This document shows positions 1 to 64,000 of a stretch of DNA of 64,000 nucleotides, one piece after another. Under the pieces are notes generated by a model. That model was not told the DNA's origin, did no database searches, and saw nothing but the letters and a program-made list of their open reading frames with translations. This DNA is from Paenibacillus tuaregi (GTDB lineage Bacteria > Bacillota > Bacilli > Paenibacillales > Paenibacillaceae). The translations under genes and the position numbers were made by a program. The stretch lies in contig NZ_LT575476.1 of NCBI RefSeq assembly GCF_900086655.1, positions 2,225,963 through 2,289,962 of the forward strand, read 5' to 3'. How positions within the stretch are numbered: position 1 is the stretch's first letter; each line of letters opens with the position of its first letter.

Positions 1-841
1 CAAGCTTGGTAAGCAGGGTGTCCAGTGCTTCAACCGTCCAGGGGAGCTCGTGCATAAGAATGTTGGCGCCCGGATGGAGCTGATCCAGCACATTTTTGAT
101 AACCTTGTCCGGATTTGTGGCTTTATCCTTCGATTTCAGTGTCCAGTCAAGCGATCCGTTCGACCAGGTCATGTAGAGCAGATGATGCTCCTTAGCCACC
201 TTGCGGCCAACCTCACCGCCTTCCCCGAAAGGCGGGCGGAAGAAGACAGGAGCTGTGCCTGTGACCTCTTTGACGATATTCTGCACATCAACGATTTGTT
301 TGGTCACTTTGGCCAAAGGTTCGGATTTAAGGGAGATGTGATCCCAGCTGTGGTTGCCGATCGGCTGTCCACGCTCGTGAATCAGCTTGAGAAGATCCGG
401 ATTCTCTTTGACCCGGTAGCCATTGACAAAAAAGATCGCTTTGGCGTGATGCTTGTCAAGCACGTCAATTATGGAGTTGATCCATTCTTTCTTCTTTGGG
501 CCGTCGTCGAACGTAAGCAGGACAACTTTTCTCTCCGTACCTTCCTCATTCGGAACGATATTGTAAACCTTATTCATATGATATTTAACAACCGGAGGCT
601 TGCTTACTTCTTGTTTTGAATCCGTCGGTTGAATTTGGCCTGAGGCGCTGCTCTCGGAAGATCCAGTTCCGTTCTTGCCGCTTGGATTAGAATTTTCTGT
701 TTTGGCTGGTGGACTGGAAGGAGGTGTCTTGGTCTCATGGGTCTGGCTTGCCGATGGATGAGGAGTCTGGGCAGCATTCTGGCCTCAGGCGCTAAGCAAC
801 ACGCATGCCGCCGCAATGATCAGCAGTTTTTTGTTAATCAA
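1..841 (-). pseudogene. Polysaccharide deacetylase (NodB family) lipoprotein, interrupted by in-frame TGA; 3' end outside window
   Basis: The minus-strand frame from a TTG at 841, with an SD-like AAGGTG just upstream, reads a typical lipoprotein signal peptide ending V-L-L-S-A. It then meets TGA (785-787) exactly where the lipobox cysteine is expected. The same frame stays open to the window edge through a Ser/Thr/Pro-rich linker and a NodB domain with TFDDGP (metal Asp), NHSWDH (metal His pair) and RPPFGE. Family members remove N-acetyl groups from peptidoglycan or other cell-surface glycans outside the cell. The first in-frame start after the stop is an ATG at 577, which would give a form without export signal. 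It is called disrupted because one base change explains everything; a sequencing error is equally possible. Confidence 0.8.
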
Positions 842-935
842 AGGATCACCTTCGCTTTCTAAAATTCCAGCCGCATGAGTTGACGGCGTTTGGCTAACAC
901 TACATACGATTCTAACATACAAGGAGGTGTTTAAC

Positions 936-1274
936 GTGAGATCATCCTCATTTGTGGGAGGTTTAATTCTTGGAGCAGTCGCGGCAGTTTGGCTTTCCAA
1001 AAGAAAAACGCCGCTCTTCAGCACTGCGGGAACACTTGGCTTGTCAGGGCTCACTAAACAGAATGGTGAGAGCTCTTCCGTAGGAGCAGCTGCCTCCTCA
1101 TACGGCTCGCAGGCGGGCCAAGTGTCTCCCAGTCAAACGACGTCCAGCGGCACGGTTCATTCGAAGGAATCCAACCTGAATACGATTAAGGATATCATTA
1201 AAGGTAATCCGGGTCTGCACCGTGAAGTAGAACAAATCCTCAAGGAAACCAACACGGTAATCCCAGGGCTGTAG
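936..1274 (+). CDS. Small protein with N-terminal membrane segment, function unknown
   Basis: A 112-residue protein read from GTG at 936, seven bases after a strong AAGGAGG. Residues about 5-20 form one hydrophobic, Gly/Ala-rich segment followed by K-R-K, suggesting an N-in or N-out single anchor. The middle (about 30-75) is Ser/Thr/Gly/Gln rich and probably disordered. The C-terminal 40 residues look like a short amphipathic helical region. The layout resembles YtxH-type small membrane proteins, but no family is recognised with confidence. It is divergent from the deacetylase and has its own terminator. Confidence 0.65.
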   Translation: MRSSSFVGGLILGAVAAVWLSKRKTPLFSTAGTLGLSGLTKQNGESSSVGAAASSYGSQAGQVSPSQTTSSGTVHSKESNLNTIKDIIKGNPGLHREVEQILKETNTVIPGL

Positions 1275-1290
1275 GCAGATCCATCAAGAA

Positions 1291-1342
1291 AAGAATCAAT
1301 TTCCGATGCTGTAACAGGCGATCCGGAAATGATTCTTTTTTT
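1291..1342 (+). terminator. Rho-independent terminator
   Basis: The arms AAGAATCA-TTTCCGA and TCCGGAAATGATTCTT pair around a 15-base loop and are followed by seven T. It closes the 936-1274 gene. Confidence 0.8.
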
Positions 1343-1467
1343 GTCTATATATTTACGTGCATTTGCCGAAAATAAATGATAACATACTTACATAGAACCA
1401 TTTCCAGCACCATTTAAAACAGGTTTCATAATCTGTTGATAACACGGCTTGGAGAGGAGGATCCTGT

Positions 1468-2082
1468 ATGAAAATAGAAAGATTGGGCCAGGATAAGATA
1501 CGGATTTTCCTCACTTTTGACGATCTTAGCGAAAGAGGCATTCAGAAAGAGGATATGTGGCAGGAAATTCCTAAAGTCCATGATCTGTTCACTGAAATGA
1601 TGGATCAGGCTTACAGCGAAGTAGGCTTTGATGCTTCAGGACCTCTTGCCGTTGAAGTCTTCGCTCTACCCGCCCAGGGTATGGTCGTCATTGTGACACG
1701 GGGGAAATATGAGAATCATCAATTTGGTTCATTGCATGAAGATGAAATGCCGGAAGAAATTTACGAAATGGAAGTTACGCTCGAACTAAGCGAAGCCATC
1801 GTGTATGCATTCAGTGATTTTGAAGCATTGATTGAAGCTGCTCATGTTTTGAAGCCAGCCATCACTGAAGCCGGCAGATTATTTAACTATAAAGGGAAAT
1901 GGATTCTACATTTGGAACCGGACGATCTTGATGAAGGGAAGCACCCTGCACTGATCGCCGTTCTGGCGGAGTATGGCGAAGCCACTTCGGTTACTCCTGC
2001 GGTTCTGGAAGAGTACGGTAAGCTTATTATGCCTGAGAATGCCGTGCAAGTGATCTGCGAGCACTTTAAACGTCAATCTTAA
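1468..2082 (+). CDS. mecA: Adaptor protein MecA
   Basis: A 204-residue acidic adaptor that delivers substrates to the ClpC-ClpP protease; in B. subtilis the targets include ComK. The N-terminal half begins M-K-I-E-R-L and carries the substrate-binding region with the TFDDLSERG segment typical of MecA/YpbH. The C-terminal half (from about 115) is the ClpC-binding ferredoxin-like domain, containing ALIEAAH. Length is close to the usual 210-220. The ATG at 1468 follows GGAGAGGAGG. It stands alone between two terminators, as in many Bacillales. Confidence 0.93.
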   Translation: MKIERLGQDKIRIFLTFDDLSERGIQKEDMWQEIPKVHDLFTEMMDQAYSEVGFDASGPLAVEVFALPAQGMVVIVTRGKYENHQFGSLHEDEMPEEIYEMEVTLELSEAIVYAFSDFEALIEAAHVLKPAITEAGRLFNYKGKWILHLEPDDLDEGKHPALIAVLAEYGEATSVTPAVLEEYGKLIMPENAVQVICEHFKRQS

Positions 2083-2114
2083 GATATAAGCGAATTTAGA
2101 TGTGCAATGCTCTT

Positions 2115-2150
2115 AAGCGGCGGTTATTTATCTACCGCCGCTTTAATTAG
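2115..2150 (+). terminator. Terminator after mecA
   Basis: A perfect 10-bp stem (AAGCGGCGGT with ACCGCCGCTT) has a 10-base loop and a short T-rich tail. Confidence 0.75.
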
Positions 2151-2186
2151 GTAGGAGCGGCTAGTAACCAAAAGGAGGAGAAGCCG

Positions 2187-2876
2187 TTGCTTTGGCTTGC
2201 TATAGGGACTGCAGCGGTAGCTCCAGGAATCGCGCTGCTTACCTATTTTTATTTGAAAGACAAATATGATGCGGAACCCCTTCACATGGTGATCAAGATA
2301 TTTCTGCTTGGTTTTCTGATTGTGCTGCCCATTATGATTCTTCAGCGGGGGATGACCAACCTTCTAGGGCACAATTCATTTGTGGAGTCTTTCCTTGTGT
2401 CAGCTGGAATCGAAGAGCTGATCAAGTGGTTTGTTCTGTATCATATGATTTATAATCATATGGAATTTGATGAACCCTACGACGGGATTGTATATGCAAC
2501 AGCAGTCTCCCTTGGCTTTGCAACGGTGGAGAACGTAATATTCGGGGTGTTTCATCAAGCTTCAGTAGGCACACTGCTTGTCCGCGCCCTGCTGCCGGTG
2601 TCCGGACATGCCATGTTCGGGGTGATCATGGGTTATTACTTCGGGCGCTCTAAGTTCTCTAAAGGATGGAAGAGCCGCAGATTTATGTTGTTTTCTCTTA
2701 TCCTGCCGATATTCTGGCATGGGACTTATGACTGGATTTTGAATTATACGACACAATACTGGATATGGTATATTATACCTCTTATGGCTTTTCTCTGGTA
2801 TGGAGGTATCGGCAAGATGTACCGGGCTAATGACCGGTCGCCCTTCAGGCTGACAGAGGCCGGGCGAAGCGACTAG
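2187..2876 (+). CDS. prsW: PrsW family intramembrane metalloprotease
   Basis: A 229-residue polytopic membrane protein with about seven or eight hydrophobic segments. It contains the family hallmark glutamates EELIKW (about 72-77), a second membrane motif around TVENVIFG, and the H-G-x-x-D-W-type motif near residue 180. PrsW cleaves the anti-sigma factor RsiW (site-1) in B. subtilis and releases sigma-W. The TTG start at 2187 is preceded by AAAGGAGGAG. No rsiW/sigW pair is adjacent, although an unrelated ECF sigma/anti-sigma pair lies at 42.6 kb. Position next to ypeB matches the B. subtilis prsW-sleB-ypeB neighbourhood. Confidence 0.9.
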   Translation: MLWLAIGTAAVAPGIALLTYFYLKDKYDAEPLHMVIKIFLLGFLIVLPIMILQRGMTNLLGHNSFVESFLVSAGIEELIKWFVLYHMIYNHMEFDEPYDGIVYATAVSLGFATVENVIFGVFHQASVGTLLVRALLPVSGHAMFGVIMGYYFGRSKFSKGWKSRRFMLFSLILPIFWHGTYDWILNYTTQYWIWYIIPLMAFLWYGGIGKMYRANDRSPFRLTEAGRSD

Positions 2877-2893
2877 ATCAACCAATAAATGGG

Positions 2894-2944
2894 CACCCTT
2901 TTAGGTAAGATGGATATCCACCTTGCGTAGAAAGGGTGTTTTTT
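2894..2944 (+). terminator. Terminator-like hairpin overlapping the next gene's ribosome-binding site
   Basis: CACCCTTT (2894) pairs with AAAGGGTG (2931-2938), with an inner AAG-TGG / CCA-CTT stem, and is followed by six T. The 3' arm AAAGGGTG also serves as SD for the GTG at 2946. Confidence 0.65.
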
Positions 2945-2945
2945 G

Positions 2946-3095
2946 GTGCGTGTTAAAGTGAAAATCGTATGTAAGAACTGCGGGGAACGATTTATTCTGC
3001 GGGGGAAGAAGGAGCGCGGTAAGATCGAGACGGGATTCAAGATGTGTCTATGCGATAATACGCGTCTTTTTGAGATCGAAGAAGAGAGGGACTAA
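2946..3095 (+). CDS. Small cysteine-paired (zinc-ribbon-like) protein
   Basis: A 49-residue basic protein, not a recognised family. Two cysteine pairs are visible, C-K-N-C near residue 9 and C-L-C near residue 36, spaced like the two knuckles of a small zinc ribbon. Nine lysines and five arginines would suit nucleic-acid or ribosome binding. The GTG start is set by AAAGGGTG seven bases upstream. It sits where sleB lies in B. subtilis, between prsW and ypeB, but has no similarity to a hydrolase. Coding looks real because codon third positions and composition match the neighbours, but the length leaves doubt. Confidence 0.6.
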   Translation: MRVKVKIVCKNCGERFILRGKKERGKIETGFKMCLCDNTRLFEIEEERD

Positions 3096-3180
3096 ATCCG
3101 GTCTTTGTAAATGATGCATAAAGCTTCTTTCTTCTTGTCAAACTAATGGCAGTTAATTGAAGAAAGGAGCTCGTGATTGT

Positions 3181-4542
3181 ATGTACAGGAGAATTAGCGC
3201 CGTATTATTTCCCATCAGTGCTCTGCTGCTTATCGGAGCCCTGATCTGGGGTTATCAAGAGAACCAGGAGAAGAACTCGATCTTGATCAAAGCGGAGAAT
3301 CAGTATCAGCGGGCATTTCACGATTTGTCCTATCATGTGGACCGTCTGCATGGGGAGATCGGGAATACTCTTGCCGTACATTCCGCATCATCCCCAATGC
3401 ACCGTAAGGGGCTTATGAATGTATGGCGTTTAACGAGTCAAGCTCAAAATGAAATCAATCAGCTTCCACTGACACTGCTGCACTTTAACAAGACGGAGGA
3501 TTTTCTGTCGAAGATATCAAAATTCTCTTATCAGACGGCCAACCGGGATCTGACTAAGAAGCCTCTGACGGAAAGTGAGCTCAAGAATCTTAAAGAATTA
3601 TACAAAAACTCGAATGAAATTTCGTCGGAACTCCAGAAAGTTCAGGGTAAGGTGATTAACAACCACCTCCGCTGGATGGATGTTGAATCCGCAATGGCCA
3701 GCGAAAGCCGGAAACAGGATAATACGATCATTGATGGCTTTAAAACCGTGGACAAGAAGGTCAGCGAATACCCGGAGTTGGACTTTGGGCCATCGGTCAT
3801 GAATATCTACAACAAACGTTCGGTGAAGAAGCTGGGCGGAGCTCCTGCCACAATGGAAGAAATTAAGAAGAAGGCTGCACAATTCACGGGATACGCAAAT
3901 CCATCCAATGTTCAGGTGGTGGAGAATGGCAAGGGTACCGAATGGCCTTCCTTTACTGCAAATCTTCCAGGAAGAAATAACGGGGAGCGGGTTTCTATTG
4001 ACTTTACCAACAATGGCGGGCAGGTTATTGCCTACAACTACACCCGTCAAATTGGCCCACGTGCTATTGATGACAAGACAGCGCGCGACCACGCAAGCCG
4101 GTTTCTGGTAGACAAGGGATACAAGAACCTTGAACCGATTGTTTATGATCCGTCTGATAACATCGCCAACATGACTTATGTTACGAAAAAAAGTGATGTG
4201 CTGATCTACCCTGAGAAGATTTCCGTCCGCGTGGCCTTAGATAACGGCCAGGTAGTCGGCCTTCAGGCCACCGATTATGTGTATGAGAAGGACCAGGTGA
4301 AGACAGTAACGCAGCCGAAGCTCAGCCTGGAGCAGGCTCGCAAGTATCTCAATCCGGACTTTAAAGAAACGTATCACCGCAAGGCGCTTATTGAAAATGA
4401 GCAGTCCGAGAAAGTGGTCACTTATGAGTTCGGCGGCCGGATCAACGGCTCCCAATATCGTATTTACATCAACGGAAATAGCGGTGCTGAAGAATCGGTG
4501 GAAGAAATCCGTTCAGGACGTAAAGTAGCTGCGCTTAAATAG
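3181..4542 (+). CDS. ypeB: Germination protein YpeB
   Basis: A 453-residue protein starting at ATG 3181 (M-Y-R-R-I), behind AAGGAG. An N-terminal signal/anchor (about 7-25) precedes a helical domain and C-terminal PepSY-type repeats (from about 220), the known YpeB layout. In Bacillus spores YpeB is required for localisation and stability of the cortex-lytic enzyme SleB, each depending on the other. Here sleB is not the upstream gene, so its partner must be encoded elsewhere. Some start calls would use TTG at 3157, but the SD lies inside that extension. Confidence 0.92.
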   Translation: MYRRISAVLFPISALLLIGALIWGYQENQEKNSILIKAENQYQRAFHDLSYHVDRLHGEIGNTLAVHSASSPMHRKGLMNVWRLTSQAQNEINQLPLTLLHFNKTEDFLSKISKFSYQTANRDLTKKPLTESELKNLKELYKNSNEISSELQKVQGKVINNHLRWMDVESAMASESRKQDNTIIDGFKTVDKKVSEYPELDFGPSVMNIYNKRSVKKLGGAPATMEEIKKKAAQFTGYANPSNVQVVENGKGTEWPSFTANLPGRNNGERVSIDFTNNGGQVIAYNYTRQIGPRAIDDKTARDHASRFLVDKGYKNLEPIVYDPSDNIANMTYVTKKSDVLIYPEKISVRVALDNGQVVGLQATDYVYEKDQVKTVTQPKLSLEQARKYLNPDFKETYHRKALIENEQSEKVVTYEFGGRINGSQYRIYINGNSGAEESVEEIRSGRKVAALK

Positions 4543-4547
4543 GGTTT

Positions 4548-4579
4548 AAGGGCTCTCCATTCAGGGAGAAGCCCTTTTT
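4548..4579 (+). terminator. Terminator after ypeB
   Basis: AAGGGCTCTCC pairs with GGGAGAAGCCCTT and is followed by T5. Confidence 0.8.
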
Positions 4580-4612
4580 GTATGCTCAAATTTCCCTCAC
4601 GCAGATTGCCCA

Positions 4613-4621
4613 GGGATGCTA
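4613..4621 (+). promoter_or_regulatory. Extended -10 promoter of the PilZ gene
   Basis: TGCTATAAT is a full extended -10 hexamer; the -35 is weak. It lies 42 bases before the chosen start. Confidence 0.45.
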
Positions 4622-4662
4622 TAATGATCTTTAGATCAAAATTCAACTGGCGGGTGAACAGA

Positions 4663-5316
4663 TTGCTTCCGAAAATCAATGATCTTGTATATATTCAAGT
4701 TGCATCAGAGCTGGACAAAGAAGAAAAAGTTGAATATAAATCAAGAATTTCCGAAATCGAAGAAGACTCATTCCTTATCGAGGTGCCGATTAATGTGGAG
4801 GGCGGGGGCCTCAAGAAGCTTTATATGGGGGACGAGCTATCCATTTATTTTATGACCGAAGAAGGGGTCAAAAATTATTTCAATACCTATGTCCTAGGTT
4901 TTGTTAATGAGAATATCCGGCTTGTGCGAATCCGTAAGCCCGACCCCGAATCGATTACGAAGATTCAACGGCGCAACTTTCTGAGGGTCACTGCGGATCT
5001 TGAGGTAGCCGTGCGGACGCAGCAGAACGTGCGGTTCGTTGCACGGACCGAGGATATTGGGGGAGGCGGCTTCTCATTTTATTGCGAACCCCAGTATACC
5101 CTTTTGGAAGGGGATATCCTGCACTGCTGGCTGCTTCTGCCCTATAAGAACGGCGCAATTGAACATGTGCCCATGGAAGCGCAGATTGTCAGAAAGAAGA
5201 AGCTTGATACAGGAAGAACGCTCGTCATGCTAAAGTTTGAGAGCATTTCGGATATGGAACGCCAGAAGCTGATCCGGTACTGCTTCGAACGGCAGTTTGA
5301 TTTCCGGAACCGGTAA
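4663..5316 (+). CDS. ypfA: PilZ / YcgR-like flagellar brake protein
   Basis: A 217-residue cytoplasmic protein with an N-terminal YcgR-like beta domain (about 1-90) and a C-terminal PilZ domain. The cyclic-di-GMP ligands are visible as Q-R-R-N-F-L-R (about 98-104, the RxxxR motif) and D-I-G-G-G-G (about 127, equivalent to D/N-x-S-x-x-G). B. subtilis YpfA (DgrA) slows the flagellar motor when c-di-GMP is high. The TTG at 4663 is chosen because it follows GGGTGA and gives the family's length. An upstream ATG at 4582 would place an extended -10 (TGCTATAAT, 4613-4621) inside the coding region. Confidence 0.85.
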   Translation: MLPKINDLVYIQVASELDKEEKVEYKSRISEIEEDSFLIEVPINVEGGGLKKLYMGDELSIYFMTEEGVKNYFNTYVLGFVNENIRLVRIRKPDPESITKIQRRNFLRVTADLEVAVRTQQNVRFVARTEDIGGGGFSFYCEPQYTLLEGDILHCWLLLPYKNGAIEHVPMEAQIVRKKKLDTGRTLVMLKFESISDMERQKLIRYCFERQFDFRNR

Positions 5317-5407
5317 TCGGCATTACATACGCTCTTGATTATTCGTGGAATAATATGGCGGTACAAGGGCATTGTAAGACGGGATCTTATGTGAGGGAGG
5401 TACCGTC

Positions 5408-5653
5408 ATGCCGGAAAGGAAATTGCAAGAGGGAGAGCATTCTGATGAGTTCACCTCTTTATTTATGGAGTTCTTCGGCAAGGTGCAGAGCTTTTTGACT
5501 AGGATGCTGATTGTGCTTGTTATCAGTCTTTTGCTGTTCCAGGGACTGCTTCGCATCCCGCCTGTGAGGGCCGTCTTATCCTCAGCAGAACGGCTTGAGG
5601 GGAACCCAATTCCCCCGGTCACAGAGCTGCTTGAAAAATTTACCGGTGATTGA
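5408..5653 (+). CDS. Small single-pass membrane protein (ypfB position)
   Basis: An 81-residue protein starting at ATG 5408 after GAGGGAGG. The acidic N-terminus (about 1-20) is followed by an amphipathic stretch and one transmembrane segment rich in Leu/Val/Ile (about 33-50). The rest is an extracytoplasmic tail. It occupies the ypfB position between ypfA and cmk in B. subtilis, whose product is also a short membrane protein, but sequence similarity cannot be asserted. Function unknown. Confidence 0.65.
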   Translation: MPERKLQEGEHSDEFTSLFMEFFGKVQSFLTRMLIVLVISLLLFQGLLRIPPVRAVLSSAERLEGNPIPPVTELLEKFTGD

Positions 5654-5659
5654 ACGCTT

Positions 5660-5688
5660 TTGCATCACCCTATGTTGTGTGGTATAAT
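5660..5688 (+). promoter_or_regulatory. Sigma-A promoter upstream of cmk
   Basis: TTGCAT (5660-5665), a 17-base spacer, then TATAAT (5683-5688). The predicted start near 5695 lies immediately before the hairpin at 5698-5718. Confidence 0.7.
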
Positions 5689-5697
5689 TTTCACGTC

Positions 5698-5718
5698 GCA
5701 GGCAATGCCTGCTTTTTT
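5698..5718 (+). terminator. Short terminator between promoter and cmk
   Basis: GCAGGC-AAT-GCCTGC followed by six T, a compact hairpin between the cmk promoter and the cmk SD. Confidence 0.7.
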
Positions 5719-5750
5719 AATGAGGCCATTGTTTGAGGAGGAGTAACCCG

Positions 5751-6458
5751 TTGGCAAGTCATAAGTCACACGAAAGCGGGAAGATCAACATCGCAATAGA
5801 CGGACCTGCCGGGGCCGGCAAAAGCACCATTGCCCGAATGGTGGCGGCTGCTCTTGCTTATGTCTATGTAGACACGGGAGCCATGTATCGGGCGGTAACA
5901 TGGTACATGCTTCTGAAAGGAATTGAACCGGAAGAAGAACAAAAAGTGCTTCAAACGGCTCAAAACATGGTTATTGAATTAAAACCGGGAGTAGATGGCC
6001 AGAAAGTGCTGGTTAATGGAGAGGACGTAACCGACCAAATCCGTTCACTCGCGGTGAATGCCAAGGTGTCCCGATATGCGCAAATCGAGGGGCTGCGCAA
6101 CCAGCTGGTTTCCTTGCAGCGGCAAATGGCTTTGCGCAAAGGCGTCGTCATGGACGGTCGCGATATCGGCACTACAGTACTCCCCGATGCGGAAGTCAAA
6201 GTTTTTATGACCGCAAGCGTGCAGGAACGGGCACGGCGCCGTTATAATGAGATGAAAGATACGGCTGCCATCACCTTGGAACAGCTTGAGCATGATATTG
6301 CCGAGCGGGATCGCTTGGATGAGCAGCGTGAAATATCGCCGCTTCGCCAGGCGGAGGATGCTAAATTCCTGGATACAACCGAAATGTCGCTTTCGGAGGT
6401 TTCCGAAGCTATTATTTCGATGTGCAGGACGTATGGGAAGGATAGAGGACGGATATGA
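5751..6458 (+). CDS. cmk: Cytidylate kinase
   Basis: A 235-residue enzyme that phosphorylates CMP and dCMP with ATP. It shows the P-loop GPAGAGKST (about 20-28), the acceptor-site residues Y-V-D-T-G-A-M-Y-R and the D-G-R-D-I-G-T motif near residue 136. The first dozen residues are a Ser/His/Lys-rich extension. The TTG at 5751 follows GAGGAGGAG with a seven-base gap. Its stop overlaps the plsC ATG by four bases (ATGA), so the two are translationally coupled. Confidence 0.95.
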   Translation: MASHKSHESGKINIAIDGPAGAGKSTIARMVAAALAYVYVDTGAMYRAVTWYMLLKGIEPEEEQKVLQTAQNMVIELKPGVDGQKVLVNGEDVTDQIRSLAVNAKVSRYAQIEGLRNQLVSLQRQMALRKGVVMDGRDIGTTVLPDAEVKVFMTASVQERARRRYNEMKDTAAITLEQLEHDIAERDRLDEQREISPLRQAEDAKFLDTTEMSLSEVSEAIISMCRTYGKDRGRI

Positions 6459-7036
6459 TTTATTATTTTTGCCGGGGGGCTCTGAGGGTTATTTACAAGC
6501 TTCTGTTCAGGCTTAAGGGAATAGGACTTGAGAATATTCCGAAGGAAGGCGGCGTGCTGCTCTGCTCCAATCATATCAGCAACTTCGATCCGCCAACGAT
6601 AGGCATTCTGTTAGACCGCAAAGTGCATTTCATGGCCAAGGCCGAGCTCTTCGAGGTTCCCGTACTCGGATGGCTCATTAAACAGCTCGGTGCATTCCCG
6701 GTCAAACGTGGAGGCGTGAGCAAAGAATCGATCAAAACTTCTTTGACGCTGCTGCGAAGCGGCAAAGTTATGGGCATTTTCCCTGAGGGTAGACGTTCGA
6801 GTTCAGGGGAAAGCGGGATGGGCAAGAAGGGTGCTGCAAGCTTCGCGCTGCGCAGTGACGCTGCTGTCATTCCGGTAGCCATTATTGGGAATTATAAATT
6901 ATTTCGCAGAACCAAAGTAGTATATGGTCCGCCTGTGGACTTATCCGAATATCGTGAGATGTCATCCACGGATTCGCTCGAACTGGCCACGGAGAAGATT
7001 ATGAACCATATTGCGGAGCTTAAGGCCCGCGGATAA
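6455..7036 (+). CDS. plsC: 1-acyl-sn-glycerol-3-phosphate acyltransferase
   Basis: A 193-residue membrane-associated acyltransferase making phosphatidic acid from lysophosphatidate. The catalytic H-x4-D is seen in NHISNFDP (about 38-45) and the substrate motif in FPEGRRS (about 108-114). An N-terminal hydrophobic stretch anchors it at the membrane. It overlaps cmk by four bases and precedes the S1-like gene, a common Bacillales arrangement. Together with plsY downstream it covers two steps of phospholipid synthesis. Confidence 0.92.
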   Translation: MIYYFCRGALRVIYKLLFRLKGIGLENIPKEGGVLLCSNHISNFDPPTIGILLDRKVHFMAKAELFEVPVLGWLIKQLGAFPVKRGGVSKESIKTSLTLLRSGKVMGIFPEGRRSSSGESGMGKKGAASFALRSDAAVIPVAIIGNYKLFRRTKVVYGPPVDLSEYREMSSTDSLELATEKIMNHIAELKARG

Positions 7037-7169
7037 AAGACCCGGAACATCGGGCCAAACCATGCATGAAGCTAATGCAGTTATGGAAAGCTACTGGATA
7101 GTGCATGTTTTGAACCACGCTAGCCGCGGGTTTAAATAAATGGGGTTTTGAACTGAGGAGGGTATTGAG

Positions 7170-8417
7170 ATGTCGGAAGAATTCAAAGATCAGCAGGAGA
7201 ATGCTGAAGTGACAAATCAAGATGAGATGGAGCAAATCGTGTCCTTGAAAAAGGGAGATACCGTCAAAGGGTCCATCGTTAAAGTCGAGGATAACCAAGC
7301 TTACGTAAGCATTGGATATAAATATGACGGTGTAATTCCAATTCGCGAGCTGTCCTCTCTTCACCTGGATAACGCATCGGATGCGGTTCAAGTAGGACAA
7401 GAAGTTGAAGCTAAAGTTGTAAGCATCGATGACGAGAAGGAAAGACTGGTTCTTTCCAAACGTGCAATCGACAGCGAGAATGCTTGGGAGGAGCTTACCA
7501 AGAAATTCGAAAACAACGAAACGTTTGAAGTTACCGTTGCTGACGTAGTTAAAGGCGGAATTGTCGCTGACGTTGGCGTTCGCGGCTTCATCCCAGCCTC
7601 GATGGTAGAGCGTCATTTCGTTGAAGATTTCAGCGATTATAAAGGACGTACGCTCCGCGTCAAAGTGAAAGAGCTTGACCGTGAGAACAACAAAGTGATT
7701 CTGTCTGCCAAAGATGTGCTTGATGAAGAATTCGAGCAGAACAAACAGCAGGTGATGAGCAACCTCAAAGAAGGTCAATTGATCGACGGTAAAGTTCAGC
7801 GTCTGACTCAATTTGGCGCATTCGTTGATGTTGGCGGCGTGGATGGTCTTGTTCACGTATCCGAAATCGCTTGGAACCATGTAGAGAAGCCATCTGATGT
7901 GCTGTCCGAAGGCGATGAAGTTAAGGTAAAAGTACTTAAAGTTGATCCAGAGAAAGGGAAGATCAGCCTGAGTATTAAGGCTGCTGCACCAGGTCCTTGG
8001 GAAACTGCTGCCGAGCTGTTCAAAACTGGCGACATCGTAAGTGGCGAAGTGAAACGCCTCGTTACTTTCGGCGCATTTGTTGAAATAGCTCCAGGGGTGG
8101 AAGGTCTGGTTCATATCTCCCAAATCTCCCATAAACATATCGGCACGCCGCAGGAAGTACTCAAAGAAGGGGAAACCGTTCAAGTTAAAATCCTTGACGT
8201 GAATCCTTCTGAGAAACGCGTAAGCCTTAGCATCAAAGAAACTGAAGAGGCTCCGGCTCAAGAAGCTAAACCTGAAAGAACTGAAAGAAGAGAACGCGGT
8301 GGAGACCGTGTGAACCGTGAGGATATCAACAACAATCCTAACGTGTCTCTCAGCAATCAAGGGCTTAGCATTACGTTGGGCGAGCGCTTTGGTGATAAAC
8401 TGAGCAAGCTTAAGTAA
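7170..8417 (+). CDS. rpsA: Ribosomal protein S1-like protein, four S1 domains
   Basis: A 415-residue protein with four OB-fold S1 repeats beginning at about residues 25, 110, 195 and 280. Each carries a G-x-x-x-x-G-x-V-x-x-x-x-x-x-G-A-F-V-type signature, for example GKVQRLTQFGAFVDVGG. The C-terminal 60 residues are rich in Glu, Arg and Asn. This is the YpfD form of Bacillota, which lacks the two ribosome-docking repeats of the six-domain E. coli S1. It binds RNA and is thought to act in translation or RNA metabolism. The ATG at 7170 follows GAGGAGGG. Confidence 0.9.
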   Translation: MSEEFKDQQENAEVTNQDEMEQIVSLKKGDTVKGSIVKVEDNQAYVSIGYKYDGVIPIRELSSLHLDNASDAVQVGQEVEAKVVSIDDEKERLVLSKRAIDSENAWEELTKKFENNETFEVTVADVVKGGIVADVGVRGFIPASMVERHFVEDFSDYKGRTLRVKVKELDRENNKVILSAKDVLDEEFEQNKQQVMSNLKEGQLIDGKVQRLTQFGAFVDVGGVDGLVHVSEIAWNHVEKPSDVLSEGDEVKVKVLKVDPEKGKISLSIKAAAPGPWETAAELFKTGDIVSGEVKRLVTFGAFVEIAPGVEGLVHISQISHKHIGTPQEVLKEGETVQVKILDVNPSEKRVSLSIKETEEAPAQEAKPERTERRERGGDRVNREDINNNPNVSLSNQGLSITLGERFGDKLSKLK

Positions 8418-8444
8418 GATTTTCATATCTTTTAAAAAAGAGGA

Positions 8445-8482
8445 ATCGGCGAACTCTGAAATAACGGGTTCGCCGATTTTTT
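8445..8482 (+). terminator. Terminator after the S1-like gene
   Basis: ATCGGCGAAC pairs with GTTCGCCGAT, 13-base loop, six T. Confidence 0.85.
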
Positions 8483-8537
8483 GCAGTTAGGCTTCCGTTA
8501 TCCATGGATTGGTTAGCCAAGCAAGTTATTTTTTGCT

Positions 8538-8648
8538 ATGATGATTTACGAAACAAATGAAGGGGTTTACGAACTCCTAAAGGATGGCAAAACTCAGGGT
8601 ATGGTGCTTAACGAACATGGGTTTCGAAAACTTAAGATAGCAGGTTGA
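8538..8648 (+). CDS. Possible 36-residue small protein before der
   Basis: An open frame from two consecutive ATG codons at 8538 encodes 36 residues with a protein-like mix (acidic start, basic end) and stops 24 bases before der. There is no SD upstream; instead T-rich sequence and a -10-like TATGAT overlap the start, so any translation would be leaderless or absent. It is recorded because the frame is intact and no other feature explains the interval. Confidence 0.25.
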   Translation: MMIYETNEGVYELLKDGKTQGMVLNEHGFRKLKIAG

Positions 8649-8672
8649 CGTAAACATTTAGGAGGAATTCAT

Positions 8673-9995
8673 ATGGCAAGACCCGTTGTGGCTATTGTAG
8701 GGCGCCCAAATGTGGGAAAATCCACGATATTTAACCGCATTATCGGCGAACGATTGGCCATTGTGGAAGATAAACCGGGAATTACCCGCGACCGTATTTA
8801 TGGGATTGGGGAATGGAATGGAAAGTCATTCAGTATTATAGATACTGGCGGTATTGAGCTGGATGGGGAAGATATGATACTGAAGTCAATTCGTATGCAG
8901 GCCGAGCTTGCGATTGAAGAGGCGGATGTTATTATTTTCATGTGTGATGCCAAAGCCGGGCTTACGCAATCTGACGAGGAAGTTGCCACGCTTCTGTACC
9001 GCTCAGGGAAGCCGGTGCTTCTCGCCGTCAATAAAGTGGATAATTTGAGCCGTGCGGATCATATTTATGAATTCTACAATCTTGGCTTTGGTGATCCAAT
9101 CGGAATTTCTGGAAGCCATGGTACTGGTGTGGGGGATCTTCTTGATGCGATCGTAGATAATCTGCCTGAACTTGAAGATGAGGAATACGATGAGGACGTG
9201 ATCCGTGTCGCCTTGATCGGCCGCCCGAACGTCGGCAAGTCTTCGCTGGTTAATGCGATCTTGGGGGAAGAGCGCGTCATCGTAAGTGATGTGGCGGGAA
9301 CTACCCGGGATGCGATCGATACGCCGTTTGAGAAGGATGGTCAACGGTACGTTCTGATTGATACGGCCGGGATGAGAAAACGAGGCAAGGTGTATGAGAC
9401 TACGGAGAAGTATAGTGTCATGCGGGCCATGAAGGCGATTGAGCGGGCCGATGTGGTACTCATTGTCATCAATGGCGAAGAAGGCATCATTGAGCAGGAC
9501 AAACACATTGCGGGTTATGCTTATGAAGCCGGCCGGGCTACCGTATTCGTTGTGAACAAGTGGGATGTCGTTGAGAAGGATGACAAGACGATGCATCAAT
9601 TTGAGAAGAAGATCAGAGACCACTTCCTCTTCATGACGTACGCCCCGATTGTGTTCCTCTCCGCTCTGACCAAGCAGCGACTGCAGAAGCTGCTGCCTGT
9701 CGTTCAGCATGCTGCTGAACAGCATGCAAGAAGGGTACAGACGCATCTTCTGAATGATGTGATTTCCGATGCGGTAGCGATTAATCCGCCACCAACGGAC
9801 AAGGGACGCCGTATGCGGATCAACTATGTAACGCAGGTTTCGGTGAAACCGCCAACGATGGTGGTATTTGTGAACGATCCGGAGCTGATGCATTTCTCGT
9901 ACGAGCGTTATCTGGAGAATAAAATCCGGGCTGCCTTTGATTTCGAAGGTACGCCAATCAGGTTGTTTACCCGTCGTAAGTCGGATGAAGGTTAG
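8673..9995 (+). CDS. der: Ribosome biogenesis GTPase Der (EngA)
   Basis: A 440-residue protein with two tandem GTPase domains and a C-terminal KH-like domain, the unique Der architecture. The P-loops are GRPNVGKST (about 9-17) and GRPNVGKSS (about 184). The G3 motifs are DTGG and DTAG, and the G4 motifs are NKVD and NKWD. Der acts in late 50S subunit assembly. The ATG at 8673 follows TTTAGGAGGAATTC. plsY begins eleven bases downstream. Confidence 0.96.
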
Positions 9996-10006
9996 GGGAG
10001 AGACAT

Positions 10007-10621
10007 GTGATTGTGACATCGGTTGTTGCGGTATTAATCAGTTATTTACTGGGGTCTATCAGTTTTAGTGTAGTGCTTGCCAAGACTCTAAAAGGAATTG
10101 ATATCAGACAGCATGGCAGCGGAAACGCCGGAGCTACCAATACGCTCCGTGTGCTAGGCAAGGGCCCGGCTGTTCTTGTACTGACTTTGGATGTGCTGAA
10201 AGGCATTGCTGCCGTGTGGCTTGGTAGATGGCTTGGCGGCGACTCCGAATGGGTACCGGCACTGTGCGGAATTGCGGCAATAGTAGGCCATAACTGGCCG
10301 ATCTATTTCCGGTTCCGCGGAGGCAAAGGGATAGCCACAACAATTGGGGTTATGGCTACATTGGTCTTCTTCCCGGCACTCTATGCGGGCATTATTGCTA
10401 TTGGCTCCATCTTCATTACAAGGTATGTTTCCCTGGGTTCCCTGCTGTTTGTTGGTCTGACCCCCATTTTCTTGCTGATTATGGGGCATTTTGGACCGTA
10501 TTTCTGGACCAGCCTGATCATTGCTGTCTTCGCTTTCTGGAGGCACCGCACGAATATTGTGAAGATTGCGCAGGGTAAGGAGAACAAGCTGGGATCCAAG
10601 GGGGGGAACCGTGTTGTTTAA
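10007..10621 (+). CDS. plsY: Acyl-phosphate:glycerol-3-phosphate acyltransferase
   Basis: A 204-residue inner-membrane enzyme with five or six hydrophobic helices that transfers acyl from acyl-phosphate to glycerol-3-phosphate. The three PlsY motifs are visible: SGNAGATNTLR (about 38-48), GHNWPIYFRFRGGKG (about 95-109), and a later membrane loop. GTG start. It overlaps gpsA, whose product supplies the glycerol-3-phosphate, so substrate supply and use are co-translated. Confidence 0.94.
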   Translation: MIVTSVVAVLISYLLGSISFSVVLAKTLKGIDIRQHGSGNAGATNTLRVLGKGPAVLVLTLDVLKGIAAVWLGRWLGGDSEWVPALCGIAAIVGHNWPIYFRFRGGKGIATTIGVMATLVFFPALYAGIIAIGSIFITRYVSLGSLLFVGLTPIFLLIMGHFGPYFWTSLIIAVFAFWRHRTNIVKIAQGKENKLGSKGGNRVV

Positions 10622-11654
10622 CAAAGCTGCTGTACTCGTCGCAGGAAGCTGGGGAACAGCCCTGGCTAGTGTGCTGGCTGATAAGGGTATTCAAGTATCC
10701 CTGTGGACGAGAAATGAACAACAAATGATGCAAATCAATACCGAGCATAAAAACGAGCATTATTTACCCGGCGTGACTCTTTCAAGCGGCATCCGGGCTA
10801 CTACAGATATGGGCGAAGCCGTTAAAGACTCCGAAGCGGTCATTATCGTGGCTCCTTCTTCGGCAGTCCGCGATGTGGCGAGACAGCTGAAACAGTATTG
10901 GACTGAGGATATGCTGGTCGTTCATGCAACCAAGGGATTCGAAACAGAGAGTATGAAGCGGATCTCTACCGTCATTTCCGAGGAATTAGGCTGTGCTGAA
11001 GGTCATATTGTCGTTCTCTCGGGACCAAGCCACGCGGAGGAAGTGGTGAAGCGCTGTCCGACCACAGTGGTGGTGGCTTCTCTGGAGGAGGAGCAGGCGC
11101 GGCGTGCTCAAGACTTGTTCATGAACAGCTTCTTCAGGGTATATACGAACCGGGATCTGGTGGGTGTTGAGCTTGCCGGGGCGCTCAAGAACATTATTGC
11201 TCTCGGGGCGGGGATGTCTGACGGCCTTGGATACGGGGATAATGCCAAGGCGGCACTGCTGACCCGGGGATTAGCTGAAATTACCCGCATAGGTGTCGAG
11301 ATGGGGGCGAATCCGCTTACCTTTTCCGGACTTGCAGGCATTGGTGACTTAGTTGTAACGGCAACGAGCCAGCACAGCCGGAACTGGCGGGCAGGTTCCC
11401 TTCTAGGACAGGGTAAACCGCTCCAGGAAGTGCTGCAGTCTATGGGCATGGTGGTTGAAGGAATCCGGACCACCAAAGCCGCTCATACGATGTCTGAGAA
11501 ATACGGAGTACAGATGCCGATTGCAACACAGCTGTATCATGTTCTATTTGAGGATATGCCGCCTAAGGTTGCGGTTGAGGCGTTGATGGGCAGGGACCGG
11601 AAGACAGAGATGGAAGTCATGTCGCAGGAGACCTGGGAGCAGTGGCACACCTAG
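10611..11654 (+). CDS. gpsA: Glycerol-3-phosphate dehydrogenase (NAD(P)+)
   Basis: A 347-residue enzyme reducing dihydroxyacetone phosphate to glycerol-3-phosphate for phospholipids. The GTG at 10611 follows AAGGGGGGGAA and overlaps plsY by eleven bases. Substrate-site signatures are clear: LSGPSHAEEV (about 136), GALKNIIALGAG with the catalytic lysine, and GDLVVTATSQHSRN. The N-terminal dinucleotide motif reads V-A-G-S-W-G instead of G-A-G-S-W-G, so the first glycine of GxGxxG is replaced by valine (codon GTC). Otherwise full length and well conserved. Confidence 0.94.
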   Translation: MLFNKAAVLVAGSWGTALASVLADKGIQVSLWTRNEQQMMQINTEHKNEHYLPGVTLSSGIRATTDMGEAVKDSEAVIIVAPSSAVRDVARQLKQYWTEDMLVVHATKGFETESMKRISTVISEELGCAEGHIVVLSGPSHAEEVVKRCPTTVVVASLEEEQARRAQDLFMNSFFRVYTNRDLVGVELAGALKNIIALGAGMSDGLGYGDNAKAALLTRGLAEITRIGVEMGANPLTFSGLAGIGDLVVTATSQHSRNWRAGSLLGQGKPLQEVLQSMGMVVEGIRTTKAAHTMSEKYGVQMPIATQLYHVLFEDMPPKVAVEALMGRDRKTEMEVMSQETWEQWHT

Positions 11655-11730
11655 ACCTGGCGTTCGCCCACACTCTTTCTGAGAGGTAGTCATACATTAA
11701 GTGTGACGACTGCCGGAGGAGGGGAGAACA

Positions 11731-12006
11731 TTGAACAAAAGCATCTCAAAGGACGCTCTGAATGCCATTAACAAGAAGACGGGAAAGCCGATTACGGAGA
11801 ATGCGGTGAAGAAAATCGCCAGCACCGTGAAGCCATCCACACTTCAGAGTGAAGCACAACTGCGGCAACTGATCAAACAGGTGTCGGCCATGGCAGGTGT
11901 GCCTGTGTCGGAGTCTACGATGTCTGAAATTGTAAGCGCAGTGAAGAAGAGTGGTATGAACGCAAGCAATATGGAAGCACTGATGAAAATGATGCTCAAG
12001 AAATAG
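11731..12006 (+). CDS. Stage VI sporulation protein F-like
   Basis: A 91-residue, Lys/Ser-rich helical protein from TTG 11731 behind GGAGGAGGGG. The layout is two similar helical blocks, each with an A-V-K-K-type turn followed by a Met-rich end. This matches small SpoVIF/YjcC-type spore coat-assembly proteins as I recall them. Its place between gpsA and the DUF2768 gene fits a cluster of sporulation genes. Family assignment is by recall of sequence style and is not certain. Confidence 0.6.
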   Translation: MNKSISKDALNAINKKTGKPITENAVKKIASTVKPSTLQSEAQLRQLIKQVSAMAGVPVSESTMSEIVSAVKKSGMNASNMEALMKMMLKK

Positions 12007-12102
12007 AGCTCCCGCAAGCTTCTTTTGATAAGAATGCCAAGAGCAGCCGTTCTAAAAGCAAGCAGCCTCACAGCAGAGAGGATGGCTTTTTGCAAAAAAA
12101 CC

Positions 12103-12149
12103 AGCAAAGCGCCAGTTTAAGGATAACCTCCTTGGACTGGCGCTTTGCT
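12103..12149 (-). terminator. Strong hairpin, terminator-like on the minus strand
   Basis: A perfect 14-bp stem (AGCAAAGCGCCAGT with ACTGGCGCTTTGCT). Only the minus-strand reading is followed by a T-run (T7, complement of 12094-12100). On the + strand the tail is not T-rich. Confidence 0.6.
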
Positions 12150-12230
12150 AGTTTGGAACCCTAAACAAAACCAGGGGCTATCCATTGAGACTGCACCTTC
12201 TTGGTGCGGCATAGCCGATTTGGAGGGACA

Positions 12231-12239
12231 ATGCTATAA
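12231..12239 (+). promoter_or_regulatory. Extended -10 promoter upstream of the DUF2768 gene
   Basis: TGCTATAAT matches the extended -10 consensus; the -35 region is poor. Confidence 0.45.
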
Positions 12240-12278
12240 TGTTGATCATAATATAGATGATGGGGGATATTTACGCGC

Positions 12279-12458
12279 ATGGATGCGATGACCAAAATGT
12301 GGCTTTCGATTGCGGCCATTCTCGTCATGGGCTTGTCCGTATTTTTAATTTCTTTTGCACGGGCGAAGACGACCGGAATTGTTAGAGGACTATTATCAAT
12401 TGTTGCTTTTATTATTATGCTTGCAGGATTTCTGGTCGGGATCGTATCCATCACTTGA
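12279..12458 (+). CDS. yphE: DUF2768 family small membrane protein (YphE-like)
   Basis: A 59-residue protein with two hydrophobic segments (about 8-26 and 38-58) joined by a short basic loop A-R-A-K-T-T. It matches the YphE/DUF2768 proteins found between gpsA and yphF in Bacillus, and the order here is the same. The ATG at 12279 follows ATGGGGGATA, a modest SD. An extended -10 TGCTATAAT lies about 45 bases upstream. Function unknown; sporulation-associated by context. Confidence 0.75.
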   Translation: MDAMTKMWLSIAAILVMGLSVFLISFARAKTTGIVRGLLSIVAFIIMLAGFLVGIVSIT

Positions 12459-12496
12459 GTGGACAGATTGTAAGTACAGCGGAAAGAGGTCGTGTG

Positions 12497-13111
12497 ATGG
12501 AGAAACTAGATTATGCTCCGAATCCCGATCTGGCAGAGGCCCTTGAAGAGCTCTCACTGGAGCTCTCCAACACTGGGCAGCCTTGGCTGGTCGGGGGCAG
12601 CTGCGGATTGTGGCTGCAGGGAGTCCAGCTTCAAACAGCGCCAAGAGATATTGATGTATATGCGGACCTTGAAGATACGGTCCATCTCCATGAGGTGCTG
12701 CTGCCTAGATCCATGGACAAGCAAATCCTGGACAAAAGCGGAATGTACGTCTCACTTTTGAGCCATTATCGGTTGGGAAGTTATGTGCTTGAGCTTGTGG
12801 GGGGCTTTGAGGTAAGAAGCGGAGGCAGCTGTTACCAGGTGGAGGTTGGCGAACTGCTCTATAAGCACGCTTTGAGGGTCCGTTTAAAGGAGCGGGACAT
12901 CCGTCTGATGCCGCTATGCCATGAATTTCTGTTCAATGTGCTCAGGGACAGGCCGGACCGCTATAAGCCTATTGCAGAGACGATCAACGCGAGCCCGGAA
13001 TCCCATAGGGGGCTGCTCCGGGAGATGATTGGACGCAACCGCTGGTCCAAGCATCATTTACAGTTGATCTCGAATTGCTTGGATTGGAGGCCAGATACGG
13101 ATGGAATATGA
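12497..13111 (+). CDS. Nucleotidyltransferase-fold protein
   Basis: A 204-residue protein from ATG 12497 behind GGAAAGAGG. It shows the pol-beta/MNT nucleotidyltransferase pattern: a G-G-S at about 37-39 in a V-G-G-S-C-G-L turn, then R-D-I-D-V-Y (about 57-62) carrying the two metal aspartates, one helix and strand later. No C-terminal domain is recognised. Possible roles are nucleotidyl or phosphoryl transfer to a small molecule or to RNA. It is absent from this site in B. subtilis and overlaps a ferredoxin gene by eleven bases, so the two are co-translated. Confidence 0.7.
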   Translation: MEKLDYAPNPDLAEALEELSLELSNTGQPWLVGGSCGLWLQGVQLQTAPRDIDVYADLEDTVHLHEVLLPRSMDKQILDKSGMYVSLLSHYRLGSYVLELVGGFEVRSGGSCYQVEVGELLYKHALRVRLKERDIRLMPLCHEFLFNVLRDRPDRYKPIAETINASPESHRGLLREMIGRNRWSKHHLQLISNCLDWRPDTDGI

Positions 13112-13448
13112 AGTCCGGTTCGAACCTGCAGGTAAGAAGCTGAAAGTCCGCAAGGGCATGTCCTTGCTCACCGCAGCCCGCCAGGCCCGGGTTCATATCG
13201 CGACCCGCTGCGGTGGGAACGCTGGGTGCCTCATGTGCAAGGTGAAAGTGCTTCAGCCGGAGGAGGGCGCCTTGTCTGCGCCTGAGGGACCTGAGCAGCG
13301 TAAGCTGGGCTCATTGATCGGAGAGAACATGCGGTTAGCCTGTCAGGCCAAGGTGATGGGCCCAGTGGTTGTAGAGCTGCCGGAAGACCCGCTGAAGGCG
13401 GCGATCCGCAAACAGCTGGAAATGCAGCAGAATGATGATTTGTGGTAG
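13101..13448 (+). CDS. 2Fe-2S ferredoxin
   Basis: A 115-residue beta-grasp ferredoxin. The cluster ligands are C-G-G-N-A-G-C-L-M-C (about 37-46, C-x5-C-x2-C as in adrenodoxin-type proteins) and a fourth cysteine in L-A-C-Q (about 83). The N-terminal strand pair matches the 2Fe-2S ferredoxin fold. It would carry single electrons in the cytoplasm; no reductase or oxygenase is adjacent. The start overlaps the nucleotidyltransferase gene by eleven bases. The C-terminal tail (about 95-115) is helical and Gln-rich. Confidence 0.85.
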   Translation: MEYEVRFEPAGKKLKVRKGMSLLTAARQARVHIATRCGGNAGCLMCKVKVLQPEEGALSAPEGPEQRKLGSLIGENMRLACQAKVMGPVVVELPEDPLKAAIRKQLEMQQNDDLW

Positions 13449-13481
13449 AATATACTATTTTGCAGATAAGGATGATAAAGG

Positions 13482-14222
13482 TTGAGCAGACGAAGGTTTG
13501 ATCGGGCAAGCCGGCTCGCCGCCGTTGCTGGGATCTGTATGTTATTGATTACAAGTCTTAGCGGGTGCATGTACCCGCAGGAGAAGCGTGGGGGTCAGGT
13601 GTCTTACCGGGAGAGTGTGAACCGGATTCAGATGGCCGTGGATCAATTTCAGAAGGATAAGGGCATCCTTCCTATCCTTAATGCGGATCAGGATACGCCA
13701 AGGTACGAGAAGTTCAGAATCGATTTGGACAAGCTGAACAAGGCGGGGTATATGGACGAGATCCCGCCTACCGCCTTTGAGAAAGGCGGATCGGCCTATT
13801 TCCTGATCCAGAATGAAGAGACGAAGCCGGAGGTTAAGGTGATGGAATTAACCACGGTACAGAAGGTCAATGATGTGCAGCGCGCGGTGGATAAATACAA
13901 GGCCGCCCATCAGGGCCAGCTGCCTGTGCTCAAAGAGGTCTATCCGGGAATCAATGCAGTGGATCTGAAAGCGATCCAAAGTGAATCTTTGGCATGGAAG
14001 AGCTTTTATTCCGGACAGGAAGCGGATTATCTGATGGACCGGCAGGGTCAGGTGTATGTGGATTACGCGCTTGATATCATGCAGGCCGTGGAGAAATCTG
14101 GAACCAAGCCGGAGCAGAATGTAGACTTAAGGCCCCTGCTGCTGGACCAGTCGTATTTTGTGCCTGTTAAATCTCTTCCTTACCACTGGCAGAATAACCA
14201 GCCTGTTGCTGTGGAAGCGTAA
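13482..14222 (+). CDS. yphF: YphF-like lipoprotein (DUF3939)
   Basis: A 246-residue protein from TTG 13482 with a basic start (S-R-R-R), a hydrophobic core and a lipobox L-S-G-C at about 26-29. Two similar repeats follow, each with a V-x-x-A-V-D-x-[FY]-K-[AD]-x-x-G-x-L-P element (about 52-68 and 132-148). These look like pilin-/secretin-associated helical units. The position between the DUF2768 gene and spoIVA is that of B. subtilis yphF. Membrane-anchored, outside face. Function unknown. Confidence 0.8.
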   Translation: MSRRRFDRASRLAAVAGICMLLITSLSGCMYPQEKRGGQVSYRESVNRIQMAVDQFQKDKGILPILNADQDTPRYEKFRIDLDKLNKAGYMDEIPPTAFEKGGSAYFLIQNEETKPEVKVMELTTVQKVNDVQRAVDKYKAAHQGQLPVLKEVYPGINAVDLKAIQSESLAWKSFYSGQEADYLMDRQGQVYVDYALDIMQAVEKSGTKPEQNVDLRPLLLDQSYFVPVKSLPYHWQNNQPVAVEA

Positions 14223-14244
14223 GACCCGTTATGGGTCTTTTTTT
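14221..14244 (+). terminator. Terminator after the yphF-like gene
   Basis: AAGACCC-GTTAT-GGGTCTT followed by T-run; it begins within the stop codon. Confidence 0.8.
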
Positions 14245-14608
14245 ATTTATAATCTTCCAGCATCGCGTCATACAAATTATAGATTCACATACATATACAA
14301 TATGGCGGATCATCCGGTGTCTGAGCCGGATCATGAGTTTCTTGCGGAGTTCGCTTTCTTTTCTGTCATATTTCCTCTTGGGATACATATGATGGTACTA
14401 GTCCAAAAGCATGTACGAGTAACGCCGCTTCGTTCCTATATCTCTTGACAGGCTTCGGCGGCGGACACGGACAAGGGCAACCACAGTGCTCTGCCGTTGC
14501 AATAACCAAACATGCGGATCATTTTATGGTTCGTATCGATGAGTGAATAACGAAGCGGATGCTCTGAGCAGCATTTTTCCTTCGGCGAAACTTTAGGAGG
14601 GGATTTCA
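14245..14608 (+). other. spoIVA upstream region, no gene seen
   Basis: About 360 bases without a convincing coding frame. It holds an 6-bp hairpin (ATCCGG/CCGGAT, 14310-14330) and several CATAC/CATAT elements (14285-14300, 14368-14392) that could be parts of sigma-E type sporulation promoters, as expected before spoIVA. No element pair has clean consensus spacing, so no promoter is called. Confidence 0.4.
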
Positions 14609-16093
14609 TTGGCATTGGAAAAAGTAGATATTTTCAAGGACATAGCCGAGCGCACGGGAGGTGACATCTATCTTGGAGTTGTGGGTGCGGTCCGGACCGG
14701 CAAATCCACCTTTATTAAAAGGTTCGTAGAAACGGTAGTCCTGCCGAACATCACCAATGAAGCAGACCGTGTGCGGGCGATTGATGAGCTTCCGCAAAGC
14801 GCCGCTGGCAAGACGATCATGACCACAGAGCCCAAGTTCGTTCCGAATAACGCGGTTCAAATTAAAGTGGATGAAGGGCTTGAGGTCAACGTCCGTCTGG
14901 TTGACTGTGTAGGTTACGCCGTGGAAGGAGCGAAAGGCTACGAGGACGAGAACGGTCCCCGGATGATCTCAACACCATGGTTCGAGGAACCGATTCCGTT
15001 CCAGGAAGCGGCGGAGATCGGTACACGCAAGGTGATTCAGGAGCATTCGACCTTGGGTGTGGTGGTCACTACGGATGGCACGATTGCGGACATTCCCCGT
15101 TATTCCTATGTGGAGTCCGAGGAGCGTGTAATTGCCGAGCTTAAGGAAGTTGGAAAGCCGTTTGTCCTGATCATTAATTCCACCCGCCCGCGTAGTGAAG
15201 AAGCGCTGCAGCTGAGAAGTGAACTGGCGGCCAAATACGATATTCCGGTGCTTACATTAAGTGCGGCAACCATGACCGAAGAGGACGTTACGGGCGTGCT
15301 GCGCGAGGTGCTCTACGAGTTCCCAGTGCACGAAGTTAATGTGAATCTTCCTAGCTGGGTTATGGTGCTTAACGAGAACCACTGGCTGCGCAGCAACTAT
15401 GAGAACTCGGTTCGTGATACTGTCAAAGACATCCGCCGTCTGCGCGACGTGGACCGGGTTGTCAACAACTTCTTAGAGTATGACTTCATTGACCGGGCAG
15501 GCCTTAGCGGTCTGAACATGGGCCAGGGCGTTGCCGAAATCGACCTGTTCGCACCGGATGAGCTCTATGATCAGATCCTGACGGATGTGGTCGGGGTGGA
15601 GATCCGGGGCAAGGACCATCTGCTGCAGCTGATGCAGGATTTCACCCATGCTAAGAGGGAATATGACCGCTTTGCCGAGGCGCTGGAAATGGTTAAAACC
15701 ACCGGCTACGGAATTGCGGCACCGTCGCTGGCTGAGATGGCGCTTGATGAGCCTGAGCTCATCCGCCAAGGGTCCAGATTTGGGGTGCGCCTGAAGGCAA
15801 CCGCACCATCCATTCATATGATCCGGGTTGATGTGGAGTCGGAGTTCTCCCCGATTATCGGCACAGAGAAGCAGAGTGAAGAATTGGTACGCTACCTGGT
15901 GCAGGACTTCGAAAGTGATCCGATCAAGATCTGGGAATCCGATATCTTTGGCCGTTCGCTCCATTCCATCGTAAGAGAGGGAATTCAGGGCAAAATCGCT
16001 TTGATGCCGGACAACGCCAGATACAAGCTTCAGGAGACGCTTGGGCGCATTATCAACGAAGGTTCAGGTGGATTGATAGCCATTATTCTATAA
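14609..16093 (+). CDS. spoIVA: Stage IV sporulation protein A
   Basis: A 494-residue ATPase that polymerises on the forespore surface to form the coat basement layer and anchors the cortex. The N-terminal domain has a Walker A motif VRTGKST (about 30-36) and a Walker B-like V-D-C-V-G-Y. The middle and C-terminal domains (from about 240) are the SpoIVA-specific helical and SpoVM-binding parts. Length equals the family norm (492). The TTG start at 14609 follows TTTAGGAGGGG. The neighbours yphF upstream and hup downstream match B. subtilis. Confidence 0.96.
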   Translation: MALEKVDIFKDIAERTGGDIYLGVVGAVRTGKSTFIKRFVETVVLPNITNEADRVRAIDELPQSAAGKTIMTTEPKFVPNNAVQIKVDEGLEVNVRLVDCVGYAVEGAKGYEDENGPRMISTPWFEEPIPFQEAAEIGTRKVIQEHSTLGVVVTTDGTIADIPRYSYVESEERVIAELKEVGKPFVLIINSTRPRSEEALQLRSELAAKYDIPVLTLSAATMTEEDVTGVLREVLYEFPVHEVNVNLPSWVMVLNENHWLRSNYENSVRDTVKDIRRLRDVDRVVNNFLEYDFIDRAGLSGLNMGQGVAEIDLFAPDELYDQILTDVVGVEIRGKDHLLQLMQDFTHAKREYDRFAEALEMVKTTGYGIAAPSLAEMALDEPELIRQGSRFGVRLKATAPSIHMIRVDVESEFSPIIGTEKQSEELVRYLVQDFESDPIKIWESDIFGRSLHSIVREGIQGKIALMPDNARYKLQETLGRIINEGSGGLIAIIL

Positions 16094-16103
16094 TCGTAAC
16101 TAG

Positions 16104-16132
16104 CCCGGCCAAGGGAAACTTGGCCGGGTTTT
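16104..16132 (+). terminator. Terminator after spoIVA
   Basis: CCCGGCCAAG pairs with CTTGGCCGGG, five-base loop, T4. Confidence 0.8.
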
Positions 16133-16303
16133 GTCATGAAAATGACCGTTCAAGCAGTCAAAACCCTTAAATACCTTGAAATTCTGCCCGGGGTGTATTA
16201 CTATAAGTTTGTTCTTGGCGAAGATTTACGTATATTTTCGGTCAAAACGGAAAAACAGTATAGCAGAGATGCAGTTATTCCTTTTCGGGGGAGGTGAAAC
16301 AGG

Positions 16304-16576
16304 ATGAACAAATCTGACTTGATCGCACAAGTTTCTGAATCCACGGAATTGTCCAAGAAGGACGTAACTAAAGCCGTTGACGCTGTATTCGAAGCGATTT
16401 CAGAAGCACTTCAAAATGGTGATAAAGTACAATTGGTGGGCTTCGGTAACTTTGAAGTTCGTGAGCGTTCCGCACGTAAAGGACGCAATCCACAAACCGG
16501 TGAGGAAATCGAAATCCCTGCGAGCAAAATCCCAGCATTCAAACCGGGTAAAGCGCTCAAAGACGGAATTAAATAA
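16304..16576 (+). CDS. hup: DNA-binding protein HU
   Basis: A 90-residue histone-like protein with the M-N-K-S/T-D-L-I start and the DNA-arm signature [10 protein letters not shown] followed by GRNPQTGEE. It packages and bends DNA as a homodimer. The ATG at 16304 follows GGGGGAGGTG. Codon use is strongly biased to one set (GGT, GTA, AAA), typical of very highly expressed genes and unlike its neighbours. In B. subtilis hbs is followed by folE and mtrB; here folE is missing. Confidence 0.97.
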
Positions 16577-16604
16577 AGATTTCTACATATTTCTTCCGTT
16601 ACCC

Positions 16605-16635
16605 AAAGACCGTGAGCATCTGTTCACGGCCTTTT
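16605..16635 (+). terminator. Terminator after hup
   Basis: AAAG-ACCGTGA pairs with TCACGGC-CTTTT, nine-base loop, T-rich tail. It lies just before mtrB. Confidence 0.75.
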
Positions 16636-16677
16636 CTTTTCGTGAAAGGTATTGCTATTTATGTGGGAGGTTATATC

Positions 16678-16911
16678 ATGACCGATGAGCAAAATGTGAA
16701 CAATGGGGATTACTTTGTAGTCAAGGCCAAGGAGCAGGGGGTTCAAGTCATTGGACTTACTCGGGGCAAGGATACCCGCTTTCACCATACGGAGAAGCTG
16801 GATAAAGGGGAAGTTCTGATCGCCCAGTTCACGGACCACACTTCCGCGGTTAAAGTTCGCGGCAAAGCGATTGTGATGACCAAGCATGGTGTCATCGATA
16901 CGGAAGAGTAA
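16678..16911 (+). CDS. mtrB: Tryptophan RNA-binding attenuation protein TRAP
   Basis: A 77-residue protein forming an 11-mer ring that, when loaded with tryptophan, wraps RNA carrying (G/U)AG triplets. The B. subtilis signature is almost intact: [21 protein letters not shown] and HTSAVKVRG. These contain the tryptophan pocket (Thr, Ser) and the RNA-binding Lys-Lys-Arg set. The ATG at 16678 follows GTGGGAGG. Its expected target, a leader with eleven triplets, lies at 30348-30405 ahead of trpE. The first ten residues are variable, as usual. Confidence 0.96.
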
Positions 16912-16912
16912 C

Positions 16913-16934
16913 GCAGGCCCTGCCTGCTTTTTTT
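16913..16934 (+). terminator. Terminator after mtrB
   Basis: GCAGGC-CCT-GCCTGC with a T-run, starting two bases after the stop codon. Confidence 0.85.
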
Positions 16935-16950
16935 GATACATTGAGCCTTC

Positions 16951-17150
16951 TATATAAAACAAACTTTAAAAATTAACCTCACTCAGCTTCAATCCCGAGT
17001 GATTCTGAAGAAGCGGAGCGTCCGCCTTTGTCTCCGAAATGCCCCTACTTGGATATTTAGTTCAAGCATTTCGGAGACAACAGCGGCCTTAAAGAACACT
17101 CGGCATCGCAGCGCCCTTTAAGGGTAACCTTCATAAGTTCATTTTATATA
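16951..17150 (+). repeat. Dispersed repeat A, copy 1 (200 bp, nested inverted repeats)
   Basis: Near-identical over most of its length to 27336-27533, same orientation. It begins TATATAAAAC and ends GTTCATTTTATATA, so the ends form terminal inverted repeats. Inside are TTGTCTCCGAAATGC / GCATTTCGGAGACAA (15 bp, perfect) and CCGAGTG / CACTCGG. No coding frame. It resembles a MITE or a large foldable intergenic element. Confidence 0.85.
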
Positions 17151-17266
17151 GGCGAAGGAATTGAGGGAATTCGTTCTTGGTTAAGTCCGGAATGTATACA
17201 ATGAGGTATGAGCCCTTATGTACTTGCTGTCCGCATCTACATGAGCCAAGTGAAGGGGAGGATACC

Positions 17267-17824
17267 TTGAGCAGATGGAGCATGCTTGTCACCGTATTAT
17301 CGCTTACGGTTTGTACCGCTTTGATCGTTTCAGCTTTCTCGGCGCCGGGTTACCAGCCTGGTAATCCAAGCAGCCGGAGTGTGTTTGGCCATCAGCAGGT
17401 TGTGGAGCTGCGTCAGGACAACCTAGTGGATGAGCTTGCAGGGCTCCCTCTGTCGGTGCGAATCTCCAAAGCCGATTTGGACGGTGCCATTCTCTCGGTG
17501 GAATTAAAAATTCAGGAAGAAGGATTTTATCCTTCGGTCCTTTATTTAAATATGGCGGAGCTGATCCGGTTTTCTTTTGAAGGGACCAGCAATGTGAACC
17601 AGCTTCTAGTCAGACTCGTGGCCGAAGACAAATGGATCGGCTCCAAGCATCTGCTGCTCGCTTCAGACGTGCGGCGGGGGGAATGGCCTTCCTTTGCGCT
17701 GAACGATCTGGAGAATTTGGGCAATCAGCCTCTTACCGATCAGCTTAAAGAATATTTCCGTTTTACCGTGACCAATTTGTGGAAAACCCGCTTTGAGCCA
17801 GACCTGGAAAGACAAGGGCTCTAA
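17267..17824 (+). CDS. Membrane-anchored protein of unknown function
   Basis: A 185-residue protein from TTG 17267, five bases after GGGGAGG. One N-terminal transmembrane segment (about 5-27) precedes a soluble domain outside the cytoplasm. That domain has an alpha/beta appearance with V-L-Y-L-N-M-A-E-L-I-R in its middle and a W-K-T-R-F-E-P-D end. It lies between mtrB and hepS. No family is recognised. Longer starts exist, but they run over a cysteine-rich stretch without an SD. Confidence 0.7.
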   Translation: MSRWSMLVTVLSLTVCTALIVSAFSAPGYQPGNPSSRSVFGHQQVVELRQDNLVDELAGLPLSVRISKADLDGAILSVELKIQEEGFYPSVLYLNMAELIRFSFEGTSNVNQLLVRLVAEDKWIGSKHLLLASDVRRGEWPSFALNDLENLGNQPLTDQLKEYFRFTVTNLWKTRFEPDLERQGL

Positions 17825-17922
17825 GCATAGACTCTGTGCGTGCTGTAACAACATATGATATAATAGATTGGATTGTGACATGTAAACTAGACATCGTCAG
17901 TAAGAGCGGCCGGAGGAAAAGG

Positions 17923-18780
17923 ATGAAACCATATCGTATACCTGAACTAGCAAAAAAATACGTCGAATACGACATGATAACCACCCACACGGAGCTGCCG
18001 CCTTTTGCGAACGCCCGTGTTCGTTTGCTTTACACCTTTTTGCGTAACCAGGATTCCTTCACGGAAGCCGCCGCTGAGAATATTGCGCTTGCCGTGTATC
18101 TCGTGCAGCTTGGACTAGATACCCACGATTTGATCGATGCCGAGCCGGTGCGCAAGGAGGAGCGGGAAATGCGGTCCCGCCAGCTTAATGTTTTGGCCGG
18201 AGATTTCTTTAGCAGCTCGTTCTATGAGCTGCTCGCCAAAGAAGGACGGATTGATCTGATCTCGGCGTTAAGCTCAGCGGTATGTGAAGTTAACCGGAAG
18301 AAAGTGAATTTGTATACAAAGATGAGGACGAGGCTGACGGCGGATGAGTTTCTTGAGGCCAAGATCGAACTCAACAAGGAGCTGTTCCTGACGTTTAATG
18401 CGCTGCTGGACAAGCCGCTGCGCCATTCGTGGGAACTGCTTCTGCATGAGATCAGCTGCTGTGAGGCCGCAGCCTTCATCTTGGACAAAATGGCTAGTTC
18501 CCAGTCGGGCATTGATGACTACACCTTCCTCTATATTTCGGAGCACGGCACGGCCGAGGAACAAGCCGCACTGGCGAGGCCGGAGGCGGGGGTAGAGCTT
18601 AAGAAGCGCTTGATAGCGAAGTATGGTCTTGTTGAGCGGATCTGGCAGACATTACATCATTCGGTGACCCGGTTCCAGCTTATTCTGCAGGATGTTCAAA
18701 CGGGGACGGTTCATCAGGAGGAAGCCAATCTGATCAGTCCGTTCTTAACGACTTTACAGCAATTGAAACCTGCATTATAG
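17923..18780 (+). CDS. hepS: Heptaprenyl diphosphate synthase component I
   Basis: A 285-residue, all-helical small subunit that pairs with HepT to make the C35 chain of menaquinone-7. The family is poorly conserved; the identity rests on the L-G-L-D-T-H-D-L-I segment, the helical pattern, and position directly before menG and (after an insertion) hepT, as in B. subtilis hepS-menG-hepT. The ATG at 17923 follows CGGAGGAAAAGG. A TATAAT at 17859-17864 may be its -10. Confidence 0.88.
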   Translation: MKPYRIPELAKKYVEYDMITTHTELPPFANARVRLLYTFLRNQDSFTEAAAENIALAVYLVQLGLDTHDLIDAEPVRKEEREMRSRQLNVLAGDFFSSSFYELLAKEGRIDLISALSSAVCEVNRKKVNLYTKMRTRLTADEFLEAKIELNKELFLTFNALLDKPLRHSWELLLHEISCCEAAAFILDKMASSQSGIDDYTFLYISEHGTAEEQAALARPEAGVELKKRLIAKYGLVERIWQTLHHSVTRFQLILQDVQTGTVHQEEANLISPFLTTLQQLKPAL

Positions 18781-18802
18781 GAAGGGAAAGTGAAGATAAT
18801 CC

Positions 18803-19528
18803 ATGGAATCGCAATCTCAGAATGAGAAGGAGAAGTTTGTTCATTCCGTGTTTGAAAGCATTGCTCCCAAATATGACGCAATGAACGATGTTATAAGCTT
18901 TCGCAGGCACAAGGCCTGGCGTAAATTTGCAATGAAGAAAATGGCGATGTCCCCTGGAGACACAGCCTTGGACCTGTGCTGCGGGACATGTGACTGGACA
19001 ATCAGCATGGCTGAAGCAAGCGGCGGGCTGATTAAGGGACTGGACTTCAGCGAGAACATGCTAAAGGTGGGGCAGAGCAAAGTGCAAGCCAAGGGGCTAG
19101 AGGGCCGCATTGAGCTGATCCAGGGGAACGCTATGGAGCTGCCCTTCGAGAGTGGACAGTTCGATTATGCGACGATCGGCTTTGGTCTGCGCAACGTGCC
19201 GGATCTCCGCCAGGTGCTTAAGGAGATGCAGCGTGTAGTCAAGCCGGGCGGTATGGTCGTATGTCTTGAGGTGTCTAGGCCGACTTGGCAGCCGTTCAAA
19301 GGAATTTATAATTTTTACTTTGAGAAAATCCTGCCTTTGCAGGGGAAATTATTCGCTAAGAGCTATGAACAGTACAAATGGCTCCCGGAATCCCTGGCCC
19401 AATTTCCAGGCAGACATGAGCTGGCTGAAATATTCCGTGACACCGGGCTGTCTCAGGTGGAAGCTTATCCTCTGACAGGGGGCGTTGCAGCATTACATAT
19501 CGGAATCAAGGAGAAGCCAGATGTTTAA
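18803..19528 (+). CDS. menG: Demethylmenaquinone methyltransferase
   Basis: A 241-residue SAM-dependent enzyme (UbiE/COQ5 family) adding the last methyl group to menaquinone. Motif I reads [10 protein letters not shown] (about 54-63), then G-L-D-F-S-E-N-M (about 76) and the UbiE signature F-G-L-R-N-V-P-D (about 130-138). Motif I carries Cys-Cys where Gly residues are common. It overlaps the following prenyltransferase gene by eight bases. Confidence 0.94.
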
Positions 19529-20393
19529 GAAAACCGTAATATTTCTAAATATGATTAAATTTGAACACACCGTGTTTGCACTTCCATTCGCATTTATGGG
19601 AGCGCTCCTCGGTTCGGTAGCAGTGAATGGGCATCTGCCTTCATGGGCGCAAATCGGCTGGGTGCTGCTCGCCATGTTCGGTGCACGCAGCGCTGCGATG
19701 GGGCTCAACCGGTTAATTGACCGGGTCAGTGACAAGAAGAACCCCCGCACGGCAGGACGGGCTATCCCGGCAGGACTGCTGCGGATTAGTGAAGTTGTGA
19801 TTTTTGTAATTGTCTCATTCATTCTGTTGTTCTGGGCTGCCTCAGAGCTCAACCCGCTGTCGGTTAAGCTGCTGCCTATCGCAGTATTTATGCTTGTGAT
19901 TTATTCGTACACCAAGCGCTTTACCTGGCTGTGCCATGTGGTTCTTGGCCTTACTATTGCTCTGGCACCTTTAGGGGGCTGGGTTGCGGTTACCGGAGTT
20001 GTGGATGCTTCCGCACTTGTATTCTATTTGACAATTACGTTCTGGGTGGCTGGATTTGATATCATCTACGCCTGCCAGGACATGGAGTTTGACCGCAAGG
20101 AAGGGCTGTTCTCGATACCGGCAAGATTCGGAATCGCCAATTCCCTGAAGATTGCCCGGACTTTTCATATCATAACCGCAATCGGATTTGTAGCTCTGTT
20201 TCAGATGACCCACCTAGGGTGGTGGTATGTGACTGGCATGATTATTGCTTATCTGATTCTGTTCTATGAGCACGCTATTGTCTCCCCGAAAGACCTCAGC
20301 CGTCTGCAAACGGCCTTCTTCCTTATGAACGGGGTGCTGAGCATCGTGGTGTTCTCGTTTACTTTGGTTGATCTGCTGGTGAGTCACCGATGA
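19521..20393 (+). CDS. UbiA-family prenyltransferase, probably for futalosine-route menaquinone
   Basis: A 290-residue polytopic membrane enzyme with about eight helices. The prenyl-diphosphate Mg2+ sites are N-R-L-I-D-R-x-x-D (about 66-74) and D-x-E-x-D in C-Q-D-M-E-F-D-R-K (about 189-197). Next to ubiX and mqnA it most likely prenylates 1,4-dihydroxy-6-naphthoate (the MqnP role) and not 4-hydroxybenzoate or DHNA. The ATG at 19521 follows AAGGAG. It overlaps ubiX by four bases. Confidence 0.88.
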
Positions 20394-21061
20394 GTACTAT
20401 CGTGGATGCCAAGGCGGTGGAACTGTATGCTTCCCGCGCGTATGTCGTCGGAATTACGGGAGCGAGCGGCTCCATATACGGGGTTAGGCTGATCGAGATT
20501 CTCCTGAAATTTGGAGTGAAGGTGCATATCGTGATTTCGAATGCCGGCTGGAGGGTGATCAAGGAGGAGCTGGGCTGGAATACCACAGACCGTGATGCGG
20601 TGCTGGAAGAGAAGTTTGGCGGCTTGCCCGGCAGCTACCAGTATCATCCGGTCGCGGATATCGGGGCCTCGATTGCGAGTGGTTCTTTCCGGGTGGACGG
20701 CATGATAATTATGCCCTGCTCCATGGGTACACTCTCTTCTATCGCCCACGGGTCCTCCGAGAATCTGATGACCCGCGCGGCCGATGTCATGATGAAGGAG
20801 GGGCGGACCTTGGTCCTCGTTCCAAGGGAGACTCCGCTGCATGCCATTCATCTTGAGAATATGCTGACGCTTGCCAGACTCGGAGTGCGGATGATCCCGG
20901 CGATGCCCGCCTTTTACTTCGGGCCTAAGAGTATGGATGATTTAATTAACTTCCTGGTGGGTAAAGTACTGGACAGCCTTAATATAGATCATCGCTTGTT
21001 TACAAGATGGGGGGATACAAATGAACAACAGGGAGAACAACATCCTCATCGGACAAATTGA
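20390..21061 (+). CDS. ubiX: Flavin prenyltransferase UbiX
   Basis: A 223-residue enzyme transferring dimethylallyl to FMN to make prenylated FMN for UbiD-type decarboxylases. It shows the N-terminal G-I-T-G-A-S-G-S-I-Y (about 22-31), the M-P-C-S-M-G-T-L-S-S loop (about 105-114) and V-P-R-E-T-P-L (about 144-150). In the futalosine route a UbiD-like enzyme decarboxylates the naphthoate ring, so prFMN supply fits this cluster. About 15 polar residues extend past the usual end and overlap mqnA. Confidence 0.93.
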   Translation: MSTIVDAKAVELYASRAYVVGITGASGSIYGVRLIEILLKFGVKVHIVISNAGWRVIKEELGWNTTDRDAVLEEKFGGLPGSYQYHPVADIGASIASGSFRVDGMIIMPCSMGTLSSIAHGSSENLMTRAADVMMKEGRTLVLVPRETPLHAIHLENMLTLARLGVRMIPAMPAFYFGPKSMDDLINFLVGKVLDSLNIDHRLFTRWGDTNEQQGEQHPHRTN

Positions 21062-21884
21062 TTATACGAACGTGTGGCCGGTATTTCATCATTTTAGTCC
21101 GGAGACATTATCCCAAAAAGTAAATATGGTTGCCGAGGTTCCGGCTCTTTTGAACCGGCGGATGCTGGAGGGCACGCTGGACATGTCACCGATATCTTCA
21201 TTTGCCTATGGAGTAGGGTATGAGCGGTTCTTGCTGCTGCCGGGTATGTCCGTCAGTGCAAGAAATGCCGTGAATTCGATCCTGCTGTTCTCGCGTAAGC
21301 CGCTGGAAGAGGTCGTGAACGGAAGGATTGCGCTTACCAATACGTCAGCAACTTCAGTTAATCTGCTTAAGATTATTGTTGAGAAGGCTTATGGAGGGGC
21401 TCCCGAATATTGGGACAGTGCCCCTAACCTTGAGGCCATGATGGAGCATAGTGATGCTGCTCTTCTCATTGGAGACCATGCGATTAGAGCATCTTGGCAG
21501 GATCATGGTTATATTGTTACGGATTTAGGGGAAATATGGAAAAAATGGACCGGTTACGGAATGACCTTTGCCGTATGGACCGTACAGCGGACGTTTGCTG
21601 AGCAGCACGGGGAGTTTTTATCGGAAGTGACCTCCGCTTTCCTGAAGAGCAAACAGCTGAGCCTGCGGGATTTGGAGCCACTGGTTCACAGAGCCCTCAA
21701 GGAAATAGGCGGAACGGCCTCTTACTGGCGGCATTACTTCAGCAATCTGTGTTATGATTTTGGGGACGAACAGCAGGCTGGGCTTGCACTTTATTTTAAG
21801 TATGCTTATGAAATAGGCCTGCTGAAGGCAGAAGTGCCTTTGAATATATGGAGTGAGAATAAGCTGACACGGGTGAAAGAATGA
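21021..21884 (+). CDS. mqnA: Chorismate dehydratase MqnA
   Basis: A 287-residue enzyme with a periplasmic-binding-protein fold that converts chorismate to 3-enolpyruvyl-benzoate, the first step of the futalosine menaquinone pathway. It carries G-Q-I-D-Y-T-N-V-W-P near the start, D-M-S-P-I-S-S-F-A-Y (about 54-63) and L-L-I-G-D-H-A-I (about 150-157). The ATG at 21021 follows GGGGGGATACAA and overlaps ubiX by 41 bases; no later start gives a full fold. Its substrate is made by aroC, 6 kb downstream. Confidence 0.93.
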   Translation: MNNRENNILIGQIDYTNVWPVFHHFSPETLSQKVNMVAEVPALLNRRMLEGTLDMSPISSFAYGVGYERFLLLPGMSVSARNAVNSILLFSRKPLEEVVNGRIALTNTSATSVNLLKIIVEKAYGGAPEYWDSAPNLEAMMEHSDAALLIGDHAIRASWQDHGYIVTDLGEIWKKWTGYGMTFAVWTVQRTFAEQHGEFLSEVTSAFLKSKQLSLRDLEPLVHRALKEIGGTASYWRHYFSNLCYDFGDEQQAGLALYFKYAYEIGLLKAEVPLNIWSENKLTRVKE

Positions 21885-22855
21885 AACTATTGGATATTTT
21901 CGGGACACTAAAGAAAGACATGGATACTGTGGAGCAGCAGTTATACCGTACGATTGACGGGGATCAGGAACTGCTCAAAGAAACTTCACTTCACCTGCTT
22001 CAAGCAGGGGGGAAAAGATTGCGTCCTGTATTTGTGCTGCTTGGAGGCAAATTCGGACACTACAACCTGGAGCAGCTCCAGAATATTGCTGTGCCGCTAG
22101 AGTTGATCCACTCCGCATCGCTCGTGCATGACGATGTCATTGACGATGCGGGCACACGCCGCGGCAAGCCAACGGTCAAATCCAAATGGGACAACAAGAT
22201 CGCCATGTACACAGGCGATTATATTTATGCCAAGGCACTTTCCCTCGTATCCAGACTTGGCAACCCGGAAATTCACCGGATTCTATCCAAAGCATTGGTC
22301 CAAATGTCCATCGGCGAGATGGAGCAAATCCGCGATTTCTTCAACACGGGACAGAGCGTGCGCAATTATCTGCTGCGAATCCGGCGCAAAACGGCATTGC
22401 TGATTGCCGTCAGCTGCCAGCTTGGGGCTGTGGCTGCCGAAGCACCTATCGAAGTAAGCCGGGCACTATACCGGTACGGGTATAATGTGGGGATGGCATT
22501 TCAGATTCGCGATGATCTGCTCGACCTGAAGGGGACCGAGAAGCAGCTCGGCAAGCCGCCAGGCAGTGATATGCGCCAGGGGAACATTACCCTTCCCGTG
22601 TTATATGCGCTGCAAGATGACAAGCTTCGTGAGCCGTTGCTTCGGGAAATTGCAGAAATACATGCCAAGGACGGGTCAGCGGATACCTCCCGCGCAATCC
22701 AGATGATTCTTGGCAGCCAGGGCATTGCCCGGGCCGAGAAGCTCGCCGACCGTTACATCGAGAAGGCGCTTGCCGCGCTTCACAAGCTGACGGAGAACAA
22801 AGCGAAGAAGCATCTGCAGGACATTGCTTTTTTTGTCAATCGAAGAGCATACTAG
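21881..22855 (+). CDS. hepT: Heptaprenyl diphosphate synthase component II
   Basis: A 324-residue trans-prenyltransferase, catalytic subunit with HepS. The two aspartate-rich motifs are D-D-V-I-D-D (about 85-90) and D-D-L-L-D (about 212-216), and G-G-K-R-L-R-P lies near residue 43. It overlaps mqnA by four bases (ATGA). Separation of hepT from hepS-menG by ubiA-ubiX-mqnA differs from B. subtilis and suggests one unit for the whole quinone tail and head group. Confidence 0.95.
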   Translation: MKLLDIFGTLKKDMDTVEQQLYRTIDGDQELLKETSLHLLQAGGKRLRPVFVLLGGKFGHYNLEQLQNIAVPLELIHSASLVHDDVIDDAGTRRGKPTVKSKWDNKIAMYTGDYIYAKALSLVSRLGNPEIHRILSKALVQMSIGEMEQIRDFFNTGQSVRNYLLRIRRKTALLIAVSCQLGAVAAEAPIEVSRALYRYGYNVGMAFQIRDDLLDLKGTEKQLGKPPGSDMRQGNITLPVLYALQDDKLREPLLREIAEIHAKDGSADTSRAIQMILGSQGIARAEKLADRYIEKALAALHKLTENKAKKHLQDIAFFVNRRAY

Positions 22856-22954
22856 GCACTTATCACCCTAACATTATTCTGCTAATATATGGAGTGAGTC
22901 CGCTAGATTGCCAGAAATACGAGAGAAGGCGGCGACAAATCGGGAGGGTTACCA

Positions 22955-23398
22955 ATGGAACGCACTTTTTTGATGGTTAAACCGGACGGGGTGCAGCGAG
23001 GCTTGATCGGCCGGATCATCAGCCGTTTGGAAGACAAAGGATTTAAGCTGGTTGCAGCTAAGCCTGTTCAGGTTACAAAGGAACAAGCACAAAGACATTA
23101 TGCTGAACATGAGGGAAAGCCGTTTTATGACAACCTGGTGAATTTCATTACATCGGCCCCTGTGTTTGCGATGGTTTGGGAAGGGGATGAGATTGTGACA
23201 TTGTCACGTCTTGTCATCGGCAAAACGAACGTTACTGAAGCCCTGCCAGGAACAATCCGTGGAGATTATGCCGCCCATACGCCGTCTAATCTTATTCACG
23301 GCTCGGATTCCGTGGCCAGCGCTGAACGTGAGATCGCCAACTTCTTCGAGCCTCATGAAATTCTGAGCTATAAGAAGAGTACTGACTCGTGGATCTAA
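22955..23398 (+). CDS. ndk: Nucleoside diphosphate kinase
   Basis: A 147-residue enzyme that equalises NTP/NDP pools. The phosphorylated histidine is in N-L-I-H-G-S-D-S (about 112-119), and the start [12 protein letters not shown] is canonical. The ATG at 22955 follows CGGGAGGG. The order hepT-ndk-cheR is that of B. subtilis. The stop codon overlaps the cheR GTG by ten bases. Confidence 0.97.
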
Positions 23399-24219
23399 AT
23401 CGTTCTCCCCTAGGCGCTGACAAGACGGAACAAGAGGGAGCACCAGATCCCGATTACTTAGGTTTTATTCATAGTGTTAAACAGCAGACAGGCATAGACT
23501 TGTCCCAGTACAAGGAAGCCCAGATGAAGCGCAGGCTGACCACGCTCAGAACAAAGAACGGTCACGCCTCATTTGCATCCTTTTTTCAGGCGATGATGGC
23601 GGACAAAAAGCTGTTTTATGAGTTTTTGGACAAGATGACCATCAATGTGTCCGAATTCTGGCGCAACCCGAACCGGTGGGAAGTGCTGAGAGATAAGATT
23701 ATCCCAGAGATTCTAGGGAACAAAAATCGGCTTAAAGTGTGGAGTGCGGCATGCTCTACTGGTGAAGAACCTTATACGATCGCCATGATCTTATCCGACC
23801 TTGGATTGCTGCCAAGCAGCTACCTGCTTGCCTCGGACATTGACGAGGGGGCACTTGCCAAGGCGAACCAAGGGTTATATCTGGAGCGCTCACTCAAGGA
23901 TGTGCCTGCGGAGGTCAGCCAGCGTTATTTTACAGCGGAAGGCAGCGCAATGTACAAAATCGATGAGAAGCTGAAGAAAGCAGTCACCTTTAAGAAGCAG
24001 AATCTGCTTCTTGACCAGTTTGAAGATGATTTCGATCTGATTGTGTGCCGGAACGTGATGATTTACTTCACGGAAGAAGCGAAGAATGCACTCTATATGA
24101 AATTCGCCAATGCGCTCAGACCGGGCGGAATTTTGTTTGTCGGAAGCACGGAGCAGATTTTTTCCCCGAACAGGTATGGACTTGAGGCGGCGGAAACTTT
24201 CTTTTACCGCAAAATGTAA
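23389..24219 (+). CDS. cheR: Chemotaxis protein methyltransferase CheR
   Basis: A 276-residue enzyme that methylates glutamates of chemoreceptors with SAM. The N-terminal helical domain ends with V-S-E-F-W-R-N-P. The SAM site shows [12 protein letters not shown] (about 118-129), and later V-C-R-N-V-M-I-Y-F (about 218-226). It starts at GTG inside the end of ndk. As in B. subtilis it is separated from other chemotaxis genes and linked to the aro region. Confidence 0.94.
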
Positions 24220-24248
24220 AATTCCGCTAGTATAATCATTCCCGCTTA

Positions 24249-24284
24249 CTCCGATACTGGAAATAAGCCAGTCAATTATCGGAG
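24249..24284 (+). promoter_or_regulatory. Hairpin enclosing the ribosome-binding site of the next gene
   Basis: CTCCGATA (24249-24256) pairs with TATCGGAG (24277-24284), with an inner ACTGG/CCAGT stem. The GGAG of the 3' arm is the SD for the ATG at 24293. Confidence 0.55.
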
Positions 24285-24292
24285 GCAAGGTC

Positions 24293-24496
24293 ATGGACAA
24301 ACGTAAAGTCATCATTGCCTATCAACGTGGGTTCCTCACCCTGCAGGAGTGTGCTCAAATTCTTGGTGTTGAGAGAACGCATGTAGAGACTCTCCTGGTC
24401 AGGGACAAGGATACAGCTGAAGGAAGCACTGCTCTACCCATTGTTGTAGGCAAAGATGCCTTGAGAGGCATGCCGGGAACATACGAGGCGAATTAA
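24293..24496 (+). CDS. Small helix-turn-helix-like protein
   Basis: A 67-residue protein, family not recognised. The N-terminal half reads as a helix-turn-helix: L-T-L-Q-E-C-A-Q-I-L-G-V followed by E-R-T-H-V-E-T-L-L, similar to the DNA-binding unit of small excisionase-type or MerR-type regulators. The C-terminal half is short and Gly-rich. The SD GGAGG is buried in a hairpin. A TATAAT at 24231-24236 may drive it. It has its own terminator and is absent from this position in B. subtilis. Confidence 0.6.
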   Translation: MDKRKVIIAYQRGFLTLQECAQILGVERTHVETLLVRDKDTAEGSTALPIVVGKDALRGMPGTYEAN

Positions 24497-24506
24497 TATG
24501 TGAAAC

Positions 24507-24540
24507 GCACGGTCTACCGTATTAGGGGCCGTGCTTTTTT
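24507..24540 (+). terminator. Terminator
   Basis: GCACGG pairs with CCGTGC around a 16-base loop, followed by T6. Confidence 0.75.
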
Positions 24541-24650
24541 ATTTTGGCGGATGGATCCACGAACCAATTCCTGTTGAATAAGAACCGTTTCTCTCCACTT
24601 TCTCTATACACAAAACTCCTATAAAATTCCCTTTAACCCCATATTTATGA

Positions 24651-24675
24651 TATAATAAGAACATATGTTCTTATT
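24651..24675 (+). promoter_or_regulatory. -10 box overlapping a 22-bp perfect palindrome with SOS-box form
   Basis: TATAAT (24651-24656) runs into a perfect palindrome at 24654-24675, centred on GAAC-ATAT-GTTC. Twelve of fourteen positions fit the Bacillus LexA box CGAACRNRYGTTYC. It lies 60-80 bases before the split sigma pair and would block a start near 24663. Confidence 0.55.
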
Positions 24676-24736
24676 CAACTTTTCTTGTTGTTATTCGTCT
24701 ATTAATTATTGAAAGTACATAGGTGGAGGGGATTAT

Positions 24737-25081
24737 TTGTTAGTCCAGAAAGAGAGCATATTTGAGCAGTATAAGGCAGAACTTTACCGGATCGCTTGGC
24801 GGCTGCAGTATAAAGCTAAGGTCATTCGCAGACGGGAAACCTCATTTTATGATATGGAACCCGCAGACACCAGAACCTTTACCACAGACTCTGATAATAA
24901 GATCGTAGTGGACCAGCTTTTAAGCAGTTTGCCCGCACAGGGACGTACAATTTTACGTAAGCTCTACATGGAGAACCGAACGGAAAAAGAGGTGGCATGT
25001 CAATTAAAGATTAGTCAACAGGCGGTGAGTAAATGGAAAAAGAAAATGATCCAGCAATTATCCCGGACCATGTGTTCCTAA
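24737..25081 (+). CDS. Sigma-70 region 4-like regulator (half of a split sigma pair)
   Basis: A 114-residue protein from TTG 24737 behind GGTGGAGGGG. Residues about 60-110 form a sigma region 4 helix-turn-helix: L-L-S-S-L-P-A-Q-G-R-T-I-L, then E-K-E-V-A-C-Q-L-K-I-S-Q-Q-A-V-S-K-W. No region 2 is present. The layout resembles Tn916 Orf7 and the SigO subunit of the B. subtilis SigO-RsoA two-part sigma factor. It overlaps the next gene by 49 bases, and that gene looks like the missing region 2. Direct sigma activity is inferred. Confidence 0.7.
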   Translation: MLVQKESIFEQYKAELYRIAWRLQYKAKVIRRRETSFYDMEPADTRTFTTDSDNKIVVDQLLSSLPAQGRTILRKLYMENRTEKEVACQLKISQQAVSKWKKKMIQQLSRTMCS

Positions 25082-25254
25082 GGCTGCTGCAGCAATCCAG
25101 AAACCACGATGAGGAGGCAACCTTAAAGCTTCTCGAACTGTTTGAAGGCGATATTGATCATTTAAGCAAGTACATTTATATGCCAAGGGAAGATGCGGCT
25201 TCCCAGATTATTGTTGAATTTCTTGAGTTTTTAAAGCAGGAGAAACAAGAATAG
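25033..25254 (+). CDS. Sigma region 2-like / HTH_16 partner protein
   Basis: A 73-residue protein whose pattern D-E-E-A-T-L-K-L-L-E-L-F, then E-D-A-A-S-Q-I-I-V-E-F-L-E-F-L, matches the core-polymerase-binding helices of sigma region 2. It also matches the HTH_16 proteins such as Tn916 Orf8 and RsoA. The first dozen residues are a polar leader. It starts inside the region 4 gene (49-base overlap), so production of the two is coupled. Together they could form one two-subunit sigma factor. No integrase or other transposon gene is nearby. Confidence 0.6.
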   Translation: MEKENDPAIIPDHVFLRLLQQSRNHDEEATLKLLELFEGDIDHLSKYIYMPREDAASQIIVEFLEFLKQEKQE

Positions 25255-25415
25255 AAATTATTTTCTAAACCAGGTTGTATTTCAAGTTCTCAAATTACCT
25301 ATTTAAGTGAAGGGCCAATTAAACCGGAATATGAAATAGCTTGGGAAGAAGCTATTTTAGGGTTCCATCTTCCCGCTCATGGCTCAAACTCATTTGAAAA
25401 GGAGCGATATTTTTC

Positions 25416-27122
25416 ATGAAAAAAATATTGTATGTACCGATCGATGACCGCCCTGTCAACCTGGATGATGTGATCCGGCAGGGGCAAGCCGCAGGGTTGA
25501 AATTAATTACTCCATGTACTGAGGATATTGAGAATCGTCTGGATTCTGTGGCCTTAGCCTCTGGGGACCAGCTATTAGGTACTTCAAAGCCTACCTTCGG
25601 CAATAGCTCACACATTCGGAAATTTATTTTAAACCATGCTTCATCTGCTGATGGATTTATTCTATCTACGGATATGTTGGCTTATGGCGGCCTCATTGGC
25701 AGCAGACGCCTGCGGACAAGCGGGGGAGGGACCTACCCGGAGTATGACTCATCGGTAACCCATCTGCTGGATGTCATCCGCAAGATTAAACAGACTTACC
25801 CGAACAAGCCTGTATTTGTGTTCGATACGATTATGCGCCTTGCCACAACCACTTATGTAGAAGGGCTCACTTCGGATGCGTCGGTTGAGTCACGTAATTT
25901 TATGGGACTGCCGCGCAAGTCTTATACGGAATTTGATGATATTCTGAACAACTATAATGAATCCGACAGCGGTACGCAATATGGGGAAACCACTCATTTC
26001 GATAAAACCCAATATTACAATACTCGGCAGCACAAATTTAAAACCAACTATTATGTGCTCGATCAGCTGGCACGTCAGGGTTACATTGATTTCCTGGCCG
26101 TAGGTGTCGATGATGCCAAAACCCAAGGTGTGCAAATTAATGAAATCCGCTTTGTTGAAAATTATATTAACAGCCACCTGGGCGGCCGCGGGGGGCAAAA
26201 TCCCGACCGGGCCATTATTCTGCCGGATGCGGACGGTTTGGGTCATTCTCTTGTCGCCCGCATGGCCAACCACTTGCACCATGGGGGAAGAAAACCGAAA
26301 TATTCGGTTCAATATTATGGTCCTGAAGGTTCCACCATTATTAATCCGTACGAGTATATGAATGTTCACGACAACATTGTGAGACACGTGGATATCATTG
26401 GTGGGCAATTTGTTACGGATTCACCGGACGTTGAGATTATTGCTATTACCAGCTCCGATGAGGTGCCGCAAGCAGTAAGCCGGATTGAGACAAACGGCTC
26501 TGAACGCCGGGGCACGGTTGTTGTTGATTTTGTCGGCCAGGGCCCGGCCAGCCCTGCAGTAACCGAGGCGCTGCTGGGCAGCCCATCCACGGGGCTTCTG
26601 TTAGGATATAGCGGCTGGAATACAGCAGGCAACAAAATTGGGATTGCCCTCGGCATGGGCCAGTCACGTTATGCGTTCCTTGTGTCCAAGGCAAAGCCTT
26701 CTGTTATGGAGGATGCTGTGGACGCTCATGGTTCATTGCTGTTTAAGCGCTTTTTGAAAGATTATTATTACAAAGCGGTAGCAATCAGTGACATACGGGC
26801 CTACTCAAGAAGCCACAGCAAATATGCCAACCTGCCGCAAGGCGTAGCGGATCAGAATATGGTTGTATTCAACTCCACAGAGGATTATAACCACCTGCTA
26901 ACCCTGCTTCGTGATCTGATGCAGATGCATACAGAAACTCTTCGCTCTAAGAATGCGTTTGGGATCGGAAGCCCGGCAGTGTCGCATGCTGTGCGGCAAA
27001 TCAAAGGGTCCTCTTGGAATTTAGCGGAGTATAAACGTGCACATTTAGATTATTGTGATCCTAACTATATTTGGGGACGTGCTTTTGAGATTACGCTAAA
27101 TCCAATGGTTGATGTGAAGTAA
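25416..27122 (+). CDS. DUF4127 family protein
   Basis: A 568-residue soluble protein starting K-K-I-L-Y-V-P-I-D-D-R-P-V-N, the hallmark of DUF4127. Other conserved-looking segments are A-V-G-V-D-D-A-K-T-Q-G (about 228-238) and the D-A-D-G-L-G motif (about 275-280). There is no signal peptide or membrane segment, so it acts in the cytoplasm. The activity is unknown; the acidic pairs suggest a metal- or sugar-related enzyme, but this is a guess. The ATG at 25416 follows AAAAGGAGCG. It is not at this site in B. subtilis and may be a target of the split sigma pair just upstream. Confidence 0.8.
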   Translation: MKKILYVPIDDRPVNLDDVIRQGQAAGLKLITPCTEDIENRLDSVALASGDQLLGTSKPTFGNSSHIRKFILNHASSADGFILSTDMLAYGGLIGSRRLRTSGGGTYPEYDSSVTHLLDVIRKIKQTYPNKPVFVFDTIMRLATTTYVEGLTSDASVESRNFMGLPRKSYTEFDDILNNYNESDSGTQYGETTHFDKTQYYNTRQHKFKTNYYVLDQLARQGYIDFLAVGVDDAKTQGVQINEIRFVENYINSHLGGRGGQNPDRAIILPDADGLGHSLVARMANHLHHGGRKPKYSVQYYGPEGSTIINPYEYMNVHDNIVRHVDIIGGQFVTDSPDVEIIAITSSDEVPQAVSRIETNGSERRGTVVVDFVGQGPASPAVTEALLGSPSTGLLLGYSGWNTAGNKIGIALGMGQSRYAFLVSKAKPSVMEDAVDAHGSLLFKRFLKDYYYKAVAISDIRAYSRSHSKYANLPQGVADQNMVVFNSTEDYNHLLTLLRDLMQMHTETLRSKNAFGIGSPAVSHAVRQIKGSSWNLAEYKRAHLDYCDPNYIWGRAFEITLNPMVDVK

Positions 27123-27192
27123 TGTTTGGGGGTTGTCCCGAAAGAGGTTAAATTCGAAATAACAACAGCTTACCTTCTGAATATTATCCGGA

Positions 27193-27246
27193 AAATACAG
27201 AAACAGCGGCCCAGAAGATTACACACGAGCCGCTGTTTCTGTATTT
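27193..27246. repeat. Perfect 18-bp inverted repeat
   Basis: AAATACAGAAACAGCGGC pairs perfectly with its complement across an 18-base loop. No T-run follows on either strand, so it is not a clear terminator. It lies between the DUF4127 gene and repeat A copy 2. Confidence 0.7.
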
Positions 27247-27335
27247 CACTGTACAGGCGCCTTCTTGAGTAGATGTCGGCGAACTAAAGCCGGCCGAACT
27301 CAAGATTTCCTTTCGAACAACTCGCATTTTTTGCT

Positions 27336-27533
27336 TATATAAAATGAACTTTAGAATTAACCGACCCCAGCTTCGATCCCGAGTGATTCTGAAGAAGCGG
27401 AGCGCCCGCCTTTGTCTCCGAAATGCCCCTACTTGGATATTTAGTTCAAGCATTTCGGAGACAACAGCGGTCATAAGAACACTCGGCATCGCAGCGCCCC
27501 AATAGGGTAAACTTCATTAGTTCATTTTATATA
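27336..27533 (+). repeat. Dispersed repeat A, copy 2 (198 bp)
   Basis: Second copy of the 16951-17150 element, same orientation. Its terminal inverted repeats are better kept: TATATAAAATGAACT at the left and its complement at the right. The central 115 bases are almost identical to copy 1; the differences cluster near both ends. It separates the accessory insertion from aroC. Confidence 0.88.
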
Positions 27534-27648
27534 AAACAAGAAAATTCGAATCAATACGTGACAGTCATGTATCTAAATATTATAATGAGCAGAGAAATTA
27601 TCGGATTTTAGCCAATTACAGTTTTACAGTTTAAAGGGGGAACGCAAC

Positions 27649-28818
27649 ATGAGTTTACGTTATTTAACTGCTGGGGAGACGCACGGTCCTCAACTCACCG
27701 CGATTATAGAGGGATTGCCAAGTAATTTGAAGATTGATTTTGAAGCGCTGAATTTCCAGCTGCTTCGCCGTCAGAAGGGTTATGGCCGCGGCCGTCGCAT
27801 GCAGATCGAGAAGGATACGGCCACAATCGCGGGTGGAGTCCGTCATGGATATACAACGGGAGCACCGGTTGCGCTGATCGTGGAGAACAACGACTGGAAG
27901 CATTGGCAGAACATTATGAATATTGAGCCAATTGAAGGCTCGGACGAAGAGAAGCGCCGTGTACACCGCCCAAGACCGGGACATGCGGATTTGAACGGTG
28001 GACTGAAATACAATTTGAAAGATTTGAGAAATGTGCTTGAGCGCTCCAGTGCCCGTGAAACAGCGATCCGGGTAGCTTGTGGAGCTATGGCACGTCAGCT
28101 TCTGGAACACTTCGGAATCAAAATTGCCGGTCACGTTATTCGGATCGGGGAAATTGAAGCGCCTCCTCACAACCTGTCGCTGGATGAGCTGCGCGAGGTT
28201 ACAGAGCAGTCGTCCGTCCGGGTTGTCGACGCTGAGACGGAGAAGAAGATGGAAGCCTATATCGATCAGATCAAGCAGGACGGGGATTCGATCGGCGGTA
28301 TTGTGGAATGTATCGTGGAAGGCGTGCCAGTGGGTCTCGGAAGCCATGTTCAGTATGACCGTAAGCTTGACGGGCGGATCGCCCAGGCTGTAATGTCCAT
28401 CAACGCTTTCAAAGGTGTTGAGATTGGAATCGGCTTTGAGGCGGGGACAATCCCGGGCTCCAAGGTGCATGATGAAATTCTGTACAGCGAAGAACGCGGA
28501 TACTACCGGGCAACGAACCGGCTCGGCGGTTTCGAAGGCGGGATGACCAATGGTATGCCGCTTGTGGTCCGCGGTGTAATGAAGCCGATCCCTACTCTGT
28601 ACAAGCCGCTGCAAAGTGTTGATATCGATACGAAAGAGGCATTTACAGCTCAGGTGGAGCGTTCTGATGCTTGTGCGGTTCCTGCGGCCAGCGTTGTGCT
28701 TGAGAGCGTTGTGGCTTGGGAAGTGGCGAAGGCCTTCCTTGAGAAATTCGGCGGGGATTCCATTGAGGAAATTGAGAGAAATGTGAAGAGCTACCAAGAA
28801 CAGCTGGAGAACTACTAA
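27649..28818 (+). CDS. aroC: Chorismate synthase
   Basis: A 389-residue FMN-dependent enzyme (named aroF in B. subtilis) converting EPSP to chorismate. Signatures are the start [22 protein letters not shown]-x-R-M (about 39-50) and R-S-S-A-R-E-T-A (about 126-133). The ATG at 27649 follows AAAGGGGG. It heads the aromatic supraoperon, and its stop overlaps the aroB start by one base. Confidence 0.97.
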
Positions 28819-29912
28819 TGAGGACGCTCACAGTTGAACTGGGGGAGCGTTCATACCCCATTTATATCGGCAGCGGGCTGCTTGAGCAGATCGGATCGTA
28901 TCTTGAGAAGCATTCGGTCAGCACCAAAAGCCCCCTGCTTGTTGTTACGGATGATCATATTGCCCCACTGTATCTGGATGAGACGGTGGAGCAGCTTGTG
29001 CATCATGGATACCGCGTGGTAACCTCTGTTGTTGCGGCCGGGGAGAAAGCAAAATCCCTGTCCGTGTTCGAGGATGTAATGACGGCTGCGATCCAGGGAG
29101 GGCTGGACCGCAAGTCAGCTGTGCTGGCTCTCGGAGGCGGTGTGGTCGGCGACTTGGCTGGCTTTGTGGCCGCCACTTATATGCGCGGAATTAAATTTGT
29201 GCAGATTCCTACTACTATTCTGGCTCACGACAGCAGTGTGGGTGGGAAGGTGGCGGTCAACCATCCGCTTGCCAAGAATATGATTGGTGCTTTTCATCAG
29301 CCGGTTATGGTTCTGTATGACGTGGATACCCTGCAGACCTTGCCCATGAGAGATGTGAAGGCAGGTTATTCCGAGATGATTAAGCACGGCCTGATCTGGG
29401 ACGAAGCATTTGCCGACTGGTGTTACTCGCACGCAGACAGCCTTCTGTCCCTCAACCGGGAAGACCTGGCGTACGGCTTGGAGAAGGGCTGTGCTGTTAA
29501 AGCAGCTGTGGTGTCTCAAGACGAGCAGGAGAACGGGCTGCGCGCCATTCTTAACCTGGGCCATACGATAGGCCATGCCATTGAAGCCGTAGGTGGTTAT
29601 GGCGAATTTCTGCATGGGGAAGCGATCTCGATCGGCATGATCGGCTCTGCGCTGCTGGCAGTCAATAGGGGAAGAGAGCGTTCTATTTATACAAGAACCA
29701 AGGAAATTTTGGAGAAATTCGGGCTTCCTACTGCTTTGCCCAAGCATGTGGATACCGAACAGCTGATCAGTGCTCTCCTTCATGATAAGAAATTTAAAGA
29801 GAACCTGATTGTTTTTGTCCTGCCGGTTGCGATCGGTAAAGTGGAGATTGTGTCCGATATCACATTGGACGAAGTACGAAGTGTAATTGAGCAGCTGAAA
29901 GAGGAGGCTTAA
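28818..29912 (+). CDS. aroB: 3-dehydroquinate synthase
   Basis: A 364-residue NAD+- and Zn/Co-dependent enzyme of the shikimate pathway. It shows the glycine-rich A-L-G-G-G-V-V-G-D-L-A-G-F-V-A-A-T-Y (about 104-121), the P-T-T-I-L-A-H-D-S-S-V-G-G-K loop and metal histidines in N-L-G-H-T-I-G-H (about 241-248). Note A-H-D-S where L-A-Q-V/M-D-S is usual, so His replaces the Gln. Coupled to aroC through TAATG. Confidence 0.96.
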   Translation: MRTLTVELGERSYPIYIGSGLLEQIGSYLEKHSVSTKSPLLVVTDDHIAPLYLDETVEQLVHHGYRVVTSVVAAGEKAKSLSVFEDVMTAAIQGGLDRKSAVLALGGGVVGDLAGFVAATYMRGIKFVQIPTTILAHDSSVGGKVAVNHPLAKNMIGAFHQPVMVLYDVDTLQTLPMRDVKAGYSEMIKHGLIWDEAFADWCYSHADSLLSLNREDLAYGLEKGCAVKAAVVSQDEQENGLRAILNLGHTIGHAIEAVGGYGEFLHGEAISIGMIGSALLAVNRGRERSIYTRTKEILEKFGLPTALPKHVDTEQLISALLHDKKFKENLIVFVLPVAIGKVEIVSDITLDEVRSVIEQLKEEA

Positions 29913-29917
29913 GGCCG

Positions 29918-30301
29918 ATGTATAATCGCGGAATTAGGGGAGCCACTACGGTTACCCGAAATGATGAGAATGAGATTCTTCAGGAGACCGTGGTTCTTCT
30001 AAAAGAAATTGTGGAGCGGAATGAAATCGTTCCGGAGGACATTTGCAGTGTTTGGATCACCATGACTCAGGATTTGGATGCGACTTTTCCGGCACGGGCC
30101 ATTAGGCAGATGAATGGCTGGGACTTGGTTCCCTTGATGTGTTCCATTGAAATTCCGGTTAAAGGCAGCCTGCCCCTGTGTATCCGCCTGATGGTCCAGG
30201 TGAATACAAATAAGAGCCAGCGGGAGATGAAACACGTATATTTAAATGCAGCCAAGGCGCTTCGTCCCGATCTTTCTTCCGCAGGTAGCGAAGGGAAATA
30301 G
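29918..30301 (+). CDS. aroH: Chorismate mutase, AroH type
   Basis: A 127-residue monofunctional, trimeric chorismate mutase making prephenate. Active-site residues of the B. subtilis enzyme are visible: R-G-I-R-G-A-T-T-V (Arg7), T-Q-D-L-D-A-T-F-P-A (Asp/Phe) and P-L-C-I-R (Arg90), followed by V-N (about 95). Six bases separate it from aroB. The C-terminal tail is Ser/Gly-rich. As in B. subtilis, the trp promoter and leader follow it. Confidence 0.96.
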   Translation: MYNRGIRGATTVTRNDENEILQETVVLLKEIVERNEIVPEDICSVWITMTQDLDATFPARAIRQMNGWDLVPLMCSIEIPVKGSLPLCIRLMVQVNTNKSQREMKHVYLNAAKALRPDLSSAGSEGK

Positions 30302-30312
30302 GGCTAAGGTGG

Positions 30313-30342
30313 TTGCTAAACTCAACTGGGATGTTGTATAGT
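30313..30342 (+). promoter_or_regulatory. trp promoter
   Basis: TTGCTA (30313-30318), 18-base spacer, TATAGT (30337-30342). A start near 30349 puts the TRAP triplets at the very 5' end of the RNA. Confidence 0.55.
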
Positions 30343-30347
30343 GTTGT

Positions 30348-30405
30348 TAGTGAGTTTGTAATGAGATGAGTAGAGTTTAGATGAGATGAGCAGAGCAGAG
30401 TTGAG
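30348..30405 (+). promoter_or_regulatory. TRAP-binding site: 11 (G/T)AG triplets
   Basis: Triplets start at 30348 (TAG) and 30352 (GAG). After an eight-base gap nine more follow at exact five-base steps: 30363, 30368, 30373, 30378 (TAG), 30383, 30388, 30393, 30398 and 30403. A further AAG sits at 30408. Eleven triplets with two-base spacers is the known TRAP 11-mer target, and mtrB is at 16678. Confidence 0.93.
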
Positions 30406-30475
30406 CTAAGCGAATGTCCCCTGGGGAGTTGTCCGGTTGCATGCCTGGTAGTGGAAGAGGCGGCAATAGCGGATC

Positions 30476-30514
30476 GTCTGATAGCTAGGTGTATTTTTGA
30501 TATACCCGTCAGAC
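30476..30514 (+). promoter_or_regulatory. Extra hairpin in the trp leader
   Basis: GTCTGA (30476-30481) pairs with TCAGAC (30509-30514), enclosing GGTGTAT/ATATACC. It lies in the long spacer between the TRAP site and the terminator. Confidence 0.6.
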
Positions 30515-30524
30515 CAATCTATTA

Positions 30525-30633
30525 CCTTTGGACAATAGTTTATTTAACTGCACATCGAACCAGCCTCTACTTCGGTAGAGGCTTTTTTGCATATCTGCCC
30601 ATATATGATCATGGATGTATCCAAGACCAAAGG
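30525..30633 (+). promoter_or_regulatory. Potential trpE SD-sequestering helix
   Basis: CCTTTGG (30525-30531) is perfectly complementary to CCAAAGG (30627-30633), which contains the AAAGG of the trpE SD. It resembles the TRAP-dependent SD-blocking helix of B. subtilis trpE. Confidence 0.6.
30563..30588 (+). terminator. trp leader attenuator terminator
   Basis: GCCTCTAC-TTCG-GTAGAGGC followed by T6, a UUCG-capped terminator. CTCTAC (30565-30570) can pair instead with GTAGAG inside the TRAP site (30370-30375), or GCCTCT with AGAGGC at 30456-30461, giving antiterminator forms. Confidence 0.9.
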
Positions 30634-30643
30634 AGTGAGGGAC

Positions 30644-32197
30644 ATGATAACCCCGCGTATTGAAGAAGTAATCTCGATGGCCAAACAGTTTAACCTGATT
30701 CCAGTCGTAAAGCCGATTATGGCTGATATGGAAACTCCGATCCGCCTGTTCCAGCGTTTTGCCCAGCGTGACCGGGCGTTCTTGCTGGAAAGTGTGGAGG
30801 GCGGGGTACAGTGGGCCCGTTACTCCTTTATTGGAACCGACCCGTTCCTGATGATCTCCGCGAAAAAAGGCAGCGTTGTTGTAGAGCAGGGCGGTGCGAA
30901 GCGCTCTCTAAACGGGAAGCCGGTAGAAGAGCTGAAATCGATTCTGCGGGCATACCGCAGTCCCAAGCTTCCGGATATGCCGCCTTTTACGGGTGGCGCG
31001 ATTGGCTTCTTCGGTTACGATCTCCTGCAGTATTACGAGAAGCTGCCCGCTCATGCGGTAGATGATCTGCAGATGCAGGATATCCAGTTCATGTTCTGCG
31101 ATCAGGTTATCGTCTTCGATCACGTCAAGCAGCGGATTCTGCTGGTCGCCAATCTGCATGTGGCGACTGGGGCGAAGGACGAGGAGATCAGAGCGGCTTA
31201 TGATGAGACGTTATCCAAGCTGGATCAGATGGCCGAGGTGCTTCAGCAGGAAGGTCCGGGTGAGAATCTGAACCGGAGGCCATTCCCGGAGGATGTCGAG
31301 CTTGGAGAGATTGCCTCCAATATGACGAAGGAGCAGTACATTGAGAACGTAAAACAGGCCCAGGAATACATCCGGGCAGGCGATATTTTTCAGGTGGTGT
31401 TATCCCAAAGATTCCACATTGAGACAGAGGTGTCCCCGCTTCATGTGTACCGGGTACTTCGGACGATGAATCCATCCCCATATATGTATTACCTGAAGAT
31501 GGACGATGAAATTATTGTGGGCACCTCGCCTGAAGCTTTGGTGAAGGTGGAGAGCGGGCGGGTGGAGACAAGACCTATAGCAGGAACCCGGCCGCGCGGG
31601 GCTAATGATCGTGAAGACAGGGAGCTTGCCGAGGAGCTGCTGAAGGACGAGAAGGAGCGCGCGGAGCATTTGATGCTGGTTGATCTTGGCCGCAACGACC
31701 TTGGCCGCGTATCTGAATTCGGAACGGTTAAATGTGATACGTTCATGGAAATTGAAAAATATTCGCACGTGATGCATATCGTATCGGGCGTATCCGGCAA
31801 GCTGCGCAAAGACAAGGATTTCTTCGACGCATTCTTGTCCTGCCTGCCAGCTGGCACGGTATCAGGAGCCCCTAAGCTTAGGGCGATGGAAATTATCGCA
31901 GAGCTTGAACGGGAGGCCCGCGGCACTTATGCGGGTGCGATAGGATATCTGGGCTTCTCAGGAAACATGGACTCCTGCATTACGATCCGCACCATTGTGT
32001 TCAAGAAAGGCCGGGCTTATGTCCAGGCTGGAGCTGGGATTGTGTGGGATTCAGTGCCTGTGAAGGAATATGAGGAAACAGTCAACAAAGCCAAGGCCCT
32101 GCTCAAGGCGATCCGCACAGCGGAGATCATGTTTCCTAGGGCTGCGAGTCATGATGGAGTGATCAATCAGGATTACCTTTACGAATATACGCCTTAA
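30644..32197 (+). CDS. trpE: Anthranilate synthase component I
   Basis: A 517-residue enzyme converting chorismate to anthranilate with the amidotransferase subunit. The tryptophan-feedback motif F-L-L-E-S-V-E is at about 47-53. Catalytic motifs are P-I-A-G-T-R-P-R-G (about 309-317), L-V-D-L-G-R-N-D-L-G-R and T-V-S-G-A-P-K. The ATG at 30644 follows AAAGGAGTGAGGG. No trpG lies in the operon, so the glutaminase subunit is presumably the shared PabA/TrpG encoded elsewhere, as in B. subtilis. Controlled by the TRAP leader. Confidence 0.97.
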   Translation: MITPRIEEVISMAKQFNLIPVVKPIMADMETPIRLFQRFAQRDRAFLLESVEGGVQWARYSFIGTDPFLMISAKKGSVVVEQGGAKRSLNGKPVEELKSILRAYRSPKLPDMPPFTGGAIGFFGYDLLQYYEKLPAHAVDDLQMQDIQFMFCDQVIVFDHVKQRILLVANLHVATGAKDEEIRAAYDETLSKLDQMAEVLQQEGPGENLNRRPFPEDVELGEIASNMTKEQYIENVKQAQEYIRAGDIFQVVLSQRFHIETEVSPLHVYRVLRTMNPSPYMYYLKMDDEIIVGTSPEALVKVESGRVETRPIAGTRPRGANDREDRELAEELLKDEKERAEHLMLVDLGRNDLGRVSEFGTVKCDTFMEIEKYSHVMHIVSGVSGKLRKDKDFFDAFLSCLPAGTVSGAPKLRAMEIIAELEREARGTYAGAIGYLGFSGNMDSCITIRTIVFKKGRAYVQAGAGIVWDSVPVKEYEETVNKAKALLKAIRTAEIMFPRAASHDGVINQDYLYEYTP

Positions 32198-32220
32198 TCA
32201 TAATCAAGGAGGAGAGCGGA

Positions 32221-33261
32221 ATGAGCGGATACGAAACAGTGCAGTCGGGGATTTCACGAATTGTGTCAGGGCATCACTTGGGACGGGAAGAGGCCCGCAG
32301 TATAATGGAAGTGATCATGGCGGGCTCGGCCACCCCGTCTCAAATCGGAGGCCTGTTAACGGCCCTGCGCATGAAAGGGGAGACGGTGGAGGAGATTGCC
32401 GGCTTCGCCGAGGCTATGCGCGGTTATGGCAGCCGCCTGCATACGGAGTCCAGGCAGCTTCTGGATACATGCGGGACCGGCGGCTCCGGCATCCATAAGT
32501 TCAATATCTCCACGACTTCGGCCATTGTGGCGGCATCTGTATCGGTGAGGGTTGCCAAGCACGGCAATCGTTCCGCCTCCGGACGCGCGGGAAGTGCAGA
32601 TGTGCTGGAAGCTCTGGGGGTAAACATTCACTTATCCGCAGATCAGGCCGAGAAGTGCCTGGATGATATCGGAATCTGCTTCCTATTCGCCCAGATTTAT
32701 CACCCTTCGATGAAGCATGCGGCAGCAACCCGTAAAGAGCTTGGGGTAAGAACAGTCTTTAACATGCTGGGGCCGCTTACGAACCCGGCCGGAGCGGATC
32801 GTCAAGTTCTTGGAATTTATGATCAGAGCAAGACGGAAGTCATAGCTGAGGTTCTGCGGGAGCTTGGCTCCAAACGGGCTATGGTGGTGACCAGCCATGA
32901 AGGGCTGGATGAAATCAGTATTTCCGCACCAACCCGCATTTCGGAACTTAAAGACGGGGCCATTCATACTTATGATCTTCATCCCGATGACCTGGGACTC
33001 CGGGTATATCCTCTGGGGGATGTGATCGGGGGAGACCCAGCGGTCAATGCTGACATTATTCAGCGTGTGCTGCAGGGAGAGAAAGGTCCATACAGAGATG
33101 TGGTCCTCGCTAATGCGGGAGCATGCATTTATGTAGCCGGGCTTGCCGGAACTATACAAGAAGGTGTTAAGATCGCGGCCGAAGCCATTGATACAGGCAA
33201 GGCATACAGCAAGCTGGAGCAGCTTATTCAAACGACGGGGGAAATCAGTTATGTATCTTGA
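32221..33261 (+). CDS. trpD: Anthranilate phosphoribosyltransferase
   Basis: A 346-residue enzyme joining anthranilate to PRPP. The PRPP loop reads D-T-C-G-T-G-G-S-G (about 82-90) with N-I-S-T-T-S-A after it. The basic K-H-G-N-R-S-A-S-G (about 110-118) and the D-E-I-S motif are also present. The ATG at 32221 follows AAGGAGGAGAGCGG. It overlaps trpC by eleven bases. Confidence 0.96.
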   Translation: MSGYETVQSGISRIVSGHHLGREEARSIMEVIMAGSATPSQIGGLLTALRMKGETVEEIAGFAEAMRGYGSRLHTESRQLLDTCGTGGSGIHKFNISTTSAIVAASVSVRVAKHGNRSASGRAGSADVLEALGVNIHLSADQAEKCLDDIGICFLFAQIYHPSMKHAAATRKELGVRTVFNMLGPLTNPAGADRQVLGIYDQSKTEVIAEVLRELGSKRAMVVTSHEGLDEISISAPTRISELKDGAIHTYDLHPDDLGLRVYPLGDVIGGDPAVNADIIQRVLQGEKGPYRDVVLANAGACIYVAGLAGTIQEGVKIAAEAIDTGKAYSKLEQLIQTTGEISYVS

Positions 33262-34066
33262 TCGTATAGTAGCAACCAAACAGAAGGAGGTAGAGGAACT
33301 AGCGTCCTCATTTTCTTTAACGAAAGCAGAACGCGCCATCTCCGAGATGCCGGCAACACTTGGGTTTCACCAAGCTTTATCCGTAAGACGTAAACGCAGT
33401 ATGGGACTTATTGCCGAGGTAAAGAAGGCATCGCCGTCCAAAGGGCTGATCCGGCCGGACTTTAACCCGGTGGACATTGCCCGGGCTTACGAAGAAGCCG
33501 GGACGGATTGTATCTCCGTGCTCACGGATAAGGAGTATTTTCAAGGCAGCCCCGAATACCTGAAGGCCATCCGCCAGGCAGTTAACGTACCGCTGCTCCG
33601 TAAGGACTTCATGATTGATGAGCGGCAAATTTATGAAGCCAGGCTCATGGGCGCAGATGCAATCCTGCTGATCGCAGCAATATTGACGGACCAGCAACTG
33701 AAGCAATTTGAGGCTGCGGCCGAAGCCATCGGGCTGGATGCCCTGGTTGAGGTACATGACCGGGAAGAGCTTGACCGGGTACTCAGCATTGGGACTTCCA
33801 AGCTGATCGGGATCAATAACCGGAATCTTCGTACCTTTGAAGTAAGCCTGGGGACAACTGCTGAATTAAGCAGCCTGGTTCCAGAGGGGATCACCCTCAT
33901 CAGTGAAAGCGGTATATCCAAGCCTGCCGATATCAGTTATCTTGCATCGTGTGGAGCCAAAGGTGTGCTTATTGGCGAGACGTTCATGCGGGAGCCAGTG
34001 GTCCAGGAAGCCGTCAATCAGCTTATGGGGCCTGTCGAGCGCGGGAGCAGATCTGCCCATGAGTAA
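33251..34066 (+). CDS. trpC: Indole-3-glycerol phosphate synthase
   Basis: A 271-residue TIM-barrel enzyme. The family motif I-A-E-V-K-K-A-S-P-S-K-G (about 56-67), the catalytic L-L-R-K-D-F (about 115-120) and I-G-I-N-N-R-N-L (about 187-194) are all present. Start at ATG 33251 inside the trpD end, giving the canonical M-Y-L-D-R-I-V. Not fused to trpF, unlike E. coli. Confidence 0.96.
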   Translation: MYLDRIVATKQKEVEELASSFSLTKAERAISEMPATLGFHQALSVRRKRSMGLIAEVKKASPSKGLIRPDFNPVDIARAYEEAGTDCISVLTDKEYFQGSPEYLKAIRQAVNVPLLRKDFMIDERQIYEARLMGADAILLIAAILTDQQLKQFEAAAEAIGLDALVEVHDREELDRVLSIGTSKLIGINNRNLRTFEVSLGTTAELSSLVPEGITLISESGISKPADISYLASCGAKGVLIGETFMREPVVQEAVNQLMGPVERGSRSAHE

Positions 34067-34721
34067 GGTATCGGTAAAAATATGTGGACTTCAGGACGTT
34101 GAAGTGCTAAAATCGATGATAAACTTGCCTGTTGATCATATCGGATTCGTGTTTGCCAAGAGCAAACGACAGATCACAGGCATACAGGCGTCGGAAATGA
34201 TTCACTGGATTCAGAATTGGGAGGGACCCAAGAAACCGGCGAGCGTGGGGGTATTTGTTAATCCAGAGCTTCAAGAGCTGGCGGCCGTTTTGCAAGAGGC
34301 AAAATTGGACGTGGTGCAGCTTCATGGACAGGAATCCCCGGAGTTCTGCCGGAGTGTGAAGCAGCAATTTGCAGTCAAAGTTTTTAAAGCATTCTCGGTT
34401 AAGAATGACCTTGAAGAGGACCTCAGCGGATTAGACGATTTCAGCGGCGTCCTGGATGGCCTGCTTCTGGATACCTATGATCCGAAGTATGGCGGAGGGT
34501 CTGGCCAGACTTTTGACTGGGGACGGATTAAGCCTTATCAAATTTGGACTAAACGGGAAGGTATTCCCTTGATTATAGCTGGCGGCCTGAATCCCGAAAA
34601 TGTCGGAGAGCTGCTGAGCGGATTTCAGCCGGATGGTGTGGATGTCTCCAGTGGCGTGGAAACGGAAGGCGTTAAAGATATAGAGAAGATACGAGCATTT
34701 GTCGAGAGGGTGAAGAGCTGA
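34059..34721 (+). CDS. trpF: Phosphoribosylanthranilate isomerase
   Basis: A 220-residue TIM-barrel enzyme with V-K-I-C-G-L (catalytic Cys, about 6-11), the V-Q-L-H-G segment and the catalytic Asp in L-L-D-T-Y (about 141-145). The ATG at 34059 overlaps trpC by eight bases. Its stop overlaps the trpB start (TGATG). Confidence 0.95.
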
Positions 34722-35917
34722 TGACACAATTACCGGATAAGAACGGACGATTTGGGGATTTTGGCGGGCGTTATGTGCCTGAGACATTGATGAACGCGCT
34801 GATTGAGCTGGAAGAGGCATATAATCAGTACTCACAGGAGCCGGATTTTCAGGAAGAGATAAACTATCTATTAAAGCAATATTCCGGAAGGGAAACCCCG
34901 CTATTCTATGCAGAGCGTCTGACTGAGCATTTGGGCGGGGCCAAGATCTATCTCAAGCGTGAGGATTTGAACCATACCGGGGCACATAAGATCAACAATG
35001 CCATCGGCCAGGGGATTCTCGCCAAGCGAATGGGAAAACGCAAGGTCATTGCGGAGACAGGAGCTGGACAGCACGGCGTGGCTACAGCAACAGTAGCGGC
35101 CCTTCTTGGACTCGAATGTAAGGTGTTCATGGGTGAGGAAGACATGAAGAGACAGCAGCTCAACGTATTCCGGATGAAGCTGCTTGGTGCCGAAGTTGTA
35201 CCTGTTCTGTCAGGGACCCGCACACTCAAAGATGCTTGTAATGAAACGCTCCGTTACTGGGTGAGCAACGTACATGACACGTTCTACATCCTTGGTTCGG
35301 CAACCGGCCCGCACCCTTATCCGTTGATGGTACGGAACTTCCAGCGCATTATTGGAGACGAGACGCGGCGTCAGATTCTGGAGCAGGAAGGAAGACTCCC
35401 CGATCTCGTTGTGGCTGCGGTAGGCGGCGGAAGCAATGCGATTGGCATGTTCTACCCATTCATTGAGGATACATCGGTCAAGCTGCTGGGGGTTGAGGCG
35501 GCAGGACACGGCGTGGACACGGAATATCACGCGGCAACCATGACTAAGGGAACCAAAGGCGTGTTCCAGGGTTCAATGAGCTACCTGCTCCAAGATGCAT
35601 TTGGGCAAGTGCTTCCAGCGCATTCCATCTCAGCCGGACTGGATTACCCGGGAATTGGTCCTGAGCACTCCTACCTGAAAGACATCGAGCGCGCCCGTTA
35701 TGCGCCGATCACGGATCAGGAGGCTTTGGATGCTCTACAGCTTCTGAGCAAAACGGAAGGGATTATCCCGGCCTTGGAATCGGCTCATGCGGTAGCCCAG
35801 GTAGTTAAGGAAGCGCCGTTGCTTCCTTCCGATCATATCATTGTGATATGCCTGTCCGGCCGGGGCGATAAGGATGTAGAGTCGATCATGGGATATTTGG
35901 GAGGCGCAGAATCATGA
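34721..35917 (+). CDS. trpB: Tryptophan synthase beta chain
   Basis: A 398-residue PLP enzyme making tryptophan from indole and serine. The PLP lysine is in H-T-G-A-H-K-I-N-N (about 84-92), E-T-G-A-G-Q-H-G follows (about 110-117), and the phosphate-binding G-G-G-S-N-A is at about 233-238. It starts [15 protein letters not shown], fully canonical. Translationally coupled to trpF and trpA. Confidence 0.97.
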
Positions 35918-36720
35918 ACTTAATTGACCAGAAATTTGCCGATCTCAAAAAAACGGGTCAAACCGCGCTTATCCCTTTCCTCACGGTAGGTGATCCTGAT
36001 CTGGACACCACGGTAGAGTTAATCGTTCAGGTTGAGGCTGCCGGAGCGGACATTCTTGAGCTTGGAGTACCTTATTCAGACCCGCTTGCCGACGGTCCTG
36101 TTATCCAGCGGGCCTCCGAACGGGCCCTTGCCAGCTCGGTAACGATCGGAACCTGTCTGGATGTGGCCCAGAAGGCTAGAGCACGCGGGGTGCGTATGCC
36201 TTTTGTGCTGTTTACCTATTTTAACCCGGTGCTTCAAGTGGGCTTGGAGACGTTCTTCAAAAAGCTGGGTGAGAACGGGATCAGCGGCATTATAATTCCT
36301 GATCTTCCCATTGAGGAATCCTCAGAGGTTGCCAAGCTTGCCCAGAAGGCCGGAATTCATTTGGTGCCTTTGGTGGCCCCGACATCCAACGAGCGGATCT
36401 CACGGATTTTGGCAAATGCGCGTGGTTTTATCTACTGCGTCTCTTCGCTTGGTGTTACCGGGGAACGCAGTTCCTTCCATGAAGGGGTTGAACAATTCAT
36501 CGAGCAGGTGAAGTCGCAGAGCAGTCTTCCGGTTGCCATCGGTTTTGGCATATCCAGCCGTGAGCAGGTAGAGAGATTCTCGGCTATATGTGACGGGGTT
36601 GTAGTTGGAAGTGCCATCGTCCGTAAGATTGAAGAGACCATTCCTCTCCTCCAAGATTCAGAGCAAAGAGAGCAAGGGCTGTTGCAAATCCGTGAATTTG
36701 TGGCACAATTGAAAGATTAG
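35914..36720 (+). CDS. trpA: Tryptophan synthase alpha chain
   Basis: A 268-residue subunit releasing indole from indole-3-glycerol phosphate. The catalytic glutamate and aspartate are in [15 protein letters not shown] (about 48-62), and phosphate binding is at the G-V-T-G motif (about 178-181). It overlaps trpB by four bases. Last gene of the trp set before hisC. Confidence 0.96.
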
Positions 36721-36768
36721 GTGAGCGTTATGCTCCATGATTGATGAGATGAAAGGAAGGGATAACCT

Positions 36769-37875
36769 ATGCAGCCCAAACCACAGATTGTGAAATTGCC
36801 TGTATACCAGCCAGGTAAGTCAATCGAAGAAGTGAAGAGAGAGCTGGGTCTCTCTGAAGTCATCAAGCTGGCTTCCAACGAAAATCCTTACGGTGCTTCG
36901 CCTAAGGCCAAGGAAGCAATCGCACAGGCGCTGTCACAGATCAGCGTCTACCCTGACGGCAGCGCAGCAGAACTGACTGAGGTGCTAGCAGGTCACCACG
37001 GGGTGAACCGTGACCAGATTGTTTTTGGCTGCGGATCTGATGAAGTCATCGCGTTGATTACACGCGCGTTCCTCCTTCCAGGGGATGAGAATATCATGGC
37101 GGATCAGACTTTCTCCGTATACAAAAGCAATGCGGATATTGAGAGTGCGGTCAGCATTGAAATTCCATTGTCCGACGGAGTGCATGATCTTGATGCGATG
37201 CTGAATTCCGTATCGGAAAGAACAAAGATCATCTGGATCTGTAATCCGAACAATCCCACAGGTACGATCGTTACGGAAGAAGCGATTGTGAGCTTCCTGA
37301 ACCGTGTGCCGCAGCATGTGCTCGTTGTGCTGGATGAAGCCTATGCTGAATTTGTTACCGATCCGTCTTATCCGGACAGTCTAAATTTAATGAAGAAATA
37401 CCCGAACTTATTGATACTTCGCACATTCTCAAAAATATATGGGCTTGCTTCACTTCGCATCGGCTATGCTATCGGACCTGCTGGAGTTATTAAACTTATT
37501 AATCAAGTGCGTGAACCTTTCAATACGTCCCGTCTTGGTCAAGCAGCAGCTAAAGCTGCAATTACCGACCACGAGTTTATCGAAGGGTGCCGGACGAAGA
37601 ACAGAGAGGGAATTGAATACTTAAGCGCTGAGTTTGATCGGTTGGGATTAAGCTATTTCCCGGCTCACGGGAACTTTATTCTGGTTCATGTTCAAACTTC
37701 GGGTGCTGAAGTATTTCAGTCCCTGTTGAAGCTGGGTGTTATCGTTCGTGCCGGGTTCGGCAAATATCCGGAGTACATCCGGGTTTCCGTGGGTACTCCA
37801 GATGAGAATAAGAAATTTATCGAAGCGTTGGAACAGGTTCTTGCCCGACAGGAACAGCATGTAACTACAGAATAA
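36769..37875 (+). CDS. hisC: Histidinol-phosphate / aromatic aminotransferase
   Basis: A 368-residue fold-type I PLP enzyme. The PLP lysine lies in R-T-F-S-K-I-Y-G-L-A-S-L-R-I-G (about 220-234), and N-P-N-N-P-T-G is at about 158-164. Located between trpA and tyrA, it probably serves both histidine synthesis and transamination of phenylpyruvate and 4-hydroxyphenylpyruvate, as its B. subtilis counterpart does. The ATG at 36769 follows GAAAGGAAGGG. Confidence 0.94.
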   Translation: MQPKPQIVKLPVYQPGKSIEEVKRELGLSEVIKLASNENPYGASPKAKEAIAQALSQISVYPDGSAAELTEVLAGHHGVNRDQIVFGCGSDEVIALITRAFLLPGDENIMADQTFSVYKSNADIESAVSIEIPLSDGVHDLDAMLNSVSERTKIIWICNPNNPTGTIVTEEAIVSFLNRVPQHVLVVLDEAYAEFVTDPSYPDSLNLMKKYPNLLILRTFSKIYGLASLRIGYAIGPAGVIKLINQVREPFNTSRLGQAAAKAAITDHEFIEGCRTKNREGIEYLSAEFDRLGLSYFPAHGNFILVHVQTSGAEVFQSLLKLGVIVRAGFGKYPEYIRVSVGTPDENKKFIEALEQVLARQEQHVTTE

Positions 37876-37914
37876 AGGATACAAGACAAATTAGAGTAAG
37901 TTGAGTGGAGACCC

Positions 37915-39009
37915 ATGACTATTAAAATCGCTATTTTTGGAGTTGGACTGATTGGTGGCTCGCTGGCACTCAGCTTCAAAGGAAAACCGGGCATTACGGT
38001 TGTTGGACACAGCCACCGGGAGGATATTCTGCATCAGATTATAGAGCGTGATGTTGTCGACACCGCGACTCTGTCCATGGAGGAAGCTGTAGCTGATGCG
38101 GATTTCATCTTTCTGTGCGTACCCGTCAGCCAGCTCGAGCCGTATTTGCAAAAAATCAGCAGCCTGAACTTGAAACCGGGCTGTATCATAACTGATGTGG
38201 GCAGCACGAAAGCTTCCATTGCCTCCAGCGCTGAGGCGATTAAGCTGCCCGGTGTTTATTTTATTGGCGGGCATCCAATGGCTGGATCAGAGAGATCCGG
38301 GGTTGCCGCGGCATCCACACTGCTGTTTGAGAATGCCTACTATGTGCTGACGCCGTCTGCCGGAGTTCCTGAGGAAGCATATCAGCGCTTGGAGGAACTG
38401 CTCTTGCATACAAAAGCACGTGTTGTACGCGTGGAGCCAGAGCTGCATGACGAAATTGTCGGGGCTATCAGCCATCTGCCTCATATTATTGCTGTTGCTC
38501 TCGTAAATCAAGTTAGCGACTACAATGCAGGCAATACGCTGTACCGCCAGTTGGCGGCTGGAGGATTCAGGGATATTACCCGCATCGCCTCCAGCGATCC
38601 TGTCATCTGGCGGGATATCCTGCTTAGCAACCGGAACGTTCTGCTTGAGCTTCTAAGTGACTGGAATGCCAATATGGAACACTTCATTGAACTGTTAAAG
38701 TCAGGTGATGGAGAGGGCATTGAAGAGGCCTTCGACAAAGCTAATCGTTTCCGGAGTGAGCTGCCGGAACGCCGCAAGGGAGCGATTAGCTCATTGTATG
38801 ATCTGTATATCGATGTACCCGATACTCCGGGAGTTATTGGTCATATTGCTACTGAGCTGGGGGTACGGCAGATCAACCTGGGTAATATGCAAATCATTGA
38901 GAGCCGTGAGGATGTGCCTGGTGTTATGCGCCTTTCCTTCCGGCAGGAAATGGATATGGAGAGAGCTAAGGAGCACCTTTTAACGTTAGGGTATACAGTG
39001 TATCAATGA
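37915..39009 (+). CDS. tyrA: Prephenate dehydrogenase with ACT domain
   Basis: A 364-residue enzyme making 4-hydroxyphenylpyruvate. The Rossmann motif is G-V-G-L-I-G-G-S-L-A (about 8-17), and the substrate loop G-G-H-P-M-A-G-S-E-R-S-G is at about 121-132. A C-terminal ACT domain (about 298-364) starts L-Y-I-D-V-P-D-T-P-G and should sense an aromatic amino acid. The start follows AGTGGAGACCC. It ends the supraoperon; aroA, which follows it in B. subtilis, is absent. Confidence 0.95.
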   Translation: MTIKIAIFGVGLIGGSLALSFKGKPGITVVGHSHREDILHQIIERDVVDTATLSMEEAVADADFIFLCVPVSQLEPYLQKISSLNLKPGCIITDVGSTKASIASSAEAIKLPGVYFIGGHPMAGSERSGVAAASTLLFENAYYVLTPSAGVPEEAYQRLEELLLHTKARVVRVEPELHDEIVGAISHLPHIIAVALVNQVSDYNAGNTLYRQLAAGGFRDITRIASSDPVIWRDILLSNRNVLLELLSDWNANMEHFIELLKSGDGEGIEEAFDKANRFRSELPERRKGAISSLYDLYIDVPDTPGVIGHIATELGVRQINLGNMQIIESREDVPGVMRLSFRQEMDMERAKEHLLTLGYTVYQ

Positions 39010-39014
39010 ATATG

Positions 39015-39060
39015 AAAGCCTGTTGGGCTGCCTTTATCGGCGGAGCAGCAGGCTTTTTTT
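39015..39060 (+). terminator. Terminator ending the aro-trp-tyrA operon
   Basis: AAAGCCTG...CTGC pairs with GCAGCAGGCTTT, followed by T7. Confidence 0.8.
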
Positions 39061-39141
39061 ATAATGGTCAGCTATACGCCTAAAAATCTAGACCAAAGTT
39101 AATTAGATGCAGCCAAGATGGATCATCCCAGTCAGCAAGCA

Positions 39142-39227
39142 AAAAAAAAAGACCACTTTCATTGAAAGTGGTCTTGCTCGAACCTGAGCAAATTATATTG
39201 GATAGGAGTGGAGAGAAACCATACTGT
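39142..39227 (-). ncRNA. Candidate small RNA, about 86 nt
   Basis: On the minus strand a consensus sigma-A promoter is followed, 85 bases after the predicted start, by a perfect terminator: GACCACTTTC-AAT-GAAAGTGGTC then T10. Between them lie a C/U-rich single-stranded segment (TTTCTCTCCACTCCTATCC, 39192-39212 region) and a hairpin TTGCTC-AGGTTC-GAGCAA. No SD or useful frame is present; the only ATG gives nine codons. A C-rich unpaired tract able to meet SD sequences is typical of regulatory RNAs of Gram-positive bacteria. No known family is recognised. Confidence 0.7.
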
Positions 39228-39233
39228 ACTTTT

Positions 39234-39262
39234 ATTATATGTATACGTTTTCATTATGTCAA
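39234..39262 (-). promoter_or_regulatory. Consensus sigma-A promoter of the small RNA
   Basis: Minus strand TTGACA (39262-39257), exactly 17 bases, TATAAT (39239-39234). Both hexamers match consensus at all six positions. Confidence 0.85.
39240..39253 (-). promoter_or_regulatory. cre-like CcpA site inside the promoter spacer
   Basis: TGAAAACGTATACA fits the cre consensus TGWAARCGYTWNCW at 13 of 14 positions. It lies between the -35 and -10 boxes, a repressing position. Confidence 0.6.
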
Positions 39263-39270
39263 CACATTTT

Positions 39271-39284
39271 TTTAAACGCTTTCA
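39271..39284 (-). promoter_or_regulatory. Second cre-like CcpA site upstream of the -35
   Basis: TGAAAGCGTTTAAA fits the cre consensus at 13 of 14 positions. Its centre is 31 bases, about three helical turns, from the first site. Confidence 0.6.
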
Positions 39285-39365
39285 TGTGTAATTTTGGAAA
39301 GCTTGATTAAAGGGGCCGCTGTACAATCATTGGCTGCGCCTATGATAACTAGAACATATCTGTAA

Positions 39366-39395
39366 TTGATGTGGCAGTTCAGCCGCTTCTATAAT
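39366..39395 (+). promoter_or_regulatory. Promoter of the thioredoxin-like gene
   Basis: TTGATG (39366-39371), 18-base spacer, TATAAT (39390-39395). Confidence 0.5.
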
Positions 39396-39403
39396 GTGAA
39401 TGT

Positions 39404-39441
39404 ATAGAGTTGAACTAATTAAAGAGTTGTTCAACTTATAT
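39404..39441. repeat. Inverted repeat in the thioredoxin-like gene leader
   Basis: AGTTGAAC (39408-39415) and GTTCAACT (39429-39436), flanked by TATA on both sides. The ends match those of the repeat B elements at 43.9 and 44.6 kb, so it may be a shortened copy or an operator. Confidence 0.6.
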
Positions 39442-39476
39442 AGATAGAACAATTAATGGGTCAGGAGAGTGAAGAG

Positions 39477-39713
39477 ATGGCACAAGCGGTTTTTTACCAT
39501 GCAGGCTGTCCGGTATGTGTGGATGCGGAGCGCCTTATAATTGAGTATTTAGACAAAACCAAGGTGGACCCAGAGGTTGTTCATCTGGGGCAGGACCGGG
39601 GCCGGATCTCCGAGGCGGAGGCTGCCGGAGTGAAGTCCGTGCCCGCGTTGGTTATTGAAGGTCAAGTGTATCACATTAATTTCGGAGCGAGTCTGGAGGA
39701 TGTGAAGAAATAA
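39477..39713 (+). CDS. Thioredoxin/glutaredoxin-fold small protein
   Basis: A 78-residue redox protein with the motif C-P-V-C at about 11-14, a strand V-V-H-L-G and the cis-proline segment S-V-P-A-L-V-I (about 54-60) typical of the thioredoxin fold. Likely a cytoplasmic thiol-disulfide reductant of glutaredoxin-like size. The ATG at 39477 follows CAGGAGAGTG; an upstream in-frame ATG at 39456 lacks an SD. Confidence 0.82.
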   Translation: MAQAVFYHAGCPVCVDAERLIIEYLDKTKVDPEVVHLGQDRGRISEAEAAGVKSVPALVIEGQVYHINFGASLEDVKK

Positions 39714-39730
39714 AGATACTTCCACTCGTT

Positions 39731-39766
39731 GAGGTGCTATTCCATGGCATCTCTTCGTTGTTTTTT
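39731..39766 (+). terminator. Terminator between convergent genes
   Basis: GAGGTGC pairs with GCATCTC (one G-T pair), followed by CTTCGTTG and T6. Confidence 0.5.
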
Positions 39767-39797
39767 ACGTAAGAAATTGTTCCGTTCCTTACTATTT

Positions 39798-40697
39798 CTA
39801 CTGATGGGCAACCGTTGAGAGCAGCTGTTCCATAAAGACCCGGGTTGCAGCGCATAGATGTTTGTTCTTCCGGTATACGATGCCGATTTCTGTAACCATG
39901 GAGGGCTGATTTATCGGAAACACGGTGATGTTTGCATCTGAGACCTGGGCCAGATAGGTTTTGGGTAAAATGGTTACGCCCACGCCTTTGGCCACCATTT
40001 GAACGATGGACTCAAGCGTAGTCATTTCAATCACAGGCTTCGGTGTGAAGCCGAGTGGGCGGCACTTACTGTCAATAAACTGTCTGAGATGGTAGCTCTC
40101 CGGAAGAAGGACGCTGGGAAAGCGCTCAAGCCAATCGAGACAAACGGAATCCGTTCCGGTCATCTCCTCCATGAAGGTAAAAGCTGCGGGAACAGCAAAA
40201 ACCAGTTCTTCCTGCTGAAGAGGAACGGTTACCAGCTCTTCATGGGCTGTGGGCAAATATACAATCCCCATATCAAGTTCATTCTTCATAATTCCTTGGA
40301 TAATATCACCGGTTCTGAGGCCTAAGACGGACAATTCAATCTTGGGATAACGTTGATTGAAGGCGATAGCGGCTCCGGACAGCAAGTAATTGACCACAGA
40401 TAGCAGTGCGCCGATCTTGAGTGTGCCTCTCCCGAGGCCTTGAAGCTCGCTGATTGATGCCCGGGCCTCGGCCAGCTCATGAAAGACGTTGTAGCAGTGG
40501 TGCTGGAGTGTCCTGCCTGCCTCGGTAAGCATGGTCTTTTTACCAATCCGGTCAAATAGGGGAGTGCCGATCTCATGCTCGAGCAGGCGAATCTGCTGAC
40601 TTAGTGAGGGCTGGGCAATACCCAGCTGCTCTGCAGCTCTGGTGAAATGCAGCTCCTGGCATACGGCTAGAAAGTATTCCAGTTGTCTAAGTTCCAT
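39798..40697 (-). CDS. LysR family transcriptional regulator
   Basis: A 299-residue regulator with the N-terminal winged helix M-E-L-R-Q-L-E-Y-F-L then F-T-R-A-A-E-Q-L-G-I-A-Q-P-S-L-S-Q-Q (about 19-36). The C-terminal substrate-binding domain begins near residue 90. The ATG at 40697 (minus) follows GGAGG. It is divergent from the amidotransferase/MOSC pair, the usual LysR arrangement, so those genes are likely targets. The effector is unknown. Confidence 0.93.
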   Translation of the reverse strand: MELRQLEYFLAVCQELHFTRAAEQLGIAQPSLSQQIRLLEHEIGTPLFDRIGKKTMLTEAGRTLQHHCYNVFHELAEARASISELQGLGRGTLKIGALLSVVNYLLSGAAIAFNQRYPKIELSVLGLRTGDIIQGIMKNELDMGIVYLPTAHEELVTVPLQQEELVFAVPAAFTFMEEMTGTDSVCLDWLERFPSVLLPESYHLRQFIDSKCRPLGFTPKPVIEMTTLESIVQMVAKGVGVTILPKTYLAQVSDANITVFPINQPSMVTEIGIVYRKNKHLCAATRVFMEQLLSTVAHQ

Positions 40698-40858
40698 AAC
40701 AATAACCTCCGGACATAACAGTAGATAGGGATAAGTCCAGATTACAACGAACGATAGGGAAAAACCACAGTTTTTGAAGAAATGATTGTTCAAATAAACG
40801 ATCAGAAGAAACGCATACTTAATTCAGAAATATAGACTTAATCAGCTGGGGTGAGAGC

Positions 40859-41590
40859 ATGAGAATACATTATTTGCAGCACGTGCCGTTTGAATCTCTT
40901 GGGAACATTGCAAAGTGGGCTGAAGAGAGGGGCCACAGCGTAACAGGAACCCATTTATACAATGATATACTGTTTCCGGAATATTCGGATTTTGATCTGC
41001 TGATTGTTCTGGGTGGTCCAATGGGAGTGAACGATGAGAGTGAGTATTCTTGGCTGGTTGATGAGAAGAGATTTATAAGCGGCGCAGTCCACAGCAGGAA
41101 GCATGTTCTGGGAATCTGTCTCGGAGCTCAGCTTATCGCTGAAGTCATCGGCGGAAAGGTTGAGCTTAACGCTTACAAAGAAATTGGATGGCATCCTGTT
41201 CGCCTGACAGAAATGGCCCGCTTGTCGGATTATTTCAGGAGCTTCCCGGAGGAATTCATTCCATTTCATTGGCATGGGGAAACATTTCAACTGCCTGAAC
41301 AAGCGGTTCATATGGCATACAGCAGAGCTTGTGCTAATCAGGCTTATGTCTATGAGGATCATGTGGTCGGCCTGCAGTTCCATCTGGAATTCAGTGAAGA
41401 CAGCGTCCATCAAATCATGAAATACTGCTCCCACGAGCTGGTGGAGGACTTGTATATTCAGCAGCCTCATCAATTAACAGGAAAGAATAAGCTGCTTAAC
41501 CGGAGTGTTATATTGCTGTACTCTCTGCTGGATGCAATGCAACACGACTGGGAGTACCGGTCTTATCAGCATCATACGGAGACGGGGTGA
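40859..41590 (+). CDS. Class I glutamine amidotransferase-like protein
   Basis: A 243-residue protein of the GMP-synthase-like amidotransferase family. The nucleophile elbow is G-I-C-L-G-A-Q (about 81-87), preceded by the oxyanion motif L-G-G-P-M-G (about 52-57). The catalytic pair is Q-F-H-L-E-F (about 178-183, His and Glu). No synthase partner is fused or adjacent. It may be a gamma-glutamyl hydrolase or a free glutaminase. The start follows GGGGTGAGAGC. The next gene starts six bases after its stop. Confidence 0.88.
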   Translation: MRIHYLQHVPFESLGNIAKWAEERGHSVTGTHLYNDILFPEYSDFDLLIVLGGPMGVNDESEYSWLVDEKRFISGAVHSRKHVLGICLGAQLIAEVIGGKVELNAYKEIGWHPVRLTEMARLSDYFRSFPEEFIPFHWHGETFQLPEQAVHMAYSRACANQAYVYEDHVVGLQFHLEFSEDSVHQIMKYCSHELVEDLYIQQPHQLTGKNKLLNRSVILLYSLLDAMQHDWEYRSYQHHTETG

Positions 41591-41595
41591 GGTCT

Positions 41596-42282
41596 ATGAA
41601 GGGGTACGCGGAAATTTTGTCTATTAATACCGGGATGCCGCAGGATATGATGTACCATGAGAAGGTGATCTCCAGCGGCATTAACAAGCAGCCGACGGAT
41701 AAACCTCTGTATCTTACCAATTTGAACCTTGAGGGCGATGGCCAAGCGGATCTGAAGCATCATGGCGGCAAGGAAAAGGCGGTATGTGTGTATCCATTTG
41801 AACATTACCGGTATTGGGAGAAGCAGCTGCAGAGGAGCTTGGTCTATGGAGCATTTGGTGAGAACCTCACTATCCAGGGGCTGCTGGAGTCAGATGTGTG
41901 TATTGGAGATATCTTTAAACTTGGTGAGGCTGTTGTTCAAATAAGCCAGCCAAGACAGCCTTGCTTTAAGTTATCGGCCAAATATGGCTTACCGGAAATG
42001 CCGATGATGATGCAGGAATCGGGTTACACGGGCTTTTACTTCCGAGTGCTTGAAGAAGGGGCTGTTTCAAGGAGCAAAGGGTTATACAGAAGATTCCCGC
42101 ATCCTAAAGGAATAACAGTCGCTTATGCGAACCAGATTATGCATCACGACAAACATAACATGGAAGCAGTTCAGAGGATTCTGGAGGTTGAGGAACTTTC
42201 GGTCAACTGGCGGGCTACGTTTCTCAAGCGTTTGACCGGCAGTGAGACAAGCACCAAAGAAAGGCTGACGGGCCAAGCCTAA
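41596..42282 (+). CDS. MOSC domain protein (YiiM-like)
   Basis: A 228-residue protein with a MOSC domain: K-H-H-G-G-x-x-x-A-V-C-V-Y (about 54-66), F-G-E-N-L (about 90) and the conserved cysteine in R-Q-P-C-F-K-L (about 118-124), followed by a three-helix tail. YiiM/YuaD proteins use molybdenum cofactor to reduce N-hydroxylated bases such as 6-N-hydroxylaminopurine. The ATG at 41596 follows GGGGTGAGG. Cotranscribed with the amidotransferase. Confidence 0.88.
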   Translation: MKGYAEILSINTGMPQDMMYHEKVISSGINKQPTDKPLYLTNLNLEGDGQADLKHHGGKEKAVCVYPFEHYRYWEKQLQRSLVYGAFGENLTIQGLLESDVCIGDIFKLGEAVVQISQPRQPCFKLSAKYGLPEMPMMMQESGYTGFYFRVLEEGAVSRSKGLYRRFPHPKGITVAYANQIMHHDKHNMEAVQRILEVEELSVNWRATFLKRLTGSETSTKERLTGQA

Positions 42283-42359
42283 GGGCTATGGCACAAGGTT
42301 TAGTTTTTTATACTGGATTGCAGAGGAATATTGAAACATCCGGGCATACCTTATAGGAG

Positions 42360-42400
42360 AAGGACTTTTTCTTCGGAAAGAGTCCTTTATTATTTTTATG
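42360..42400 (+). terminator. Terminator after the MOSC gene
   Basis: AAGGACTTTTT pairs with AAAGAGTCCTT, TTCG-type loop, T-rich tail. Confidence 0.75.
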
Positions 42401-42529
42401 GTTAATTATGGTTAGGGGTAAGAAATTTTTGTAATGCATCCTTCTATGGTATAATATTGCAGGGTTCGCAGTGAACACCCATTTATTGATATTTCTTTCA
42501 TCATTCTTAATGAATTTTTCGGTTTCACC

Positions 42530-42554
42530 GAAACTTTTTGTATCCTGTTCGGTA
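42530..42554 (+). promoter_or_regulatory. ECF-type promoter candidate
   Basis: GAAAC (42530-42534), 15 bases, CGGTA (42550-42554). It resembles the sigma-W/sigma-M pattern GAAAC-N16-CGT and lies about 60 bases before the sigma gene, so it could be autoregulatory. The spacing is one short and the -10 imperfect. Confidence 0.4.
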
Positions 42555-42614
42555 ATAATAGGCAGAATCGAACGGGGAAGATGCACATGGATGGGCGAGG
42601 AGGATCGCATTCTA

Positions 42615-43208
42615 ATGACGGATTCCCAGATGATTCGAGAGATTAAAGAAGGCAACACAGAGCTGTATTCAGAACTCATGCGCAGATATCAACGTAAAAT
42701 TATGGCATTTATATATCATATGTTAAAAAGTGCTCAACTGGAGCTGCTTGCTGAAGATTTGTGTTCGGAGACGTTCTACAAAGCTTTCAGGAGCCTGCAC
42801 TCATTTCGCGAAGTGGATGCTTCCTTCTCTACGTGGCTGTATACCATTGCCCGGAATACGGTGCTTAGCGAGCTTCGCAAGCAGAAGACGGGTAACGTAT
42901 CCTTAGATGAGACGGGGTATGTACCCGTTGCGTCTCCGGAGATTGTGCCGGAACAAGCCATCCTGCGAAATGAGCGGGTTGTCATGGTGAGGGAAGCGAT
43001 CAACAATCTGCCGGAGAAGCAGCGCTCGGCGTTGATTCTAAGGGAGTATGACCAATTGGATTATCAGGAGATCTCGACCATTCTAGGACAAAGCGTCAGT
43101 GCGGTCAAGTCCCTGCTCTTCCGTGCCAGAAGCAGTGTGAAGAATCAGCTTGAGCCCTACTATTATGAACCAGTCTATGAGCATGCTGAAGGGATGAAAA
43201 GCAGATGA
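42615..43208 (+). CDS. ECF RNA polymerase sigma factor
   Basis: A 197-residue sigma-70 family protein with region 2 (about 15-80: L-Y-S-E-L-M-R-R-Y, A-E-D-L-C-S-E-T-F-Y-K-A-F, W-L-Y-T-I-A-R-N) and region 4 (about 120-175: L-P-E-K-Q-R-S-A-L-I-L-R-E-Y, Y-Q-E-I-S-T-I-L-G-Q-S). It belongs with the SigW/SigY-like group. The start at 42615 follows GAGGAGG at eleven bases; an ATG 24 bases upstream is possible. It overlaps its anti-sigma gene by four bases. Confidence 0.92.
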   Translation: MTDSQMIREIKEGNTELYSELMRRYQRKIMAFIYHMLKSAQLELLAEDLCSETFYKAFRSLHSFREVDASFSTWLYTIARNTVLSELRKQKTGNVSLDETGYVPVASPEIVPEQAILRNERVVMVREAINNLPEKQRSALILREYDQLDYQEISTILGQSVSAVKSLLFRARSSVKNQLEPYYYEPVYEHAEGMKSR

Positions 43209-43807
43209 ATTGTCAAGAAGCCCAGGAGTATATGGATATCATGTGGGACATGTCCGAGGACGACCCCCGGCGTAAAAGCCTGGAGTGGCACGTGCTGGGT
43301 TGTGATACGTGTGCAGCTGAATATGAAGTATGGACTGAGGCTCGGGACATAGTACATAAGATGAATATTGAAGTCGATCATAGCGTTGGGGAGAGGGTTA
43401 ACCGTAATGTGATGGACCGCATTTACGCCGAGTCCCCTTGGCTTGCTCCATCGGAGCCTGAAGCCCGCAAGGCTTCCCGTATCTTGAACCGCCGCTTTGC
43501 CTTGTGGATTGCTGGGTTTATGGCTGTGTTTATAAGCAGTCTGATTTATTTCATGATGCCAGGCGGACCTGATATCAATGAAGCGGCCAGCCATAACTCC
43601 GGGCTTCTGCCTATTGCCATTGCCGGTACGGATACGGTGGTTAATGCAGATAAGTCCTATAATCTGCCGGATGTATCGCGTGGTATCATTGATCCGCTCA
43701 TCGTGAAGATGAGTCCGGCCTATCCGGAGTATTGGATGCTGTTGTCGATTCTCGGCATGGGGCTGGCCTTGTTCTCATGGAGGGGCTTAAGACGAATTCG
43801 CAGGTAA
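43205..43807 (+). CDS. Membrane anti-sigma factor with zinc-binding domain
   Basis: A 200-residue protein whose N-terminal ZAS domain shows H-V-L-G-C-D-T-C (about 28-35, H-x3-C-x2-C). A transmembrane segment (about 96-117) and a second hydrophobic stretch near the C-terminus (about 175-192) follow. It would hold the preceding sigma factor inactive until a membrane or envelope signal leads to cleavage. The prsW-type protease at 2.2 kb is a plausible but unproven site-1 enzyme. Confidence 0.88.
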   Translation: MNCQEAQEYMDIMWDMSEDDPRRKSLEWHVLGCDTCAAEYEVWTEARDIVHKMNIEVDHSVGERVNRNVMDRIYAESPWLAPSEPEARKASRILNRRFALWIAGFMAVFISSLIYFMMPGGPDINEAASHNSGLLPIAIAGTDTVVNADKSYNLPDVSRGIIDPLIVKMSPAYPEYWMLLSILGMGLALFSWRGLRRIRR

Positions 43808-43881
43808 ATGTTCTCAGCGGCAAACGCTGCATCTGCCATAAGCAGAGCGGGGTTCTGCCGCTTTTATTCATTTCCATTTAT

Positions 43882-43993
43882 ATAAGTTGATCTTAAGAAT
43901 TACGAATAGGCTGGAGTGTGAAATGATTCTGAAACGATCGGAAGGAACATTTCACTTGACGGCCTTACCTTGTAAATGAATAATTCAACTTAT
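43882..43993 (+). repeat. Repeat B, full copy (112 bp)
   Basis: Ends are ATAAGTTGA and TCAACTTAT (9-bp terminal inverted repeats). Inside are GTGAAATG and CATTTCAC (8 bp, perfect). Its left half matches 44618-44675. It occupies most of the gap between the anti-sigma and phosphatase genes. Confidence 0.75.
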
Positions 43994-44033
43994 CTACACT
44001 CAGAGCTGTTAGACTTAAGGAGGCTTTTACTTC

Positions 44034-44612
44034 ATGCTGGTTGGATTGATTCGTCACGGCTTAACGGACTGGAATGCATTAGGGAAAATTCAGGGACAGA
44101 GCGATATCCCACTTAATGAGGAGGGCAGGAAGCAGGCGGCGCTGCTGGCTGAACGCTTGAAGCATGAGCCTTACTCCTGGGATTTTGTGATCACAAGCGG
44201 ACTGCTGCGGGCTCAAGAGACCGGAGAGATTATTGCCGCTTCCTTAGGCATTCCGGTATATGATCCCGATTCCCGCTTAATGGAGCGGGCTTTTGGACAG
44301 GTCGAGGGATTAACGGCAGCCGAACGTGAGACGCTGTGGGGATTGGATTGGAAACTCAAGGATCTTGGGCAGGAGAAGGATCAGGAAGTTCAAGAAAGAG
44401 CGCTTGCATTTCTGACTGAGCTTGGCGAACGCTATTCGGACAAGAATGTGCTTGTGGTGTCCCATGGAGGGCTGCTGGCCCAGCTATACAGGGCTCTTTA
44501 TCAGGACAAATTTACGGAGAGAATTGGGAATCTCTCGTTAACCATCCTGGAGAAGGATGAGCAAGCTTGGGAGCCGAGACTTTACAACTGCCTAAAGCAT
44601 TTACAGGAGTAG
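44034..44612 (+). CDS. Histidine phosphatase family protein
   Basis: A 192-residue phosphatase of the phosphoglycerate-mutase superfamily. The catalytic R-H-G-L-T-D-W is at about 6-12, the second arginine lies in S-G-L-L-R-A-Q-E-T (about 57-65), and the second histidine in V-S-H-G-G (about 142-146). Substrates in this family range from alpha-ribazole phosphate to 3-phosphoglycerate; none is indicated here. The ATG at 44034 follows AAGGAGGC. It is flanked on both sides by repeat B sequence. Confidence 0.88.
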   Translation: MLVGLIRHGLTDWNALGKIQGQSDIPLNEEGRKQAALLAERLKHEPYSWDFVITSGLLRAQETGEIIAASLGIPVYDPDSRLMERAFGQVEGLTAAERETLWGLDWKLKDLGQEKDQEVQERALAFLTELGERYSDKNVLVVSHGGLLAQLYRALYQDKFTERIGNLSLTILEKDEQAWEPRLYNCLKHLQE

Positions 44613-44617
44613 GTACT

Positions 44618-44675
44618 ATAGAAGTTGAACTAAAGAATTACGAGTAGATGCAAGAGTGTGAAATGATTCAGGAGA
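44618..44675 (+). repeat. Repeat B, half copy
   Basis: Matches the left half of 43882-43993: AAGTTGA, AAGAATTACGA, and GAGTGTGAAATGATTC are shared in the same order and spacing. The right half is missing. Confidence 0.7.
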
Positions 44676-44694
44676 TTTTTTTTATATTTGAACA

Positions 44695-44722
44695 AATAAT
44701 CCGCGATGCGGGTTATTTTTTT
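44695..44722 (+). terminator. Terminator after the phosphatase gene
   Basis: AATAATCCGC-GAT-GCGGGTTATT (with one G-T pair) and T-run. Confidence 0.75.
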
Positions 44723-44787
44723 GCTAAAGCCCGAATAAAAGCTGTAAACCTTCCCATAATGGTAGTAAAACGGTGAGGGATGAAACT

Positions 44788-45903
44788 ATGAATCTGGCGG
44801 AAATGCTTACATTTGCGGATATCGGGCAGCTTAGCAAAATTGCCAATCACTATCAATGCAGCTGTAACGGGAATTCCAAAAATGAGCTGATTCAATCCAT
44901 ATTACATCAGGTGGGCCGGAAAGAATTTGCCCGCGACTATGTGAACCAGCTGAGTGTCGAGGATTTTCGCTTCTTGAATTCACTGCTCTTTGATTCCCGT
45001 CAGCATTACAGTCTGGAAGAATTAGTCGCTTGCGCCCAGAACTCCCGTTTCACCGATGATGCCAAAGAGAAAGAGAATCCCAGGGATGTGATCGCAAGGT
45101 TCAGGCAGAGCGGTTGGCTGTTCAACGGTTCCTCACAGAACACTAAATTTCTGTTCGAGGTGCCGGAGGATCTGAAGAACCGGTTCCGCGAGGTGGTAGG
45201 ACAAAGACTTGAGTCGGAAGTGAATCCTGCTGGTGAGCCTGTGGCCGTCCGGGAAGAGCATACCTTGGCTGCTGAAGATTTATACCTCTTTCTATTCTAT
45301 GTGTCAAAGAACGAGATCCCTTTGAACCAGGAAGGTATCATGTACCGTAGAAATCAAACGCAATTGATGGACACCTTGCATGTGAGTGAGCCTCTTGTTG
45401 GCAAGGGAGGCTGGAGATTTGGTTACGGAAGGACGTTTAAGTCCTACCCTGACCGCTTATCCTTTCTCTATGATTATGCTTATTCACGAAGGTTCATTGA
45501 AGAGAGGAATTACCAGCTGAGATTGACATCGCTAGGCGAATTAAGTGTTTTGGAGGAAAAAAGGGAACCCCTGATACATTTGATACGCTTTTGGTTAAAA
45601 ACATACAAAGCAGCAATTCCTAATTTGCTTTCTCTGGTGTACTGGATTTGCCGTTGCTCCAAGGAGTGGGTAACCGTAAGCTCACTGAGGACAAGCATGG
45701 ATAGACTGATCAAGCCGTATTATTATGATACGCCGGCTTCCATCTTCGAAGAGCGAATACTCAAGATGATGCTTCATTTCGGCATGATCTCCATCGGTGA
45801 GAATGAAGAGCGTGAACGGTATGCCAGGGTTACGGCATTTGGTAAATTGGCGGTGCATGAGCTGCAAAAAGGTCTAGAAGGTAAAAATGCTCGTCAGGTT
45901 TGA
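44788..45903 (+). CDS. Hypothetical protein, possible winged-helix/helicase-associated domains
   Basis: A 371-residue soluble protein, family not firmly recognised. The N-terminal 90 residues are helical, with L-T-F-A-D-I-G-Q-L-S-K-I-A and K-N-E-L-I-Q-S-I, similar in style to SAP/Rho-N-like nucleic-acid-binding helices. Later parts (about 170-370) have short helix-strand patterns ending L-R-L-T-S-L-G and R-V-T-A-F-G-K-L-A, like the winged-helix N-terminal regions of XPB/Ssl2-type helicases. The ATG at 44788 follows GGTGAGGG. It appears to be typical of Paenibacillaceae and absent from B. subtilis here. Confidence 0.7.
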   Translation: MNLAEMLTFADIGQLSKIANHYQCSCNGNSKNELIQSILHQVGRKEFARDYVNQLSVEDFRFLNSLLFDSRQHYSLEELVACAQNSRFTDDAKEKENPRDVIARFRQSGWLFNGSSQNTKFLFEVPEDLKNRFREVVGQRLESEVNPAGEPVAVREEHTLAAEDLYLFLFYVSKNEIPLNQEGIMYRRNQTQLMDTLHVSEPLVGKGGWRFGYGRTFKSYPDRLSFLYDYAYSRRFIEERNYQLRLTSLGELSVLEEKREPLIHLIRFWLKTYKAAIPNLLSLVYWICRCSKEWVTVSSLRTSMDRLIKPYYYDTPASIFEERILKMMLHFGMISIGENEERERYARVTAFGKLAVHELQKGLEGKNARQV

Positions 45904-45973
45904 CAAGGATGGAAAGGCTTGCTAAGATCACTCCAATTCAAGTTCATTCCAGGAAGAGGAGTGTGGCAGGCGA

Positions 45974-46480
45974 ATGTATATTTCTTATATGGGGAAGACC
46001 CCTTTTGTGGATCCTTCTGTATATGTGGCTGAGGGGGCGAAGCTGGCCGGTGATGTCCGGATTGGCAAGGATTCAAGCATATGGTTCAATGCGGTGCTAA
46101 GAGGTGATTTGGCACCAATCATCATTGGGGAGCGCAGCAATCTGCAGGATGGTGTAATCGCCCATGTGAATACTGGGCAGCCCCTGATTATAAGCGATGA
46201 TGTATCTGTCGGACACGCAGCGATCGTTCATGGCTGTACGATAGGTAAAGGCACATTAATCGGGATGGGGGCAATTTGTCTAAACGGAGCCGAGATCGGC
46301 GAATATGCTTTAATAGGAGCCGGCTCGCTAATTCCGGAGAACCGCAAAATTCCACCCTATACTCTCTCGCTCGGTTCACCTGCTAGAGTAGTCCGCGAAT
46401 TGACCGAGGCGGATCTGCAGAGAATGAAGCTGACTACGGATAGCTATGTGTTGAAAGGACGGGAGTATAGGAGCTCTTAA
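45974..46480 (+). CDS. Gamma-class carbonic anhydrase-like protein
   Basis: A 168-residue left-handed beta-helix protein built of hexapeptide repeats from about 14 to 135. Metal-site histidines fit D-G-V-I-A-H (about 60-65) and V-G-H-A-A-I-V-H-G (about 78-86). Homologues (YrdA, PaaY, YtoA) are trimeric and bind zinc; carbonic anhydrase activity is family knowledge and not shown here. The SD is weak, so a start at the ATG at 45989 is possible. Confidence 0.88.
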   Translation: MYISYMGKTPFVDPSVYVAEGAKLAGDVRIGKDSSIWFNAVLRGDLAPIIIGERSNLQDGVIAHVNTGQPLIISDDVSVGHAAIVHGCTIGKGTLIGMGAICLNGAEIGEYALIGAGSLIPENRKIPPYTLSLGSPARVVRELTEADLQRMKLTTDSYVLKGREYRSS

Positions 46481-46501
46481 CATTGGCTGGAGGTGCATCC
46501 T

Positions 46502-46684
46502 ATGGATCAAATGAAAGTGACTTACGAAGTTATGCTGGGTCTGGCAGCTGAAATGGTGTGGGACGAAGCATTAAAGAAATATCGGACAGAGAAACTTCAT
46601 AGTGAAATTGATTCAGCCTTGGCAAAAGGCGACGAGGAAGCGTTCCGCCTCCTAACTGAAGAATTAAGAACTTTGGAACAATAG
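46502..46684 (+). CDS. IDEAL domain protein
   Basis: A 60-residue protein. The second half carries the IDEAL pattern S-E-I-D-S-A-L-A-K-G-D-E-E-A-F-R. In B. subtilis this domain is the C-terminal part of YpiB, encoded at the matching place before ypiF and qcrA, so this looks like a short, stand-alone version. The ATG at 46502 follows TGGAGGTG. Some IDEAL proteins bind other regulators, for example ComK or MecA-type systems; no partner is evident. Confidence 0.75.
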   Translation: MDQMKVTYEVMLGLAAEMVWDEALKKYRTEKLHSEIDSALAKGDEEAFRLLTEELRTLEQ

Positions 46685-46718
46685 AAGAAATGCCTTGCGC
46701 ATTTCTTCTGTTTTTTTT
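46683..46718 (+). terminator. Terminator
   Basis: AGAAGAAATGC pairs with GCATTTCTTCT, five-base loop, followed by G and T8. Confidence 0.85.
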
Positions 46719-46784
46719 ATACCGCAGGATATCCCGAGTCGCCTTTGCATGTATAATATGATTTAAGGAAAGGGGATGTACATA

Positions 46785-47216
46785 ATGAAATTCAGCGAAA
46801 TTCACCCGGAGCAGTGGGAGGAGCTTAAGCCATATTTGGACACTTGTCTGATTCCAGTAACCGGCCTCAGCGGGAAGGAGCAGCCTTATGAAACGGTATA
46901 TGCACTGGAGCGTCTAAGAGATGTCATGGACTGGGTTGAAATTCCGTTCAAAGGAAGGGTGGTTACGTACCCTGCGTTCCAGTACGGCAGACAGGAGATC
47001 GTGCAGCAGATAAACGAAGTATGCGCCAATGTCAAGTCCGCAGGCTTCAAATATGTAATTGTAATCTCGGCGGATGTGGAGCTGGATTCCTCGATGCTCT
47101 ATGAAAGCGATTTAGTAGTTACCCCGGGCCGATTTCCGGGTTCAACGGAGGAGTCTCCCTCCACGTCTGTGATGCGGGAAATTCAAGCGATGTGGTTCCC
47201 GGATAAACAGATGTAA
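46785..47216 (+). CDS. ypiF: DUF2487 family protein (YpiF-like)
   Basis: A 143-residue cytoplasmic protein beginning K-F-S-E-I-H-P-E-Q-W, with T-C-L-I-P-V-T-G (about 19-26) and Y-V-I-V-I-S-A-D (about 84-91). The pattern and place directly before qcrA match B. subtilis ypiF (DUF2487). The ATG at 46785 follows AAAGGGGATG. The link with the cytochrome bc genes is positional only; function unknown. Confidence 0.85.
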   Translation: MKFSEIHPEQWEELKPYLDTCLIPVTGLSGKEQPYETVYALERLRDVMDWVEIPFKGRVVTYPAFQYGRQEIVQQINEVCANVKSAGFKYVIVISADVELDSSMLYESDLVVTPGRFPGSTEESPSTSVMREIQAMWFPDKQM

Positions 47217-47284
47217 ATGTGACGAAAAATCGACAATTTAACAAGATTGTGACCATACTGTTAACGAACATACCCTGTAAATTC

Positions 47285-47313
47285 TTGACGCTCTAGGAAG
47301 CCTAATATATTAT
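47285..47313 (+). promoter_or_regulatory. Sigma-A promoter of qcrABC
   Basis: TTGACG (47285-47290), 17 bases, TATTAT (47308-47313). A TATAAT at 47311-47316 is the alternative with 20-base spacing. Confidence 0.55.
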
Positions 47314-47391
47314 AATAATGTCCTAGTAATTCGTGTGATTTTAATCATTGAAATGGAGAGAATTGGTTCGGAAAAGGGGGTTGAAGACAGT

Positions 47392-47937
47392 ATGAGCAAT
47401 CAGCACGACCAGCATGAATCATCGCACAGACCACCCAATCGGAAAAAGGAAATGTCTCGCAGACAGTTTCTCACTTATACGCTGGGAGGAGCTACCGCCT
47501 ATATGGCGGGTGGAGTAGTTCTGCCGATGCTTCGCTTCGCTGTGGATCCAGTTCTGCACAAGAAGACAGAAGGGAACTTTGTAAAAGTAGTGGAACTTAG
47601 CAAGGTAACAGCGGAACCGCAGGAATTTTCTTTCGAGCTGCAGCAGCAGGATGGCTGGTATGCAAGCACAGCTTCACTAACAGCTTGGATCCGTAAAGAC
47701 GAGAGCGGTAATATTTATGCGCTTTCACCGATCTGTAAGCACTTGGGATGTACGGTTGGCTGGAATAACGATAAGGCGTTCCCTAATGAGTATCACTGCC
47801 CTTGTCACGGCGCCCAATATAACAAGGAAGGCAAGAACCTTGCCGTTGCGCCTAAGCCGCTGGATGAGTACAAGGTTAAGATTGAGAAGGATTGGGTTTA
47901 CCTAGGCGATATCGTTCCTAATACTCGAGTTAAATAA
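47392..47937 (+). CDS. qcrA: Menaquinol:cytochrome c reductase Rieske iron-sulfur subunit
   Basis: A 181-residue protein with a Tat-type N-terminus S-R-R-Q-F-L-T-Y (about 20-27) and one membrane segment. The Rieske cluster ligands are C-K-H-L-G-C (about 117-122) and C-P-C-H-G (about 136-140). It oxidises menaquinol on the outer face of the membrane. The ATG at 47392 is chosen over longer frames because it gives the family length; the SD GGGGG is at a distance of eleven bases. First gene of qcrABC. Confidence 0.95.
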   Translation: MSNQHDQHESSHRPPNRKKEMSRRQFLTYTLGGATAYMAGGVVLPMLRFAVDPVLHKKTEGNFVKVVELSKVTAEPQEFSFELQQQDGWYASTASLTAWIRKDESGNIYALSPICKHLGCTVGWNNDKAFPNEYHCPCHGAQYNKEGKNLAVAPKPLDEYKVKIEKDWVYLGDIVPNTRVK

Positions 47938-47953
47938 GGAGGCGTAGAGTCAG

Positions 47954-48625
47954 ATGTTGAAGAGTGTCTACAACTGGGTTGACGAACGTCTTGATATCAC
48001 GCCGATTTGGAGAGATGTGGCGGACCACGAGGTGCCTGAACACGTGAACCCGGCTCACCATTTTTCCGCATTTGTATACTGTTTCGGCGGTTTGACGTTC
48101 TTTATAACAGTCATCCAGATTCTGTCGGGAATGTTCCTGACGATGTATTATGTGCCAGATATTATTAACGCATATGCAAGCGTTGAGTTTCTTCAGACTA
48201 AGGTGGCATTTGGACAAATTGTCCGCGGGATGCACCACTGGGGAGCGAGTCTGGTTATTGTTATGATGTTCTTACATACCTTGCGCGTATTCTTTACAGG
48301 TTCCTATAAGGCGCCTCGCGAGATGAACTGGGTTGTGGGAATGCTGATCTTTTTTGTTATGATCGGCCTTGGCCTTACAGGTTACCTGCTTCCATGGGAT
48401 AACAAATCCTACTTTGCAACCAAAGTTACACTGGAAATTGCGAATTCAGTTCCTGTCCTTGGACCAATTATCAAAGAACTGCTGCAGGGCGGTACGATTG
48501 TAGGTGCGCAGACGCTGACGCGATTCTTCGCCATTCATGTGTTCTTCCTTCCGGCCGTGTTGCTCATCCTTCTGGTAGGACATTTCATTATGATCCGCAG
48601 ACAGGGAATTTCCGGACCGCTATAA
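47954..48625 (+). CDS. qcrB: Cytochrome b6 subunit of the bc complex
   Basis: A 223-residue membrane protein with four helices. The haem-binding histidine pairs lie in M-H-H-W-G-A (about 93-98) with the later H-x13-H arrangement around residues 107 and 195-211. The start V-Y-N-W-V-D-E-R-L is characteristic of b6-type subunits. The SD AAGGAGG overlaps the qcrA stop codon. Confidence 0.96.
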   Translation: MLKSVYNWVDERLDITPIWRDVADHEVPEHVNPAHHFSAFVYCFGGLTFFITVIQILSGMFLTMYYVPDIINAYASVEFLQTKVAFGQIVRGMHHWGASLVIVMMFLHTLRVFFTGSYKAPREMNWVVGMLIFFVMIGLGLTGYLLPWDNKSYFATKVTLEIANSVPVLGPIIKELLQGGTIVGAQTLTRFFAIHVFFLPAVLLILLVGHFIMIRRQGISGPL

Positions 48626-48654
48626 GATATTCTTAAGAGAAGGGAGGCATATAT

Positions 48655-49545
48655 ATGGGTCACGGAGGCAAATCGAACGAAAAAGTCGTATTTGTCGGCG
48701 ATTCAAGGGTACGTAAAGGGAACGGATTTATTACTCCTCCCGATTACACAGCTTACCCAGGGAAGTCGGAAGCATTTATTCCAAACTTCCTATTAAAAGA
48801 GTGGATGGTTGGTGTAGTGGTCCTTGTAGGCTTCCTGGTACTTACCATTTCTGAGCCTGCCCCACTGGGATTCCCGGCTAACCCAACCGCTTCGGTTATA
48901 CCGATGCCGGACTGGTATTTCTTGTTCTTATATCAATATCTGAAGTATCCATATGCTTCAGGAGATTACATTGTTCTTGGAACACTTGGTGTTCCAGGTG
49001 TTGCTTTTGGCGGTTTGCTGCTGGCCCCATTCCTCGACCGGGGTAAGGAGCGCCGTTTCTACCGCAGACCGATCGCATCCTCTCTGATGCTGTTGTCCTT
49101 GGCTGCGATGGTCTACCTGACCAACTTCGCCTGGACACACTATAAGCATGAGCTTGCAGCGACAGGAATCAAACCGGAGGAAGAGCGCCGGATTGAGAAA
49201 GCAAGGGAGGCAAGGGAGAAGGGACTTCCTGCTCCATCCAACGCCGTCAAGGCTAAGGAAGTAGCCATTGTGGATAAGGATGATCCAGGGATGGAATCCT
49301 TCAAGAAGGCGACTTGTATTTCCTGTCATGCGGCTGATCTTAAGGGAGCAAGCGGCCCGTCGCTTCGCGGTGTAGGGGATAAGCTTGATAAGGCAGCCAT
49401 TCTGACCATTATCAAAGAAGGTAAACAAGGGCCTGAGGGCAACATGCCGAAAATGTATGATACGGCTAAAGGCGCAGGCTTAAGTGATCAAGATATTGAC
49501 CACTTGGCCGAATGGCTCTCCAAGCAAAAGTCGGAAGCCAAGTAA
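48655..49545 (+). CDS. qcrC: Subunit IV / cytochrome c fusion of the bc complex
   Basis: A 296-residue fusion characteristic of Bacillota. The N-terminal part (about 1-170) has three helices and the subunit IV motif P-D-W-Y-F-L-F-L-Y-Q (about 84-93). A charged linker leads to a C-terminal cytochrome c domain with the haem site C-I-S-C-H (about 222-226) and axial Met in N-M-P-K-M. It passes electrons to cytochrome c oxidases. A terminator follows. Confidence 0.96.
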   Translation: MGHGGKSNEKVVFVGDSRVRKGNGFITPPDYTAYPGKSEAFIPNFLLKEWMVGVVVLVGFLVLTISEPAPLGFPANPTASVIPMPDWYFLFLYQYLKYPYASGDYIVLGTLGVPGVAFGGLLLAPFLDRGKERRFYRRPIASSLMLLSLAAMVYLTNFAWTHYKHELAATGIKPEEERRIEKAREAREKGLPAPSNAVKAKEVAIVDKDDPGMESFKKATCISCHAADLKGASGPSLRGVGDKLDKAAILTIIKEGKQGPEGNMPKMYDTAKGAGLSDQDIDHLAEWLSKQKSEAK

Positions 49546-49562
49546 GCTGAAATGAACCTGAG

Positions 49563-49593
49563 AAGCCTGATCGCATATGCGATCAGGCTTTTT
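49563..49593 (+). terminator. Terminator after qcrABC
   Basis: AAGCCTGATCGC-ATAT-GCGATCAGGCTT and T-run; a perfect 12-bp stem. Confidence 0.9.
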
Positions 49594-49649
49594 GCTGGAT
49601 ATTCCCGGGACAAACCGTTATATTCAGATAAGACAGAGGGGGAATCTTC

Positions 49650-50276
49650 ATGAGCATATCTTATTGGTGGAGCAGGGAATTCCTAACCAGCCGGGGATTT
49701 TTGTGGCTTTTATTTGTTTTTAATTTGCTGGGCACGATTTACGGGTATTACTGGTATGGGAATCAGATCGAGTACACGATTGCCAACAATCCGCTCTGGC
49801 AGGTGATCTTTGTACCGGACAGTCCAACAGCGAGCCTGTTTTTTACCTTGTCCTTAACTTTCCTCATGTGGCCCAAACTGCTTGCGAACTATCGCGGCGT
49901 GCGAGTGCTTCTGGAAGCACTGGCCGTGGTGACCAGTGTAAAATATGGCGTATGGGCGGTCAGCATCATTTTTGCCGGAGCTTATCAGGGGAATGTGATC
50001 GGCTGGCAGGATTGGATGCTAGTGGCTTCGCATACGGCGATGGCCGTTGAAGCCTTGCTCTACGTCCGCTTTTTTAAATTTGGAACCGTAATTCTATTAG
50101 GCGCTGGCTTGTGGACCCTCCTTAACGACATGGTGGACTATACATATGAGGTGTTCCCTTGGCTGCCTGTCCAGCTTATGGATGACCTGCCTGCTGTCCG
50201 GAATTTCACCGTCCTGCTTACATTACTTAGTGTGGCAGCGGGCTGGTTTGCTTTGCGTCAAGCAAGAAGATCTTAG
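49650..50276 (+). CDS. ypjA: DUF1405 membrane protein (YpjA-like)
   Basis: A 208-residue integral membrane protein with five or six helices. It is rich in Trp/Tyr, with F-N-L-L-G-T-I-Y-G-Y-Y-W-Y (about 24-36) and V-P-D-S-P-T-A (about 54-60), as in B. subtilis YpjA (DUF1405). Located directly after qcrC, as in B. subtilis. The start follows AGAGGGGGAATC. Function unknown. Confidence 0.85.
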   Translation: MSISYWWSREFLTSRGFLWLLFVFNLLGTIYGYYWYGNQIEYTIANNPLWQVIFVPDSPTASLFFTLSLTFLMWPKLLANYRGVRVLLEALAVVTSVKYGVWAVSIIFAGAYQGNVIGWQDWMLVASHTAMAVEALLYVRFFKFGTVILLGAGLWTLLNDMVDYTYEVFPWLPVQLMDDLPAVRNFTVLLTLLSVAAGWFALRQARRS

Positions 50277-50341
50277 GTTCATCTGATTTGTTCTAGCTCA
50301 GGACAGCCCTTCATATGTATGGATTACAGGAGGGGATGTCC

Positions 50342-51202
50342 GTGAGTGTAAACCGGCGGGGATGGATGTGCTTGAGTGCAGGATGTATTGTGCTGATTAT
50401 GCTGCTGCTTCCGCTGCAGACGGTTCGTGCTCATCATGATGCCAAGCACACCGCGCAGCTGAATGAGCTGGATAGCGCATCGGAGGCGCTGTACCGTTAT
50501 ATGCAGGATGGGAACGGGGAGAAGGCCCAAGTGGAGATGGACCGGATTGTGCGGTTGGTGGAGACCATATCTTTCAAAGGCTTGTCCTCAGTGGAGGGGA
50601 TTCACGCGCTGTCTGAGACGGTTATGGATACAAGAGAGGCCTTGGTTCGCAGCCAATCTTCACCAGAAGAGTGGAGGAACACCTCTTCCCGTCTCCGCCT
50701 GGCGGTTGACAGTCTGATTCACAAGCAGCAGCCGCTGTGGCACCAGTACTATAAGCTGTTTACTGACGATCTCAGCCAGCTTGCCAAAGCCCGCAGTGAT
50801 GCGGATGCCAAGAGTTTGCAGAATGCTGTTCACACGCTTAAGTCCCATTATGAGACGATCCGGCCAGCGGCGGCCATTCAGCTGGATAATTCGATCATTG
50901 CGAAGGCAGACTCGTGGTTATCCTATTTGGAGAGCGTGAGTATGAAGAAAGATTTGGATGCCTCAGAGCTGAAGAGCGTTCTTGACAGCGGGGAGGGTGT
51001 GATCCATGATCTGTTTGGCAAAAAAAGATCCGAGCCGGTTCTGCTGCCTCTTGCCGGCAGCTCGAATCCCTGGAAGTGGAGTCTGCTGATCGGCGGCTGG
51101 ATTGCCCTGGCACTAACCTATACCGGAATGCGGCATTATAATGCATATCAGGAGGTCAGACCGGTCTCTGGCAGCAAAGACAGAGGCGGATGGAGATTTT
51201 AA
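50342..51202 (+). CDS. ypjB: Sporulation protein YpjB
   Basis: A 286-residue protein with an N-terminal signal segment (about 8-30, ending at V-R-A), a long helical extracytoplasmic domain and a C-terminal transmembrane helix (about 245-265) with a basic tail. It matches YpjB (SpoYpjB family), which is expressed in the mother cell in B. subtilis. GTG at 50342 is preferred because AGGAGGGG is six to eight bases upstream; an ATG at 50336 would touch the SD. Confidence 0.8.
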   Translation: MSVNRRGWMCLSAGCIVLIMLLLPLQTVRAHHDAKHTAQLNELDSASEALYRYMQDGNGEKAQVEMDRIVRLVETISFKGLSSVEGIHALSETVMDTREALVRSQSSPEEWRNTSSRLRLAVDSLIHKQQPLWHQYYKLFTDDLSQLAKARSDADAKSLQNAVHTLKSHYETIRPAAAIQLDNSIIAKADSWLSYLESVSMKKDLDASELKSVLDSGEGVIHDLFGKKRSEPVLLPLAGSSNPWKWSLLIGGWIALALTYTGMRHYNAYQEVRPVSGSKDRGGWRF

Positions 51203-51210
51203 TTTTAGTA

Positions 51211-51254
51211 AAAGGAAGAACCGCACGTAATAACGGACGGCTCTTCCTTTTTTT
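51211..51254. terminator. Bidirectional terminator between ypjB and the YitT gene
   Basis: AAAGGAAGA-ACCG pairs with CGG-TCTTCCTTT. A T7 run follows on the + strand and a T4 tail on the minus strand, where the convergent gene ends. Confidence 0.7.
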
Positions 51255-51264
51255 GGTTGAATGT

Positions 51265-52140
51265 TCAATTCATATCTTCTTTAAATCCTTCTCCATGCAC
51301 ATCGTGCACATCATTGATAATAATAAAGGCCCGCGGATCTACGGATTTGGCAATTTGGGTCAATCTCCGGATTTCCTGCCTTCCTACAACACAATAGGCC
51401 ATATGCTTGGCTTGCTTAGAGTAAGCTCCCACGGCTGGAATCAAAGTAACCCCGCGTTCCATTTCCTTTGTAATTAGTTCCGCAATATCAGGGGCGTAAT
51501 CGCTGATAATGGTAAAGGCTTTGGCTGAATAAGCGCCCTCCTGAATAAAATCAATAACTTTGGAGGCGATGAAGACGGCGACCAGTGTATATAAAATCTG
51601 TTCTTTCTTGATATACAGCAGGGAAGCCCCGATGATAATCACATCTAACGCCAAAATGACCTGGCCCATACTCCAGCCATATTTGCGGTTACAGATTCGT
51701 GCAATAATATCCGAACCGCCTGTTGTCCCGCCAAACCGGAACACAAGTCCAAGACCAGCGCCGAGTGTGACGCCGGCATACAGTGCAATTAATATGTAAT
51801 CATGCTCGGTCTGGAACGGGATGATCCAGCCTTTGCGGATCAGCTGCTCAAACAGCCAAAGAAAGAAGGTAAGCGATCCGATTCCGATCCCGCTATATAC
51901 AATTTGCCGGCTCCCCAGCACTTTCCAGCCTAACAGGAACAGCGGAATGTTCAAGACCAGGGTGGATAGGGAAGGTGAAATCGAGAAGGCGTATTTGAGC
52001 AGGATCGTAATCCCTGTCACTCCGCCCTCCATCAGTTTATTAGGGATGATAAAATAAAGCAGCCCAAAGGCATAAATGGCCGTACCGAGCAGGATCGGCA
52101 GGATGGTTTTGGTTAAACGGGCCAGTCTGGTGGTAAGCAT
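51265..52140 (-). CDS. ypjC: YitT family membrane protein (YpjC-like)
   Basis: A 291-residue protein with five helices (DUF161, about 10-180) and a C-terminal soluble DUF2179 domain (about 215-285: I-I-S-D-Y-A-P-D-I, then G-V-T-L-I-P-A-V-G-A-Y). The R-F-G-G-T-T-G-G-S-D-I-I-A motif (about 136-148) is the family hallmark. It lies in the ypjC place but is the only minus-strand gene of the segment. ATG 52140 follows GCGAGGGA. Transport role suspected, not known. Confidence 0.9.
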   Translation of the reverse strand: MLTTRLARLTKTILPILLGTAIYAFGLLYFIIPNKLMEGGVTGITILLKYAFSISPSLSTLVLNIPLFLLGWKVLGSRQIVYSGIGIGSLTFFLWLFEQLIRKGWIIPFQTEHDYILIALYAGVTLGAGLGLVFRFGGTTGGSDIIARICNRKYGWSMGQVILALDVIIIGASLLYIKKEQILYTLVAVFIASKVIDFIQEGAYSAKAFTIISDYAPDIAELITKEMERGVTLIPAVGAYSKQAKHMAYCVVGRQEIRRLTQIAKSVDPRAFIIINDVHDVHGEGFKEDMN

Positions 52141-52293
52141 GCAATCCCTCGCTTGTTGGATAATAGTGGAGTCAGTAAGCTCCAATGTTTAGTATACCTT
52201 TTTAGGTAAGGATTAAAAAAGGATTTGTTTTCAAAACTTCTTTAGGATAACATAGGGGTAAAACCTTCAGACCCGAAGGGGGGCATTATTTAA

Positions 52294-52626
52294 ATGGAAG
52301 AGAAATCCCTCGCCGAGATTCAACGCGAAGTGGATCGTTACATATCCCAGTTCAAGGAAGGCTATTTCAGCCCGCTTGCATTGCTTGCCAGGATGAGCGA
52401 GGAGGTTGGCGAGCTGGCTAGAGAAGTGAATCATACTTATGGTGAGAAGCCCAAGAAAGTAACCGAAGCAGAGAACTCGATTGAGCTGGAGCTGGGGGAT
52501 ATTTTGTTTATTACGGCCTGCTTTGCCAATTCGCTTGGAATTGATCTGACAGAGGCTCATAACAAGGTGATGCATAAATTCAATGCCAGAGACGCGGACC
52601 GCTGGACGAAAGTAGACACCGACTGA
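52294..52626 (+). CDS. ypjD: MazG-like nucleotide pyrophosphohydrolase
   Basis: A 110-residue all-alpha NTP pyrophosphatase. The metal motif E-E-x-x-E is E-E-V-G-E-L (about 35-40) and the second is E-L-G-D-I-L-F (about 67-73, E-x2-D). It hydrolyses (d)NTPs to monophosphates, possibly cleaning modified nucleotides. Position before dapB matches B. subtilis ypjD. The start follows AAGGGGGGC. Confidence 0.92.
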   Translation: MEEKSLAEIQREVDRYISQFKEGYFSPLALLARMSEEVGELAREVNHTYGEKPKKVTEAENSIELELGDILFITACFANSLGIDLTEAHNKVMHKFNARDADRWTKVDTD

Positions 52627-52679
52627 GCCCTTCTATCATATGCTGTAAGAACAGCAGCCTAAGAGAAGGGGGAAGCCCT

Positions 52680-53213
52680 ATGATGAAAGCGGAAGACTGT
52701 CTGGCTGAAGCCTATAAAAGCATCTTGGAGAATGATTTTGAACAGGCCATAAGATGGTTCGATCATGCGCTGAATTTCAGCCCTCTTGATGCGGATATTC
52801 ATTACCGCTGCTCGGTGACCTGCGCTCGTAGCGGCAGACTTGATAAGGCACTTTATCATGCGGAGCAGGCTGTGAATCTTACTCCCGGCATGGATGAATA
52901 TAACCTGCATATGGAACGTTTGCAGGGAATGGAGATGACCCAGAGGGCACTCCGGATACTGGAAGCCCCTAACGTGGAGATGAGCGGAATAAGAGAAGCC
53001 GCCATTCTGCTTGAACAGGCCGTGATGAAGGATCCCTTGTCTTCCCAAGCCTTTACAGGACTTGCAGCAGCGTATAGCGAACTTGGTGAACATCCGCTTG
53101 CCCTCTCTGCTTTGAGGGAGGCAATCAATCTGCTCGAAGGTGATCCTTCGGTTCAATCTTTAAAAGAATGGGAATTACGTATCGAATCCAAGATCAACCA
53201 ATCATCATCCTAG
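52680..53213 (+). CDS. Tetratricopeptide repeat protein
   Basis: A 177-residue protein with TPR units at about 6-39 (A-I-R-W-F-D-H-A-L), 40-73 (A-L-Y-H-A-E-Q-A-V) and 118-152 (A-L-S-A-L-R-E-A-I), separated by a degenerate stretch. Probably a cytoplasmic protein-binding scaffold. Inserted between ypjD and dapB relative to B. subtilis. The start follows GAGAAGGGGG. The partner is unknown. Confidence 0.8.
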   Translation: MMKAEDCLAEAYKSILENDFEQAIRWFDHALNFSPLDADIHYRCSVTCARSGRLDKALYHAEQAVNLTPGMDEYNLHMERLQGMEMTQRALRILEAPNVEMSGIREAAILLEQAVMKDPLSSQAFTGLAAAYSELGEHPLALSALREAINLLEGDPSVQSLKEWELRIESKINQSSS

Positions 53214-53234
53214 TGGACAGTGAGGAGCATGAAT

Positions 53235-54038
53235 ATGACGACGAAGATTAGAGTGGCGGTGGCTGGCGCAGCTGGCCGAATGGGGAAGGAAGTTGTAAAG
53301 ATGGTTTTGGAGGATGCCGATCTAGAATTGGCAGCTGCCATCAATCGTTCAGGTGAAGGGACAGATGCAGGTGAGCTGGTCGGGCTCCCTGCTTGCGGGA
53401 TAAAAGTTCAATCCGATCTTGAGCTGGCCTTGGTGGAGAGTAAAGCTCAGGTGCTGGTTGACTTTACAACTCCTCAATTTGCTTATTCCAATACGGAGCT
53501 TGCGATCCGCCTTGGGGTATCGCCTGTGGTCGGGACGACGGGCTTTACTCCGGAACAAATTGAGGATCTGGACAAGCTGTGCCAGAGCAAAGGCGTTGGC
53601 GGACTGATCGCCCCGAATTTCTCCATTGGGGCCATCCTGATGATGAAATTCGCTGCCCAGGCTGCCAAGCACTTCCCTCATCTGGAGATTATTGAGTACC
53701 ATGGGGATCAGAAGCTGGATGCCCCATCCGGAACCGCAGTGAAGACCGCTGAATTGATTGCCCAGAACAGGGAAGAATTCCGTCAAGGCAACCCGAAAGA
53801 GGAAGAGACTATTGAGGGGGCAAGGGGCGGTTATTACAATGGCTTCCGCATTCACAGCGTGCGCCTGCCGGGTGTGTTCGCCCAGCAGGAGGTTATTTTC
53901 GGAGGATTTGGCCAGACCTTGAAGATCCGTCATGATTCTTACGAGCGTGCAGGCTATATGCCCGGCGTGAATCTGGCTGTGAAGAAGGTTATGGAGTATA
54001 AAGGACTTGTATACGGCTTTGAACATTTTATCGATTAG
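53235..54038 (+). CDS. dapB: 4-hydroxy-tetrahydrodipicolinate reductase
   Basis: A 267-residue enzyme of lysine and diaminopimelate synthesis. The nucleotide motif is G-A-A-G-R-M-G (about 11-17). The catalytic segment [15 protein letters not shown] (about 154-168) reads G-D-Q where H-H-x-x-K is usual, but H, K and S-G-T are kept. ATG 53235 is selected because GAGGAG lies seven bases upstream; two earlier in-frame starts sit on the SD. Confidence 0.95.
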
Positions 54039-54055
54039 CAGGGGGAGTCTCAGAC

Positions 54056-54478
54056 ATGCTGAACATTGCTTTTATTGCCCACGACCGTAAAAAAGAAGAG
54101 ATCGTTAACTTTGTTATTGCATATGAACATGTGTTTCATGGGAAGACCTTGTACTCGACCGGCACAACAGGCCAGCGTATTATGGAGAATACCAAGCTGA
54201 AGATTCACCGCTTCCTGTCCGGACCGCTGGGTGGAGACCAGCAGATTGGAGCTTTGATTGCCCAGAATCAAATGGATCTGGTCATTTTCCTGCGTGATCC
54301 GCTGATGGCGCAGCCTCATGAACCGGATATTAGCGCGCTTCTTCGCCTGTGTGACGTTCACGGCATTCCTGTTGCGACCAATGTAGCTTCCGCAGAAATT
54401 ATGGTACGAGCTATGGACCGCGGAGATTTGAGCTGGCGTGAGCTGGTTGAACTACACCGCCCAAGGTTAGATAAATGA
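54056..54478 (+). CDS. mgsA: Methylglyoxal synthase
   Basis: A 140-residue enzyme converting dihydroxyacetone phosphate to methylglyoxal. Motifs are A-H-D-R-K-K (about 8-13), T-G-T-T-G (about 39-43), S-G-P-L-G-G-D-Q-Q (about 58-66) with the catalytic Asp, and R-D-P-L. The neighbouring bacillithiol genes matter because bacillithiol helps detoxify methylglyoxal. It overlaps bshB1 by four bases. Confidence 0.95.
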
Positions 54479-55164
54479 GTAAGGGGCTCGATATCCTTAT
54501 CTTTGGGGCTCATGCGGACGATGCGGAGATTGGCATGGCCGCAACCATCGCCAAACACGTTCAGGCAGGCTACAAAGTTGGGATCTGTGATCTGACTGAA
54601 GCCGAATTGTCATCCAACGGGAATGTGGAACTGCGTAAGCAGGAGGCGGACAAGGCGTCCAACGTGCTTGGGCTTGAGGTCCGCACCAATCTTGGCCTGC
54701 CCGATCGCGGCCTGTATATGACACCCGAGCATGTGGCTGCGGTCACCTCGGTGATCCGGGAATATGCTCCCCGGGTTGTATTCGCCCCCTATTGGGAGGA
54801 TCGGCACCCTGATCATGTTGCATGCAGCAAGCTTGTAGAAGAAGCGGTGTTTAATGCCAAGCTTCGAAATTGGATGCCGGACAAGCCCGCGGTGCTGGTG
54901 GAGGATTTGTATTTCTATTTCATTAATGACTGGAGAACACCGGATCTTATTGTGGATGTGAGTGATCACTATGAGATCAAGATGAAATCTCTGATGTGTT
55001 ATGAATCCCAATTCACACCTGCCAAGGATGGGGTCGCGACTCCGCTGACGCAGGGTTATGTGGAACGGGTAAAAGCGAGGGACGCGCTGCTTGGACAACG
55101 GAAGCTGATTCCTTATGCAGAAGGGTTCGCGGTCAAGACCCCATATAAAGTTCATCTATTTTAA
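54475..55164 (+). CDS. bshB1: N-acetylglucosaminyl-L-malate deacetylase BshB1
   Basis: A 229-residue zinc deacetylase of the LmbE/PIG-L family for the second step of bacillithiol synthesis. The zinc motif A-H-A-D-D-A-E-I-G (about 11-19, H-x-D-D) and H-P-D-H (about 110-113) are clear. It sits between mgsA and bshA exactly as in B. subtilis ypjG-ypjH. Confidence 0.95.
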
Positions 55165-55238
55165 CCCAATGAATCATACGATGTATGGAAGTGACAAATC
55201 GATGGTTATCATTCTATAAGAAAGAAGGTGCCCCTGAC

Positions 55239-56399
55239 ATGAGCCAATCTCTCAAAATCGGCATCACCTGTTACCCGACACTTGGCGGATCAGGGGTTGT
55301 GGCTACCGAACTTGGCAAGCTGCTTGCTGAGAAGGGCCATGAGGTTCATTTTATATCCCATAGTGTCCCGTTCCGGCTCGGAGCTTTTCAGAAAAATATA
55401 TTCTATCATGAAGTAGAAGTGAACGATTATTACGTATTCCGGTATCCGCCTTATGACTTGTCGCTTGCGACCAAAATGGCCCAGGTTGCCAAGCGGGAGA
55501 AGCTGGATATTCTGCATGTTCATTATGCTGTACCCCATGCGGTATGCGCCTTCCTGGCCAAACAGATGGTCGGAGACAGCCTTAAAGTAGTGACCACGCT
55601 GCACGGAACAGATATTACGGTATTAGCCCAGGATGAATCGCTTAAGGACCTCATCAGACTGGCGATTAACGAGAGTGATGCGGTGACCTCGGTATCTGAG
55701 GACCTGATGAGAGAAACACGGGAGGTTCTGGAGATCACCCGCGATATTGATTTAACCTATAACTTTGTAGATAAACGGATTTACTATCCGCGTGACATAG
55801 ATTCGCTGCGCAGTGATTTTGCTTTTCCTAACGAGAAGATTTTGATGCATATCTCGAATTTCCGGCCGGTTAAGCGTGTGCATGATGTGGTTGATATCTT
55901 CTCACAGGTGAGTGCACAAATCCCGGCGCGCCTGCTGTTTGTGGGCGAGGGTCCGGACCTGCCGAAGGTTCAGTGCAAGATCAAGGAGCTTGGCCTGGAG
56001 GACCGTGTGCATTTCCTCGGTAAGCAGGATCAGATCGCCCAGATCATTTCAATGGCTGATGTCCTGCTGCTGCCTTCAGAGAAAGAGAGTTTCGGGCTGG
56101 TTGCTCTGGAGGCCATGGCCTGCGGCGTGCCAACGATCGGTTCACAAGCAGGGGGAATTCCTGAGCTGGTGGCGCATGGAGTCACCGGATTTCTGGCTCC
56201 GACCGGGGATACAAAAGCGATGGCTGATTATGCCGTTAAGCTGCTGACCGACGAAAAGCTGGCTGGCGAAATGTCCAAGGCTTGTCTGGACCGGGCAAGA
56301 TGCCAGTTCAGCAGCGACCGGATCACGGATGAATATGAGCAAATTTACTACCGGGTGCTTGGGAGGCAAGTTCCAAGCCTAAAGCCGGTATGCAGCTAA
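55239..56399 (+). CDS. bshA: N-acetyl-alpha-D-glucosaminyl L-malate synthase BshA
   Basis: A 386-residue GT4 glycosyltransferase joining UDP-GlcNAc to L-malate, first step of bacillithiol synthesis. The N-terminal [11 protein letters not shown] (about 14-24) and the C-terminal [16 protein letters not shown] (about 282-297) are diagnostic. ATG 55239 follows AAGAAGGTG; longer frames lack an SD. Confidence 0.96.
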
Positions 56400-56402
56400 T
56401 AA

Positions 56403-56445
56403 ACTCCGGGTGAGAGGAACTTCCCTCTCCCCGGAGTCTTGTTTG
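56403..56445 (+). terminator. Hairpin after bshA
   Basis: ACTCCGGG-GAGAGG pairs with CCTCTCC-CCGGAGT, then CTTGTTTG. The stem is strong and the T-run weak. Confidence 0.6.
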
Positions 56446-56464
56446 CGAGGAGAGGGTTGAAGTT

Positions 56465-57802
56465 ATGAAGATGTGGACACAGGTGGAGCCTGCAATGATG
56501 TCCGCTGGTGTGCAGGTGTTAACGAAATTAACCCAGGCGGGTTATGAGGCTTATTGGGTGGGCGGGTGTGTCCGTGATGAGATCATGGGCAGGCCGGTCC
56601 ACGACATGGATATTGCCACGTCAGCCAAGCCTGAGGACGTCATTCAGCTGTTTGACCGGAGCGTGCCGACGGGGCTTAAGCACGGAACCGTGACTGTACT
56701 TATCGGCAAGCAGGCATTCGAGGTCACAACCTTTCGCAAGGAGACCGAGTATGAGGATCACCGGCGTCCCGTGTCCGTGCAGTTCGTTGACGCGATCCGG
56801 GAGGATTTGGAGCGAAGGGACTTCACCATGAACGCCATGGCCATGGATCTGGAAGGAAACTTAACGGACCCTTTCCAAGGACGTAGGGATATTGAGCTTA
56901 AGGTGATCCGCTGTGTGGGGGACGCGGACAAGCGGTTTGACGAAGATGCGCTGCGGATGATCCGTGCGGTCCGGTTCGCTTCCGTTTTCGGCTTCAGACT
57001 CGTTCCCAGCACCTGGAGAGCCATAATGCGCAGCCGGGACAAGATGGGATACATAGCGACCGAAAGAATCCGTACCGAGCTGGAGAAAATGCTTGCCGGG
57101 CCAGACCCCATCCGGGGGCTCGAGCTTCTGAGACGGAGCAGGCTGCTTGAGCAGGCCAAGATTCCGGCCGATCTGACTCATCTGGACGAGAAGCGGCTTA
57201 AGCATCTCTCCTCCCTGCCTGCAGAACCCTTATGGTTAAGACTATCACTCCTAATCCAGGCGCTTCATATCCCCGAAGATGAGGTTCTGGATTTGTTGAA
57301 ACGCTGGACGTTCTCCAACCGGGATGCAAGTGCTGCAGCCGGACTGGTCCGCTTCGACCAGGAGTGGTCGTCGATTGTATATCATTCAAGGCACCTTGAT
57401 ACCGCTGAGAGCATAGAGTTCATGCGCCGAAGCTGGATCGCGCTGCAGCTGGCTTATGGCAAGGAAATTGCCGGTTTATGGATCGACAGGGCCGTAGTCT
57501 TAACCCAGGCTTCAAAGGCTGATCGACCAGATGTTCCGGGATCGGAGCAGCAGACAAATCCGAATATGACGGGGGATCTTGAGCAAATTCGCAGGTGGCA
57601 TACGAGTGTGCCGCTGCATCAGGTCAAAGAGCTTGCGCTCACCGGTACGGATGTGCTGGAGGCGGCCGGGAGACCGGGAGGGCCGTGGCTCAGCATTTTA
57701 ATGAAAAAACTGCTGCTTGCCGCAGCCGTGGGTGATGTCGCCAACGAGCATGTTGAACTGATTGAAGAAGTGAAACGGATGGTGAACGAAGATGAAGCCT
57801 AA
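56465..57802 (+). CDS. cca: CCA tRNA nucleotidyltransferase
   Basis: A 445-residue class II enzyme adding CCA to tRNA 3' ends. The catalytic head shows V-G-G-C-V-R-D (about 36-42) and D-M-D-I-A-T (about 52-57), with E-D-H-R-R and R-R-D-F-T-M-N-A-M-A following. The neck and body (about 150-260) carry R-M-I-R-A-V-R-F-A. The C-terminal 130 residues are variable. It overlaps birA by eleven bases. Confidence 0.96.
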   Translation: MKMWTQVEPAMMSAGVQVLTKLTQAGYEAYWVGGCVRDEIMGRPVHDMDIATSAKPEDVIQLFDRSVPTGLKHGTVTVLIGKQAFEVTTFRKETEYEDHRRPVSVQFVDAIREDLERRDFTMNAMAMDLEGNLTDPFQGRRDIELKVIRCVGDADKRFDEDALRMIRAVRFASVFGFRLVPSTWRAIMRSRDKMGYIATERIRTELEKMLAGPDPIRGLELLRRSRLLEQAKIPADLTHLDEKRLKHLSSLPAEPLWLRLSLLIQALHIPEDEVLDLLKRWTFSNRDASAAAGLVRFDQEWSSIVYHSRHLDTAESIEFMRRSWIALQLAYGKEIAGLWIDRAVVLTQASKADRPDVPGSEQQTNPNMTGDLEQIRRWHTSVPLHQVKELALTGTDVLEAAGRPGGPWLSILMKKLLLAAAVGDVANEHVELIEEVKRMVNEDEA

Positions 57803-58763
57803 CACGGTGCTTGATATATTTATGGAGAACCCGGGGGAATACCTGTCCGGGGAAGAAATCAGCCGGCGTTTATCGATCAGCCGTGCTGCGGTCTGGAAGC
57901 AGATCAACAAGCTGCGGGAGGCCGGATATGAATTCGATGCCATATCCAGAAGAGGCTACCGGCTGGTGCAGAAGCCAAGCCGTCTCAATGCGGTCACATT
58001 GATGGGCGCCATGCGGACTGATGTCCTGGGCAGACAGCTTAAAGTGTTGGATGTTACCACCTCCACTCAAGAGGATGTGCGCAGGCTTGCTGAAGAAGGG
58101 GCCCAAGAAGGCACCCTGGTCATAGCGGAGGAACAGACAGTGGGCCGCGGACGGTTCGGGCGCAAGTGGTTCTCTCCGCCTGGCAAGGGCATCTGGATGA
58201 GCCTGCTCCTGAGACCTGGCCTTCCACTATCCTGTGCCCCCCAGCTTACGCTGCTTACGGCTGTGGCGGTATGCAGAGCGATCCGGTCAGTGACCGGCGT
58301 GGACTCCGGCATTAAATGGCCGAACGACCTCCTTGTGCATGGACGCAAAATATGCGGCATCCTGCTGGAATCCGTCGCGGAAGACGAGCGAATCCGGTAC
58401 TGCATCGCCGGGATTGGCATCGATGCCAACATGACGGCAGAGGATTACCCGGAGGAACTGCGGGACAAGGTCTCTTCCCTGCGGCTGGAGAGCGGACAGC
58501 TGATAGATCGTGAGTCGCTCATCGGGGCGGTGATGTCAGAGCTCGAGAAGCTGTACAAGCTTTATTTGGAGGAGGGCTTCGGACCCATTGCCCATTTATG
58601 GGAAGCTCTATCTGTAACGATCAACCAGGAGGTTACGCTGAACACTCCTCAAGGACCTGTAACCGGATATGCCACCGGGATTGATATGAGCGGAGCGCTG
58701 ATTCTGGACCAGGATGGCAGGAAAACCTTGATATTCTCAGGCGATGTACAACTTGGCGGATGA
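57792..58763 (+). CDS. birA: Bifunctional biotin-protein ligase / biotin repressor
   Basis: A 323-residue protein. The N-terminal winged helix (about 1-60: L-S-G-E-E-I-S-R-R-L-S-I-S-R-A-A-V-W-K) allows repression of biotin genes. The ligase domain has T-S-T-Q-E (about 86), G-R-G-R-F-G-R-K-W (about 117-125) and I-K-W-P-N-D (about 175-180). It biotinylates acetyl-CoA and pyruvate carboxylases. Start inside the cca end at ATG 57792. Confidence 0.96.
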   Translation: MKPNTVLDIFMENPGEYLSGEEISRRLSISRAAVWKQINKLREAGYEFDAISRRGYRLVQKPSRLNAVTLMGAMRTDVLGRQLKVLDVTTSTQEDVRRLAEEGAQEGTLVIAEEQTVGRGRFGRKWFSPPGKGIWMSLLLRPGLPLSCAPQLTLLTAVAVCRAIRSVTGVDSGIKWPNDLLVHGRKICGILLESVAEDERIRYCIAGIGIDANMTAEDYPEELRDKVSSLRLESGQLIDRESLIGAVMSELEKLYKLYLEEGFGPIAHLWEALSVTINQEVTLNTPQGPVTGYATGIDMSGALILDQDGRKTLIFSGDVQLGG

Positions 58764-59032
58764 AAAAATTGACGTTATCTGTTATACTGTCCGTACGAGG
58801 TGGTATTGGAGTCATCCAAACTGCACTCTAAGGAAAGTACAACAAGCAAGTGAATCTAAGGTTACGTTGGATTCTGCTCTGAGCCGAAGGGACCGAGACA
58901 GAAGGGACGAACGCAAGTGACTCTTCTTAAGATCTATGGACTTTTCGGACTTTTTGGTGCACAACTGAAAGGTTCTTTTTGTTGTGCGCGCAAAGCTTCT
59001 AATTTTGGGAAACCCAAAGGAGATGAAGGTCC
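58764..59032 (+). promoter_or_regulatory. Structured panB leader, candidate pan-type RNA
   Basis: A 269-base leader without a gene. A GAGTCA / TGACTC pair (about 58810 and 58918) could close a multi-stem region containing a GAATC/GATTC hairpin. Two short elements repeat in tandem: TCTAAGG (twice) and GAAGGGAC (twice). A GCACAAC/GTTGTGC hairpin (58960-58987) precedes the panB SD. The pan RNA motif is known from panB leaders of Bacillota and is often tandem; whether this is that motif was not verified. Confidence 0.45.
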
Positions 59033-59887
59033 GTGCTTAACATTGTAAAAATGAAAAAAATGAAACAGAACGGCGAGAAGCTCACCATGATCACCGCCTA
59101 CGACTACCCTTCCGCCAAGCTGGCGGAAGAAGCGGGTGTGGATATGCTGCTCGTGGGAGATTCCCTGGGCAACGTGGTGCTTGGCTATGACTCGACGGTT
59201 CCAGTTACTCTTGATGACATGGTGTATCATTCCCGTGCGGTAAGACGAGGGGCTGAGCATACGTTCATTGTGACGGATATGCCGTTTATGACTTATCACG
59301 GCGGTATTGACGAGACCCTGAGGAACGTAAGACGGATTATGCAGGAAGGCCATGCTCATGCTGTGAAGATGGAGGGTGGCGTCGAGATCTGTCTGGCTGT
59401 GGAGAGCATTGTGAAATCCGGTGTGCCAGTGCTTGGACACATCGGACTGACCCCGCAATCGGTCAACCAGATTGGCGGATACCGTGTTCAGGGCAAGGAT
59501 GAACAGGATGCACGAAGATTGCTCGAAGATGCCAAGGCGCTGGAGCGTGCCGGGGCTTTTGGCGTGGTGCTGGAGTTGGTTACGGAGGAAGTAGCGGCGG
59601 AAATCTCCAGACAGCTTTCCATTCCTACGATCGGCATTGGAGCGGGAAGAGGCTGCGACGGACAGGTGCTTGTGTATCATGATGTGCTTAAATATGACTC
59701 CGACTATCGTGAGAAGCGGTTCGTGAAGACTTTTGCAGATATTGGCGCTGAAATTCGCCGGGGAATTGGGCAGTATGTTCAGGAGGTCAAATCGGGGCAA
59801 TTTCCGGCCGAGAAGCACGTATTCCAAGCGGATGACCATGTAGTGGAGTCCCTGTACGGAAAAAGAAAGGTGGATACCCGGTCATGA
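59033..59887 (+). CDS. panB: 3-methyl-2-oxobutanoate hydroxymethyltransferase
   Basis: A 284-residue TIM-barrel enzyme, first committed step of pantothenate synthesis. It contains M-I-T-A-Y-D-Y-P-S-A (about 19-28), the Mg2+ site V-G-D-S-L-G (about 42-47) and the catalytic glutamate in L-E-L-V (about 181-184). The GTG at 59033 follows AAAGGAGATGAAGG. Overlaps panC by four bases. Confidence 0.96.
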   Translation: MLNIVKMKKMKQNGEKLTMITAYDYPSAKLAEEAGVDMLLVGDSLGNVVLGYDSTVPVTLDDMVYHSRAVRRGAEHTFIVTDMPFMTYHGGIDETLRNVRRIMQEGHAHAVKMEGGVEICLAVESIVKSGVPVLGHIGLTPQSVNQIGGYRVQGKDEQDARRLLEDAKALERAGAFGVVLELVTEEVAAEISRQLSIPTIGIGAGRGCDGQVLVYHDVLKYDSDYREKRFVKTFADIGAEIRRGIGQYVQEVKSGQFPAEKHVFQADDHVVESLYGKRKVDTRS

Positions 59888-60789
59888 TATTGATTCATCA
59901 GGTGGATGAGCTAAGAACGTACTTAAAAAAGGAGCGCTTGAGCTCGGCTAAGGAAGGCAGGGAGCTATCGGTGGGCTTTGTGCCAACGATGGGGTTCCTG
60001 CACGATGGTCATGCCAGCCTGCTGAAGCAGGCACGTGAACATAACGATCTTGTTGTGCTTAGTATATTTGTGAACCCGATCCAATTCGGCCCGGGAGAAG
60101 ACCTGGATCGTTATCCAAGGGATGAAGAAAGGGATCTGGCCCTGGCGAAGCGTGAAGGGGTCGATATAGTATTCCTGCCGAGCGTGCTGGAGATGTATCC
60201 TAAACCGACCAAAACAAAGATTGTAGTGTCCGAGCTTACCAGCGGTCTATGCGGAGCTTCCCGCCCGGGACATTTCGACGGTGTCACAACGGTCGTTGGC
60301 AAGCTGCTGCATATGATCAGCCCAACCCGGGCCTATTTCGGCCTGAAGGATGCCCAGCAGGCTGCTGTGATCCGGCAAATGGTCGATGATCTGAATTTTG
60401 ACGTCGAGATCATTCCATGTCCGATTATCCGGGAATCTGACGGCTTGGCGTTAAGCTCCCGCAATGTATATCTTGGGACTGAGGAACGGGAGCAGGCCCT
60501 GGTCCTGTCTAAGTCGCTCCGAGAGGCGGAGGAGATGATCCGCAGCGGCAGATCCGTTTCACTCTCCGAGGTCCGGGATACCATTACGGCAAAAATTAAC
60601 TCAAAGCCCCTCGCGGAGATCGATTATGTGGATATTCTTCAATTCCCGGGGCTTACTCCGGTGGACGAATCTATGCCAGCCACCCAGATCAAAGGCGAGA
60701 TTATTATTGCTTTGGCTGTGAAATTTGGCAAGACCCGACTGATTGACAATATTCTGCTCTCACCTGAAGGAGTGGTTAACCATGTATAG
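59884..60789 (+). CDS. panC: Pantothenate synthetase
   Basis: A 301-residue ATP-dependent ligase joining pantoate and beta-alanine. Motifs: [10 protein letters not shown] (about 35-44, HIGH-like), F-V-N-P-I-Q-F-G (about 63-70), and the loop S-S-R-N (about 193-196) after F-G-L-K-D-A-Q-Q. Overlaps panD by eight bases. Confidence 0.96.
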
Positions 60790-61165
60790 AACGATGATGA
60801 AATCAAAGATCCACCGTGCAACAGTAACAGAAGCGAATCTGAACTATGTGGGCAGCATCACTATTGATGAGAGTCTGATGGAGCGGGCCGATCTTCTTGA
60901 GAATGAAAAAGTGCAGATTGTAAATAATAACAACGGCGCAAGATTGGAAACGTACGTGATCACAGGTCCGCGCGGCAGCGGGGTAATCTGTCTTAACGGA
61001 GCTGCGGCCAGACTGGTTCAGCCGGGCGACACGGTAATTATTATTTCTTATGCTCAAATGTCCCAGGAGGAGCTCCTGACACATAAACCTACGGTTGTGT
61101 TTGTTGATGAGAACAACCGGCCGGTGGAAACCGCCCGGCATGAGGTGCATGCTACAATCCGATAA
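60782..61165 (+). CDS. panD: Aspartate 1-decarboxylase proenzyme
   Basis: A 127-residue pyruvoyl enzyme making beta-alanine. The self-cleavage site Gly24-Ser25 lies in N-Y-V-G-S-I-T-I-D, and the active-site K-I-H-R-A-T-V-T is at about 9-16. ATG 60782 gives M-Y-R-T-M-M-K, the standard start. Third gene of panBCD. Confidence 0.97.
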
Positions 61166-61201
61166 CGCGAAGCAAACCATTATTTAAATGGTGCCTGCAA
61201 G

Positions 61202-61259
61202 AATGAAATCAGGCTCCCGGACAAAAAATGAACATAGGCCGCCGCTTGATTTCATTTTC
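61202..61259 (+). terminator. Terminator-like hairpin after panD
   Basis: GAATGAAATCA pairs with TGATTTCATTTTC across a 34-base loop with an internal GGC/GCC stem. The tail is short. Confidence 0.5.
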
Positions 61260-61277
61260 GTGTAAGGTGGGATGCAG

Positions 61278-61910
61278 ATGATGTTTCAGCATGTTTTTGC
61301 GGAAATGAATGATATGTTAGAGGAAATTGCCCAGGTGTACCCGGTCGCAAAAGGAACTCAGAAGCAGGAGCTCAGCAAAAAGTGGCAGATGCTCAAGCAC
61401 ATGAGTGATGGCATCATTGAAGAATGGTTATCTTTTGAAGAGAAAATGAGTGATGTGCGCAAAAGCTGGGGATTGCCGGATTCCATGGAGTCGGCTGAGC
61501 TTCCTGAGATGAAGTCAGGCTCATTTATCAAAGGGCAGGGCTATTACAAGCTGATGATGTATTCTCATGCAGTCGAACAGTTCAAGCTCACCACAGAGGA
61601 GTTCAAAGACAGCCTTCTCGCCCGGATTTATTTAGCCATGTCTTATTTGTATATGAATGAAGTCAGGGAGGCCGGGCGCCACTTTCAATGGGTGCTGCCC
61701 CTCACGGAGAACAAACGGCTGCGCTCGATTATCTACAATGCTCTGGGCTGCATTGAAGCCAAGCTGAACCAGATGGAGAGAGCGCGGGATTATTTTTTAC
61801 TTGCCCATCATATTGATCCTACATTTACCGAGCCGCTCTCCAATCTTGAAGTATGCAAGCAAAAGCAAGGTTCCCTGCAGTTCGGAAGTCAACTTGCGGC
61901 CTTAATGTAG
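61278..61910 (+). CDS. Tetratricopeptide-like protein of unknown function
   Basis: A 210-residue helical protein. The N-terminal half (about 1-75) is a coiled-coil-like region. The C-terminal half (about 80-205) has three TPR-like units, including Y-Y-K-L-M-M-Y-S-H-A-V-E-Q-F and A-R-D-Y-F-L-L-A-H-H-I-D-P. ATG 61278 is seven bases after AAGGTGG; ATG at 61272 is too close. Inserted between panD and dinG relative to B. subtilis. Confidence 0.75.
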   Translation: MMFQHVFAEMNDMLEEIAQVYPVAKGTQKQELSKKWQMLKHMSDGIIEEWLSFEEKMSDVRKSWGLPDSMESAELPEMKSGSFIKGQGYYKLMMYSHAVEQFKLTTEEFKDSLLARIYLAMSYLYMNEVREAGRHFQWVLPLTENKRLRSIIYNALGCIEAKLNQMERARDYFLLAHHIDPTFTEPLSNLEVCKQKQGSLQFGSQLAALM

Positions 61911-61929
61911 ATGGGTGCACAATTGTGAG

Positions 61930-61968
61930 ACGATGCGTAATCCCTTCGGGAAAGCGCATCGTTTTTTT
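61930..61968 (+). terminator. Terminator
   Basis: ACGATGCG pairs with CGCATCGT, inner CCC-TTC-GGG stem, T7. Confidence 0.8.
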
Positions 61969-62078
61969 GTGATGCCAAGATGATCTTGTGCGAATATTTG
62001 TTTGCATGATTAATTTTCAAATCGGGCATTTTTTGTTATGCTGTTAAGGAGACTGGAACGAAAGGTAATGAGTATACA

Positions 62079-64000
62079 ATGAAATATGCCGTTCTCGATT
62101 TTGAAACGACAGGTAACCAGTCCTCTGATGAGATTATTCAAGTTGGGCTTGCCATTATAGATCACGATTCAACGATAACTCAGGTGTATTCGTCATATGT
62201 GAAGCCGGGAGTTCCGATTCCGCCGTTCATTACCCAGTTAACGGGAATAACGGAGGAGGATGTGAAGGACGCGCCGGACCTCGATGAGGTTATGATGGAG
62301 ATGGTTCCCCTTCTGGACGATGTAATCCTGGTTGGACATAATGTTGCTTTTGACTTTAATTTCTTACAGAGTGCTTTAGATAAAACGGGTTATTTGCCAT
62401 TTACTGGACGTATTCTGGATACGATGGATTTTCTGAAAATTATGTTCCCTTCACTTACCTCCTATCAGCTTGGATTTGTATCCGGCGAGTTCGGGGTTAC
62501 GCATGATAGACCACACCAGGCCGATTCGGACGCGCTGGCGACCGCACTGATCTTCCTGAAATGTCTGGAGGAGATTGAAGAGCTGCCTCTTCTGTCGCTG
62601 CAGCGTCTCTCTGACCTGTTCGCAGGAGAAGACAGCGATCTGGGGTGGTTCTTTGATGCGGCACTGCATGAGAGGGAGAAGGAAGCTGCCGCGCCCATGG
62701 CGGACGGTTATTCCTATTACCGGCAGTTTGCCTTGAAGACCGAGGACTGGATCGACATCAAGCCGGCGAGAAGCGAGGAGGCGGACAATCCGCTCGAAGA
62801 CGTTTCCTTTGAACAGTTCCTGAGTCAGGTCCGTGCGAATCTGAAGGCGAAGCTCCCGCAGTTCGAAGAGCGTGAAGCCCAGAATATGATGCTGGACGAG
62901 GTAATGCGGGCATTCGACGAGGATAAGCATTTGCTTGTGGAAGCTGGCACTGGAACGGGGAAATCCCTTGGATACCTGCTTCCCGCGATTTATCACAGTG
63001 TAAAGGCCGAAGAGAAAGTTATGGTCAGCACACATACCATAAACCTTCAGGAGCAATTACGTGAGCGGGATATTCCTTTATTGTCCGAGGTTGTACCGTT
63101 TCCATTCCGTGCAGCGATCTTCAAGGGCAGACAGCATTATTTGTGTCTGCGTAAATTTGAACATAAAATAAATAAAAGAGACTTTGTATCGCCCAAGGAA
63201 GAGGTTATGATCGCGGCTCAGATGATCGTCTGGCTTACCCAGACCGAAACCGGCGACGATGAAGAGCTGAATCAAGGGAACCGGGGGGCGGACTTCTGGG
63301 AGACAGTTGCCAGTGAATCAGACTCATGTCTGGGCCGCTCCTGCCCTTGGTTCCGCAAATGCTACTATCACAAGGCCAAACATGAAGCTGGAGTGGCCGA
63401 CGTGGTGATCACCAATCATTCCAAACTGTTTACGGATGTGAAGGCCGGGCATCAGCTGCTGCCATCCTACGAGCGGCTGGTGATTGATGAGGCACATCAT
63501 CTGGAAGATGTGGCTGGCAAGCACCTTGGTATGAATATGAAGTATTTCACCGTTCTTCATACCCTTACCCGGCTGTATAAAGACAGCCGTACAGGGCAGC
63601 TTCCTAATCTCCGCATCCAGCTTCAAAGCAGTGGTTCGGAGAAAGCACTGGAATGGGTTAACGTAATTGATAACTTGTATCCGGAGCTGCTGGAGATCAA
63701 AGAGAACTGGGACCGCCTCAGCGACCAGCTGTTCAGCTTGATGCCTGAACGAAGTGATGCGGCTCCCGGTGAACCCGGCCAGTTCGTGCTTAGGCTCCTG
63801 CCGAATAACAAGCCGAAGAACTGGGAAGAGCTGAGCGAGCTTGAGAATCAAATCTATCTGACGATGGGGGGCGTCATCCGCAAGGGTGAGCGGATGATGA
63901 ATGAGCTGAAGGATGATGATGACAGCTATGGGTCGGAGAGCTTGCTTACGGACATCAGCGGTCTATTTAAAGACTTGGTGGCCGAGCGGGACAATATCCG
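62079..64000 (+). CDS. dinG: ATP-dependent helicase/exonuclease DinG (3' end outside window)
   Basis: The first 640 residues are in the window. An N-terminal DEDDh exonuclease (about 1-175) shows L-D-F-E-T-T-G (about 5-11) and H-N-V-A-F-D. The XPD/DinG helicase follows with G-T-G-T-G-K-S (about 291-297) and D-E-A-H-H (about 470). Four cysteines that could hold a 4Fe-4S cluster are present: one in H-Y-L-C-L, three in D-S-C-L-G-R-S-C-P-W-F-R-K-C. The exonuclease fusion is typical of Bacillota. The start has only a weak, distant SD. Confidence 0.93.
   Translation, partial: MKYAVLDFETTGNQSSDEIIQVGLAIIDHDSTITQVYSSYVKPGVPIPPFITQLTGITEEDVKDAPDLDEVMMEMVPLLDDVILVGHNVAFDFNFLQSALDKTGYLPFTGRILDTMDFLKIMFPSLTSYQLGFVSGEFGVTHDRPHQADSDALATALIFLKCLEEIEELPLLSLQRLSDLFAGEDSDLGWFFDAALHEREKEAAAPMADGYSYYRQFALKTEDWIDIKPARSEEADNPLEDVSFEQFLSQVRANLKAKLPQFEEREAQNMMLDEVMRAFDEDKHLLVEAGTGTGKSLGYLLPAIYHSVKAEEKVMVSTHTINLQEQLRERDIPLLSEVVPFPFRAAIFKGRQHYLCLRKFEHKINKRDFVSPKEEVMIAAQMIVWLTQTETGDDEELNQGNRGADFWETVASESDSCLGRSCPWFRKCYYHKAKHEAGVADVVITNHSKLFTDVKAGHQLLPSYERLVIDEAHHLEDVAGKHLGMNMKYFTVLHTLTRLYKDSRTGQLPNLRIQLQSSGSEKALEWVNVIDNLYPELLEIKENWDRLSDQLFSLMPERSDAAPGEPGQFVLRLLPNNKPKNWEELSELENQIYLTMGGVIRKGERMMNELKDDDDSYGSESLLTDISGLFKDLVAERDNI

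Follow-up and report, generated by a model that had tools for sequence, protein, structure and literature searches.

A candidate split sigma factor with a predicted SOS-type input and a single predicted target, a DUF4127 gene, in Paenibacillus tuaregi

Overall, we consider it rather likely that the stretch of Paenibacillus tuaregi DNA analysed here (64,000 nucleotides, hereafter the window) encodes a small relay, as judged from sequence comparison, in which DNA damage frees a LexA-blocked promoter, a split sigma factor forms, and this factor transcribes a gene of the DUF4127 family. During normal growth, LexA would occupy positions 24659-24670, just 3' of a TATAAT element, and silence a pair of overlapping genes, ORF1 and ORF2; removal of LexA upon DNA damage would then let the housekeeping polymerase transcribe both, with their overlap presumably allowing co-translation. 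ORF2 would contribute the portion of sigma domain 2 that binds core polymerase (regions 2.1-2.2), ORF1 would contribute region 4 and possibly the remainder of domain 2, and the two together with core RNA polymerase would read the sequence GGTTGT-N19-YCYATWTAAGTGAA and start transcription of DUF4127. Where the same motif precedes the pair itself, as it does in 24 of 39 loci by a strict pattern, the factor may also feed back positively on its own synthesis; the self-promoter in the window looks decayed, and the window circuit would therefore be a plain relay. In this genome, DUF4127 is the one target that we predict for what would be a dedicated two-protein sigma factor.

The sequence-only reading had described the two genes as an overlapping pair resembling a two-subunit sigma factor, and the reading frames bear this out: ORF1 (24737-25081, forward strand, 114 aa, TTG start) and ORF2 (25033-25254, forward strand, 73 aa) are both present and overlap by 49 nt. 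ORF1 matches Sigma70_r4 (PF04545) at 1.7e-6 and 27.9 bits, over the Pfam cut-off, and the Pfam scan found no region-2 family in it, in agreement with its earlier description as a region 4 without a region 2; its best NCBIfam model, the general sigma-70 model TIGR02937, is missed slightly (41.3 bits against a cut-off of 42.9). The description of ORF2 as a region 2-like protein of the HTH_16 type is borne out well for the family, in which 17 of 18 aligned sequences reach HTH_16 (PF12645) at E <= 0.1 and the best does so at 9.5e-7, and less clearly for the window member taken singly, whose score of 0.0023 and 18.5 bits lies under the cut-off of 22. For ORF2, no NCBIfam or PHROG match was found at E <= 1. 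Its predicted structure consists of four helices (pLDDT 72), for which Foldseek returned nothing at E <= 0.001 and VIA-align gave weak similarities to an unrelated dehydrogenase (Z 3.8), a SigA-RpoC model (Z 3.5) and an ECF sigma factor (Z 2.4).

The relationship is clearer at the level of profiles. Aligned by hhalign with six ECF-type sigma factors (SigW/SigV type), the ORF2 family profile falls on regions 2.1-2.2 (probability 96%, E 4.2e-9), and the ORF1 family profile covers the following part of the ECF chain through region 4 (probability 90%). Within the full alignment the N-terminus of ORF1 is in register with regions 2.3-2.4; because its first 46 residues by themselves give no match to these regions (probability 7.7%), their assignment to regions 2.3-2.4 stays a bare possibility. 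With the ORF2 family matching regions 2.1-2.2 and the ORF1 family the rest, the pair resembles a single small sigma factor divided into two chains, its halves in reversed order, and the two alignments thus argue for the proposed two-subunit sigma factor. ECF factors hold regions 2 and 4 in one chain, whereas the window factor would be made of two chains, encoded by two ORFs. Gene order and domain types are, we presume, those of Tn916 Orf7-Orf8.

The pair is well represented among relatives. At E <= 1e-15, relatives of ORF1 occur in 27 of 36 genomes of the genus, its own genome counted, and, outside the genus, in 4 of 23 genomes of the order; the larger tally of 54 of 59 genomes at E <= 1e-3 takes in ordinary sigma factors too. 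Of 39 loci, 36 have an intact partner whose start lies 49 or 52 nt short of the ORF1 end; the exceptions are one locus in which no partner was found (L048b), one in which it is frameshifted (L057), and one that has lost the overlap and the start (L058). Across the class, the partner profile matches 75 of 398 genomes at E <= 1e-3, a figure that again includes ordinary sigma factors: the seven weak matches inspected (L193-L199) resemble, by eye, full-length ECF-type sigma factors, and both proteins are encoded in all 20 of the stronger loci fetched (L173-L192), with ORF1 called only in part in L192 and apparently starting at a CTG in L177. These 20 class-level loci and the 39 with an assessed partner make up the 59 pair loci referred to below. 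A tree of 39 of the 59, which omits other close YvrJ-facing copies as well as L048b, L057, L058 and L192, places the window pair as sister to the YvrJ-facing pairs of the same genus (98/93). Six plasmid records match the pair, and in two Paenibacillus plasmids (L248, L249) it is annotated as a DUF1492 or sigma-70 protein followed by a helix-turn-helix protein, with a 49-nt overlap. ORFs of about 150 aa, membrane-like by eye and matching nothing in Pfam or NCBIfam, follow the pair in L174 (8401-8853), L032 (6651-7091) and L176 (8649-9125); in L174 the promoter motif described below stands before this ORF. We also considered a phage origin for the pair and rejected it: none of 50,697 phage records matches the pair, no IMG/VR locus is matched by the partner profile, and a single IMG/VR contig (L200) carries an ORF1 relative, located after an ORF that we read by eye as holin-like.

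The input to the circuit is predicted from the region upstream of ORF1. On the forward strand, a TATAAT at 24651-24656, the -10 element of a likely housekeeping promoter whose layout is similar in several relatives, is followed 2 nt later by the predicted LexA-type operator GAACATATGTTC (24659-24670), and further on by a ribosome binding site for ORF1 (24721-24731), a similar stretch of which stands before the start in many relatives. Between operator and start lies what appears, by eye against the relatives, to be a degenerate remnant of their self-promoter, TGTTGT ... TACATAG (24686-24722), and a matrix trained on YvrJ-side sites (described below) finds no site above -2.8 bits upstream of ORF1 in the window. 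The pattern GAACN4GTTC occurs once in the 64-kb window against 0.69 expected by chance, so its presence there says little by itself. The comparison across relatives says more: 17 of 58 loci have GAACN4GTTY ahead of the pair, 15 in the family of the window and 2 in family f32, compared with 6 of 690 size-matched control windows from the same loci, and several boxes of the same pattern precede lexA in this genome. The LexA-type box at 24659-24670 in its predicted promoter makes the pair a candidate member of the LexA regulon, probably triggered by DNA damage. Neither this box nor the DUF4127 promoter site had been noticed in the sequence-only reading.

At the same time, these data leave some room for a model in which the split sigma factor serves the DUF4127 promoter and the palindrome is not a LexA site at all, its place being taken by another repressor or by a stress signal such as acid or the cell envelope, as reported for SigO-RsoA. 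The box is missing in 41 of 58 pair loci, including all 26 of L033-L058, and across the genome GAACRNRYGTTC shows no enrichment (31 strand hits against 39 for the reversed control). In the same genome, the boxes of recA (CGAATGTATGTTCT) and uvrB (GGAACAGATATTCT, about 360 nt upstream) fit a loosened pattern only. Against such a model stand the excess of boxes over the control windows and the presence of the pattern before lexA, and we regard it as unlikely, if a serious contender, and retain LexA as the predicted repressor.

The output of the circuit is predicted from a promoter motif. In relatives, GGTTGT-N18/19-CCCTATA... is common to the upstream regions of the pair and of the gene that faces it, which in many relatives of the genus is by eye YvrJ (PF12841 was scanned in the own and control genomes); by the strict pattern, 18 of 39 loci carry the motif on both flanks of the pair. 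No YvrJ gene lies beside the window pair, yet one faces the pair in many relatives. To train a matrix we used 21 distinct sites from other genomes, each lying on the divergent (YvrJ) side of a pair; the window site was not among them. The sites were taken by pattern from L033-L056 and L058, duplicates were merged, and the downstream sites of L042 and L048 were dropped; their boxes lie 19 or 20 nt apart, a little less variation than the search pattern permitted. In the 64-kb window, the top site of this matrix is at 25273, with 25.3 of a possible 32.0 bits and a runner-up of 12.2, and it constitutes the predicted split-sigma promoter GGTTGT-N19-CCTATTTAAGTGAA (25273-25311, forward strand), its GGTTGT and CCTATTTAAG elements standing directly before DUF4127. 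The maximum in 206,534 strand-bases from 34 other loci of the genome is 16.7 bits, against a background that is the stricter because part of it (L108-L117) was picked for resemblance to the motif. Across all 5.67 Mb of the genome, the window site is the sole exact match to a consensus, which was written after the site was seen. No wider regulon emerges at up to 2 mismatches, where 11 genome sites compare with 30 for the reversed control and only the window site stands out, and the 9 kb scanned around the single YvrJ gene of this genome contain no motif. The suggestion that DUF4127, as the nearest gene, might be the target of the pair thus gains independent support from the predicted promoter. 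As a separate observation, six loci (L041-L044, L046, L047) carry an extra motif copy, ending about CCCTTATAGATGAGTGCGG, some 580-650 nt past the start of the sigma gene; it mostly faces a gene on the opposite strand, with a same-strand gene next in L042, and an antisense or other RNA is possible.

The spacing of the motif also bears on what kind of protein ORF1 might be. Its weak scores against RinA (2.8e-4) and ArpU (2.3e-3), together with the confinement of the region-2 likeness of ORF2 to 2.1-2.2, would suit a DNA-binding activator like the phage proteins RinA and ArpU, acting together with the housekeeping sigma factor, with ORF2 as its co-factor and no alternative holoenzyme. Boxes set 19 or 20 nt apart in all training sites are spaced as the -35 and -10 elements of a promoter, however, and the partner aligns with precisely the core-binding part of sigma domain 2, so that an activator of this kind strikes us as improbable. 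We find it harder still to believe that the DUF4127 motif is read by another sigma factor and that the pair is a bystander or a decaying remnant, a view that could appeal to the decayed self-promoter of the window and to a genome (G034) that keeps a DUF4127 gene and its motif with no detected ORF1 match, but that sits poorly with the 18 of 39 loci in which the motif flanks the pair at both ends, with its presence before DUF4127 in all five loci in which that gene adjoins the pair, and with the intactness of both ORFs.

The predicted target of the proposed split sigma factor encodes a 568-aa protein of a divergent DUF4127 subfamily (25416-27122, forward strand; Pfam DUF4127 at 3.2e-68). The genus holds two DUF4127 subfamilies, with matches in 23 of 40 genomes. 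In the window's subfamily, 9 of 13 genes have an upstream site of at least 17 bits: that of the window, those of L059, L063, L177 (which has a second site, of 19.8 bits) and L184, and the four of L099-L102, which have no adjoining pair. In an earlier version of the matrix that included the L042 and L048 sites, 1 of 200 shuffled versions of the L099 upstream sequence beat its site. The remaining four genes (L103, L104, L105, L239) have no motif upstream, and all four lie by phage tail genes. In the other subfamily, 1 of 24 loci (L091) has a site of at least 14 bits, which by its coordinates is downstream of the gene. Of the 59 pair loci, 5 have a DUF4127 gene of the window type next to the pair, downstream and on the same strand in the window, and upstream and divergent in L059, L063, L177 and L184. 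On the tree of 39 pairs this adjacency requires 5 changes, at least 4 of them forced by well-supported branches, so the association of DUF4127 with the pair has been gained or lost repeatedly.

On DUF4127 itself we found no paper in the open-access literature and no PDB relative at E <= 1 by profile search, and an AlphaFold2 model built with 21 sequences has a mean pLDDT of 46, too low for use. It matches phrog_20208, a phage family of unknown function, at 1.4e-23. In IMG/VR, 20 loci (L201-L220) encode DUF4127 at 53-70% identity; in all 9 that were read a tail sheath gene follows one or two genes later in the same orientation (sheath confirmed by PHROGs in L201 and L203), and in L201 DUF4127 is preceded by a gene of phrog_248, a phage transcriptional-activator family (1.1e-22). 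Among L201-L220 (9 of 20 read) and L103-L105, DUF4127 of the window subfamily is seen ahead of contractile phage-tail genes in two layouts. Because close homologs head contractile phage-tail modules, our guess is that it serves a prophage or bacteriocin programme induced by DNA damage. In L185 and L188 the promoter motif is followed by other genes: L185 (9647-9926) has a BhlA-type holin (9.4e-16; BhlA and UviB are akin), and L188 (5974-6610) has a similar ORF with an amidase (1.1e-8) after it. These arrangements suggest lysis or bacteriocin-release outputs, which for DUF4127 is a guess.

The cluster lies between genes that we take to be cheR and aroC, where it had been read as inserted. The gap between the two is 3430 nt in the window, compared with 18-706 nt in 10 of 19 relatives and 1107 and 1369 nt in 2; in the other 7, aroC is beyond the fetched 1.5 kb or elsewhere. 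The site is therefore variable, which fits an insertion. The pair has 43% G+C against 49% for the window, a value equally low in 5% of windows of equal size. A 67-aa ORF at 24293-24496 was excluded as part of the module, a match to it following cheR in 17 of 19 relatives, and the order cheR, 67-aa ORF, aroC is found again among them. In the interval between DUF4127 and aroC there is also a repeat-like element with inverted ends (27180-27540), and by eye a similar translated stretch occurs elsewhere in the genome (L138).

Among bench-characterised split sigma factors, our search of the open-access literature found only SigO-RsoA of B. subtilis (YvrI-YvrHa), the model of such a system (PMC10028694, PMC8103513, PMC10141391). 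The two systems share their division into a sigma-4 protein and a separate sigma-2 protein, and the self-regulation and yvrJ target described for SigO-RsoA (PMC8103513) recur in relatives of the window pair, which by analogy should work as SigO-RsoA does. SigO is a 22.5-kDa protein (PMC10141391), against 114 aa for ORF1, and unlike SigO-RsoA the window pair has DUF4127 as its predicted target and a LexA-type box. The comparison made in the sequence-only reading thus survives as a likeness of kind, orthology seeming doubtful because a better SigO-like set is present in the same genome at 1.028-1.029 Mb of C4 (G000:C4:1028239-1029362; L106, L122, L251). This second split-sigma-like operon runs from a GAACN4GTTC box through a 204-aa sigma-4 protein and YvrJ to an 83-aa HTH_16 protein, and it unites the only YvrJ and the only above-cut-off HTH_16 protein of the genome. 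The ORF1 family matches the 204-aa SigO-like protein in region 4 only, and as judged by way of that protein, not of B. subtilis SigO itself, the window pair seems not to be orthologous to SigO-RsoA, although many of its relatives do face a YvrJ gene.

For the predicted input, the closest parallel is UviA-UviB of Clostridium perfringens bacteriocin plasmids. UviA is described as a small sigma factor induced by UV and the SOS response, with a LexA-binding site and a dedicated target, and as a single chain with regions 2.4 and 4.2 (PMC4459074); the SOS-type input and the dedicated target would be shared, and the window factor differs in having two chains. The BhlA-type holin behind the motif in L185 is a further likeness. 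Our search of the open-access literature found nothing relevant that joins RsoA with LexA or a two-subunit sigma factor with the SOS response.

We would tentatively, and with more doubt than conviction, extend the model to a broad family of small split sigma factors in the Bacilli, ECF-like, cut within domain 2 between regions 2.2 and 2.3 and encoded in reversed gene order, many of which may each convert the SOS signal into a single dedicated output (a DUF4127 protein in some, YvrJ or a lysis cassette of holin and amidase in others) through a shared GGTTGT...AAGTGAAG promoter. DUF4127 would then be a detached component of DNA-damage-induced phage-tail (bacteriocin) programmes placed under this switch. 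Because trigger, promoter sequence and single target are all predicted for this compact split sigma factor, one reporter would suffice to test the whole circuit. Such a circuit would offer a functional handle on DUF4127, and it would suggest that UviA-like, SOS-driven sigma relays exist in split form outside clostridial plasmids.
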